Assembly: GCA_002105175.1 (NCBI GenBank)
Contig: MCGE01000008.1
Coordinates: 1,364,001 to 1,428,000, forward strand
Length of the DNA: 64,000 bases
Source of the DNA: Absidia repens
Taxonomy: Eukaryota > Mucoromycota > Mucoromycetes > Mucorales > Cunninghamellaceae
Direction of reading: 5' to 3'
Below, piece after piece: positions 1 to 64,000 of this stretch. The translations under genes were made by a program, and so were the position numbers. How positions within the stretch are numbered: the stretch's first letter is position 1; each line of letters starts with the position of its first letter. The notes under the pieces are model-generated. The model was not told the DNA's origin and ran no database searches. It saw nothing but the letters and a program-made list of their open reading frames with translations.

Positions 1-188
1 AAGGTTAATAGGCCAATAATTTCAGTTTTTACTGCTCTCGCCATTATATTTGAGACTCCCCCTTTTTTTCGTTCTTTCCTTTTTTTTTTATTCTTTTCTT
101 CTTTAATTCTCGCCACCCCGCATTACTCCACCCGTAGCAAACCCCTCCTTTTATATATATTTATATACCATATTATAATAGAAAGTTC

Positions 189-3100
189 ATGACTCTCTTT
201 GTTTCGGGTCATCCTTGTCCCCCTACTTCTCCAACACGAACCTTGAAATCTGAACAAAATGACACTATAGATTATCTTGACCCCCTCTTCCCCGATATCA
301 TATCTTCACATCCCGTTGACGACTTCTCAATACAGTCTTATCTTGAACATGATATGCCATCTCCATCTTCCGCGTCCAGTGTCCATGATACTCCCTCTGC
401 TCTTACAACGCCATCACCTGCAAGTCAATACGACGTGCTTCAGACCGATAAGCATATCTCGCCAGCCGACCTACTAACCGCAGAGGTACGTACACTCTCT
501 ATATAAATATATTCCAAGTACAGCTTCCGTCCACTTTTTGGTAACCTCTCTTTCTTTATCTTTTCCTATTTTTTCATATACCGCAGAACCCAAACATGAT
601 TCATTCCACTTTGTCAATGCCTGACAGTTATCACCACCTTACCTCAGAATACTATGCACGAAACAACAATACATTGTAAGTTATATATACATATCTCGAA
701 TGATACTCTCTTTACTCATTTTATATGAAAATAGTCATACCAACGACCATCATTCAACTCCACCTCCTATCAATGCTACTATGAACCATTTGAACAACAG
801 CGCCACTTCTTTGTTGGATAACACGTAATGATATATATATATATATATATAATGCTTTATTGTTTTCCCTTTTTGTATATTACTAACAAGTCGTATGTGT
901 ATATAGGTTACAAATCCGTGTACTGGGTATTCCGAGCCTTGGGGCCAAATCTCGTGTGGAAACTCAAATTAAACTGGTCATCCAATTGCTGTCATCCGCT
1001 GGCGGCAAAGCTCCTAACTGGTCTTATGTCCGTTTACCTGAACATTTGCTAGCAAGATCAAAACTACGAAAAACGCAACAGCAACAACAGCATCAGCAAA
1101 AACAAATGGATGGAAGTGTAGCAACAATGGTCTCAGATGAATCCAAAGTCCTGTCACTTGATGCCAAGGTCATTTGTTCCACTGATGAAGAGAAATCTGT
1201 CCGTATGTGCCATGGCTGTGTCCGACGAGAAGTAAGTTAAATAGCTACAAATTTGTAGAGTATCACTCACGTTTTGTTTTATCTAGCGCAAGAGGGCTGA
1301 GCGCACCAAGGATGGAAAACCACGCTATGAATCAGATGCTCTTGGATATGACATTCAACAACAATCTGACTATACCATGGAAAGTGATCGTGATCGTATC
1401 CTGCTATTCAATTGTAGCTCTATGGTTAACTTCAGCTCCGGTGACGCTATACTCCCTACTCGCATTACATGCTATTGTAGACATCACAATGAAAAGATCG
1501 GATTCAGGTAAAAACAAGAACACTGCCATAAAATGGGGTGAAACACGAACGTAATTATTACAAATATACTAATTTGTATATTGCTATCTTTTATTCTCAG
1601 AATTCAATTTGTCATGCGAAATCATCACGGATATGTCATTGCCAGAGGCTGCTCTCCACCTATCATGATTACCGATGACCACAAAAGCTCGAAGCACCGA
1701 AACAACAGCATCTCACAACCAAACACACCAAGCGATACTAACAGCATTAACGTGACAAGAAAACGTGGACGAACCGACTATGAAAGTCCGCCAATGCTAG
1801 AGACTCCAGCACTTTCGCCGCGTGGCTCACTGTCTGACAACAACAATGCGCCCATCACTACCACAATGGCACCTCTCGTTTTGGATCCAACAGCTTCATT
1901 TGGGATTCCATCTTCGGCTTCAAGCCCGTATCCGCATGAACGTACTTCACCATCAACCGATAGCTCCGAAACATCTAACCGCCTATTATCGCCATCGTCA
2001 CAAACGATTACCATTGGAAATAGTGATCCTACTGCTATGACGCCTCTTGCCGATGCCGAGACACAGCCCTATTTAGATACGCTCCAAAAAAGCAACGCAC
2101 CGCCATCAACCATCACCGATTTATTGAACTCAAACCCGACCCATCGTATCGACTGCCAAAACAACAACAATCCCACTTTACCCATCAGCAACTACGGCGC
2201 CAACCACAACCATGGTGACGGTGGTGATACCAATGAATATGGTGATGAAGCGTGGCCCAACCAGCGACGACGACGGGTGATGTTAAACAACGGTGGTGGC
2301 GGTTATACGTCAGATGATTCTCCTTCTTTGTGGCGACGAACGGAACAACACCCACAACCTCAATTGGAACGTCTTGTGCCCATCCAGGGTCCTACCTATG
2401 GCGGCGTTGAAGTCACAATTCTTGGATCCGGGTTCTATCGAGGGTTAACATGTCTTTTTGGCGAACATGCTGCCAGTACTGTGTATTGGAATCCAAATAC
2501 GCTTGTGTGTGTCCTTCCGCCGGCTGCCGTTGCTGGTCCTGTTGTGGTCTCCTTCAAAGAACACCCGATTGTATTGGAAGGTCAAGATGTCACTTTGTTT
2601 ACCTATTTTGATGCAAGTGACCAGGCGTTGTTGGAATTGGCGTTACAGGTCGTGGGACTGAAAATGACAGGAAAGTTACATGATGCGAAACATATTGCCA
2701 TGCTTATCGTTCGCGGTGACCAGCAAAATACCCAACAACAACAACAACAACAACATGGAACGAATTATTCGGGGCAACAACAACAAACATTGACAGACAT
2801 ACCATATGAAACTGACGATAATGAGGATGATGATGCCGATGATGACAATCGATCAATGTTGTCGAATGGTAGTAGCGACGACGACGACAAGGATTCTTTG
2901 GATGCGTGGTCTTGGCGTGAAGGTGAAGATCTGGAAAGTCGTATCATCAATGCACTTGAAGCTTCCGACGCACATGATGTGATGCATACCAACACAAGCG
3001 GACATACCATGCTGCACTTAGCGGTGTTACTACGTTACGGAGCGCTGGCAAAAGTATTACTCAAGAAGATGTCTGGCCAACCTATCGACCCTTCCGACCG

Positions 3101-3711
3101 AAATGGGTGCACGCCTCTTCACTTCGCATGTCTCCAAAACAATGCCCCTATGGTTCAGCTCTTATTGGATGCTGGTGCCCAACCCACAGAAAAATGCAGT
3201 GTTGGATCTACTTTGGAATTGGCCACCGATGGCTCTGTACGTTCCCTCCTGCTTCAATCACTTTCAACCACACTGTTATCATCATCCATACCATCTAACA
3301 ACTCAATACAAGCATCAGCAATACCAGCACCAACACCAATACAACTGCAGCCACCATTACAAAGACGCCATAGCCTTAAAACTCATCTACGCAAATTCTA
3401 TACATTGAAACAATGCAGTGACGATGCAACTTCTGGACAAGTTGTCGATAACCTGGAGCACAATGGATTAGGCTTTGCTCAATACAAACATGATCGCAGG
3501 CTTTACTTGTTTTGGTTACCGCTACTGATAGGTAATAACGTTTTAGACCACTTTCCATAGTGTGCTAATTTTTTTTTTGTTTGCTTGTCTGTATACAGTC
3601 ACTATAGGTCTTCTCTATTATCAAGTACTAGGCGATCGAACACTAATGACTTTATTACAGGACATGATTCCCTTCCAGCGACATGGATTGTCATCTATTG
3701 TAGGATATTAG
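189..3711 (+). CDS. SPT23/MGA2-like ER-membrane-bound transcription factor
   Basis: Seven exons (189-485, 587-675, 735-824, 907-1231, 1287-1507, 1601-3531, 3599-3711) give 1,021 aa in frame. In order I see an N-terminal conserved block (LQIRVLGIPSLGAKSRVETQ, encoded from 907), long Ser/Thr/Asn-rich linkers, an IPT/TIG immunoglobulin-like fold at about residues 596-690 (starting LVPIQGPTYGGVEVTILGSG), an acidic stretch, two ankyrin repeats at about 802-870 (TMLHLAVLLRYG, TPLHFACLQNN), and one C-terminal membrane segment at about 972-996 that is split by the last intron. This order is that of yeast Spt23/Mga2. Those proteins sit in the ER membrane, sense lipid packing, and are ubiquitinated by Rsp5 and clipped by the proteasome to release an activator of the OLE1 desaturase gene. 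The length is close to the yeast proteins (about 1,080-1,110). I see no PPxY in it. Family confidence is high; the target genes are inferred from yeast. Confidence 0.88.
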
Positions 3712-6700
3712 TAGTGTCTTCCCCCCCCCTCATTCATTCCCTCTTCTTCATATTGATATCTATCTATCTTTCTTTTTTTATATTTTTATATCTATTTTTT
3801 TACATTTCTTGCTGGTGACACGATTTATATATTGTTTTCTTCTACCCTTCCTCCTCATATTTTTATTGTATTAACTGGATACCTATTATTTTTGTTAAAT
3901 AAAACTTTGATTTTTCTCCCTTGTATATGTAATGTGTCCCTCTCATTTCCACTTTTATCACCCTGCTCAGCCCTTCATGACTCTTGTTTCTTTGATGTCA
4001 CTCTCACGGTTACATGTAAGGTAAACAATAAAAGTAATAATATACTTTATTACAAGGTTAAGCTCACTCATTTTTCCTTTTAGTTACGGCATAAATTTCT
4101 AGTGCTTGGATTGATTGATAAGGATAAAATTAAGGAACATATTTGTATAAGGTAAGATAAAGAAAGAAATAGACTCAGAGGGATCCTATTGTCTGTGTGT
4201 ATGGGAACAAACAAATAAAAAAAAATTGACTTGGTATCACACCTCTGCATATAGAATCTTCTTTTTTTTTTGATATGGTTTTGAGACAAGAATATGCGTA
4301 GAACAAGAATATTTCTCACTCTCCAGGTTTTATATATCAACATATTTGGTGGCAAACTCAATATGGTGCTTTCCTTATGTTTGGAGGGTAAGGCATGTAC
4401 TGCACACAAAAGAATTAAAGTTGACAATTTCGGGATTAATGTGTTTATTTATATGTATAAAGCTTATGGAATCGTTTACTTCCGTTCATTCCGACGCTTT
4501 TGACAGCATATCATGAAACAAACAACAAATGTATATCCGTCATACTGTTTTCCACCCTGACTATTTCTTGCTAGTATTTTCTTTGCTTTATGTATTGGCG
4601 TATTGGCTGGCGGATGCTATTGCACCTTTCAAACGGCATGGCCAGCTGTTTCAAGCTAAACCACGAATGCTTTTCCTTCGGCTGCCCTCTCTGATGATTT
4701 CCTTCCTTTCTAGTGTAGAGCTCCCCCCACCCCTCCTTTACTTTTTGTTTCATTTTATGACATTATAAATATTATTTCTCCCTATTTTCTTTCAATTTTT
4801 AAATTTGTATATATTTTATTCTTTAAGATATTCATATCAATAAAAACAATGCACTTTTTTTCCTCGCCTTAAAAATATGATAATTATCTGCGGTTCTTGG
4901 GTGATGTAGGTTTTTTTTTTTTCAATATTCTACAAGAGGAACGATTGACTAAACTTGACCCAATTGCTCTAACTTGTCTGCAAATATATCAAGATAAGAA
5001 AACAATTATGTTGACTATGTTGAATAGTGGATGTTACTATCATAAAAAGGTAACAACTATGATGCTGATATTGTATCGTGTTCATAGTTGATCCACCAAA
5101 AAGATTCATCTCATCTTTAAATCCCGCCCACGTGAATTTTTATTTACTCCCATTCGTTACTTTTCTCTCTCTTTCCTTTTCTTTTCTTTTTTTTTTTTTT
5201 TTTGTTATCCCTTCATCATTCAACTTCTTTGCGGTTATGCTGGATTTAGATTAGCTTCAGGACAAGTTTAGAAGGGGTTTCAGCTCAGGGAGTGTAAGAT
5301 GCATTGGGAAACCCTTTCATTTTGGATTCAGGATTTGGGACTAGCATCAATTGGCTTTCTGCAACCTCCATTAGCTTAGTTTAGTATTAGTTTGCCCATA
5401 GTTTGTATTTATACATGAATAAAATATGTATTCTTTTTACTTGTTTTAACGAAAAAAGATACCATTAGTCTCTCTCATGTTTTGTACAATAGATCCAGAT
5501 TTTACCATCTCACTGTCTGGATTCTTGTTGACCAATGTCGCACTTCAATACTAGATGTCATTCAGTCTTTCTCATGCCTTGTATATAATATTGTCTCCCA
5601 TTTTACAATTGTACCTTTAGATTAGTGCTGGTTATTCTTCCAATCTCCCCAGTATTCTCCCTCAAGGTTCCCGCAATAGAGATCCTTCCATTAAAAGAAT
5701 ACCTTGTTACAATAAAACCTCCACATCCTTAGTTTTAGTAGTTCTCAATATGCTTCAATAAAACATGCCTATTTATTAACAATAATCTGACCATTTAAAT
5801 AATAAACAATATCGCTATTGTAGCTGTTTTGTGGATGTCCTAGCAAACACTTGTATAATGCAACCCACATTTTTTTTTTCGACCCAATCATATAAACTGA
5901 TCTAGTGGATCGTGCTGTGTGTGTAGCCGACGTTTTTTGCTGTTACTTTCGAGCATATCTCTGTGAGTATTCACGCACCCCGCTTTACCAAGACCTAGTG
6001 ACTGGTTGTCAATTTTACGTTACTTGATATGAAACGTGGCCCTATTTTTTCTCTACCGTTGATATCAATCAAACCTGGACCCCTGCCACCGGCGTAACCT
6101 TCACGAGGCAAGACATCTTATCCAGCTCGTTCATTTTTGCTTAATTTTTTTGCATGTGGAAGAAAAAATGAAGTCCAGTCGAACCCTAGGAGGTCTCCTA
6201 TTTCAAGCGCAAAATAGTGAGGGAAGGGTCTAATTTCATTCAAAAACCACATTTCAGCAGCTCCTTCACCCCCTCCCCCTGATAGTTAACAGATTAATTT
6301 TTTGCATATGTGAATTTGGATACAAAAAATATTACAATAACCACAGGTCAAAATTTTTTTCGAATAGATTACTTGCAGACTACCTTTACACCGTCAAAGC
6401 AGAATCAAGATCAGTCACTGGTAGGATTCATTCTAGATTTGAAATATTTTGGATATTTTGACCTCCCTCATTATCAAATACGCCCAGCCGTATAATTTAT
6501 GCAGAATGTCTTCAGCATTTTGATGTTTTTGCATGTCCCTTTTTTTTTTTTCAGGAGCATTGAATTTCTGTGTAGTTCAATTTCTAATCTTCCCCTCCCT
6601 TCTGAGATAGACACTACCTCCCCGCACCCGAGTATCAGATAATCTGCGCATGACAGAAGGTGATTGTCACTGCATAACTTTTTTCTTTCTTTCACAAAGG

Positions 6701-6927
6701 TTCCAATAAATCCCAGGAGAGCAAAATACAATCTACACACGTCCTTTTCAATACAACAACACAGAATCCCTCTACCGACCATGTCTTAACCTTTCCCTGC
6801 CCGTCATAAGTCGATCTATCTATTTTCAATGCAACTATCGTGCCGAGTAATACCCAGATCACGATCTACCATTTATTTCATAGAAGAATAAATATCTAAG
6901 ATCAAATTAAAACTAAATCATACTAAT
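3712..6927. other. intergenic, AT-rich, with repeat copy A
   Basis: No convincing gene on either strand. Short open frames here are T-rich or lack homology that I recognise. The stretch between about 5080 and 5900 is one copy of the dispersed repeat family described separately. Both flanking genes end into this spacer (convergent), so it holds two 3' ends; AATAAA-type signals lie at about 3898 and 4028. Confidence 0.6.
5080..5900 (+). repeat. dispersed repeat family, copy A (forward)
   Basis: Starts near AAATCCCGCCCACGTGAAT at about 5118. It then has a pyrimidine/poly-T tract, the block TTTCAGCTCAGGGAGTGTAA with ATGCATTGGGAAACCC, and then several degenerate units of about 110 bp built on AATAAAATATG, CTCTCATGTTTTGTACAAT and ATTTTACAAT. 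It matches copies B and C in the same orientation and D, E and F in the opposite one. No coding capacity is seen. Edges are approximate. Confidence 0.75.
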
Positions 6928-7884
6928 CTATTCCGATTTTTTGACAGCACCCTTGAAGTATTTCTTGCGCTGCACCAACATGTGAGAGAACAAAACAGGG
7001 AAGCCTGTGTGCATGCATGCATAAAAACGAGGATCAGTTATTCAGTCAGTCTGTCAATCGATCGCATATGAAGTTCTCCCCTTCCCCCCCCTCTTTTTTT
7101 TAATCTTTTTATTCTTTACCTGGAGCATAGGTCAAGGCGGCAGCGATCAAAAAGTAGTAGTAAAAAGGTGATATTTTGGAGGCATAAGGCAAGGATTGGT
7201 AGATCATCATCAATTCCGAAGAAACACCAAGAGGATACAGGACCAAGAAGAAATTGTAACGAGCCCATGAGATAATGCCAGGGACGGAGCCGGTTTTCAA
7301 GTTGAAAGCATAGAAACTGTATCGTACGAGTTCAGCAATACACCAAGCAATGATCATGGTGGTGTAAGATCCATGGGTATGAATTTCGGGAAACATGTAG
7401 TTGACACCCCATACTAATAAAAGGCGAGATAACACTTGCATCAACGTCGTCATAAAAGGAGCACGAACCCAACCAACTACACTATGGAAAACCTATCATG
7501 GTGACGGGAGAGGAGAGAGAGAGAGAGGATGTTAGTAACAAGTCCGTTTTTTTTTTTCATGGTTGGAGTGTATGTGCCATGTTGAGCTTACTTCAAAGAG
7601 AGCAGCCGTTTGCACTACTTGTAAAAGAGGCCAAGTGACTTCAAACACACCACGCCAGTCACCATTGGATTTGATAAGTTCAGCGATAGCCAATTGAAGA
7701 ACATAGAGCCAGCCACACCACGATACCACATTGTACGCAAGTAAATATGTTGGGATGAAGCCACTGGCTGGCTTTTTTGTCGATGGGGTAGAAGAGGCTA
7801 AAGTAACGAAAAAATAATAGATATTGATCAGTCTATGCTACTTTGTATCTCTTATCAATCTAATATCATACCTTTTCCTGGCAT
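6928..7884 (-). CDS. PHS1: very-long-chain (3R)-3-hydroxyacyl-CoA dehydratase (PTPLA/PHS1 family)
   Basis: Four exons on the minus strand (7884-7872, 7797-7592, 7492-7120, 7004-6928) give 222 aa, the usual size. The first exon is only 13 nt and encodes MPGK plus one base. Family landmarks are GFIPTYLLAYNVVSWCGW near the N-terminus, FEVFHSVVGWVRAP, TTLMQVLSRLLLVWGV, WCIAELVRYSFY, RYNFFLVLYPLGVSSELM (carrying the Tyr and Glu that form the active site in yeast Phs1), and PGFPVLFSHMLVQRKK at the C-terminus. The protein is a six-helix ER membrane enzyme that removes water from 3-hydroxyacyl-CoA, the third step of the fatty-acid elongation cycle. The Lys-rich tail is consistent with ER retention. 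It converges on the SPT23/MGA2-like gene, also a lipid-homeostasis gene. Confidence 0.93.
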
Positions 7885-9304
7885 TATTAATCTAGAAGAA
7901 CAAGAATGAGTGATTAAAAAAAAAAAAAAATCAAAATAAAGGGCGGACGTTAAATCCAGAAGCGTCTGTCAAATTCCCCAAGAATTGTGAGTGCTGGGGA
8001 ATTTTCTCCCTGTTGAGGATTTGCACGCGCTTCTTTGTCAATCCTTTTTTTTTTGGTGACCCTTCCACCTTGGCTGGATACTATTTGTGAGTGAACTCAA
8101 AAAATTTATATTGCATAAAACACCAAAAAACCTATTGATTTTCTACGTCTTTTTTATATTTGATACAGCGAAATCTTTATGCTAATCAATGTAAATACTA
8201 GGTATCTCCGTCTGCAAATGACGATACGGTAAAGCATTATATGCAAATGTAAAAAGAATCAACTATAGAATTATTCACTCCTCTCTTACCATGCTTTCTA
8301 GGTCTGCAGCTTGGAACACACCAACTGCCCTGCCCCCACCATCCCAACACATAATGCTGGACTGATATGACATAAAAAAAACCGATCAAAAGACCTTTGA
8401 ATGACAATCGGATTTTTCATGGGAAAAATTCAGTTGCAATTCCTTTACAAGCCGGCTGTCAAATTCTAACTACTCTTCCTCCTTTAGGATCACATGTATT
8501 CGCCTGAACGACATGACTCATAAATAAACAACAATAACAAAGGATGGATCGGCACATCACTGCAGAAAGCCCATTGAGATATATGTGCTATGTGGGATGG
8601 GAACAGCATGTTTTGGCCAAAAAAAAGAAAAAACGCCTTCCTTAATGGTGCCCTTGAGGATGAAACGCTTAGATAAAATTCGACTATATACTTGAAACTC
8701 TTGCAACAAAGTAGTTTGCGTCTGGTTAGAATTTGACTGACTTGCGGGAGGGTGCGCGGTGATTTGGCTGACTTTTTAGGCTTTATTTTCCCGCTGTCTG
8801 GTTTTATTGCAGTTATATGGTAGTGTGAACTTTCTTTATCTGATGTTATTTTTTGTTTTTATCGGTGTTTTTTTGTGCCAATACTTTTCAATAAAAGCCT
8901 TTTTTATTTCACCCATCATGTTGATTTTTTTTTAACTTCCCCTTTCTGGTGATCGATTTTGTTTGTGCGGAACGATATCGAACATGTTATTTATTTACTT
9001 GGGCGTAAATGTGTGTGTATATGTGTGTGTGTGTCCATTCTGTTTTTTTTTATATGTAGTGCAATACCAGTGTATAATACGGTATAAGGGTCCGTGTGTC
9101 AAAAAGGGTAAATAAAAAGAAAACAGGGAATGATTAGCTGCATTCATCTGATTGGCTAAGCGTAATTCCATCTGATAATCAATCCGAAATCCCAATTCCA
9201 TGTCTAAGTTTTTTTTTGTTTCTTTTTATTGATATTTTTTTTTCTGTGTTTTTTATTTTTATTTTTTGCTTCACTTTGTTACACCCCCCACCTCCTTCAC
9301 AAGC
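7885..9304. other. intergenic between divergent PHS1 and MFS genes
   Basis: About 1.4 kb upstream of both genes. It must hold both promoters. I see homopolymer A/T tracts and a CT/T-rich stretch just before the start at 9305, typical of fungal 5' regions, and a short GT-rich run at about 9010-9033. No gene recognised. Confidence 0.5.
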
Positions 9305-11375
9305 ATGCCTAATGAATATATAGACCAGGAAACAACTCCTTTACTTCACGCTGATCACCATAACCAACAACAACAATTACCAAAAACTGTAACACCTTCC
9401 CGACCGCCATGTTGTAGTCGCAACGGAGGCACCAACCACCCATCAACAGCAGTTTGTTGCTCATCGAAAAATAAAACCTCACCAAATCCTCCTGTGGATG
9501 ACGAAGACTATTGTCATTTAGCAGATCAGAAATGGGAATACAAGGCTGTGGCCTTATTATGTGCTCTTCTCATTGCAGGTAAATTCATCTGATCATGTCA
9601 ATTCACCCAACATGTATATCAAAAATGTAATGTATAGCTCACCTTTTTTTTTTTTTTTTTATATTTATCATTCCATATAAATAATAGTTGGCTCTCATTT
9701 TGCAGCCCATACCCTTGGTGCGATGAAGAATACCATCAAAGAGGTAAGAGTAAAAAGTACCTAGGGAGTGGATGAGTCCATTAATTACTTATATCACCCA
9801 TGATTTTGTTTATTTCGTAGCAATTCCAAATTAGCAATGCCGAATATGGAGTGATTCAATCTAGTGTGGCTATTGTGAACACCGTTCTACCCGTTGTGGG
9901 AGGCATTTTTGTTGACGCTTTTGGTACCATCCCCGGATCTTTACTCACCACGTTTTTGATCACGTCTGGGAACATCTTGGTCGCCTTATCCATCTCGTCC
10001 AACAATCTGACGATGCTGATCATGGGGCGTGTCTTTTATGGTATCGGCAGTGGTACAGTGGTCATCGTACAAGAAACAATCCTTAGTCAGTGGTTCCGTG
10101 GTCGTAGTTTAGCAGGTGTGATTGCCTTGATGCTCACCGTCAGTCGTCTGGCTTCCTTTACTGCTCAAGCCATCGTCGTACCCATCGCCGATTGGACCGG
10201 ATGGTATGGTTATGGCTTTTGGGTAAGTGGTGATAATACTCATACACAACAACAAGACAATATATATATATATATATTCATACTAACGTTCATCATCTTC
10301 TATGATATTAGTTCTGTGCCATGTTGTGTATCTTCTCTTTCATCGTCAATTTGATTTATATTGCACTTTTACGATCTGTTTCTAATCCATCAGCAGTGGC
10401 ATGTCGCAAACAAACTGAGGTCATCAAACGGAAAAAATCGTTTAGTTGGAAAAAATTGATGTTTTTCCCTCATTCGTATTGGTTGATTGCTGCCATGGAA
10501 TTCTTCCTTGGTGGTGGATGGGGATGTTTTCTACATATCAACAGGTAATATATATATATATATAAGTGGTGGAAATATTGACAAAGTAGCTCATCTATCA
10601 TTTGCCATATTTCTTATTCTGTCTTGTCTTATGCAGTGAATTCGTCAAGTTCCGATTCGATTACTCCAACGCTCATTCGGCAGCAACAGCAAGTGTTGCT
10701 CAAATTCTTCCCGTCTTCTTGATGCCTTTCTTGGGAATGTGTGTAGATAAATATGGGAAACGAACTTGGATGAGTAAGTTTTGATATATATATAATTACT
10801 AGAAAGGTGTATTCACATTCGATTTTTTATAATTGTTACTATTATGGTGATGATTAGTGGTTGGCAGTGGTGTTTCTATGCTTATCTCCATGTTACTTTT
10901 GGGATACACCAATGTTACTCCCTTGGTTGGCATGCTACTCTTCAGTCTTAGTTTGTCTTTGGGACCAGTGGGTCTTGTGTCATCCATCCCTGTGATTCTG
11001 CCTTTGAGTCTAGTTGGGAGTGCCCTTGGTACCGTCAAGAGCGGGACGAATATTGGGCTGGCGTTATTTGACATCGTTACGGGCTGGTTACAGGATCAAG
11101 ATGTAAACAAGGGCTACGACAACGTGATCCTATTTTTCATTGGTATCTCAGTAGCCGCCATCCTTTGTGGTTTGCTATTGACCTATATGGATCATCACAC
11201 TTACAACAACATCTTGGATAGATCAGCACGGGAAGCGCACCGCATAAATGAAAACAAACTCTCCAATGCCGTACCATTACATCAAAACAATGCCAATTGG
11301 ATCTACTGTGGAATATATCTAGCACTGGCTGTTATTACTTGGATATTGTTCTTCCATTTTGTGTTGTTCATTTAA
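9305..11375 (+). CDS. major facilitator superfamily transporter (MFSD1-like)
   Basis: Six exons (9305-9578, 9688-9743, 9821-10222, 10312-10544, 10637-10773, 10858-11375) give 539 aa. The cytosolic N-terminus has ETTPLL, an acidic dileucine-type motif often used for vacuole/lysosome sorting. About twelve hydrophobic segments follow. MFS signatures are visible: GGIFVDAFG after segment 2 (loop 2-3), GRVFYGIGSGTVVIVQE in segment 4, RGRSLAGVIAL, and GMCVDKYGKRTWM after segment 8. The combination NAEYGVIQSSVAIVNTVLP and GSALGTVKSGTNIGLALFD resembles the MFSD1/fungal MFS_1 group. Substrate unknown. I chose the first ATG at 9305; the frame is open further upstream but without ATG. Confidence 0.85.
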
Positions 11376-11671
11376 CTCCACCCCCCTTTTTTTGTTGATT
11401 TATTAGTTTATTCATTTCTTAATGATATTACTACCTTTGAATTTATTTTACCATGCTCCACTTTATACCCTATCTTTCACATCCTCCCTTCAACCTCACA
11501 TATACTTGTCTTTTATCAAAAAATCCTTAGACTGTAATAAAAAACTTGATAGCGACTGACTTTGAAAACAAAACTCAAGTCAGGAGCTGCCGAAGTAAAA
11601 ATCTTACTCTATCGCTTCTCTCTATTTTTTTTTTTTTTTTTTTTTTTTTCCATTATTAGTTTTTACATATC

Positions 11672-12808
11672 ATGTCTGAACGTAAAGTATTGAACAAATA
11701 CTTCCCTCCTAATTTCGATCCTGCAAAGATCCCCAAACAGTAAGTCATCAAGGATTGCATACTAGGACTAGTTTAATAAATAATACTCTTCGTTTTATTT
11801 TTTATTTACATTATAGAACAAAGCCAAAGGATCTTCAACATAAAGTACGTCTTATGGCACCTTTCTCTATGCGATGTGAAAGCTGTGGTGAATATATATA
11901 CAAGGGAAAAAAGTTCAACGCAAGAAAAGAAACTGTGGTAGGGGAAAAATATCTCTCCATTCAAGTTTTCCGGTTTTACATTAGGTAAAAAGTGATCAGA
12001 TCCGACCAAATGACATATTAACATTTCCTTCTTTTTCATTAGATGTCCACGGTGCTCGGCTGAAATCACCTTCAAGACGGATCCTCAGAACAGCGATTAT
12101 GTAGCGGAAAACGGTGTCAGTCGTAACTTTGAACCATGGCGTGGCGATGATGGCACGGTGGTAGCGGACGAAGACGATGAAGAACAAGAAGATGCCATGG
12201 CGTCGTTAGAAAGCCGTACGTTGGATTCGAAACGGGAAATGGAGATCATGGATGCCTTGGACGAAATTCGTACACGCAACGCACGTAGTGAACGTGTCAG
12301 TGTGGATGATGTTTTGGATCAGTATTCGAACGAGGTCAAGGAACAAGTGCAACAACGGTTGACGGCGGAAGAGGAACGGGACAACGAAGAAGCCGCCGCC
12401 GCATTCAAATCAGCAGATGGCGCTACCGTACGCAAAATCGATCCGGCGTCGTCTTTGGCAGAACAACCGGTGGATGCAATTTCGCTTGTACGTCAGCAAC
12501 AGCAACAGCGCTTGGAGAAAAATAATAGGATGGCCGCCGGCGACCAAGAAGCAACAGCAGCCGTCATCAACGGTGGTGGGGCGTTTGCAAAACCATCAGC
12601 ATTCAAACGGAAAAACGATCAGTCATCATCATCATCATCATCACCATCGTCGCCTGGTAATAAGTTTGGCATTGTCGTCAAGAAGAAAAAGGTGGACTCC
12701 ACACCTATCGCAGCAAAGAAACAAAATCATACCCAAGCGAAACCTCAAACCAATGCACTGTCCATGTTGGCCTCTTACGACGACGATGATGATTCGGATT
12801 CGGATTAA
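11672..12808 (+). CDS. YJU2: pre-mRNA splicing factor YJU2 (CCDC94/CWC16 family)
   Basis: Three exons (11672-11739, 11817-11984, 12043-12808) give 333 aa. The N-terminus, [20 protein letters not shown], is almost diagnostic for Yju2. The zinc-binding pairs CESC (in [20 protein letters not shown]) and CPRC (in [20 protein letters not shown]) are both present; the second pair begins exactly at the exon 2/3 junction. The family is a step-one splicing factor of the NineTeen complex that joins the activated spliceosome and helps dock the branch helix. The C-terminal half is charged, low-complexity and Ser/Gln-rich, with a basic stretch (VVKKKKVD) that could be a nuclear localisation signal and an acidic DDDDDSDSD tail. 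Confidence 0.95.
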
Positions 12809-12956
12809 CTGTTAGCTTAGACTTTTAGATTATTCATACTAGCTTAGTTTGTAGTATCACAGTCTATTGTTTACCAATAAAAAAATAAATCATCTCGTTA
12901 TATCATTTATTTTGGGCTCTTTGTTATGTATGCGTATGATTGTGTATATATGTGTT

Positions 12957-13020
<64 letters not shown>

Positions 13021-14017
13021 TATTGTGCCTAGATAGTGCTAGCATAGTCGTCATATGTATGTATCATGTGGGCTTATGGTATTTACTGTTGTCTTCTCCA
13101 TCTTTTCAATATGGTGTAGCATATGATTATTTTTTATATTTGAATTATATACAGAACAATTAGGAAGATCGAGGGAAGCACAACGAATTTGAAGTATTGA
13201 AAAATTCAAAAGTAGAGTAAGGACGGCTAACATTCAGGCCGTACAGTACTGATCTTGACAAATTAAAAGAAATAGTCAGTTAAACTTGAAATTTATGCTT
13301 TTGAAAGAACTGGGCCACACATTATCATAATAAAAAAAAAAAAAAGAGTATGTATGCATGTGTACATTTTTTAATTTAATGTAGAGATGTAAGATGCGTT
13401 AATTATGTAGCCCAGGTAGACCAATATGTAGATTGTAGCAAATATAAGTTATCAACCTTGAATCTGCTGGTTCATCTGATAAAAACCGAAGACATATTTA
13501 CTGTATGTGAAATTATCAACGAATTGCCTGATTTTACTTGTATTTCCATATTGGGTCTGTCAACAGTGGGGGTAACACATGCTGACTGTGCGGCCCAGAA
13601 AAACCAAGGGAAAGAGGACATTTGCGGTTCTCTTCTCTTCTACTTTTTTAATTTCCGCCATTTGTGCTGAGTTTCAGAAGCCACTTTTTTCCATTTCATA
13701 ATTGGTTGAATTCCTCTTTGAAATGGAAAGTCGATTTCTTTTCTTTGTCGCTTCTTTTTCTTTTTGGTATCAAAACTCGTTTCCATTTTGTTTGTTTTCC
13801 TTTTTTCTTTTTACAAAGAAAGCCTCTTTTTTCTTTTTTACTCTTTCTCTTAATTAGTATCATTGACGAATAGTGACTGAAAAAAAAACAACCAATTCCT
13901 TTGACTCTTTTTTATTCTTCATCTCTTTCTCATCCCCCGTTTTATATTTTGAACACTCCTCTTCCATTCCGCAAACACTCCTTCCCAACTTATCCGTCCA
14001 CTTCAACTCCTTAAACC
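12809..14017. other. intergenic upstream of RSP5
   Basis: No gene recognised. It holds the YJU2 3' end (AATAAA at about 12876), a TG microsatellite, and from about 13620 a strongly pyrimidine-rich strand leading to the RSP5 start, the usual look of a fungal core promoter and 5' leader. Confidence 0.5.
12963..13014. repeat. (TG)n microsatellite
   Basis: About 26 uninterrupted TG dinucleotides, continuing imperfectly on both sides. Simple repeat, probably length-variable between strains. Confidence 0.97.
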
Positions 14018-17558
<3,541 letters not shown>

Positions 17559-20500
17559 GCGACTTGCATACTTACTCTCAAACCATGAGTCTCTTGTTAC
17601 CCACCTTTTTTTGTCAGTTCTTCCTCTTCTTCACCTCCTGCCCCCCCTTTTTTTTACCCCTATCCCCACTTCTCCCACTCATATATATACACACACAGAC
17701 TCTCTCATCTCATTATCTTTATTATTATCATCACCACCTTGACCTTCTACGCCCATGATCATCAATGGCTTTTACCATAACCATGAAAACCGATGGATTT
17801 TATTTATTTATTTCCCTCTCCCCTTTTGTGTTCCGTCTTCTCCCTTTTTTCTTTTTAGTTTATATATATATAATTCCCCCCCTCCCTTTTTTTTTCTCTA
17901 TTAGTATCATTTTTTTTTTTATTTCTCTTAGCTTCTTTAGTACTACTTAGAAAGAGATGGGTACTATCTCTTTCTTTATTGTTGGTTATATCTTTTCTCC
18001 CCTTCTTTTTTTATTTTTTACTCTGATTGTATTTTTCTTCTTCTCTATTTTGCCTCTGACTGGCAAGATCGTATGAATAAAAAAATCTATATACTCCAAT
18101 ATCCCGTCTTGTCTTTTTTTTTTCACTTTCGATAGACTATTTTGCAAACATCAATTTCAAGTGTCAAAATTGTACTTTTCTTTATCATGATACTAATTTG
18201 CACTGGCAACGTAGCCCATGTCTCCTGCCAAAATTATCATGTCAAATATTATATTATATAGTTCAGTAAAGAACGTCAAGCAATGCCAAAACGTTTTTCA
18301 CACTTTGCAAAAAAAAAAAAAAAAAAAAAAAAAAAAGATCTAATGGGTATCAGGGGTGAACATGTGGTTTTTCATGAAGTCAGAACCATGGGCCGTTTTG
18401 GACCTTCATAGGCCGCGTGGTCTGGGTCGATCGATATGAATGGTAGAGCGTGGATACAGTTGCGTTTTTCATAAGAAGTGACATAGAATAGTCAACCTAT
18501 TCGCTAATCTTTCAAGGAGCGGGTCAAGTAGCTATAGACAAGCCAGAGAATAGTCCAAATGTACTCTATAGCGGCAGCTCGACCTAGATTCAGTTTTATG
18601 ATTGGTTCTGGGACAAGATGAATAAAAATATTCATAGTGTGTGAACTAGATAGTAAGTGTTTAGTAATACAATCACAAAAAAAAAAGAGAAGAAACAAGC
18701 TACTATAGCGACATTGTCTACTATCTGAGAGGACAGAAGTTGGGTAATAAAAAGTCATACTTTATTAAAGCGTATTGGATAGACACTAAAACTAAATGAC
18801 GACGAATTTAATGGTAGGATGAATCCATTGGAGGAATCATGAGGGATGCTATGGTGAGATTTGAAGAATGGTCAACACTAATCTAAAAATACTATTGTAA
18901 AATGGGTGGTGTTCTATCGTACTGTACAAGGCACTAGAAATACTATCAAGCGATATCTTTTATTTACACATAATGACGGTCAACGCTATTCAAAAGGACG
19001 TGACGGCAGTGAAAACAAAACTAAAATGGAACTATTGTACAAGACATGAGAGTGAAACTTACATGGAGCCTTTTTCATTGAAGGAAGTAAATAAAAATCT
19101 TATTTTATTCAGATATAGATACAAACGATGGACAAACTAACACTAAGCTAAGCTAATGATGACTCCAAAAAGCAAACTATTGGTGGGTCCTAAATCCTGA
19201 ATTCAAAATGAAAGGGTTTCCCCATGCATCTTGTAATCCCTGAGCTGAAAACCCTTCTAAACTAGTCCTAACGCTAATCTAAGGTCGCTATAAGTCCAAG
19301 AGATCACAATCGTGAAGAGAAAAAGAAGAAAAAGGTAAATAAATAAAATTCCAACTGAAAATAAATAAAACCCACGTGGGCGGGATTTAAAACGATTATC
19401 TTTTTTTTTTTTGGTGGAAACAAAAAAAAGGAACTCCCGGTTTTTTTCTCATGATAGTAAGCACCACCATTTATGATTTCGAGAGTGGCAACTCTCTTCT
19501 CTTGGAAGCTTTTACAGACATAATGAAGCAGCTCGATCCAGTTTTAGTTGACTTTTTCACTGAAGAATAGTTTATCTCGCAACGTAGGATAGCTTGCCCC
19601 CTCTCGGTTTGGGTTAGCTTTTCTGGTGTTATGGTTATTCTACAACAAGTTACTACCAATTTTCCTCCACACTCCACATATCCCAATTCAATGGTCACTC
19701 TCTCACCTTTTTAAATAGGGGTCATAGCCACTATCATTAGACTAGTTTAGTTTAGTTGTCGTAGTTATATCTATTATACATCTGAATAAAATATGCCTTG
19801 TCTTGTCACTTTTACATTGTCTCTCATACTTTTAGTTTGTTTTCTCGAATAGATACCCACACTGTATTGAACGGTACGTTTGGTATGCATGTTGAAAAAT
19901 GGAAGCTGATGTGTGTAATAAAAAAGGAAAAAAAGAGATTATGTATGAGATAACATCGATCAACCGTTGCTTTCAGCGCTCTGTCTACTGTGCCGGGTTT
20001 CTAAATGGTCCTGAATGGCATTGGAAAATGGTCATATAGTTTATCCGCGTAACATTTCGCTTTAATGCTCTAATTGAACTGCATCATAACTCAACAAAAT
20101 TCCCTGACATTATATAAATTACAGAACTATACTTTCCCTTGTGCATAACCGTAGCGTTCACTGACCATATCTTCATTGACCACTGCACTTGTCTCTGAGA
20201 TAACATTTTTTTATTTATTTCTAAATTGGCCTTGCCCGGTCTTACCGTGTGCTAAGGACAATGATATTTTGTTTTCAGTTCTACCCAAACACATAATACT
20301 ATGCACCAAATTTTTCTATTCTTTCAACTACAATCCATACATTTCGGTAAAAATATGCCATTGAAATACCAACAAAGCAGATGTGCCTAAAAAGTAATTC
20401 AAAACAAGTTGAAAAAAAGAAGAAGAGGAGACGGCATAAGATACATCATCATGAATGTATAATGGATATATATATATATAAAGACGAGTTTTATTAATGA

Positions 20501-20565
20501 AGTGGAGGAAGACAAACATAATAAATACCAACTAAACTAAACTAAACTAGTACAGTATTCTAATT
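17559..20565. other. gene-free interval with repeat copy D
   Basis: No gene recognised in 3 kb. It contains the RSP5 3' region (T/C-rich, AATAAA at about 18076), a 30-nt A run at about 18309-18337 and copy D of the dispersed repeat. From about 19900 to 20565 I see only AT-rich sequence and a short TA repeat near 20468. Confidence 0.6.
18270..19880 (-). repeat. dispersed repeat family, copy D (reverse, long form)
   Basis: Reverse-orientation copy. Landmarks read on the plus strand: AGATCTAATGGGTATCAGGG (about 18336, shared with copy F), TTTGAAGAATGGTCAACACT (shared with E), GAAAGGGTTTCCCCATGCAT, then CCCACGTGGGCGGGATTT at about 19373. Homology to copy E continues past the CACGTG to about 19830, ending in a motif like ATCTGAATAAAATATGCC. 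So the unit is longer than the core and its distal end resembles the opposite arm in inverted form. Edges are approximate. Confidence 0.72.
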
Positions 20566-21776
20566 CTAAAGATGGTGCCATTTCTTTTGAAGAAGTTCGG
20601 ATCGTTTCCACATGGCGGTCGATGGGGAGGTTTCCAACGATCGATCCCAGGTCACCACGCCATCCTTTTCCAATTTGAGTAGATGAAGCAGCACGCTATG
20701 AGCAGCAGGTACATGCAAGGAAGTAGGGTAATCCTTGTACAACACCTCGACAATATCCATGGGCGTGTAAGCTGGCGGTGATGACGATGATGACAGTCCG
20801 GAGGAGATGGTGGACGTTCCAGTCGTCCCATCATTGGGGGTAGCAGCCAAAAAATCGACGATTTGCTTTTCACGTTGTTCTCTATGGGCAATGTATTCCT
20901 TGATTTTGGGGATGGCAGGTTCAACCAATTCACCATGACCAGGGTAGAGTCGCGTCGGTTCCAGCGCCAAGATGGATTTCAGTCCTGCAAGATACGCCGA
21001 TAAATCTTCAAACACAGCCGTACCATGGCCCAAGATACAGTCCGCCGTGAACACACATTGCTCTTCTTCCAACCAAAACGTACAATGGTCCTGTGTATGT
21101 CCTGGTGTGTGCAATACCTTCAAGGTCGCTCCCTCCGTTCGGAAGACTTGCTGATCATGGAGTGGCTGGACTTGAATATCCGTAGGGAAATGCTGCAAAT
21201 GGCCAAGGTCTGCAATGTCAATGACAGTGGTTGGCTTGTAAATGTCGTCGCTACTGTTGGTGCTGTTGTTGCTGCAACTGGAGAATGTCGTGGGTGCCGT
21301 TGACGCTGGGAATTTGTGAACTCGGATACCTTTGTGTTTGAAGAATGGAGTGGATAAGAGAGACTCCAATCCGCCAAAGTGATCCATATGCCCGTGAGAA
21401 ATGATAACGTCTGAGATATATGCTTGTGGTGAGATGGACTGTAAGGACTTTTCAAGTAAGGGGACATATTCAGGGATGCCTTCCCCACAGTCCAGTAATA
21501 TTTTCCTTGGTCCAGTTCCAATAAGATATGTATTTGTGCCCTAAATATAAGAATATAGATATAATATATGAGTATAACCTCTCCGTATATAAGTTCCATG
21601 TGCATATGCTGGTTCCAGGAATGGTCAGCCATATGCTAAGTGAAACGATGCTTATCAATCATATATATTAAGACATTTACCTGAAGTGTAAATCGACCAG
21701 GATTTAAACCCAAGACACGCCACACCCTATCAGATAAACGAGTGAAAGGGGCCAGTTTTACGAGAGCTTCGGCCAT
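20566..21776 (-). CDS. LACTB2-like metallo-beta-lactamase-fold hydrolase/endoribonuclease
   Basis: Two exons (21776-21681, 21540-20566) give 356 aa. The start MAEALVKLAPFTRLSDRVWR leads into GLNPGRFTLQ then GTNTYLIGTGPRKILLDCGE, the signature of the LACTB2 branch. Metal ligands: SHGHMDH at residues 80-86 (the HxHxDH motif), TPGHTQDH, FTADCILGHG, and LYPGHG near residue 200. The C-terminal region (PTSLHVPAAHSVLLHLLKLE) matches the winged-helix-like tail of LACTB2. Human LACTB2 is a mitochondrial single-strand endoribonuclease; in fungi some paralogues act as thioesterases in polyketide clusters, but no such cluster is visible here. There are Ser/Thr-rich insertions at about residues 98-112 and 249-270. 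No clear mitochondrial presequence is seen. Confidence 0.88.
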
Positions 21777-22109
21777 AATGATAGCGAAAGGTTTATGATA
21801 GTATTGTAAGAGAGAAAAAAAAAAAACAAAAAAAAAAGAGAATAAAGTAATTTTTAAAAAAAAAAGATGCAAAAAAGTCAAACAAGTGAGACGGAGTGTA
21901 AAAACCCAACCTTCCCCTCACTAACATTTCATTCGTTGAATGCAGCCCGAACAAGAAAGGAAACCATATCATCATTCTACTTGCTATTTTTCTTTCCTAA
22001 TGACCAACAAAGGCATTATTATATAACTTTATTTCAAGCAATAAATAAATATATCTATATACTAATACTACAGTACAATAAATAATACTAATACAGATAA
22101 TACGAATCA

Positions 22110-24035
<1,926 letters not shown>

Positions 24036-24355
24036 GATATGTAAAGGCAAATAAGAAAGAAGAGTGAAATATATATGTTGTATAAAAAAAAAAATAATAA
24101 CCTGAGAAGAGATGCAGAAAAAACAAAAAAGGACGATCTTTATCAGATCTTGAAAAGGAAATGCCTCTGAGATTAAAACGTTAGTCATTTGTTCACTCTG
24201 ATGAAAGCTGGGCGTTTTTTTTTTTACAGCCCGGATCGGTCTTTTCCACAATTTTCCCCCTTCTTTTATCCAAAAGGAAAAAAAACTCAAACCTCCAAGC
24301 TCTTTACTTCTTTATTACCTAAGAAACCCGTCAAGCAACATACACACATACGACA
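24036..24355. promoter_or_regulatory. divergent intergenic region, aminotransferase/GUT2
   Basis: Only 320 bp separate the two start codons, so both promoters must lie here. The plus-strand half toward GUT2 is rich in T and C, with TTTCCACAATTTTCCCCC near 24242. No recognised operator. Confidence 0.5.
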
Positions 24356-26824
24356 ATGTGGAGAAGTCTCTCTCGATCTAAAAAGGTGCTGGCCACAGTG
24401 ACAGCAGCTGGCGGTGTTGGTACTGCCTATTATACTTACGATCAAACTCGTTCACGAAACGCCTATGTGTCTGCACTGAAACATCAAGAACAAGCAATGG
24501 GGTCGTTGTCTACTATTCAAAAAATGATGCCTCGTAGTGTTGCCTTTGCTGAAGCTATCCAACAACAACAACAACTAGACGAGGAAGATGCATGGCAAGC
24601 GCCATCTCGTGAAATCATGTTGAACAAACTCAAGGCTGGTGAGCAATACGATCTCTTGGTTGTAGGTGGTGGTGCTACAGGTACTGGTACGGCCCTCGAT
24701 GCAACTACGCGTGGTCTTAACGTTGCTTTGGTAGAACGTGACGATTTTGCTTCAGGTATGACGCGAACAAAACTGACATAGGGGAACAGTGTATCTATAT
24801 TAACCCATGATTTTTTTTTTCTATGTATGTGTTATTACAACAGGAACCTCTTCTCGGTCTACAAAGCTTGTTCATGGAGGTGTCCGTTATCTCCAAAAGG
24901 CTATTATGGAATTAGATTATGAACAATACAAACTAGTGGTGGAAGCTCTTCACGAACGCAAGGTGTTTTTGGATATTGCTCCCTATCTCTCAAGTCAACT
25001 TCCTATTATGTTGCCTGTGTATAAGTAAGTTTTATTATTATTGTTTATATTATTGAAATCAACGAGGGGGGGGGCTGGCTATGGCAGATGGTAGGGAAAC
25101 GAAATTAGTTTGTCACCCATTACCTGATTTGGTGTTTTGAAAAGAAAAAAAAAACTGGTGCTAAGGCCATGTTATAGTTTTATTGGTTCTCCCACCAATG
25201 AAAAATGTCCGAAATACTTATTTTACTGATTTACTATTTTTACGTAGATGGTGGCAAATCCCTTACTACTGGGTTGGATGCAAGATGTATGATTTGTTTG
25301 CTGGTCGTGAAGCCTTAGAGAGCAGTTACCTTTTGACTCGATCAAAAGCCTTGGAAGCTTTTCCTATGTTGAAACGCGATGAACTGGTGGGTGCCTTGGT
25401 ATATTACGATGGTAACTTGTCCCCAACATGTTTAAAATTTTAAACCAGAATTTTTTTACTCACGATTTTTTTTTTTTTTTCATCTCATCTTATTTTTAGG
25501 TCAGCATAATGATGCTCGTATGAATGTCGCTCTTGCCATCACCGCTGCTTATCATGGTGCTACAGTGGCAAATCATTGTGAAGTATTGGAGCTTACCAAG
25601 AATGAACAAGGCCATGTCGATGGTGCTATCTTGAAGGACACTTTGACCGGCGATCAATGGACTGTGAAGGCTAAGGTAACAAAACAAAAAGGGGGAATGC
25701 GTAATCATCAAATTAGCGGAACGTAATGTTTTTGTTTTGTTTTAGGGTGTCATTAATGCAACAGGTCCATTCACCGATGGTCTCCGCAAAATGGACGATA
25801 ATACCAATGCCGAAATTGTGGCTCCTTCTTCTGGTGTGCATATCATTTTACCCAACTATTACAGTCCTCGAAACATGGGTCTTTTGGATCCTGCTACCTC
25901 TGATGGTCGTGTTATCTTTTTCTTACCTTGGCAAGGAAACACCATTGCTGGTACCACAGGTAATCGTCCACCCCTCCCTCTCTCTAACAATAAATACGTC
26001 AAAAGAAGTGGGAGTCTCACTTTTTTTTCTTTTTTTAATGTTTAGATTCTCCAACTGAAGTCACACAAAATCCCATGCCCAAGGAAGACGAAGTACAGTG
26101 GATTTTGGAAGAAGTATCCCACTACCTCAGTCCTGATGTGAAGGTGCGCCGTAGTGACGTCCTTGCTGCTTGGTCAGGTATCCGTCCTTTGGTGCGAGAC
26201 CCTCACGCCAAAAATACACAATCCTTGGTGCGCAACCACATGATCAATGTCAGTGAAAACAAATTGATTACAATTGCTGGTGGGAAATGGACAACGTACC
26301 GAGCCATGGCGATGGAAACGGTGGACAAAGCCATTGAAGTGTTTGATCTCCAACCAACCGATGTGTGTCATACCGATAAAGTCATGCTTTTGGGTAGCAA
26401 AGGATTCAGCAGCACAATGTTTATTCGACTGGTACAAGAATTTGGCATGGATACTGAAGTGGCAAATCATCTGGGTAATTCATATGGTAGCCGTGCCTGG
26501 GCTGTGGGTGCCATTGAAGATCCTACGACACTTAGCTGGCCCACGTATGGAAACCGTATTGCTCCCAACTACCCCTATGTGGAATCTGAAGTCCGTTATG
26601 CTGTTCGTCAAGAGTATGCTTGTACTGCTGTAGATGTGTTGGCTCGTCGTACGCGCTTGGCGTTTTTGAATGCTGAAGCTGCTCTCCAATCCTTACCTCG
26701 TGTCATTGAAATCATGTCTGAAGAACTCAAGTGGGACAAGGCTCGTCAGTTGGAAGAATACGAAAAGGCTGCTACTTTCTTGGTTACCATGGGTCTTGCT
26801 GCTGATAGAACAGGATCTTCTTGA
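24356..26824 (+). CDS. GUT2: mitochondrial FAD-dependent glycerol-3-phosphate dehydrogenase
   Basis: Six exons (24356-24755, 24844-25024, 25248-25411, 25500-25675, 25746-25959, 26046-26824) give 637 aa. The N-terminus [20 protein letters not shown] is basic and amphipathic followed by a short hydrophobic stretch, consistent with mitochondrial import and inner-membrane anchoring. The FAD-binding motif is [20 protein letters not shown] at about residue 98; next come [30 protein letters not shown] and [10 protein letters not shown], then [17 protein letters not shown], all hallmarks of the GlpD/Gut2 family. It oxidises glycerol-3-phosphate to dihydroxyacetone phosphate and passes electrons to ubiquinone, serving glycerol use and the NADH shuttle. 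The C-terminal DAO_C domain is present, and no EF-hand pair is seen, unlike the animal enzyme. Confidence 0.96.
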
Positions 26825-27682
26825 AATAATATAGAATAGTCTTTTGATCCCTTAGTTTATTATATTTCCCCTTACTTTTTTTTTTCTACCTGCCCTATTT
26901 TGTTTTTATTGTATTGAATCTTTGATTTTTTTTATCGTGTTAGAATGCCATTCAGTTGTATAATAAACTCTTCTTTTCCTATCAATTATATTTACTGAAT
27001 ATATGAAATGATGATATATGTGGGTGCTAGGATAGATATGATATGTGGAATAATAATAATAATAAAAAAAAAAAACGAGGAAAAGGACGCAAGGACGGAT
27101 AAAAAAAAGGGGGAGGGCCAAAGGGGTAACCTACATGAAGTGAATAAAATCGATAGGTATTATGTTTAATATTAGATCAATGCCGTGTTACATCAAGGTA
27201 TAAAATATAGTATCCACTACACCAATCAATAAAATCAAGCACCACTTTTTGCTATAGACCATGGTCAAATTGGTTCAAAACAAACCATCTGCTCTTTAAT
27301 AAACACGCGACTTGTTACTGATTTACTCGAGATTGAAACCCCGTCGAAAGATCGCTTACTGTGCTGTCAAAAACAAAGGATTTGGTTGCTAAGTGAAAAA
27401 ATGAATAACAAAGATAATGATAAGATAATATTTCATTAACAATATCCTGTCTTCATTTGTTTTCATTTTTCAAATAGAGCAAGTGAAATTCATGTAACAG
27501 AATAATAAAAAAGTAACAATGATGCTGGTCGGCGTTGATGAAAAAAAAAAACCAATGTGACACGAAAAAAAAATTGTCTTTTGTTGGAAGGTGTATTTTT
27601 TTTTACTTTTTCGCTTTTTTCTTTTTACTTTTTCCCTTTTTCTTCTCTTAACTTTTTTTAAACACAAATATATATATACACA
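26825..27682. other. intergenic, GUT2 3' region and alpha-tubulin promoter
   Basis: AT-rich. AATAAA-like signals lie just after GUT2 (about 26960). A T/C-rich tract precedes the alpha-tubulin start. No gene recognised. Confidence 0.5.
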
Positions 27683-29936
27683 ATGAGAGAAATTATTTCC
27701 GTTCATGTTGGTAAGGTTTCATAAACGCTATCACTCTTAAAAACAGCTACTCATTCTTCAACAATGATACATAGGTCAAGCTGGTGTCCAAATTGGTAAT
27801 GCCTGTTGGGAACTTGTAAGTAACAAAGACATGATGCAAAATATACTCGTCATTAACACTTTTTTTTTTTTTTTCATCTTTTTATAGTACTGCCACGAAC
27901 ATGGTATCCAACCTGATGGTCGCTTACCTGAAGGTACCGATATCGCTGACCACTCGTAAGTGAACGAGAAGTTTTTTTTTTTTCCCCTCTCCTCCCCCTT
28001 TTTCACTCCCTGATGTTTGCCCACCCTCTGCAGGAGTTGATTCAAAGATTCTTTTTTGGTGATGGTACAGTACATACTCATTTGCTTTCCTTTTTTTTTC
28101 TTCTTTTTCTAGGTTTGAAACCTTTTTCTCTGAAACTGGTAATGGCAAGTATGTCCCTCGTACCGTTATGGTGGATTTGGAACCCTCTGTTATTGACGAA
28201 GTCCGTTCTGGTACTTACCGTCAATTATTCCATCCTGGTAAGAATATAAGAACGACAAGAAGACGAGGAAGGATACATCAATAGTTAACCATCTTTTTTT
28301 ATTGATTAGAACAATTGATTTCTGGTAAAGAAGATGCTGCCAACAACTATGCCCGTGGTCATTATACCGTAGGAAAGGAGATGGTGGATAGCGTGTTGGA
28401 TCGCGTGCGTAAGTTAGCTGACAACTGTAGTGGACTTCAAGGTTTCTTGGTATTCCACTCCTTCGGTGGTGGTACTGGGTCTGGTTTTGGTTCTCTTTTG
28501 ATGGAACGTTTGTCTGTGGATTATGGCAAGAAATCCAAACTTGAATTCTCAGTGTACCCTGCTCCTCAAGTCTCCACCTCCGTGGTAGAACCTTACAACT
28601 CTGTCTTGACCACACACACTACTTTGGAACACTCTGATGTCTCATTCATGGTCGACAACGAAGCTATCTATGATATCTGTCGCCGCAACTTGGATATTGA
28701 ACGCCCTACTTACTCCAACCTCAACAGATTGATTGCCCAAGTCGTGTCCTCCATCACTGCTTCTCTTCGTTTCGACGGGTCTCTCAATGCTGATTTGAAC
28801 GAATTCCAAACTAACTTGGTGCCTTATCCTCGTATCCATTTCCCTCTTGTCACCTATGCTCCTATCATCTCTGCTGCCAAGGCTTACCACGAACAAATGT
28901 CTGTCGCCGAAATCACAAACTCTTGCTTTGAACCCAACAATCAAATGGTCAAGTGTGATCCTCGTGAAGGCAAGTATATGGCTTGTTGTATGCTGTACCG
29001 TGGTGACGTTGTCCCCAATGATACCAACTCTGCTATCTCTGCTATCAAGACTAAGCGTACCATTCAATTCGTCGACTGGTAATGAAAAGAAGAAATAACT
29101 GGGTTATGGCGTGTATTGACTTTTTTTTTTTTTTTTACTTTATTTTACTATGAACTTTAGGTGTCCTACTGGTTTCAAGGTAATGTTTGAATGACATATA
29201 CATATAGAAAAGAGTAATCGTTCACCACTTACTTACCTTCCTTTCTTCTTTTCTCACCTATAGGTTGCTATCAATGGTCAAGCCCCTTGTGTGGTTCCTG
29301 GCGGTGACGTCGCAAAGGTTCAACGAGGTAAGTTTAACAACTTCTTTTTTCTTTTTCATGTTCCTTTTACTCATCTTCTCGTCCTGTCTCGCCTCCCTTA
29401 TCAACCTATTTCTTTTACTAGCGTAAGTTACAAAAAATAGGTCAATCCATATATTTCTTATATCTCTGATATTAATACTCCTCTTTTTTTTTAATAGTGT
29501 AAGTACAATTTGGTTGCCAAATGCCTATTTTTCTTTTATTTATTTACTAATGTTTTTCTTTTTTTGCACCGTCTATCTATCTTTGTATCATGTAGTGGTA
29601 AGTCATCGACCCCTGTTTAATTTTGTACCCAATACGTCTACACCATCGATCTCCCTCTCTTTTTCTTTTACTAATCATTATTCTCTTTCTTTTGAAACCA
29701 TTAGTTGTATGTTGTCCAACACCACATCCATTGCTTCTGCATGGAGCCGTCTTGACCACAAATTCGATTTGATGTATGCCAAGCGTGCCTTTGTCCATTG
29801 GTATGTTGGTGAAGGCATGGAAGAAGGTGAATTCTCAGAAGCCCGTGAAGATTTGGCCGCTCTTGAAAAGGATTATGAAGAAGTTGGTTCCGACTCTCTT
29901 GGTGATTCTGAAATCGAAAACGACGAAGATTATTAG
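27683..29936 (+). CDS. alpha-tubulin
   Basis: Exons 27683-27710, 27775-27815, 27888-27955, 28113-28237, 28310-29078, 29161-29179, 29264-29327, micro-exons 29422, 29498 and 29596-29597, and 29705-29936 sum to 1,350 nt, i.e. 449 aa, the normal length. [20 protein letters not shown] and [10 protein letters not shown] are alpha-type; [12 protein letters not shown] is the GTP-binding tubulin signature; DLNEFQTN keeps the catalytic Glu that triggers hydrolysis of beta-tubulin GTP. The H1-S2 loop is two residues short and lacks the acetylatable Lys40 found in animals. The C-terminus is acidic and ends in Tyr (ENDEDY), so it could be detyrosinated. It polymerises with beta-tubulin into microtubules. 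The junction after KVQR is unusual: without the three micro-exons the frame is lost. Confidence 0.96.
29422..29597 (+). other. three consecutive alpha-tubulin micro-exons of 1, 1 and 2 nt
   Basis: Between exons 29264-29327 and 29705-29936 there are three places where a consensus acceptor is followed at once by a consensus donor: TTTTACTAG-C-GTAAGT (exon base 29422), TTTAATAG-T-GTAAGT (29498) and CATGTAG-TG-GTAAGT (29596-29597). The introns so defined are 94, 75, 97 and 107 nt, normal for this window. Joining G + C + T + TG + TTGTATG gives GCT TGT TGT ATG, i.e. KVQR-ACCM-LSNTT, exactly the family length (animal KVQR-AVCM-LSNTT). Direct joining of the outer exons gives the wrong frame. Confidence 0.8.
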
Positions 29937-30979
29937 TTTAGTTGATTCCCCTCCCTTCCCACAGCGCATGGACAACTCTCTAATATAGTAGCAATCCTGT
30001 TATTCAGTTTTGTTATCATTTATGCCCAGTTCTCCTAGCGTTTATTTATTTATCCGTCCATTTTTAATAGTTTATCTTGATTGTATCTTGATTTCTTTAT
30101 TTAATTATTCTTCTATTATTATTACTGAACTTCACACAAAGAAATAAAGATTATTATTACCCATAACAAAATCCATACATCTACTGTTTTGAATATCCTC
30201 AATTATCACACACCAACATCCTTTTCACTTGTAGCACATTTTCATATATAATCGTCATATTGCTATACCAATGAAATAGGACATGAACAATGTCAGTACT
30301 ATTTTTTTTTATGTATTAATAGTTGACGCAGAACAATATCAGTTTGTTAGTTTTATTTTTTCAAGAACGTAGACGTCGAGTAACAGTTGCCCTTCTGCTG
30401 TATCATGTAGACTATATTTTATTTGTAGTATCTTAGAAGTAGAATAGTATAGGAAGATTTTTCTATTTCTGAAAGAAGGTTAGAGGCTGGGAAAAGATTT
30501 CTGGATGACTAAAGTAAGAGGGTATCATAGGCAGATATATTAGACTGTCTTTGGAGGGGAGCCTATTTATATCACACAAAAACATATACAATACGTGATA
30601 AACTAATGAAACCATTCATTGAAGGTATGTAAAGATTTTTTATTTCATTTTGAAATAAGCATTCAGTATGGTAAACTAAGAGTGTCAGTAATTCTGCTGT
30701 AAGTGACATTCTGCTGTAAGTGACAAACTATATTACAGCGAATGGGCAGTGGGATGTGGGAAGCTAGTCTACAGTGGAGGGATAAGCTATTCTATGGGTG
30801 CTTGGTAAACTATTCAAGAGCGAGCCACTGTGGAAATGTTGGATATTTCTGTGATGACAAGAGAATTACCATGTTTATCATGCTGCATGGTATTGATTAT
30901 TGTAAAAAGAAGTGAAGCAAAGAAAAAGGACGGTTTTCTTTTTCATATCCATGAATAAGAACAAAATCACGGAAAACAT

Positions 30980-31990
30980 TTCAAATCCCGCACACGTGAA
31001 TCTTTATTTACCTCCGTTTTATTTTTTCTTTCATTTCTTTGTTCTTCTTTTCACCATCCAACTTCCTCTGGGGTTATGTTGATCTTGGATTAGTGTCAGG
31101 ACTAGTTTAGAACGGGTTTCAGCTCAGGGATTACAAGATGCATGGGAAAGCCCTTTCATTTTCGATTCAGGTTTTTGAACCACCATTAGTTGGCGTTTTG
31201 GAGCCTTCATTAACATAGGTTAGTATTAGCTTATCCATAGTTTGTATCTTCAGCTGAATAAAATATGTCTCTTTTTACATGCTTCAATGAAAAAATGTCC
31301 CATTAGTCCATCTCATGTCTTGTACAATAGATCCCATTTTTTACTACCATCACCTTTCTTGATTAGTGTTGATCATCTCATGCTTCAATAAATAGATATG
31401 TATTTAGTCTCTCCCAAGCTTTGTATTTTAAATTATTATATCCATTTTTACAATTATCCCTTCAACATAAAGTTGACTATTTTTGCACCTTATTAGAACA
31501 GTTCTGACTTGTCTTCTTGATGCTTTTCTGTCATATCCCTTTTTACAATGAGCCCCGCTCGTTTAGCTTAGTGCTGACCTTTAGTTTTGCTTCAATAAAA
31601 TATGTATTTTTATTAAACATTATTTGAACCATGGGATAGTGAGTAATACCGTTACCAAAGTTGTTTTATGAGTGTCCGATCCAGTAACTGCATTCTTGCT
31701 TCCCCACTTCGGCTACGATCCCGTTTGGAGTCTCACAACTTGCCGATAGCTCTAGATCCCTTACCCTTTAAGATGGTCATCTTACTTATTAGCCAATAAT
31801 ATTAATTAACCAAGATCATTCACTCAGTCTAGCACCCGTCATAAACTATTTCTCTCTGATTTCTGTATATGTCTATTCCCGTTTTACAATTCATATTATT
31901 AAGTCAAAACTGTAGCACCAGAGTAACATTCCCCAATAAAATACTATACTTGCACTATACTGGACATACCGTATTTATATGCTTCATTAT
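30980..31990 (+). repeat. dispersed repeat family, copy B (forward)
   Basis: Begins AAATCCCGCACACGTGAATC (about 30983), with GGGTTTCAGCTCAGGGATTA at about 31107, ATGCATGGGAAAGCCC, and GAATAAAATATG at about 31256. At least two further degenerate ~110-bp units follow, each with CTTCAATAAA and a CTTTGTA element. Very close to copy C around GGGGTTATGTTGATCTTGGA, so B and C may be the most recently related pair. Right edge uncertain. Confidence 0.75.
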
Positions 31991-32000
31991 TTTCATTGCG

Positions 32001-32054
32001 TATAGTATAGTATAGTATAGTATAGTATAGTATATATATATATATATATATATA
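32001..32054. repeat. (TATAG)6 (TA)12 compound microsatellite
   Basis: Six perfect TATAG units followed by twelve TA units. Lies at or just beyond the right end of repeat copy B. Confidence 0.97.
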
Positions 32055-32489
32055 AGTTCCAATGAGGTTTAGTTATATCCCTGAGGGGTAGCTCCTAAAG
32101 TGCAAAATGTATATGCGCCAACGCCCATCCCGTCATTTGTCCGCATAAACAAAAAAAGAAAAAAAGAACACTGAGCATGGCGGATAGGCAAGAGGAAGCG
32201 ACCACTAAACCTCAAATGAAGGGTGGCGTCTAATCTTATCCCATAAGAATCCCACATATCAAACCCGCCACCTGAAAGTCAGTTGATATATTTTGGATGT
32301 GTGAGAATGTTAGGCTTCAGTATCCCCCTTTTTTTGAATTGGGTAAAGTGGCAGTGCCCTGAGTCTTTGCTGGTGAAGAACCAGCCCAATGCTGAGGACT
32401 TTATTTTTGCGGGGTTAGAATTGGCCAATTTGCTTTGTCTATGTCGAATTTTTTTGGGTCGGGTCTTTCTTCTTTCTCACTTTTCACTC

Positions 32490-32985
32490 ATTTTGAAAAC
32501 CGGCGAGTATGCTTTGGGCTGGTACTCTCTGAAACTCGTCTTTTCTCATGATGACTTTACGGCTTTTATTTTTTATTCCTTTTTTTGAATGCACACTTTG
32601 AGTTTTTGTCGTTGCTCATTGTCACTCTTCTCTTCTTCTTGAAAATCGGCGAGTATGCTTTGAGCTGGTACTCTCTGAAACTCGTCTTTTCTCATGATGA
32701 CTTTACGGCTTTTTTTTATTCCTTTTTTTTGAATGCACACTTTGAGTTTTTGTCGTTGCTCATTGTCACTCTTCACTTCTTCTTGAAAATCGGCGAGTAT
32801 GCTATGAGCTGGTACTCTCTGAAACTCGTCTTTTCTCATGATGACTTTACGGCTTTTTTTATTCCTTTTTTTGAATGCACACTTTGAGTTTTTGTCGTTG
32901 CTCATTGTCACTCTTCACTGTATCTTTGGAAATCGACGCGTATGCTTTGGGCTGGTACTCTCTGAAACTCGTTTTTTTCTGAAGG
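32490..32985. repeat. ~144-bp tandem repeat, about 3.4 copies
   Basis: The string CGGCGAGTATGCT recurs at 32501, 32647 and 32791, with a diverged copy (CGACGCGTATGCT) at 32934; spacings are 146, 144 and 143 bp. Each unit also has GGTACTCTCTGAAACTCGTC, TCATGATGACTTTACGGCTT and a T-rich run, then GAATGCACACTTTGAG. The last unit decays at about 32975. The unit is open on both strands in one frame, so long frames seen here (e.g. minus strand 32911-32573) are likely a by-product of a near-multiple-of-three period. I see no known protein. Confidence 0.9.
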
Positions 32986-33381
32986 CACTTGGGGGGGAGG
33001 GGTTTTTTTTTTGGATGCCAAAAAGTCCAACCTCCTCGTGGTTCCATCTGGGTAACGCCAATCGAACTTCTGACATCTATTGTTTTCCAAACAATGGTAT
33101 CAGCAATCCATTGTAGGCTTTAGATACTTGCTCTTCCCTTCCCCTCTCTCACTCTCCCCAGTTTTATCCCTTCGCCTCCCCATTGCCCCCTATTCCATTT
33201 ACCAAACCCACAAAATCACTTTGACTTGATATATTTAATAAAATTTTTTTTTTGCCATTTCTGAATGTCTATTCTTCTGTGTATATATATTGTGTGTGTG
33301 TGTGTTTATCTATGTGGTGTGACAGGATTGGTGTGACTGTGACTGATACAGGGCATTAGTTGATGAATATTGATTTGCGCC

Positions 33382-34908
33382 ATGAAAGCGCTTCCCTTTA
33401 CTACAATCCCACAACAAATCCACATGTCAAAAAGCCCAAACCATGTAGAACAACTGATACTGGATGCCATTGAAGAACTACGTCCCATCAATGATCAACT
33501 TACATTCAGTGATCTTTACAACCATTTGCGGTGCCATATTATCAAGAGTTTCAAAGACAACCGTGACGTACAACATTGCCGATCCTACTGGATGAAAAAC
33601 ATATATAGTGCGTGCAACCGGGTAGGCGTGCAAATCGATAAAGGTCCCACCGAAAAAGAAACTCTACTTGACATACTCAAGGATATCTCAACGAATAATC
33701 CAACAAAATCTTCCTCAGCCAAAACGCTCACACCATCTGATAAACTGCGTATCCAGGCCATCTATGATACAATGGACGAAACGAAAATGTGGACACTATC
33801 AACTGGTAAAAAGGTAGAAACAACAATGAGAACCTTGGCCATGTCATGTGAATACGAACATCCTTGCCATTCATTGATACTGGATGTTAATGACACTACC
33901 TGGGATGACTACTTCACCAAGGAAGAATTGATGGAAATTGAGGCTTACAATGATTTGACTTTTCCACCTCTCCCCTCTGAACTTGCTGCCTTCCTGGATA
34001 ACCTCTCGACTGCCAAAAACGCCAAGGAAGCTCGTCAACTTATTTTCGCCAATGGCCTGGATGACTCGGATGTGGAATCATGCAAGTGGGCAAAGACGGC
34101 TGTCATCTCCGCGGCGCAACTATTTGATGGATCTCCTATTGGTGTTGACTTTGCTAGGATTTCTGAAGGCGATTTACTGGTGCGACCTTGGAATATGTTG
34201 TCATCGGCGTTTGAAACCTCATTGCTTGAAGCATGCCCCGGTGAAGTAACAAGCGAAGCCAGCACGACGGCCATGAACTTGAAAAGGGGACTTGGTGGTG
34301 TGGAACGAAAAGACAGGATCAAGTGTGCCCCCAAAGTGGATTTATTGTATCGAAAAGGAAACGTTGAACTCGGGTGCATGGAAGCGGGACGCGAACAAGG
34401 TATTCTCACTGGATCATCATCAACAAAGGAACTCAATTGTGGATGGCTCAAATTACCGAAGACCTTGAAGGATATGCTCTACACCATGACAGTTCGGCTC
34501 CCTGCATTGACCAACAAATTATATGCCACTGGATTTATTGTAATGGGGTCCAAGCTCATGATGATGGTGGTGACGTGTCCTTGTGGTTATGTGGCCAAGG
34601 TATCAAGAACAAAGGACATCTTCTTCCCTACCAATACAACAATGTTTCCCGAAGCCATGAAGAAAATTCTATCCCTTGTTTGGACAGGTCGTATGCTCAT
34701 GGAATCAACCATTTTACTCCTTTCCTCTGCTCCTTCGTCGTCGTCGTCGTCGCCGACTCTCATCAAACGGCAAAACCGATTCGCCGAGCCTGATTCCCTT
34801 CTCCAACCTGCCTTTCATCCCTCTCACTCCTCCTTCTCCTCCTCTACCTCCTCCGCTTCCTCTTCCTCTTCCGCTTCCCCTGTCAAGAAGAGAAAATCCA
34901 TTCTGTAA
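33382..34908 (+). CDS. intronless hypothetical protein in repeat-rich island
   Basis: One uninterrupted frame of 508 aa from the first ATG (33382); an inner ATG at 33427 (MSKSPNHVEQ) is also possible. I do not recognise a named family. Features: a predicted helical N-terminal region (HVEQLILDAIEELRPI), a central block WAKTAVISAAQLF then WNMLSSAFETSLLEACPGEV, then CAPKVDLLYRKGNVELGCME, in which the Asp and Glu spacing loosely recalls a PD-(D/E)XK nuclease core without the Lys. A Cys pair (CPCGY) and a Ser-rich tail ending in basic VKKRKSIL follow; the tail could carry a nuclear signal. Every multi-kilobase neighbour has introns, so the lack of introns and the location between direct repeat copies suggest a gene of mobile or lineage-expanded origin. 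Function unknown. Confidence 0.7.
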   Translation: MKALPFTTIPQQIHMSKSPNHVEQLILDAIEELRPINDQLTFSDLYNHLRCHIIKSFKDNRDVQHCRSYWMKNIYSACNRVGVQIDKGPTEKETLLDILKDISTNNPTKSSSAKTLTPSDKLRIQAIYDTMDETKMWTLSTGKKVETTMRTLAMSCEYEHPCHSLILDVNDTTWDDYFTKEELMEIEAYNDLTFPPLPSELAAFLDNLSTAKNAKEARQLIFANGLDDSDVESCKWAKTAVISAAQLFDGSPIGVDFARISEGDLLVRPWNMLSSAFETSLLEACPGEVTSEASTTAMNLKRGLGGVERKDRIKCAPKVDLLYRKGNVELGCMEAGREQGILTGSSSTKELNCGWLKLPKTLKDMLYTMTVRLPALTNKLYATGFIVMGSKLMMMVVTCPCGYVAKVSRTKDIFFPTNTTMFPEAMKKILSLVWTGRMLMESTILLLSSAPSSSSSSPTLIKRQNRFAEPDSLLQPAFHPSHSSFSSSTSSASSSSSASPVKKRKSIL

Positions 34909-35049
34909 ATGTATGCCTCTTCTTTGCATTATATCTCTTTTATTGTTTTTATCTTTACTTGCTATATCATTCATCTGTTTTTAATAAAAAATATATCTTT
35001 TACCACCATTGACATCATGCTGTTTATTTTATCTTTTGCGGAGGTTAGA

Positions 35050-35084
<35 letters not shown>

Positions 35085-35337
35085 CTCTCTGCCAATACTG
35101 TGGTTTTTAGGATGCGTCGCGTGTGTCATTATTGAGCACTCACGATTTACTGGTAATGTCATTGCTCTATAGTACAGTACAACAGGGGACGAAAAACAAA
35201 TATATCAGCGGGGAAGTGAAATTGCATCGTTATTGTCGGTACTATCGCTATTCTGATGTATGTAGACAAGTTAAATTTCCCCAAAGGGATTGTCTTTTGT
35301 GTTTTTCGTCGTTCAGCAAGAGGCCACAGAAAATATT

Positions 35338-36050
35338 TTGAATCCCGCCCACGTGAATATTTATTTTCATCCTTTTTTTTCCGCTCTCTTTCTTTTCATT
35401 TTACATTTTTCACCATCCAACTTACTCTGGGGTTATGTTGATCTTGGATTAGTGTCAGGACTAGTTTAGAACGGGTTTCAGCTCAGAGATTACAAGATGC
35501 ATGGGAAAGCCCTTTCATTTTGGATTCAGGATTTTGAGCCACCAATTAGTTGGCGTTTTCGAGTCTTCAATAGTTTAGTTTAGGGTTAGTTTGTCTATAG
35601 TTTGAATCTATATTGAATAAATTATGTAGCTTTTTATATCATTCAATGAAATACATCCCATTAGTCCTCTCTCATGTTTTGCACATTGGATCTCAGTTTT
35701 TTTTTTTTTTACTAGCATCAATCCCGTTTGATTAGTGTTGGTCGTAGTTGTGTTTCAGTATCAAAGATACACTCTAGTCATGCTCATGCTTTGTACAGTA
35801 TAGAAACTTCCATTTTACAACCGTTCCTTTAGATTGGATTGATTATCCTTCAAATCTCACTATAGTCTCGCCCATGCTTCCTTCAATAGATCCTTCCATG
35901 ACATCTTTTATTACTGTAAACCCCCTCCTTTGATGTTAGTTTCTACCAGTTTTGCTTCAATAAAATATACCCTTTTCATTAACCAACGATTATCTGACCA
36001 ATGGTACAGTGAAAAACTCGTCACTATGACTTTTACCAATGATCCCAATG
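35338..36050 (+). repeat. dispersed repeat family, copy C (forward)
   Basis: Starts GAATCCCGCCCACGTGAATA (about 35340), with GGGGTTATGTTGATCTTGGA, GTCAGGACTAGTTTAGAACG and GGGTTTCAGCTCAGAGATTA, then the AATAAA-bearing degenerate units; the last, GCTTCAATAAAATATACCC, is at about 35955. Same orientation as B, 4.36 kb to its right, on the other side of the intronless gene. Confidence 0.77.
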
Positions 36051-36199
36051 GAAAGATACGATAAAGGATATGGTTACGGATGGGCGATGACTTGTAGTTT
36101 TATGGTGCCGGTCAGGCTGGGGAAAAGCCGAGAATTAGGCATCGGTGGGGTGTGGTTTAGAACGGCATTGGATATGGTGTCGGTTTCATCTCGTGAAAA

Positions 36200-37440
36200 A
36201 GATGTACGTTAACAACAATGCGTGAGCCGTATGACACACCTATACTTGAGTCATATATACTATTAAGAAAACCTTCAATGATGGGACAGTCATAAAAAAT
36301 CTACTGTAACGACATTGTTTACTATCCGACGGGTCAGAGGATGAATAATTAATTTAATAAAAAATAATGTTTTATTGGAGCATATTGGTAGATGCTAAAG
36401 CTAAAGGGAAAAGGGATTTAGTGGAAGGATCTATTGAAGGAATCATGAGGGAGGTTATTGTGAGATTTGAAGAATGGTCAATACTAATATAAAGGGACAA
36501 GTGTAAAATGGATGCTAATATACTATACAATGCACGAGAAAGACTATAGAGCGATACTTTTATTGAAGCACGGCGATTGTCAGCATTCAACAGAAAGGCT
36601 GATGGCTATAAAAAAGGGATCTATTACACATGACATGACAGAGAGACATATGGGGCATCTTTTCAATGGAACATGTAAAAAGAGGCATATTTTTATTCAG
36701 ATGTAGATACAAACTATGACAAACTAAGGCTAAGCTAAGCTAAGCTAATGAGGGCTCCAAAACGCCAATTAATGGTATTCCCAAATCTTGAAACCAAAAT
36801 GAAAGGGTTTCCCCATGCACCTTTTAATCTCTTTTCTGAAAACCCTTCTAAACTTAGTCCTATCACTAATCTAAGATCGCCATAAACTCAGAGAGATCAT
36901 ATTTATGAAGAAAAAAATAAGGAGAAAAGAAAGAAAGAGAGAGCGAAAAAAAAAAAAAAAATTGGGGCCAAATAAAACCGCACGTGGGCGGAACGTGAAA
37001 TACTTTTCTAGGCTTTTATTTTTTTGTGGATGTAACGCCTTCTTTTCATTTTACAGCAATCAACCATTCAACATTGACAACATAGTTGATTACTTCTCTT
37101 AATATCTTTACAGTACAGATGAATCAATTTGGCATAGTTTAGTTTAACCATCCTCCCTCCGCTCTCTTTGTCTCTAACCTGGTTTACCTCCCGCTATATA
37201 ATAGCTTGCCCTCGCTGATTGTACTAGTATATCCTACGTTGTATTCATTCTACAAAAAGAATGTCCTCTTCCCCAAGCGCTATCCTACTTGCCTCCCCTT
37301 TTAATAAATGCCATGGAACCATCATTAGACTAGTTTTATTTAGTTACTATTGACCATATCTACATTCTGAATAATATATGCCTTATCTGTTTACCTTTAC
37401 AGCGTCCCTCTTTTGTCAAGTGTGCCTTGTTGAATAAGTA
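36200..37440 (-). repeat. dispersed repeat family, copy E (reverse, long form)
   Basis: Reverse copy with TTTATTGGAGCATATTGGTA (about 36371), TTTGAAGAATGGTCAATACT, GAAAGGGTTTCCCCATGCAC (about 36802) and GCACGTGGGCGGAACGTGAA (36981). As in D, similarity goes on past the CACGTG to about 37400 (CCATCATTAGACTAGTTTTA, then CTGAATAATATATGCC). It faces copy C tail to tail, about 150 bp apart. Confidence 0.74.
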
Positions 37441-38045
37441 TATCCACACAATACAGTGGAGTGAAGTGGTTGCGCATTTAGAAAAAAAAAAGGTGATGCG
37501 TGTGTATAAAAGGAAAAAAAAAAGGGGGGGGGGCGACGATAAAGGACACATAAAATAATAACTAGCGATGAGTACTTAAAAATAGCACGATTGAATCCGC
37601 ACATGAAGATGTTTTTGATCTTCTACACATCTTGATGTTGCAATTCTACCCCCCCCACCTCCCACCAATTTTGGTGTTCTTGCTGAACTGCACCATTCAA
37701 TCCGTGAAAAATCAAAGGACATTGGTGCCAAGCTTAGACGGTCAACACGAGCTTCAATAAAAAAATTTTTTAAAAAAAAGACAGGAACGGGATGACTGCA
37801 TAGAAATATAAAAGTCAGCATGATGGAGCATGTGTATAAGCCCTAAGACAAAAAGATAAACTAGACGCTATCATAATCAATAAAGAACGACACAAATTGG
37901 ACTAGTGACAAGACATCTATGTATAAGAAGATAAAGTACATAGTACAAGTGTTTTATTTTATTTGCAGGTAATATAATTGAATAGACGACTATAATAAAC
38001 TAAATAACAAAATATAATAACTAACAGTATATAAAAAAGAATGGA

Positions 38046-38048
<3 letters not shown>

Positions 38049-38087
<39 letters not shown>
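38049..38087. repeat. (GA)n microsatellite
   Basis: About 19 GA units, 78 bp downstream of the ubiquitin protease stop codon, probably in or near its 3' UTR. Confidence 0.96.
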
Positions 38088-38089
<2 letters not shown>

Positions 38090-38164
38090 AAATTGACGCA
38101 CATTAAATCAGACCAGAATCATTCAAAACCAAATAAATAAAAAAACAAAAAAAAAGAGAATCTA

Positions 38165-40208
38165 TTATTCTCTTTCATAAAATAATAAATAAGGTTCACT
38201 GGAAAGGACCGTATCGATTCCCACTTCTTCAACTACTTCGTCATTGCATCGCCAGAACGTGCTTGGTGGAGTTGCTGATGGATAAGAGGAAGGATGATAT
38301 TGTCGATGGTAAAGGGGATGTGCTGCCGCTTGATACATATTGCCGTCATAATAACCACTGCCACCACTACTACCGCTTGCCATCATCATGGTATGTGGAG
38401 GTCGAGCATCTTGACCGGTGAAGAGTTTTTTACGACGATAGGTAATGAAATGGCCTGATTCGTGTCCACCGCCATAATGTACAATGACCGCATTCAAACG
38501 ATACTGGATAGGTCGGACCGTCGGGATCGTCAAGGATGGTAATATACTTGGTTTGTTTCCGCCGTTGTTTCCCACCGCACCATCATGGTCGTTCTTTCCA
38601 CCGCCACTGCCGTTACCATTGAATTGTTGTTGCTGTCTTCCAGGTAGAATAAGGTTGAGTCCGTCTTCTTGATCAGGGACAAATTGTTTGCCTGCCATAT
38701 TGCGAAGGTAAACCAAACTGGGTCGACTGGTTCTTACTTGAGATGGTGTGTTTGTGCCGGATGATGATGATGATGGTGTTGATGAAGAGGTTGTCATTGC
38801 GCCATTCTTGTCGGAAGACGAGCTCAGTGCAGCTGAGGGGTTTTGTGTATTGAGGTAGCCATTGGTGGTATAAGGTGCCAGGTCGAGATATTCAGGGAAT
38901 TTGACATTGCAGTGGTTTTTTTGTACGTAGCCGGAAGGATGATACATGGATCTTGATAAATGTAGGCATAGTGATTTCGGTGGATTAGCAAACATGGTTT
39001 GTTTTGATGTACACGCTGTTGTTTTTGGTGGAGTCAAAGAAATATCGCCCTAATCATTTTTTTTTTAGTGAGTGAACAATGTTTTACTCAGTAAAGGGAT
39101 AATCTAGGGTAGGAGTACTTACCATGTCAGCTTCAATGTTGTTTTGCAATGCATTCTTCACTTGGTTGATTTGAGACTCCAATACCGAAATGGGTTCATT
39201 CATGCTGTTGTTACTTTTCCTTTTACCGATCATTGTTTCTAATTCTTGGCTAAGTCTTTCCAGAGTTGACACCAAAGTACATTTTCTACATTGATAGTCC
39301 GTCAAGATATCCGTCTTCGTATAAGCAGCAAGACAGCTTTCCAACGTACAACTTGCCTATAGCATTAACAAAAATAAAAAAGGACTTGTTAGCAACCGGA
39401 TATATACAAAAGGTAATACCTTCCGATTTGTGATTTCCCGCATTAACTTACCGCTTGTGGAACTGGCAATGATATATTATCAAAAGTATGATGTCGAATG
39501 GGTGCCTGTTGAAAATCAAGGAACCGGATCAGATTTTATATCAAGTGAATATTATGACCGTCCAATGTTTATGTTTTACCGTAAAACCACATTTCAGACA
39601 GCTAATTTTTGACGCGGCCAGACCAGTGAAGGGATTTCGAGGTCGACGAGGGCGACGATGTAAATTCTCCCCAGCAGCAGAAACAGAGAAGGAGCTCCAC
39701 ATTGAGCCAAATGTACCCACTGACGAAAAGGAAGAAGATTCAAAGGCATCCAATGAAGAAGCTGAAAGAGGTTCCTATACAACATCAAGCAAAAAGGAAA
39801 AAAAAAAGTTTTGTATGCAAGTCCCTTCCTGTGCCTGGGTGGTGATTTTATTACCGATTCAGCGGCCAAATGGCGTAAAGTTCCAACATCGAACAAGGAC
39901 GGAGTTTGTTGTTTGTATTGTTCCTCTTCTTCCAAGGTCAAAGTGCTTGATATGATTTGGAATAATTCGTGAGCATCCTAATACACACACACATACACAC
40001 ACAAAAAGGAAAAATAGTCAGTGCAAATGCCCAGCTAACGCCAATGACAAATATTATCGATCACATACCTGTTGGTCTCTACTAATAGTCCCATGTGTCT
40101 TGCGTTCTAAAGCCCGTATGATATCTGTTGGTGCAATCGATCTTGGCCGTCCAAGGGGTCGGTTCAATACTATTGTAAGTAAACTGTCGTTAATATATGC
40201 ATACGATG

Positions 40209-40240
<32 letters not shown>

Positions 40241-40846
40241 ATGCCGTACGTTCAATGGTAGAATAGAGTGCAAAGGCGACGGATTGAAGAATGAATTCAT
40301 TTGGAGGGACTTGAGCACCAGCTTCATCGCCTTGTTCATCAACACGTTCAGCCTGATTGTGGGTGCAAAATAAAAGCAAGTCAGTATGAGCACCTTCAAG
40401 CATCCTATTTTCCATATATCATTACCAAATAAGATCGTAAACAGGTAAGCGTCGCCATAGCCTACAAGAAGAAGAAAGAGAATTAAATCAAACGCTATTC
40501 ATTGTGACGGATACCTGACTCCCTTTTTATATCGTTTTACCTGTAGTACAGAATTAGCAAAACAAGAGTTTCCAGTATTCACCAAACCAAGGACATACTT
40601 GTCATCATGCTCTAGAATGCAAATAGCAATACAAGTTGAGTTTTTTTTTTTCTATTGACTTGGAAGCAATTCATTAAACATAATTCCCATCCGTTTACCT
40701 TTCATAATTTTTGACTTGACTCTTCTTCGTCGCCTTTTCGATTCCGAGGTACTTGAGGAAGATATCACATAGCCAGATGCAGCTAGGGCAATCCCAGCCA
40801 TGGCGGCAATAGCGGGAAGATGGTAATTGTTCGACGTGGAAGACAT
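38165..40846 (-). CDS. membrane-anchored ubiquitin-specific protease (UBP1/USP30-like)
   Basis: Ten exons (40846-40699, 40611-40541, 40461-40426, 40352-40250, 40169-40069, 39977-39855, 39774-39580, 39505-39452, 39356-39123, 39049-38165) give 649 aa. A hydrophobic segment at about residues 11-29 (LPAIAAMAGIALAASGYVI) followed by a basic run (SKRRRRRVKSK) looks like a signal anchor. The Cys box is GLVNTGNSCFANSVLQ with catalytic Cys66; QDAHELFQ follows. A Cys pair, CLKC, pairs with CRKC (about residue 297) as the usual zinc ribbon. The His box is GHESGHFITYRR near residue 555, and WRCNDEVV supplies the third catalytic residue. The short N-terminal anchor and domain order match yeast Ubp1 (ER) and animal USP30 (mitochondrial outer membrane, peroxisome). 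A Ser/Gly/Asn-rich insertion precedes the His box. It removes ubiquitin from substrates at an organelle surface. Confidence 0.92.
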
Positions 40847-41240
40847 AGTCTGTCCTTTCTATATATAGATTGACGTTAGAGTGTAAGTGCGTTTAGCGCA
40901 GGGATATAATATATATATATATATAAAAGTTGAAGAAGAAAAAAGAAAAAAGAAAAAAATAAAGGAAAAAAAAGGGATAAAGGCAAAAGGAGAACCAGGC
41001 AAGGGTATGGAAAAATATAAGAGAACGCACACAAGAATCGACCAAAAAATAAAAAAAGTGCGGGATTTAAAATATGAGATTTTTTATTTGAGGGAGAAAA
41101 AAAATAAAATAAATAGTAAAAAGCTAAAAGGCTAATAATAATTATTGACCAGTAAATATATTCCTAGAATAATAAACAAAACAGTAAAATGAGTCAAAAT
41201 ATAAAAACTTCTATACACAAAAAATATCAGCATGATTATT

Positions 41241-42546
41241 TTACCTAGTTCCAGTGGATGATTGGTGTTGTGGTCTAACTGAAGGAATATGTCCTTCATC
41301 ATGCACCTTGAGTTGAGAGGCCGTTTTCTTGGAGAGGTTTTCATCGTATTGGGCAAAAATATTTCTAGGTTCAGGAACCACCCGGCGACTCGTAGGAGAA
41401 GACACAGGAGGGGTGGATGGAGACACGAGGCCACTATCATCATCACTGGAAGCTGAAGCAGTTGTTGTGGAAGGCCGAAGACCCTCATCGTGGGCCAGCG
41501 AGAAGGATGAGCCGAGCTTATTGGGATTGTGGGCCACCAGGGGTTTGGTTTCAGGAGGGACATAAGAAAAGATATTTCGACCAGCTGCATTTTCGGCAGG
41601 TTTGCGCACAGCGTGGCGTACTTGATCGTCAGGGTGAACAGGTCCAAAGACTCTTCCAGGCACTATAATTAAAATAAAATGTTGTTTAGGAAATGGTAGT
41701 AGTTTAAATGGTAGACCGTTCTTATCATTTACCAAAAGCATTAGTACCAGGACTTGACTAACAACACACGCAAAAAGAAACCAAAAAAAGGATGAGTTTC
41801 AGGTATGATAAAACAATAATGTTTATATTTTTTTTTCTTCAAAAAAGTAAATACCTTGACAGGCACTTCAACAGAAGTAGGACCTGTGGTGTTCGAATTA
41901 CTAGGAGGATTTCGCAATGCCACTACTTGTTCAGCACCAATCACTGGCCATTTGTTTCGTTCGGAAATGACACCAAGTTGTTTCAATACCGAGGCTTGAT
42001 CCCAATAAATACGAATACTTGAAATCAAGTCGTCTTCAAATGTTGCCGAGACAACCTAAATAAAATACATAATTCAATAATTTGCGATTATGTTTCCTAT
42101 CCCCCCCCACAAAAAAAAATAAGACACAGAAGAGGCTCAAAGGGCTTACCACGGGAATTTTGATGGTAGCATTCAACTATCGGCAGAGAATAGAATGAAA
42201 GAAAACGATTCGTTAGTCTATTTCAGCTTGTTACTGCCTGTCTCTCCCTTTTTGTAACGCGACTTACATAGTGATGTTCGTCAAGGTTTGGCAACATCCA
42301 AGTACATTCCCCACGTTGAAAGGTAACGATCCATTCGGCTTCTTCAATGATCTTGTTGGAAGTGGATACCTTATGGTGGACTTGATCAGCAATAGTTGTG
42401 CTTGATTTTTGAGACAGATAAAACTTTCGAATAGCAGCGCTAGTGGTGATAGTGGTACCGCTGGTGATATAGACGACCGAGGCGTTTTCCTGATATAAGG
42501 CCATGGTGGAGGGCTTGAGTTTATATTGAGACCACGTTTCTTCCAT
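41241..42546 (-). CDS. NTF2-like domain protein of unknown function
   Basis: Five exons (42546-42268, 42176-42150, 42055-41855, 41757-41733, 41662-41241) give 317 aa; exons of 27 and 25 nt are notably small. The first ~160 residues look like a SnoaL/NTF2-like cone: an N-terminal helix with YQENASVVYITSGTTI, a strand region (EEAEWIVTFQRGECTWMLPN), then VVSATFEDDLISSIRIYWDQ and ASVLKQLG, the motif found in fungal NTF2-like proteins with a short peptide tail. The tail holds repeated short motifs: GRVFGPVHP, GRNIFSYVPPE and PRNIFAQYDEN, separated by Ser/Thr/Pro-rich sequence, which may be docking peptides. No catalytic residues can be assigned. I recognise the fold type but not a function. Confidence 0.8.
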
Positions 42547-43060
42547 GATAATGTTGTAGTTGTAGTTGATGCTGTTGAAATTAGTAAAGAAAAATAAAAA
42601 AGAAAAAGAAAAATAAAAAAGAGGGGAAAGAAAATAAATATATAAAAAGGGAGACAAAAGAAATTAACAGTAAATGAATGGGCCAATGATCGACCTGGAT
42701 TTAAAAAAAGGGGAGTCTGAGTGTAACCTAACGCCACGCTTAAAAAATAAAATAAAATAGGGTATGTGATACCTTATTATCCTACAGGCAAGACACACAA
42801 ATTCAAGTCAATGTAAAAAGGAGTTGGTTTTTAATATTATTTCTTTTTTTTTTTATTAGGATGAGAGGGGGGGGGGACTTGATTTGATAAAAGAGGACTA
42901 CAAACTAGATATACGTTATATATAACAACAAAAATAATACTACACCAAAATGATAAAACTAAATAAAAATCACTATGAAATAACTAATACTAATACTAAT
43001 TCCAGAGTTCCACTACACTATTGCTTTTGCCAGATGATATCATGTCGTCATTCAATTCCT

Positions 43061-44198
43061 TTATTTTTTTGATTGGGATGTGGCGGTTGAAGAGGTATGA
43101 CGATGTTGACGCTGTGTTCGCTTTGTGGGTTTTTCGGATGCATTTAAATCATGTAAGGAGGCCTGTCTTCGAAGACCATTGGAGGATGCTAATATACAAA
43201 CAAATAAATCAAAAATGAGTCTATTGTGCTTATATTTGTTTACTTTTCTTGCTCTTTGTTTGCTATTTGTTGTTTTTTTGTTCTAGTGCATTACCTGGAG
43301 GAGGAGACGCCACACCCAATTCCCTTTGAGCAGTAATACGACGTACAGTAGGTGAGGGTTTAGTTGTGGATGTTGAAGTGTTTGTTGATGTTGATCTGGA
43401 CACGGGACGAGCACTAACAATATCGTGTAAATTATTGGAAAGAGATCGAACGTGACCACCACCAGGTCCACGACCAATAATAGCACGTTGTTGTTGAGCT
43501 GGAGATAAGATAGGCCGGCCATTGGTTAAAGCAGGAGAAGATGTTTTTCGAGGCCGAACACGTAAACCTTCAGATGATTGTGATACCATGGGAGGACGAA
43601 TAGCCAAAAGAGGAGATGAAGGTGGGGAAGAAGAAACAGAAGTAGTCAGTCCATGTTGGTATAAAGAAGAAGAATATTGATAGTGTTGTGATTGTTTGGT
43701 ATTGGCGGTAGTTGCAGATTGAGATCGTTGAAGCACAGGCTGCTGTTGATGATGATAGGATGCTGGTTGCTGATAAGACATGCCGACAGAAAGATCATCC
43801 GTAGAGGTGAGTGAGCCATCATCCAATACATCGTCTTCCTCTGTTATAGTATTAGCATCACATATGGTTTGTTCGTCCGAATGCTGAAGACACGCCATTT
43901 CTTGATCAACTTGAAGCGCGCGAGCCACGTTATCCACAACCAATAAACCAAAAAGAAGTCCCCACCGTATCGGTACGTGAACAACCGTTGTGATCCCTTT
44001 TTTCTGTGCTTTGAGTTTACTAATGACTTGAATCATGGAAGCTTGGACCTGTAGCAAGACAATGGTGGTCACCGAAGGAGCATTGATAGGCGCGTTTCCG
44101 TCTTGATCGCCTTTGTAGTGATGTGAATGTTGTTTCTGTTGACTTGTTGGTGGTGAGGAATTACAAAATATATCTTTTTTCGCCTGGTCATATAACAT
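43061..44198 (-). CDS. serine-rich hypothetical protein
   Basis: Two exons (44198-43295 and 43188-43061) give 343 aa; the junction is phase 1 and in frame. The N-terminal third has one ordered-looking block (ITTVVHVPIRWGLLFGLLVV, followed by DNVARALQVDQEMAC), possibly an amphipathic helix or weak membrane-associated segment. The rest is Ser/Thr/Gln-rich with many SP sites (SSSPPSSP, RKTSSPAL, RPILSPAQ), typical of a phosphorylated disordered regulator. The C-terminal exon encodes SNGLRRQASLHDLNASEKP, a possible kinase or 14-3-3 site (RRQAS), then a basic tail. I do not recognise a family. The start is the first ATG in the frame. Confidence 0.65.
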
Positions 44199-45177
44199 AG
44201 TAAAGGGTATTTTTTTATAGTTGAGAGAAAAACTAGTGGAAAAAAAGAGAAGAAAAGAAAAAATGATGGTCAAAGAGAGTTTTCTTTTAGGCGGCGGAGA
44301 CTAGAAAAAGAGGGGATCAACAACTCCTTTTTTCTTCATATTTTCAGCTGATAACGCTTGTAGGTGTGACAAATCGTACATGAGTGAAAAAAAAAAAAAA
44401 AGGAAATATAAAAGGACTGGGTCACTATCCGCTTTCATATGCAAGAGTCATGTCTATTATAAAATAAAAAACAACAGGAAAACAATTATATATAGTTAAA
44501 ATCACCCCACTCCGTTTTCCTTCACAACCCTTTTATCCACCACTACACTTCGAGGCTTGAAAACCCAAGCATAAATTTGCTTCTACTCGTCAATAGATTT
44601 TCTTAAAATAAATCATCATATAAAATAAAAAAAAAGAACGAAAAGAATGGTCTGTGCAATGTCACCTTTTGTATTACTTTTTAATTGAATGATCCGAGTA
44701 TGCTCCGAGATGTATGTGTGTGTGAGAGCCTTCCACAAAAAAAAAAAAAAAAAAAAAACCATGTAATACACACACCCTATCTTCTCCGCCATCTTCTGCC
44801 CGCCCACCCCACTCCAATTCAAAATTACCTTGTTTACTTTTTCTTTTATTTGGATTTTTTTTTTTTTTTTTGCGCCAAAATAACACCCAATACAGTAAAC
44901 TACAATCAAAAAGACGTTCCCACACATTTTTCAAATGGCTTGCTTGCTTTGCAGCTATGTTTATTAAAATTATACATCATGATAATAAAGAAGAAAAAAA
45001 AAAGATTTGGTCCTGCCAATATCATACACATATAAAAAAAAGTACTAAACTACAGTATAATAAAATGGGGGGGAGGAGGAAAGAGAGATGATATGAGAAA
45101 GGGGGGGAGATACTATATTTACACTAAAACTAATGGAGACTAACTATAAAACACCAACTATGACTCGGGGTGGGAGA
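44199..45177. other. intergenic between two minus-strand genes
   Basis: Forkhead-gene 3' end on the right and promoter of the serine-rich gene on the left. Homopolymer A and T runs near 44738-44757 and 44857-44870. No gene recognised. Confidence 0.5.
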
Positions 45178-46724
45178 TCATACAGGCCAGCTCGTCATTA
45201 AGAGTTGATCATCAAGCATATAATCATGACAAAGGAATCCATTTGCGGAAGTTGGTGTTGGGGCAAGTGGGGGCGCAAGAGGTTGATGTCCAAGTGGTGA
45301 AGGAGATTCAAGCATCGAGAAAGTAGGGTCTGTATTTGTTGAAGCAAGCAAGTGTTGATATGACATATCCATGCAAGAGGGTGAGGCAGAAGTCAAGTTC
45401 ATTGCAGCAACAGCAGCGGTGGCGGCGGCGGTGGTGGGAAAAAGAGGATCCCATTCGAAGAGTGGTGGTGTGACAGTATCCATTGTCGTAGCAGTAGAAT
45501 CGGCCCAGTTTGATAAATCATCCGTTGTGGTGCTAAATGATGATGTCGATGATGATGTTGTTGTTGATAAGAGGTTTTGAAATGTGTAATCCATCCTGGC
45601 AGCATCATTGTTGTACAAATGATCATCATAAAGACATGGCGTTGATTTGGCCTTTTTGAGTTGCGACCGGTAATTGTTGATATTGTTGTTGTAATTAGAA
45701 AATTTTTTCGGGTACGCGTGACCAAAATCCACGCCACTATCGCAATCAGATTCATGTCCGTCTTCCGCAGCCAGATTGGAGGAAGAACGTCGTTGTCGTT
45801 GACTCAGTTCAGGCATAGATCGTTTTCGATTTGTTGATCTGTTGTTTGGTGTTGTTGATGAAGAGGATGGTGTAGATAGTGATAGGGAAGGTGCAGGTGC
45901 AGATGCAGATGATGCAGGTGGTGTAGGTGTCATTCGAAAGGTGGTGAATAAATGCGAGTTATTGGTATGGCGACTGGCCGAACTGGTATATGTTGATGAG
46001 TCATGATCACTTGTAACATCCAAACGATGAGATGATCGACGGTGCTGCAACGTTCTCGGTAAGTTCACTGGCTGCTTCCGGATGGGTCCACGTCGTTTGA
46101 TCAGATTGTCGATAAAAACAAGCTCCTGTCCAGCGCGAATAGTCCAAAAACTGCCTTTTCCGGAATTTGCTTTTGATGACCGCTGAATACGTACAAAAGC
46201 CTTGTTCAATGATAAGTTGTGTCGAATAGAGTTCTAATCCATTAAATATAGAAGTCAATAACTATGAAACGTAGTGTATATTATCTTGCTTTGCTTGTTA
46301 CCTGCCATCCATGTTCAGTCATAGAATAAAAGGGATAATGTTGAGTGATCCATTGATAGATGTCGCTAAGTGTCAATTTCCGGTGGTCACTGGAGAGAAT
46401 GGCATGACCGATCAACGTTGCATAAGAATAAGGCGGTTTATCATTCGCGTCCAGAGGCTGCCAACTAGGTACAATATGTAACGCTCCAGAGGGTACCGTT
46501 CTTGCTGTTGTATCACAGTGTTCCTTTTGTTGCTGTGGTTGTTGTCTATAAATGTTTGACGTGTTGATGCCTTCAGGAGTAGATTCCACTTTACCAAGTT
46601 GAGGTAGAGATTCATTGGTTTTTTTAGTTGATGCATCTGGTCCTTCCACTACGAAGGTGAATGTCGGTATTCTCCCAGTAGTATAAAACTTTGTCTGATC
46701 AATACCATTACCGAGGTGAGTCAT
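45178..46724 (-). CDS. forkhead (FOX) transcription factor
   Basis: Two exons (46724-46302, 46233-45178) give 492 aa. The forkhead DNA-binding domain spans about residues 93-185: DKPPYSYATLIGHAILSS, KLTLSDIYQWITQHYPFYSM, then after the intron NSIRHNLSLNKAFVRIQRS (recognition helix) and GKGSFWTIR in wing 1. The intron falls just before the recognition helix. A basic stretch, IKRRGPIRKQP, follows in wing 2. The C-terminal 300 residues are Ser/Thr/Pro-rich with acidic patches, consistent with a regulated activation region. It lacks the FHA domain of Fkh1/Fkh2 and Fhl1, so it is closer in layout to Hcm1/Sep1-type fungal forkheads. Targets unknown. Confidence 0.93.
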
Positions 46725-49153
46725 GGTCAGTATAAAAAATGAGAAAATAAAGTAGAGTAAAATAAAAGAAAAATTAAAGAAAGAGCGAGAAAGAAATGAG
46801 AAAACATCGATGATGGTAATATTTATAGAAATTCAAAAGCCCGCCCAGAGAACCGTGTGTGTTCCACCAACTTGATGGTTTTTTTAACTTTGCACAAAAA
46901 TGCGATGGAAATGCGTGACAAACAACATACTTGTCGTCGTAAATTCTCAATTAATAGCATGAACAAGGATTGACTGAAATATAACCTATCAGTGTTTACG
47001 GTGTACAACATCAATCAAATAAACGTCACTTGATGAGGCGATCTACCTGTTTATTTTAATTTTTCAAGAAAATAAAAAAATTAAGGCTGTAATGTACATC
47101 CTCCTCCTGCCTTTATTTCAAAAACAGGATAGTGTTTTTGTTACTATTGAACTAAAAAAGAGCAAAGGTAAACGAAATGAATGATGATGGTTTCGCATGG
47201 ACTGCAATGTTGAAAAACGCATGGACGCAAAGCGCTTTTGCTAAAAATTGTTTAATCTCCGCGCGCATAACTTGATTGATAAAGAGTGGAAACTCACTTT
47301 TTTTTTCCCTTGTACCACAACCCGTACGCAAGTACTATCATAATGATAATAATACTACCGTGAAGTTGTTTATACAGCATAGTGGCATCACCAATAGGAT
47401 ATGATATGACTTTGACCAAGCGTTACTATACATAATACATTGATTTGACCTTTTTTTTTTAAAAAAAGGAATCAGTAGATATACTGTTAACGTCTCCACA
47501 ATTTTGTTCTTTTTTTTATTTTTCAGGCAAGGAAGGTACCGATATTTTGAGTGCACTAAACCATGATTCAAAGTTTTGCACGCTCGTAGTCATGCTCGGC
47601 GAACCTTCTTCTTGGCTTTGTTGGATCCTCGATCAAACCTTTTTTTCAATCGTCGCAAACTCCGCACCAGCCAACTTTGTTTTATTCGTCATGCACTACC
47701 ATTTTGATCCGATGTGGGACGAATTGATATTTTTACAGGTTGAAATCCATTTCTCTGGTATTAAATGGGTGGGGGGATGGATTCTTCGGAAGGACATTTC
47801 CCGTAGACCTTGTACATACGGTAGAAACAGAGTGAGCGACAAAATCTAAGTGATGGGATATTCATATTATAAAATCCAGTTATCTCATTCTTCGGGGATA
47901 TGTAAAAAGCAAACTCAAAAACGATGTATCATGCATTTTTGGGATTATCATAGGGGTTTGTGCGTAAGAAAAAAAAATTGGGGAGGGGCAGGGGAGATTG
48001 TTGTTCAAATTGTCACTGTTTCAGTCAGTAAGTCGCAGACCAATGACATAAACCGGTGCGAGACCATGAAGGTCACGTTCAATACTCTGCAAGTCTAGTC
48101 CGTATGTGTCTGGCTGACGAGCTAGAGCCGAAAAATGGGAAATTTCCAGACACTTTTTGAGTTATTTAGTAACTGTTGTTGTAATAAACACACAATGTTT
48201 CGCAGTGAAATGGCCCGCAATGATATTTAGGGTGACTTCTGTTGTGAAAAAACGTTTACAAGTTCTAGGGGGAACTGAATGAAAGAGAAACAAGTAAGAA
48301 TACACTAAATAAGCGCTAAAAGCAACAGTAATTTTTACACAATATGTCCTACCAAAATATTAACATCCATGGTGCAGCTTAGAAGAGAAACGTAAAGAAA
48401 ATCTTAATTGCGCAACCAATTTCAAAACATTCCCACACTTGACAAAAAAAAATAAAAGATCTACTGGGTGTCAGGGGTCGGGAAGTAGTCATGCACTGTG
48501 AACTAGAGAGTAAGTATGCGATAAGATATCCACAAAGCAGCTACAATACTGATATATTTATTCTTCTATGGGTCAAAGGACGGCTAAAAATTGAATTCTT
48601 TATTGAAGAGTATTGGCGGATACTAAAACTAAAGACGAAGGGTTCATTGTAACAAGGGATGTAATGGAGGAAGGATGATGGAGACAATTGTGAGATTTGA
48701 AGAGCAGTCAACATTGATCAAAAGTAACAATTGTAAAATGGGAGTCAATATAATGTACATGGAATTAGAAAGACTAAATGAAAATATATCTGTTCCTGCA
48801 ACACAATAATGTCAACGCTAATCAAGAAGGGGCGATAGCGAAAAAGGGATCTATTGCATAAGACATGAGAGAGACTAATGGGACATTTTTTATTCAATCA
48901 AGTAAAAAGAATACATATTTTTATTCAGGTGTATAAACAAACTATAGATAAACTAATACGACTCTAAACTAATGAAGACTCCAAAAAGCCAACTAATGGC
49001 TTATTCTAAATCCTGAATCCAAAATGAAAGGGCTTCCCCATGCATCTTGTAATCCCTGAGCTGAAAACCTTTCTAAACTAATCCTGGCACCAATCTAAAT
49101 CCGTCAAAATTACATAAAGGTCACAATGGGTGAAAAATAAAAATAAAAAAAAT

Positions 49154-49171
49154 AAAAAAAAAGAGCGTAAA
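49154..49171. repeat. target-site duplication, left copy
   Basis: AAAAAAAAAGAGCGTAAA, repeated exactly at 49452-49469 on the far side of the insertion. The informative half is GAGCGTAAA; the A run alone would not be convincing. Confidence 0.8.
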
Positions 49172-49394
49172 TTTTTTTTTTTTTTTAGGGCAAGCTCTGG
49201 TAGGAGTGCTGGCTTTATTTAACGTCCTGCCGCCTAGATATATAAAGGGAAATAGGAGGACGGTTTTTTGCACGGAAGAGGGTTGCGGGGGAGGGGGACG
49301 GGAAAAGGGAAGTGAGAGGAGGGGTGGAGCTGGTAGGGTTCGAACCTACGTCCGGTTGGACACCAGCTGCTTCTCATCCATTACAGCCAGCCCC

Positions 49395-49395
<1 letters not shown>
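49172..49395 (-). mobile_element. tRNA-derived SINE inserted in repeat copy F
   Basis: Read on the minus strand, the element starts with GGGGGCTGGCTGTAATGG (49395), a tRNA-like head with a perfect RNA polymerase III B box (GGTTCGAACCC). An unrelated body follows, and a 15-nt poly-A tail (plus-strand T run 49172-49186) ends it. An exact 18-bp direct repeat flanks it, separated on the 5' side by an A/T run of about 56 nt that probably grew at the target site. Paralogous copies D and E lack the insertion at the same place, which serves as an empty-site comparison. The length is about 224 bp. It is non-autonomous and would need a LINE reverse transcriptase elsewhere. Confidence 0.8.
49325..49394 (-). 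other. tRNA-like head of the SINE (not a standard tRNA gene)
   Basis: Seven-base-pair acceptor stem (GGGGCTG with CAGCTCC, one G-U), perfect T stem GTAGG/CCTAC around the canonical loop TTCGAAC, and discriminator A. The A box is about 10 of 12 to consensus. The anticodon arm is imperfect: CTGG-TGTCCAA-CCGG has only four pairs, lacks U33, and leaves almost no variable loop. It is 70 nt long. This is what a decayed tRNA-derived promoter looks like; tRNA identity cannot be assigned. Confidence 0.7.
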
Positions 49396-49451
<56 letters not shown>

Positions 49452-49464
<13 letters not shown>

Positions 49465-49469
49465 GTAAA
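49452..49469. repeat. target-site duplication, right copy
   Basis: Exact repeat of 49154-49171, at the end of a 65-nt A run (49396-49460), followed by GAGCGTAAA. Confidence 0.78.
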
Positions 49470-50390
49470 AATAAAATAGGAGAGAATAAATATTCACGTG
49501 GGCGGGATTTGAATGTTTTTGGATTTGGGTTGCGATTATTTTTTGGTGGATAGAGGAAAGAAACCTCCCCTTTTGTTGAACGGTTATGCATACCCACACA
49601 GTACCGTATATGTGCGTGCGGTAGAAAAAATCCAAGAAGATGTATTTTTGAATTTGCAAGAAAAAAGGTGCTCAGTGCTCCGTCTATTGTTAATATACAT
49701 TAGGCTCAGATAATAGGGATGGATGATATCTCTTGAGTAGTTTAAAAAAACGTCTGTGATGGACGCATGAAAAGTAAAAAAAAAATACAACGAAGTACAT
49801 GGTATTAGAAGGTGGCATATTTAGTTCACCAGCATAAATATCTCTGTTCTTTTTTGGTAAATGTCCTGGTATTGCCATTCCTCAACATCACTACCCTAAG
49901 ATAAAACCGACCAACTTCACCAATGCTCAAGACTTTTTTTCAGTCCACAATAACAATAGACATCCCAGCCATTTATGTATCTTTTGTTCCTTTTTGCCTT
50001 TACTATCATGGTACGAGGTTAAACGTATTATTGTAAAGTCAAATAAATATAGTATCCTTATGATAGCATTTTCCGTGAGCCTCCTCTTTTTGCTTTTACG
50101 TCTGTGCTGAACTGCATGAGAGTCACATTTATCATAATCAATCACTAACTACCATACAATCTTCAGAGTAGCAAACATACACATTGTGGAGGTTGTTTTT
50201 TTTTTTTAAAAAAAAAGAAGCCCCTGAGGAGCGTGAAAGAAGTTTATTGAGAGACAAAAAAAAAGTATATATATAACATGGACAAGGATGAAGGAAGTGG
50301 GGAGGGTAATAAATATCTGTCAAAAATAAAAACAAAATAAACAATGACAATATACCATATATAATCAACTGTACTAATAAATATTCTAAT

Positions 50391-53300
50391 CTACAATGTC
50401 CAGCCTGGGGTAAAGTAAGTGTGTTGTTCTACTCTGGGCGTGCTTGGAACGGTGGAGGGTGTATCTTTCGGTCCTTTTAGCCAATTCGACTTGTGCCCTG
50501 CCGCATAAACGCCTTCTAAGACTTGTCCGAATGTCCCATTGTCTCTGTATTCCAAGTATTTCTTGTATAATATCAAAGCCTAGAAGAGAGACAGAATCAT
50601 TTAGTTTTTTGTCAGTATCGACTCCTTTTTCTTTTAACTTCCAAAACATAAATCATTCTTACCGTCTTAGCATCAACGATACTATCATGCCCTTCGGATT
50701 GGATTTCTTGATCTAAAAGATGCCATGCCAAAAACCTCAGTGATATTTTCCTATAAAAGAAAAGGGGAGACAAGGTCAACCATCATCGTCGTCCCATGAG
50801 TTTATTTTACCTGTGCCTATTTCGAATATGATAGATGTCAACTGTGTCGATGATTTGTTCAGGCGGTACAAGTATATCTGTGATAAATGAATAAAAAAAC
50901 ATATATAAATATATATATCATTGAGTCCCCGCAGAGAAAAGGTTGTATTTTCATCCTTGCCGCATATGATACTTACTAATGATGCGAAAATCTTTCTTGA
51001 GTCCATGGCCAATAAAAACACAACCAAGATCGACCAATAAACGTATTTTCTTGTATGCTACTTTCAAAGGTACAAGAGTCCGTTGACTTGTCATTGGATT
51101 AAGATCGTCGGCTAGTGCATAAAAAAAAAAAAAAAAGCGTAAGTATGAGTAAAAGATTCCAGCGGTCATCATCACAACCGACCAATTTATATTAATTTAT
51201 ATTTACCTTCTATTCCGCTGAATTCAGTCAAATAATCGACCACAGGTTCGCTTGTAACAATATAATCGTCAATAAATGGAACACCTTCTTTATCCCCGTC
51301 TTCACCTCGAGTGACACTAAGACGTGCTAGAGAAAGTGTACTTGGTCTGATCAATGATTTGGTGCCGTCGCTGCGTATTTCGGTTTCTTCTTGATGTAGA
51401 GCCACAAATTCAGAATCAATTGCAATCAGCGTGCCGGGAGTAGGCATTTCATCTTTTGTCAAAATTTCATAGCTTGGTTTTTCAACAGGATTTCTATGAT
51501 TCGGAAGAAAACAAAAGGCGTTGAGTATGACCATATATGTGTAATTCTCATATTATTGTGGAACTTACATGGCAATGGACATTTCTTTGAAGAATAATGA
51601 GTAGTCCACGTCACTAGGTAAGGTGCTAAGATCAAGTAAACTGTCCATATCCACCCTTGTATATTGAATCACCGCCGGTGTCTAGAAAATCATAAGAAAA
51701 GAAATAAATTGTGAGAATCAAAGTTTTGAATGGATCGATTCTTCGTCAAGAATGTTCTTACCTTCCATAGTCCTTTAAAGGATGTTGTTTCTTCTGGTCG
51801 AATCCGTTTTACCAAAAAGTCGTTAAATACGTACCATGGCGATTTGGCCTTTTCATCCTCTTCGAGCCCAGTCACTAACAGAAAAGAAATAACGGAGCAA
51901 GTTGAGTGTATTTCCAATAAAAAGTTTGACACACCTATTCTTTTTTCTTACAGCTAGTATAAGTCATTCGTTCAGTGTCAGGAACTATTTTTCATACAGA
52001 AGAATAAAAAGACGTGATCAGCATCATATTTCTCTGTTCTCCTTTGAGCTTACTTTTCACTTGTGCAACGAGATGCGCAGCTTCTTCTTCGGCTTGTGCT
52101 TGTAGAATGGTAGACTAGAAGTAGACATTTGATTATTAAACAACATTTTTCAAACACTTTGCAGTTTCCTTACCGATAATTCATAAATAGCACAAGTTTC
52201 TGGAGGTCCAATAAATTCAGGCGGTATTTCCTTTCCATGAGGTAATAGTTTGATTGTCAGATCTGGTCCATTGATATAAATACCGAATCTAAAAGCCAGG
52301 GCGGTGAGGGGAGGGAGTTAAAAAAATTGGGAATCGCTATATATAGCCAAGTACTTTTTTTTTAAGTATATTTTACCTTTCTGGTAGCCAAGAGCTAGAC
52401 GTCGGCTCTGAAGGGCTGTCGCTATCTTGAGTGGGCGAATCGGTGCGACCTTTGGGACTGCTGCTGGGACCATTTTGACGCCAGATGGCTGCTTCTTCAC
52501 TTGAATACGCACCGGAATTGATGAGTAGCACACTGGGTAGACCTTGGATGATCTTTTTCGTTGTGGTGGATTGATATTTTTGACAATTGGAGCACCATGC
52601 CTTGGTTTGGTTTTCCCGATACATACTAGTCTTCAACAAACTGGTAAATGTTCTTTTCTTTTGCTATGGTCACCATAAACCCAATATTAATACAAAATAG
52701 AGAGGTGATTAGCATATCGGTTTCAACATCCAACAAGTATATTGATAATAAAAGTCATACCTTTTTCGGGTACAATAAGTCGACCGCAAAAGGATAGGTG
52801 ATTCGAGACATTTCATTGTTGCAGCTACCACATTTGCTTTGAGTCAAGGTTTGTAGCCCGAATAGCTGCTGCATGGTTGAAGGTGTATTAGCGTTTGTAT
52901 CCTGTGTCGTCGTCGTTGCAGTTGTGGTTGATGATGATTGAGTTTCTGATGTTGTATCTGCTGTCACTGAGTCATCTACCACTGCGGATTTTTGTAATGT
53001 CTTCAGTATGACTGGATTGCTACCTGGGGTATTTGCTTCTTGGTGTAGTTGCTCCAATATAAATCGTACAAAGTTTTGAATCAGCATAGAGTATGATATG
53101 TTGCGTGTGGGTGTTTCGGGTTCAAAAAGACCAAGTGCACCAGCTATGAAAATGAAAAATAAAAACTTGCGTTAGTTACAATTTTGAGGGAGAAACCGTT
53201 TCTTATGAACACACCTTGTGGAATAGTGCTGAATGCTTTTAAAAAGTTGGTAGCTTGACAATTCTGGCCTTTGGAATCTTCAAGCATACGGAATAAAAAG

Positions 53301-55406
53301 CCAAGTTCACACAACAGACAATTTTCCTTTTCACATGAGGTCCCAATATGACATTTGGCGATTTGACGTAAAGGTAAAATAAAGTATAGTACTTGTAATA
53401 AAGAATTGCAGTAAGAGTTACGAATGTTGGTTTCCAATCCACCATATAATGTACGGTTGTAGTATCTATACAGTATTGAATATAAATGATAAATATTAAT
53501 ATGTGAATTCCTCTTTTGCCCGTCTTCCCTCCACACCCTCCTTTTTTTTCGTGAATACAACTTACCCAAAATCAAAGTCATCCACACCAAATTTGCTATA
53601 TTGAATTTCGACATGGTGATAATGTTTTGGCATGACGATACCACGAGAATCCAATAGTACCTCACCAACAGAAGACGATCGTCGACCAGAATGCTAAACA
53701 TCATAATAATAAGTGGTAAGAAACAAATAAGTAACAGATAAAAAGTACTAATAACTGAATTAAACTTACCGCCAGTTCACCTGCTTCATCTAAAACTACA
53801 GTTGCTGATAAAAGTTCGCGTTCCTGTTCAGACCTAAACTTGGGGATATCTTTCTTGTGGGCTTGTTTTTTCCTTCTAGGCACTTGATTTCGGTGCGTTG
53901 TTCCAGGATTTGGGGCATAACCAACAAAGTCGATCGTCTTTATACTTTTCAGAATATCGTCATCAATTTGAGGTGTAGGATGTCCAACATCATAAACAGC
54001 TCCGCTCGTCCATGCTGACAGTAATGGCTCGGTATAGTATGGCATGCCTATGGATGACAAAGGACTATAAAGAAGTGTTAATAAATCAAGTGTAATTTGT
54101 ACCCTTTTATTTTATTTTTTCTTGCTACTTGCGTTTCATTGTTCATCATCACGTTTGGAGAAGGCGTCGAATCAGGAGTTGTCACTGGTAAGGAATAGGG
54201 GTTCATCACATAGTTGTCACGATCAGCATATTGATGCACAAAGCTATTGCCATCACCAAAGACCAATGTTTGTCCGGAACTTGATATATCCATGGCAGTG
54301 ATATAACTAGATGATTGTACTTGATAAAAATGAGCAGGAGGAGCAAAGGATCCCATAGTCAGGCTTGATACATCACACATTTGGAACTGCCCTGTTTGCG
54401 AGCCTACCAGACATGTAGAGCTGAGCGTTGGGTGCATTTTCAAAAACATGGGTCCACTGGGAAAGGGAATAGGAGCTAAAGACCGAATTGCCATACGAAT
54501 ATCATACACTTTCACTAAAGGATCCATAATCAATGACCCTTGCCTTTTCATAGCCCCCAACAAACGAATCATATCAATTTGTCAGTATCCATAATATAAA
54601 CGACCCGTTTTTTTGGTTACCTTTGAGAAAATCCACACGTCAGTAGTAAATTGCCAGAAACATCCAAATCAGATAATGTTGCCGTATGAGCCTGGACGCG
54701 TTGTTCCACCTTCATTGTCCTCGTATCGCGTAAAGTCACTTCTCCCAACATACTGCCACAACAAATCGACCTTGGTAAGTTCCGCATAACAACAATGTTG
54801 GATGCCCCTGGTATAGATTTCGTCACCGTGCCACGAGCCGCGCTCACCACTAGCATATCGTCCTGTTGTCCTGCCACTAAAAGGTCGCCGTTGGTGAGAG
54901 AGGTTGTCGTCATGCAATGTAAATCCTTCATCTGGTCAGTGCTAAATCCAAAAAAAGATAGAGTAGACGATCATGAATATTCATTTCAATTATGTGGAGG
55001 AATCTTCCATACCTAATATTCCATCGCACCAATCCTTGTCTATCGCGCATTTGTACACTTTTTGGACTGAGACTAATCACACCTCGTTCAGTCACCCTTA
55101 TTTGTCGTATTTGTTGATCCACATGAGCCTTAAATGAAGTGTACTTCTGTAATCCTTTCCCATAGTAAGAGCAAACACGTCCCTGATATTAAGAAGAAGA
55201 ATTAAAAAAACAATTATCAGTGGTTGGGTAAGAAGAAAGAGAATCAAATAATTGAACACAAAAAAAAATATTATCCGAATACTTACAGTATCGTTCCCCA
55301 CCCATAATAATTCATGATAAGGATCCCAACATAGCGCAGATACAGGAGATACTTTGTTTGGATTAGTATCACATATTTGTTGAACTTCTGTCCAAGCACT
55401 TTCCAT
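50391..55406 (-). CDS. PAN2: PAN2-PAN3 deadenylase catalytic subunit Pan2
   Basis: About sixteen exons. N-terminal WD40 propeller in 55406 to about 54120 ([37 protein letters not shown], and [12 protein letters not shown]). A linker in 54060-53770 that binds Pan3 ([13 protein letters not shown]). A UCH-like domain in about 53670-51700 where [16 protein letters not shown] stands in for the ubiquitin-protease Cys box; Ser replaces the catalytic Cys, as expected for this pseudo-protease, while zinc pairs CGSC and CSNC remain. A DEDDh exonuclease at 51490-50391: [20 protein letters not shown], and HDSIVDA supply the Asp, Glu, Asp, His and Asp. It trims mRNA poly(A) tails in the cytoplasm. The protein ends FTPGWTL at 50391. 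A Ser/Thr/Gln-rich insertion lies in the UCH domain near 52900. Confidence 0.95.
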
Positions 55407-55662
55407 GACTAGAGCAATTTTTTGGTTTTTTTTTTTTTGATTTTTTCGATTAAAAAGCAGGAAGAGCGGAAAAAGTGAGCAATTGTGATGTTTTTTTCTT
55501 TGAGGGCCGGTCCCCCGTTCTCCTATTTGTGGGGAGTTTAAAACACCGTCCGAATTGACGGACCCGAGGTTTCATACAAATCAGAGGATTTTTTTTCCTT
55601 TTTTTCTCTTTTTGCTTCCCTTTCTTCTAAAATAATACATTTTTTTTCTTATCTTATACACA
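55407..55662. promoter_or_regulatory. divergent intergenic region, PAN2/alpha-arrestin
   Basis: 256 bp between the two start codons must serve both genes. T-rich on the side of the arrestin. No specific operator recognised. Confidence 0.5.
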
Positions 55663-57284
55663 ATGCCTGTACAAGTGCCCTTTTTTTCAGGACACAAGCT
55701 ATCTATCAACATGGCTGAAGATACAGTTATCCTACGTGGACTCTCACAAGATGACGGTACCTTTGTTTTGAGAGGTGAAGTGGAACTGGTTGTCACAAAA
55801 CCTATGAATATCAATTCTGTCGCTGTCAAACTGGTGGGCAAGTCTTTTACATTATGGATGGATGGTAAGATAGCAACATATCGCAGCTTAACCTTTTACT
55901 TATTTTTCCTTTTCTGATATTTTTAGGTATCGGATCTGGACGAAATACGAAATACTCTTATGAAAAGAAGATCCATGAACAAGACATGGTACTCCAAACC
56001 TGGACCGCCCCTACTAGCATTCCAATTACATCAAGATCGTCGTCAGCATCGTCTTTCAAGTCCCTAAAAGCCAGCAAAGAAAGTAGTGGTGGAACGAACA
56101 ACAATAGCAACAGCAACAATAATAATAGCAGTAATGATGGGAACAGCAAAAACAGTAAGGGAAGCAACAGTAACACGTTAACCCCTGGACTTCATCGTTG
56201 GCCATTTGAATTCTTATTATCGAACAAACTGGTGGAAACCATTGAAGACGAAACAGGCAAGGTTTTTTACTACTTGACGGCAACCATTCACCGACCCAGC
56301 GGCATCCAAAGCAAAATCAAGTGCAGACGAAATGTGCTTGTACTACGAACACCCTACTGGTCCAACAATGCCCTTACAGCCAATAGTTTACCCACGACCT
56401 CCATTATATCGGATCGACACCTTCCTGCCTGTGATGCCACCATATGTGTTGAAAAAAGTATGGCGTCTTCAGGTACTCAATTCCCTATTGACATCACTCT
56501 GGCACCCAACATGAAAAACGTCTTTTTGGAATCCATCTCTGTGCTCTTATCTGAACGACGTGTGTATCGCTTACCTGAATATGATGCTCGACGGGGTGAA
56601 ATGTATGATTTCAAATTACGACTTTTATCCATCACCAATCTCAGTGACATGACAACATATACAACTACATCCAATGACGAAGAAGACGAAGGAAACCATT
56701 TGACATTGGAACAACAAGTACGACGTGCCATCTTTATGAAAAAAGCGCATATCCCGTTAACGGGTGATCCTTTCCAATTCCGATTTTTATTCAACTTGCC
56801 CAACTGCATTGATCTCAATCACAGCTCGACCTTTTCCGAAATTGACATTCGACATTTTTTGAAACTTACCATTGATATTCGGTCCCCCGAGGGTCTCTCT
56901 ACCATACGATTGGATACCAACATTACTGTCCTGGATTGTCGACTGAAGGAAGACTATACTACGTTGCCCACCTATGAAGCTGCCCTCTCTGACTTGATTG
57001 TTGATACGGAAGATGACGACCCATCGAATGCTGTTGGCAATCGCAGCGGATTCTTCATTTGTCCTTGCTATTTGGATTACAAGAAAAAACGTCAAGTGTC
57101 AAGCAAGAAGGAATGGATCATGATGCGACACAACAATCATCAACACAATCACGATCACAATCAGCAACCTCAAGACCAACAGAATATGAACCATGGTGAG
57201 CACCCATCCGATTCAGAGCCTCCTTCTTATGATATAAGCCAATCTGAAGCCTCTTCCTCCTCTGCGCATGTTGTTAAAGCTTAG
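55663..57284 (+). CDS. alpha-arrestin (ART-type Rsp5 adaptor)
   Basis: Two exons (55663-55864, 55927-57284) give 519 aa. The N-terminal arrestin fold begins FSGHKLSINMAEDTVILRGL and continues with LRGEVELVVTKPMNINSVAV and KLVGKSFTLW, the classical arrestin_N signature; HRWPFEFLLSNKLVETIED and YYLTATIHRP follow an Asn/Ser-rich insertion at about residues 110-148. The arrestin_C half begins near residue 245 (CVEKSMASSGTQFPIDITLA) and includes RHFLKLTIDIRS and LPTYEAAL. A true PY motif, PPSY, lies at residues 499-502, 17 residues from the C-terminus, and would bind WW domains of a NEDD4-type ligase such as the RSP5 encoded at 14-17.6 kb. Alpha-arrestins guide that ligase to plasma-membrane transporters for endocytosis. 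His/Asn/Gln-rich low complexity precedes the PY motif. Confidence 0.93.
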
Positions 57285-58640
57285 AACCCGTCACTCCCTT
57301 TATTTAGTCATTTATTTATTTATTTAATATCATTATTTAGTACCATCATATTATTATATAGCATTTATTACTTACTTTTTATTTTTTTTTACCATTCCCT
57401 CTCTTCATGTAAATATCCATTTATCAATAAAGTTTTTATATTTGTCTTATTTTTATCTCACATGTTTATGTCAAATGATGATGATCGAAAAATGTGTTTG
57501 AACGGTGAATTCTTCCCATTCTTTTTTTTCTTTTTCTATTGTCTCGACAGTCTTCAATGACCTGAACTGTTTTATCGCCATCATGTCGTGATCGCCATTT
57601 CGCTTGAAAATTTTCTAATGCTATTGGCTTAGGATTAAATGTCCGCCGATACAGTATCGTATTTTGAGAACCTGCAATTGCTTCTACAGAATGATAATGG
57701 GTGTTCCAGATGGATCATTATTTTTAGGAAACCAAAGGATGGTGTGCTATTTTGTTAAACCAAGTCAAATCCAATGACAAATAGGATATTACAAAGAATG
57801 AAAAAGGTGGAACCAAAATAATAAGGAGGCAACTGGCAACTTTTCAGCCTATTTTTTTATTTTTTCCTTTAATAATCAAGCTAATATATAAAAGAATAAA
57901 AAAAAATATTTGGTCCCTTTTTTTATCTTCATACATTTTAAACTAGGAAAATAGGGTAAAGATCAACCTTGTGATCTTGGGGGATTTTTAAGCCCTCCAC
58001 AGGCTTGGATCGAACTTCCGTTTGCGCCGAATTACTCGGAATCCTAAAAATAGATAGTAGTCCTATCATATCGGTGCGATAAAAAATTCTTTCGATAGAA
58101 ACAAATGATGTAATAAGAACAAGAGGAAGAAGAAGAAAAGATAGTAGTGCTGTATGATAGGTTTTTGACGATGATTGTCATGACTACAATGGGTTAGTGG
58201 ACTATTCAGTTGGATGGAAACACAAACTGTATTGTTTCCGTTTTGCAGAAATACGTCGGTGATGAAAACAAGGCTAAGATAATGGAGACTTTTTTTTTTG
58301 TCGATCAAAAGGTACCCCACCATGAAAGTGCCGTTACTAATTTTATTATATGATAATCGTTTCTCTTCATTAACATAATTAAGTCTGGTACCTCTTTTGT
58401 TACTGGTTTCTTAATACATAGATGCAATGACTTGAGGTTGTTTCCTAAATCGTGAAGGGGCACCTTTTTCGTCTATTTCAAACTTTAATAACGAGCTAAC
58501 AGGAACTCCGCTATATATAGACTTTGGTAGAACTGCTCATTTATTTCTATTTTTCCATTTCTTCCTTCTTTTTCTTATATTTCTTCTCCTCACTCTCTTT
58601 TCTATTTTCCCTACTTTATTCGTTCATTATATAATTCTTT
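57285..58640. other. intergenic, no recognised gene
   Basis: Arrestin 3' end (AATAAA at about 57426) and, from about 58530, a pyrimidine-rich leader into the glycosyltransferase. A weakly tRNA-like string near 58005-58015 was examined and not called. Confidence 0.5.
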
Positions 58641-59891
58641 ATGCTACAAAAAGCTGCTCAAAGGAAATATGTCATTGTTTCCGTTGCCCTGATTGTGGGG
58701 TTGGTTTTAGTCGTGCTCAACTATTCAGTACTTTTTGCTGGACGACCATATACAACAACAAAATCAGCAGTCTCATCAGATTACATGGAAGAGCAACAAG
58801 CTTTCCAGGCAGGCAGCAATCCGGACGGATCAGATCCTTGGTACTGCTCTTGTTACAATGACAACGACAATGAACTACAACAGCAAGCAGCTTTACCCGA
58901 AGACGGCGACTTGGGACCTTCTATTGTGCCCGACACCTTCTCACAACCACCTGACGATCTGCTTCAAAAAATCAATGATAATCTCCAGGACCACCGAGTA
59001 CTCATTGTAGCGACTGCCAATTACGGCATGCGGGATCATGTTTACAACTGGATCGAATCACTCAAACGCACCAACGAAGACAAATTCCTTATCCTTTGTT
59101 TGGACGACAAATTATACGACCACCTTGTTTTGACCGGTTATGAACGGAATGTGGCAACGATACCAAGCACTTGGCTTCACCAAAAGATTGATGCCGGCTT
59201 TGAGGAATATTATACGCAAATGTACCGAGTCATCACACACGCCAAAACGCTTGTGGTGCAGCAATTGCTCTATCTCGATATCAATGTGCTTTTTTCGGAT
59301 GTGGATATTGTCTGGCTGAAACCTCGCATCCGGGAACAACTGTACATGTACTTGGATATGCGGAGTGAAACGCACGTGGTGTTCCAACAAGAAGGCTCAG
59401 ACCAAAAGAACATCAACTCTGGCTTCTATATTATGCGACCCTCCGAGAAAATGAAACGACTACTGGCTGCAACAATTTATTTTGGTGACCAGAATGATAA
59501 ATTGACTCAACAAGGCGCTCTCAACAAAGCACTAGGGTATTTGAATCTCCGGCTGACGAGTTCAGATGTCATTCTCTTGGATGTGTTACAATGGCCCAAT
59601 GGATGGATTTACTTCTCAAACAATTGGACAAAGTCTTTAGGCATTGAGCCATATATTGTCCATGCAAACTATTTGGTAAGGAGTTGTCTTCTTTTTTTTT
59701 TTTTTGAACAATTGAAATCTAACTTTATATTATGTTTTTAGGTTGGCGAAGATAAGAAGAACAAGCTTCGTGATGACAACTTTTGGTACATCGATGATGC
59801 TTGGTTAGCTTCCATAGATGAAAAGGCAACTTCATTATCATCATCCTCAAACTCAACCTCATCCTCAACCAATGAAACAACAAAAGCTTAA
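58641..59891 (+). CDS. GT77-like nucleotide-diphospho-sugar transferase, type II membrane protein
   Basis: Two exons (58641-59675, 59742-59891) give 394 aa. One membrane segment lies near the N-terminus (about residues 10-33, YVIVSVALIVGLVLVVLNYS), giving a cytosolic tail and a lumenal catalytic domain, the usual Golgi layout. The domain contains VLIVATANYGMRDHVYNWIE, FLILCLDDKLYDHL, QLLYLDINVLFSDVDIVWL (the DxD metal/sugar-nucleotide motif at about residue 220), INSGFYIMRPSEKMK, DVLQWPNGWIYF and PYIVHANYLVG. This is the Pfam Nucleotid_trans (PF03407) pattern shared by GT77 enzymes such as plant RRA/XGD and Mucorales cell-wall candidates. Donor and acceptor cannot be told. The C-terminus is Ser/Thr-rich. 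Confidence 0.88.
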
Positions 59892-60801
59892 AGCTGGTTC
59901 ATCACCTGCACCAGCAACAGTATCAATATCTGTCAATTCATCAATCTCCATCAACAACAATATCATGACCCATCCCCTTATAATTATTTAGTTGCGTTTT
60001 AGTCAACTTTTTGTTCTAGTAGTTTAGTTTATTTTATTTTATTCCTCCGCTGCAATCATTCTATTTTACTGCCATGGCATTTTTGTCATTATTACCTCTC
60101 TTTCATCATTATACATACAATCAAAACCACTCCTCCCGCCAACCCCCACCCCACTTTTCTTCCTTGTATTTTATTTCTCCAGGCTGGACCCTATGTCTTT
60201 TTATTTTTTTATATTACACTGTGGCTTTTGGTCTCTTTTTTTTTATATTAGATAATAAAGAAAAATAAACCACTCATATCACTGACTTTATACTTTTGAC
60301 TTGACTTTGATTGTTGTACTACAAATTTGAACAATGAAATTACATGTTATTGATTATTTTATTTGTAGATTGGTCCATGCTTTGATGTGTGTAACGAGCT
60401 CAACCTGCCAAGCTGGGTCAAGGATAATTACGGTAACCATTCTTTCAAGGAGACTACGATAAATAAAGTACATTGTTTGTATATAATGAATAGGAGTGAC
60501 GTTGTTTGTGCTGTCAAAACTCCATTTTTGAAAGATCGCCTAACGTACCGTACACTCACACTCAAATATACAGGATGTCGCGCGCTTAGCACTTTGTCTG
60601 CTGTGAAACTCCGCTGACGCCCTCCTTTTTCTTTTGAAAAGTACAAATTCAACTTTTTTTCCGTCCTGATTTTTTTTCTCTTTTTTCCTTTTTCCTTTAA
60701 ACTCCTCTATTCTTTATTATTTATACCATCAAGTATACGCATTCTATATTCCCATACACATACATACACATATCAACGTCCACACACTTTCCCTTTTGTT
60801 G
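59892..60801. other. intergenic, no recognised gene
   Basis: Glycosyltransferase 3' region (AATAAA at about 60253-60265) and a T/C-rich leader before 60802. Nothing else supported. Confidence 0.5.
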
Positions 60802-63800
60802 ATGAGCGATACCTCTACTTTTATGGAACCGCGCAATTTGACCAGCCTGAAGAATAGGCCACGGTCTGGGTCATGGTCGAACTATCAATACTACAGACAA
60901 CAGCAGCAACAACAGCAGCAACAACAACAGCAACAACAGCAGCAATATACTTTCTTACAAGAAACTAAAACAGCCAAATCCAGCTTTTTATCAAAATTCA
61001 TTCAAAAAAGAACTGCTTCCGCCAATGCTGTTTCCAACGACATTCTTTATAAGGATGACGAGTCGCCCTACGTGGATGCCCAACCTCCTCCTCTTTTATC
61101 GACTTTCCAGCAACAGCCCATGTTATCAACACCACTATTGAAGGAACAGGACCATATCATTAAAAGAAAAGTAGGTATTGCAATATAAGCAACAAAGGAG
61201 GTGAGCTGGCGGTCCTTTTCATGATAATACTCATTTTCATTCTTTCTTTTTACTTTTTTTAGAAGGGCAAAACTCTTGGTCGCTTTCTCAAAAAACTGGG
61301 CAAGGTAAAATTGGAATCAATCCTGACAATTGAATGTGCCACTTCTTACTAAAAATAATGTATATGTATTGTATTATGCTAACCTCCTTTCTTTGTGTAG
61401 AATACAACGCCCACTTTGACCAACGATGCTGCTCCTACTACTTGTCCCATTGACAACAACAACAACAACAACAAAAACAACAATAACGAACATGACTCGC
61501 ATGAGACTGGCGGGGCTTCTATGGAACCATCGCAGATGCAGGTACAGACCGTGCATAATTTGGAAACACAAGGCAAGTTATTACCTATGCATGCACACTG
61601 AAATTTAGCTTGTTTCTTATGTCGACTTTATATATATATATATATTTATATTTATTTGTTCCCAAACCAATAGCTTCTGATCCTTCACCAAATTCGACAA
61701 CTCATCAAAATTCTATACGCACGACAACATCAATCAACTCGGCAGTCGTGGCAACTACACCAATAAAAGAAATACATCAGCAGCAACAGCAACAGCAACA
61801 GCAACAAATGAAGACGACCACAGTAGAATCAACCAAGGATGATATTCAACTACGATACTATGGTGTCAATGACATGGCGACCTATGCTCCTTTGATGCCT
61901 CGCTCTACTTCGTTTGATATCCATCGCTCATCACCACCACCTACCATACGATTCTTTGCACCAGACTCAGAACATTGTTACGCCAAGCTGGAGAAATGCA
62001 CTTCATTAAGGGATGCCAGGGTCTTGATGACCGAAACCTATGGAGATCTTTTGGAAAACGAAGACACATCACCACCTGGTCAACTTTGTGAAGCAAACAG
62101 TATCACCACCAACACCAATAGCTGCAAAGTTGACGACGACGACGATGATGATGATGATGATGATTCAACAAACGATTCTATCGATAGCGATGTGGATGAT
62201 GATACCCCTGTCGCTGGTGACCGGCTTTCCAAACGACTTAGCGGCGGCCACTTTGGTTCAGCAGGCGGATTGATCGTCAATACAATGTCCTTATCAGGTT
62301 TATCGTCGGTGAACAAGGATGAAGATCATGACATCAACAACGCAAGTGATATTCATCGTACATTTGAAGAACCAGCACAAACTCCTACTCCAACATCTAT
62401 GCAGCGACCACCACCACAACCAGAAAACGACAACGATGGCGGTTTAATATCCCTAGACAACAACAACAGCAACAGCAACAAAACGGATGATGAACCAAAC
62501 GAACGGGGACATTCTATGGAACTAGGAGCACTGTCACCACCTCCACCTCCTTGCAATGATGAACAAGACCCCGACACCGACGATCATCCTACTGATCATG
62601 GCGATGCAGCTGACGATAAATGTGATCAAGAAGAACGCTCTCTCAATTCAATGGACGGACTGTCAATTGGGGAAAACACTACTGAAGATTATGCAAGGAG
62701 GATTTGGGAACAAGATGATACTGTTTACTCAAACTTGGAACACGTGGTGGAGTGGATTGGGAATGGGTAAGAGCAATCAATATATATACATATATATACT
62801 TTATACATACAAAAATGGGATTTGGCTTCCGCCCCTAACAAATCGTTTTTTTTTTTTTTTTTTGGGCCACGTTTATTTTAGTTCACAGACAAGTCACCAA
62901 ATCCTTGAATCTTACATGTCTTACTTTGACTTTACTCATGTCCGGCTGGAAGATGCTTTTAGGTAAGACGGTGGGAAATGTCGTGTAACAAGGGGATTTG
63001 TTGTTTAATTATCTCTCTCTCTCTCTCTCTCTCCTTATTCACTGCTATGAATCAGGCAAGTGAGTGGGGTAGGAGTGGGTTGGGTGCTTTTTTATTTTAT
63101 TTTACTGAACGTTCTCCCCCTTATTATTATTATGATTCTATTTATAGGCAGCTATGTGGTAAACTTTCAATGAAGGCGGAATCTCAACAAATTGATCGCA
63201 TCCTGGAACAATTCTCAAAGCGCTATTGGCACTGCAACCAACAATCAGTCTTTGGAAATGCAGGTAAATTAAGCTAATTATTTCATCTTGGAATTTTGGA
63301 AAACACTATGTGGACTAACGCATCTTTTCAAATGTATAGATATCATCCACGCTGTTGTCTATTCATTGGTCCTTCTCAATACCGATCTCCATGTGGCTCA
63401 AGGAGAGCGGAAGAAGATGTCGCGACCTGCCTTTATTCGGAATACAATGGACGCCATTCGATCTCAATTGAATACCACCGATCACCTGGAAGAAAATACT
63501 GTGGGCACTTTGTCCTTGGATGAAGATAACTTGGCCAGCAATATATCACTTCCACAACAGCAACAGCAGCAACAAGAATGGAATGATCTTAAACGCACAC
63601 CAAGCTGTCGAAGCAACTATAGTCAGAGCAGCAGTTACCGTGGGAAAATATCCTCTACCTTTGACATCTCCTCCTCTACCTGTGCTTTTGGCTCGTTGAA
63701 ATGGCAAGGCGAAATGGAATCTCTTTTAAAGGTAACTATATATACATATGTGTGTGCGTGTATGCGTGTGTGGATCGGAAAAAGAAGAACCGAACTCACA

Positions 63801-64000
63801 GTTATATTAATTTGTATGGTAATAGCAAATGTACATCTCTATACGTCACAAGCAAATCATGCATCCTCAATCAAAACAAGATGAGGCCAACAACACTTTC
63901 GGATCGAGGCAGAGAAATGCCAGTGGAAATAGATATGGCGCCTTTGGACGAAATGTAGGAACAATGGTCTGGAAAATGGCACGGGAAAGCCTTTTTATAA
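60802..64000 (+). CDS. Sec7-domain Arf guanine-nucleotide exchange factor, 3' truncated by window end
   Basis: Eight exons seen (60802-61170, 61263-61304, 61401-61572, 61674-62766, 62882-62962, 63148-63263, 63340-63731, 63826 to the window end), all in frame and still open at 64000. The N-terminal ~540 residues are low complexity with polyGln (about 17 at 60900-60945), Asn- and Asp-rich runs. The Sec7 domain starts around residue 545 and includes ESYMSYFDFTHVRLEDAFRQ, MKAESQQIDRILEQFSKRYW, FGNADIIHAVVYSLVLLNTD, and KKMSRPAFIRNTMDAI. It would load GTP on an Arf-family GTPase in vesicle traffic. ESLLKQMYISIRHKQIMHP in the last exons resembles the link to a PH domain in Syt1/EFA6-type exchangers, so a PH domain probably lies beyond the window. 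I start at the ATG 60802. The intron after 61572 uses a GC donor. Confidence 0.9.

Follow-up and report, generated by a model that had tools for sequence, protein, structure and literature searches.

Predicted runs of one- and two-nucleotide exons in an alpha-tubulin gene of Absidia repens, with related codon-splitting layouts in other genes of the genome

We identified an alpha-tubulin gene on the forward strand of the window, the 64,000-nucleotide stretch of Absidia repens contig MCGE01000008.1 analysed here. Read with three very small exons close to its 3' end, the gene has eleven exons, and its spliced translation is a protein of 449 amino acids with KVQR-AC-CMLSNTT across the small exons (Table 1). 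Exon 7, the C, T and TG sites that follow it and the point at which the frame resumes were found in the sequence as an earlier note on this DNA had placed them. Its claim that use of all three micro-exons yields 449 amino acids without a frameshift agrees with our translation. Exon 7 ends in ...GTT CAA CGA G/GTAAGT (slashes mark predicted splice junctions), and the acceptor side of the last exon, at 29705, reads ATTAG/TTGTATGTTGTCC. The alanine codon GCT is thus divided as G/C/T and the codon after it as TG/T; the spliced junction sequence of this model is CAACGAGCTTGTTGTATG.

Table 1. Predicted exons and introns of the alpha-tubulin gene, in window coordinates.
Feature	Position	Strand	Basis
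Exon 1 (MREIISVHV..)	27683..27710	+	Spliced reading; same boundaries in spliced alignment with Mucor query
Exon 2	27775..27815	+	Spliced reading and Mucor-query spliced alignment
Exon 3	27888..27955	+	Spliced reading and Mucor-query spliced alignment
Exon 4	28113..28237	+	Spliced reading and Mucor-query spliced alignment
Exon 5, 769 nt	28310..29078	+	Spliced reading and Mucor-query spliced alignment
Exon 6, 19 nt, ..CPTGFK	29161..29179	+	Spliced reading and Mucor-query spliced alignment
Exon 7, 3' end KVQR plus base 1 (G) of Ala codon	29264..29327	+	Spliced reading; flat-cost aligner adds 4 nt
Array intron a, 94 nt, GTAAGT..TAG	29328..29421	+	Position is that of the single intron of three paralogs
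Micro-exon 8, C, Ala codon base 2, TAG/C/GTAAGT	29422..29422	+	Sequence; C also in duplicate
Array intron b, 75 nt, GTAAGT..TAG	29423..29497	+	Sequence
Micro-exon 9, T, Ala codon base 3, TAG/T/GTAAGT	29498..29498	+	Sequence; T also in duplicate
Array intron c, 97 nt, GTAAGT..TAG, with TTTACTAAT inside	29499..29595	+	Sequence
Micro-exon 10, TG, bases 1-2 of next codon (TGT, Cys), TAG/TG/GTAAGT	29596..29597	+	Sequence; TG also in duplicate
Array intron d, 107 nt, GTAAGT..TAG, with TTTACTAATC inside	29598..29704	+	Sequence
Last exon (T-TGT ATG.. CMLSNTT.. stop)	29705..29936	+	Spliced reading; dN 0.011, dS 1.0 versus duplicate
Alternative single intron, donor GTTTAA, 373 nt, as in annotated P0072; judged wrong	29332..29704	+	Donor score, length, alignment

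Sites of the form YAG-N(1-2)-GTAAG[T/A] occur three times in the 377-nt stretch that holds the array, where 20,000 dinucleotide-preserving shuffles gave a mean of 0.00285 (Poisson probability about 4e-9). As a reference we used 24 ordinary introns, taken from the five alpha-tubulin genes compared in this genome. All 24 have GTA donors, their lengths are 58-157 nt, and 16 carry CTNAY, counted 12-60 nt from the intron 3' end. The array introns, said in the earlier note to be of normal size (75-107 nt), lie within this range. Introns that flank 1-2 nt exons in this genome (n = 25) are 63-129 nt long and end in TAG (24) or CAG (one), with CTNAY in 22; all 25 have GTA donors, in a set for which six of the seven other genes came from patterns demanding GTAAG, the duplicate described below from homology and the window gene from the earlier note; donor statistics for the six pattern-derived genes are thereby biased. 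The tubulin micro-exon donors are GTAAGT in six of seven cases, versus 11 of 24 ordinary donors, a difference that is not significant (Fisher P 0.09).

The array falls in a conserved tubulin motif. Our sample comprised 316 alpha-tubulin-like proteins from best-120 match lists, 278 of which contain 291 occurrences of the motif; the 38 proteins without a readable motif, several of them fragments and several with two residues by eye, were left out. Exactly two residues separate R from C in 289 of the 291 occurrences, and 288 of these begin with A or S. The residues in between are AV (242), AL (19), AC (15), SV (5), AI (4), AA (3) and three oddities, and the gap-free fit claimed for the AC product is borne out. 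Both occurrences with another spacing are in annotated proteins of related fungi: KVQR-GKSVSFYV-CLLSNTT in Chlamydoabsidia padenii (P0080) and QVQR-AVSFSKTLCK-CMLSNTT in Halteromyces radiatus (P0084). Translated through the donor, CGAG-GTAAGT encodes RGK and CGAGCT-GTAAGTTTC encodes RAVSF. Since reading through such donors would give these residues, gene predictors appear to have failed at the same array in the two species. A protein of Absidia glauca (P0240), the apparent counterpart of the paralog L024, has the normal motif with AV.

At least five alpha-tubulin genes can be read end to end in the genome. Closest to the window gene is a duplicate (L021), with dN 0.014 and dS 0.90 upstream of the array and dN 0.011 and dS 1.00 downstream (dN/dS about 0.016 and 0.011). 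Before and after the array alike, the window alpha-tubulin is under strong purifying selection; a pseudogene or decaying gene was considered and ruled out by these ratios. At the array the duplicate reads AG/C/GTAAGT, AG/T/GTAAGT, AG/C/GTAAGT and AG/TG/GTAAGA, then AG/TGTATG. Its four micro-exons (C, T, C, TG) give KVQR-AL-CMLS, with the pair AL of the 19 occurrences above, and the junction sequence AAAGAGCTCTGTGTATG; four micro-exon-type sites compare with 0.00535 in shuffles (about 3e-11). Array introns of the two genes show no alignment (z at most 2.9), and the micro-exon sites nonetheless stand in the same order. Five of the six ordinary intron pairs of these genes are not alignable either, and the sixth reaches z 3.2.

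The other three paralogs (L022, L023 and L024) share only the first intron position of the array, in phase 1; their introns there measure 97, 97 and 115 nt, respectively, and unbroken coding sequence follows. After this intron they read G/CTTGTTGT, G/CATGTTGT and G/CTGTGTGT, respectively, and the G/C/T/TG/TTGT of the window gene is the L022 string cut at three further places. That one paralog carries the same exonic bases uninterrupted would fit an origin by insertion.

The earlier proposal of three micro-exons in a row (1, 1 and 2 nt) is borne out by frame and motif, in a gene under strong purifying selection. We consider it very probable that the tubulin array consists of four ordinary-sized introns of the U2 type between exons of 1, 1 and 2 nt, and that it is one of several codon-splitting layouts in this genome. 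The layout is present in the sequence and required by frame, motif and paralogs; from it we infer that splicing actually occurs in this way, probably stepwise and constitutively. The prior on exon size speaks against this model, such exons being very rare, and other readings of the same stretch have to be weighed.

One of them was overlooked in the earlier note. If exon 7 is extended by GTAA, a GTTTAA donor can be joined directly to the last exon, and the product is also 449 amino acids long, with KVQR-GN-CMLS (junction sequence CAACGAGGTAATTGTATG); a single intron would then join the longer exon 7 to the last exon, and the micro-exon signals would be accidental. This model preserves the length, is the choice of a purpose-written spliced aligner with a flat intron cost (Mucor tubulin query), and corresponds to the one annotated product of the tubulin gene that we found, P0072 of the Absidia cylindrospora annotation. 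It also counts against the micro-exon model that, in the duplicate, the flat-cost aligner retains only TG and loses a residue. P0072 has the highest identity among the matches listed, with 447 of 449 residues identical to the micro-exon translation, and the sole differences are the two residues made by the micro-exons, GN for AC; so high an identity would point to that species (Mucorales, Cunninghamellaceae), or a very close one, as the source of the window. However, the GTTTAA donor scores -9.58 bits, compared with 2.2-6.2 bits in the 24 ordinary introns, and an intron of 373 nt compares with a maximum of 157 nt among them. GN stands between R and C only in P0072 itself among the 291 motif occurrences, and the perfect GTAAGT sites with their acceptors stay unexplained. 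The duplicate has no equal-length model with a single intron within the donor and acceptor range searched, and the three candidates found there for a single 5-nt middle exon were rejected because each contains a stop codon. We regard the single intron as very improbable. Equally improbable, in our judgement, is a tubulin shorter by one residue, arising from use of C or T as the sole micro-exon or from variable use of the array as a regulated or leaky switch. Of the seven other inclusion patterns of the three micro-exons, C only and T only are in frame and one residue short, and the remaining five are frameshifted. Incomplete use has a precedent in potato invertase, where 33% of transcripts skip a 1-nt exon made artificially, as cited in the excerpt of PMC4674806. 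Against this, one-residue spacing occurs in none of the 291 motif occurrences, the three window sites are all strong, and two-residue spacing in the duplicate depends on its full set of four micro-exons.

Ratchet sites are zero-length AG/GT junctions. The earlier note suggested recursive splicing on the ground that each splice recreates a donor, but every GTAAGT is intact in the unspliced RNA and no donor or acceptor is put together by an earlier splice. The array would be a classical recursive unit if zero-length ratchet sites regenerated donors, or a stwintron if an internal intron interrupted a signal of an external one. Consecutive excision would be common to stwintrons and the array, and the excerpt of PMC9024468 reports 117 stwintrons in one Hypoxylon genome, with the internal intron sometimes adjoining the external donor without splitting it. 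Donor and acceptor are nevertheless complete before any splicing in 25 of the 25 introns adjoining 1-2 nt exons, so that no splice-site signal is interrupted by an internal intron, branch elements being less certain (CTNAY in 22 of 25). At each micro-exon of both tubulin arrays 1-2 nt, not zero, are kept between AG and GT. Either form of this reading is contradicted by the sequence and is the least probable of those considered.

The earlier note treated the tubulin case as isolated, whereas sequence reasoning of the same sort points to a like layout in seven further genes. Frame and conserved motifs together require 15 one-base and two two-base exons in eight genes: two alpha-tubulins, two CAX Ca2+/H+ exchangers, Rho1, a Rho-like GTPase, a thiolase and a UBE2W-like E2. 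The one-base exons, each with AG/GT bounds and its own flanking introns, are the C and T of the window gene plus 13 others in the seven genes. Arrays are present in both tubulin copies, both CAX copies, Rho1 and the Rho-like gene, and single one-base exons in the thiolase and E2 genes. The residues concerned lie in conserved stretches: the P-loop Lys of Rho1, the GNAAEH Asn of CAX, IMG[VI]GP of thiolase, HPHVYSNGH of E2 W and GKTC of the Rho-like protein.

Both CAX genes (L070, L083) read ...LPIIG/A/A/T-GCT GCT GAA CAT, in which the Asn codon AAT is formed from two one-base exons and the next exon (spliced junction of the micro-exon model GGGAATGCTGCTGAA). The L070 product matches PF01699 and is gap-free over the motif against the vacuolar calcium ion transporter 4k1c. 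In Rho1 (L073) three exons, two of which are a single base, contribute to the Lys codon AAG (GDGACG-A/A/G/ACT TGT; junction GGAAAGACTTGT), and the first 98 residues align without gaps to the Rho1 5zvp. The Rho-like gene (L067) has the same split as A/A/A, its GKTC stretch being aligned to 2gcn. The 3-ketoacyl-CoA thiolase (L096) reads PRIM-G/G/T-GTT GGT, giving PRIMGVGPAYA, with IMG[VI]GP aligned to 2iik, and the E2 (L072) reads IHP-CA/T/GTA TAT, giving HPHVYSNGHICL, with HPHVYSNGH aligned to 2mt6. A further locus, L062, needs a one-base T for its frame and was kept out of the totals, its gene family not being assigned. Omission of any micro-exon shifts the frame in the CAX, Rho1, Rho-like, thiolase, E2 and L062 genes.

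Alternatives with a single intron were enumerated in these nine genes (GT/GC-AG, in frame and stop-free, with donors allowed at -30/+60 nt and acceptors at -60/+30 nt relative to the flanking exons). An equal-length alternative exists in one of the nine, the window gene, with the poor donor described above; in the thiolase gene there is a single-intron alternative one residue longer, with a weak donor. No single middle exon of the full missing length was found in the window gene (4 nt), in either CAX gene or in the Rho-like gene; where a single base is missing, this enumeration gave no site besides the proposed exon. Rho1 has an equal-length alternative in which one 2-nt exon, AA, preserves the Lys, but its acceptor is GAG and its donor scores -8.2 bits.

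Pattern searches covered the whole genome (47.4 Mb in 79 contigs). Counts were never above those of reversed-pattern controls and were mostly below them, with 26 matches versus 56 for two patterns and 33 versus 107 in another search; the case therefore rests on individual genes read one by one. Eighteen of the 33 matches of one pattern were judged from the printed match alone, and most of L034-L060 and L071-L087 from short contexts. L061 (a cyclophilin-like exon starting GGTAAGTCC), L063, L068, L069 and L097 were set aside as ordinary by eye, without a family search, and coding context on the match strand was not found at L066, L088, L089, L091, L093, L094 and L095. The zero-length version of one pattern has two matches in the genome, as pattern matches only.

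The predicted array introns are of the usual length, each with an intact donor and acceptor and most with a branch-like CTNAY site. With complete signals and ordinary length for every intron, intron definition would thus suffice for recognition. An acceptor and the next donor, 1-2 nt apart, could hardly be occupied simultaneously. One-at-a-time removal is likely on these steric grounds: the introns would leave singly and in succession, and the single bases would be carried into the mRNA. Such an array would cost accuracy, most failed steps shifting the frame, and a function for it is not evident.

How the arrays arose is a separate question, and its answer leaves the layout unaffected. As the first array intron position is common to all five alpha-tubulin genes compared, the array may derive from one old intron that was later joined by neighbours, with introns added beside an existing exon junction, although this is a weaker conclusion than the layout. 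One conceivable route for insertion is that introns reverse-spliced into mRNA just after its splicing and the product was then reverse-transcribed. Quite possible, though not our preferred account, is a compensated loss of frame, in which a boundary base was lost and a cryptic intronic AG-N-GT was adopted as a 1-nt exon. A scenario of frame loss and capture is put forward for Fusarium CYP621A in the excerpt of PMC12940212, and the window gene and its duplicate differ by a compensated pair, one C micro-exon absent and one T added to the last exon in the window gene. Loss or gain of this C and this T could convert one array into the other, changing CTG (Leu) to TGT (Cys). Capture, on the other hand, would need two to four rounds at a single junction, each yielding the right base, whereas insertion of an intron would preserve the bases automatically. 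We lean towards insertion, short of proof. Similarity between introns, which duplication might have left behind, was looked for among nine array introns and the three single ones and gave no convincing pair; the best array pair is two introns of the duplicate tubulin gene (z 3.5), and the single introns of L022 and L023 reach z about 6.

We tentatively suggest a recurrent class of codon-splitting arrays in this genome, with perhaps about 40 one-base exons, repeated insertion beside junctions and an old age for the arrays, an account that we hold with some reserve. The figure is a rough one, obtained by dividing eight of the 26 matches of two patterns, which were partly read, by a recall estimated at 0.18 from 24 introns. 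The tubulin and CAX arrays are each common to gene duplicates, and the Rho array may be older than the divergence of the two Rho genes. The tubulin array is probably also common to Chlamydoabsidia and Halteromyces, because their annotated proteins have inserts resembling read-through at the same spot.

The introns of placozoan mitochondrial cox1 are self-splicing or trans-spliced and are not removed by the nuclear spliceosome. That gene has an exon of one base pair (excerpt of PMC5436844), in a mitochondrial setting that differs from the predicted spliceosomal introns here. Among nuclear genes, Arabidopsis APC11 has a constitutive 1-nt exon for which intron definition and successive removal were proposed (PMC4674806, in excerpt), and plant APC11 and VPS55 are both given as having one-base exons in the excerpt of PMC8831610, which also mentions adjacent microexons of 5 and 12 nt in a transcript of rice. 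Potato invertase has a 9-nt exon whose downstream intron (the second) leaves before the first, as cited in the excerpt of PMC4674806. Like these plant exons, those predicted here consist of one nucleotide between two spliceosomal introns and are missed or mis-modelled by annotation; unlike APC11 and VPS55, in which 1-nt exons occur singly in the excerpted accounts, the arrays predicted here place two or three 1-nt exons and, in tubulin, one of 2 nt in succession, with a codon cut after every base. One fungal case is the one-nucleotide exon of Fusarium CYP621A, seen in 18 SRA reads and claimed in the abstract as the first in a fungal gene (PMC12940212). Both cases place the base in a conserved motif of a fungal gene and infer it from frame and motif. 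In its excerpted description CYP621A concerns one exon of one P450 subfamily in an ascomycete genus, whereas the present cases include predicted consecutive arrays and lie in several unrelated housekeeping genes of one Mucorales genome.

Stwintrons of fungi are neighbouring introns excised by consecutive reactions (excerpts of PMC9024468 and PMC8469720); as described there the internal intron splits or adjoins an external signal, whereas here all signals are intact and coding bases are kept between introns. Recursive splicing at ratchet points or RS-exons, described as stepwise in the excerpt of PMC6224609, resembles the arrays in having AG next to GT and differs in that 1-2 coding bases are kept here. 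In the open-access literature on one-base exons, on micro-exons of fungi or Mucorales and on consecutive or tandem microexons, the matches listed included neither one-base exons in succession nor any one-base exon from Mucorales. Single one-base exons are thus known, and consecutive ones, as predicted in several genes of this Mucorales genome, are apparently new among these open-access matches.

If confirmed in RNA, the arrays would mean that the spliceosome of this organism routinely joins one-base exons, several of them consecutively, in essential genes. They would represent a limit case for exon recognition, in which exon definition is hardly possible, and would make ordered splicing directly testable on natural substrates. 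They would also offer a rare trace of introns gained one base apart, and would show that at such places conserved proteins can be corrupted by annotation.

Annotated alpha-tubulins of two other fungi are longer at the place where the motif VQR..C[ML]LS normally has two residues: P0080 (Chlamydoabsidia padenii) has 8 there in total and P0084 (Halteromyces radiatus) has 10. The extra residues resemble read-through of a donor, and both proteins probably represent wrongly annotated arrays of introns separated by 1-2 nt exons. In L021, the diverged duplicate of the alpha-tubulin gene, the second (122 nt) and fourth (114 nt) array introns hold additional acceptor-like sites (TATAG/GTATCA, and a T-run followed by GTAG/GAAG), which are perhaps relics of more splice sites. 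A simple repeat, GTATA/TA, lies downstream of the alpha-tubulin gene at window positions 32000-32054.

One-base exons were also identified in genes for other proteins. In both CAX-type exchanger genes, the Asn of GNAAEH is built by consecutive one-base exons A and A. Single one-base exons are G in the thiolase gene (inside PRIMGVGP), T in the UBE2W-like gene (inside HPHVYSNGH) and a candidate T in L062, where the reading frame requires it.

Genes with predicted one-base exons in the searched genome (G000)
Locus	Gene	Location	Strand
L070	CAX-type Ca2+/H+ exchanger	G000:C2:1229000-1233000	minus
L083	CAX-type Ca2+/H+ exchanger	G000:C37:88900-90900	plus
L096	3-ketoacyl-CoA thiolase	G000:C12:2487400-2488700	plus
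L072	UBE2W-like ubiquitin-conjugating enzyme	G000:C48:112200-114200	minus
L062	Membrane-protein-like	G000:C39:113500-117500	minus
L073	Rho1	G000:C67:1095200-1097200	minus
L067	Rho-like GTPase (GDPNCGKTCLV)	G000:C14:289800-293800	minus

Slightly longer exons are possible at two plus-strand sites, judging from sequence. Near 435,700 of G000:C11 (L064/L040), TTTTTAG/CTATTAGC/GTAAGT is flanked by coding-looking stretches, and the site is a candidate 8-nt exon, or instead a possible one-base exon C. L050, near 123,050 of G000:C37, reads TTTTTTTGTAG/ATCAGA/GTAAGT, in which ATCAGA may be a 6-nt exon.

In Rho1, the AAG codon for the P-loop Lys is split A/A/G over three exons, two of them of one base each. 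The codon of the Rho-like gene is split in the same way (A/A/A), which suggests that the array is possibly older than the separation of these two Rho genes.
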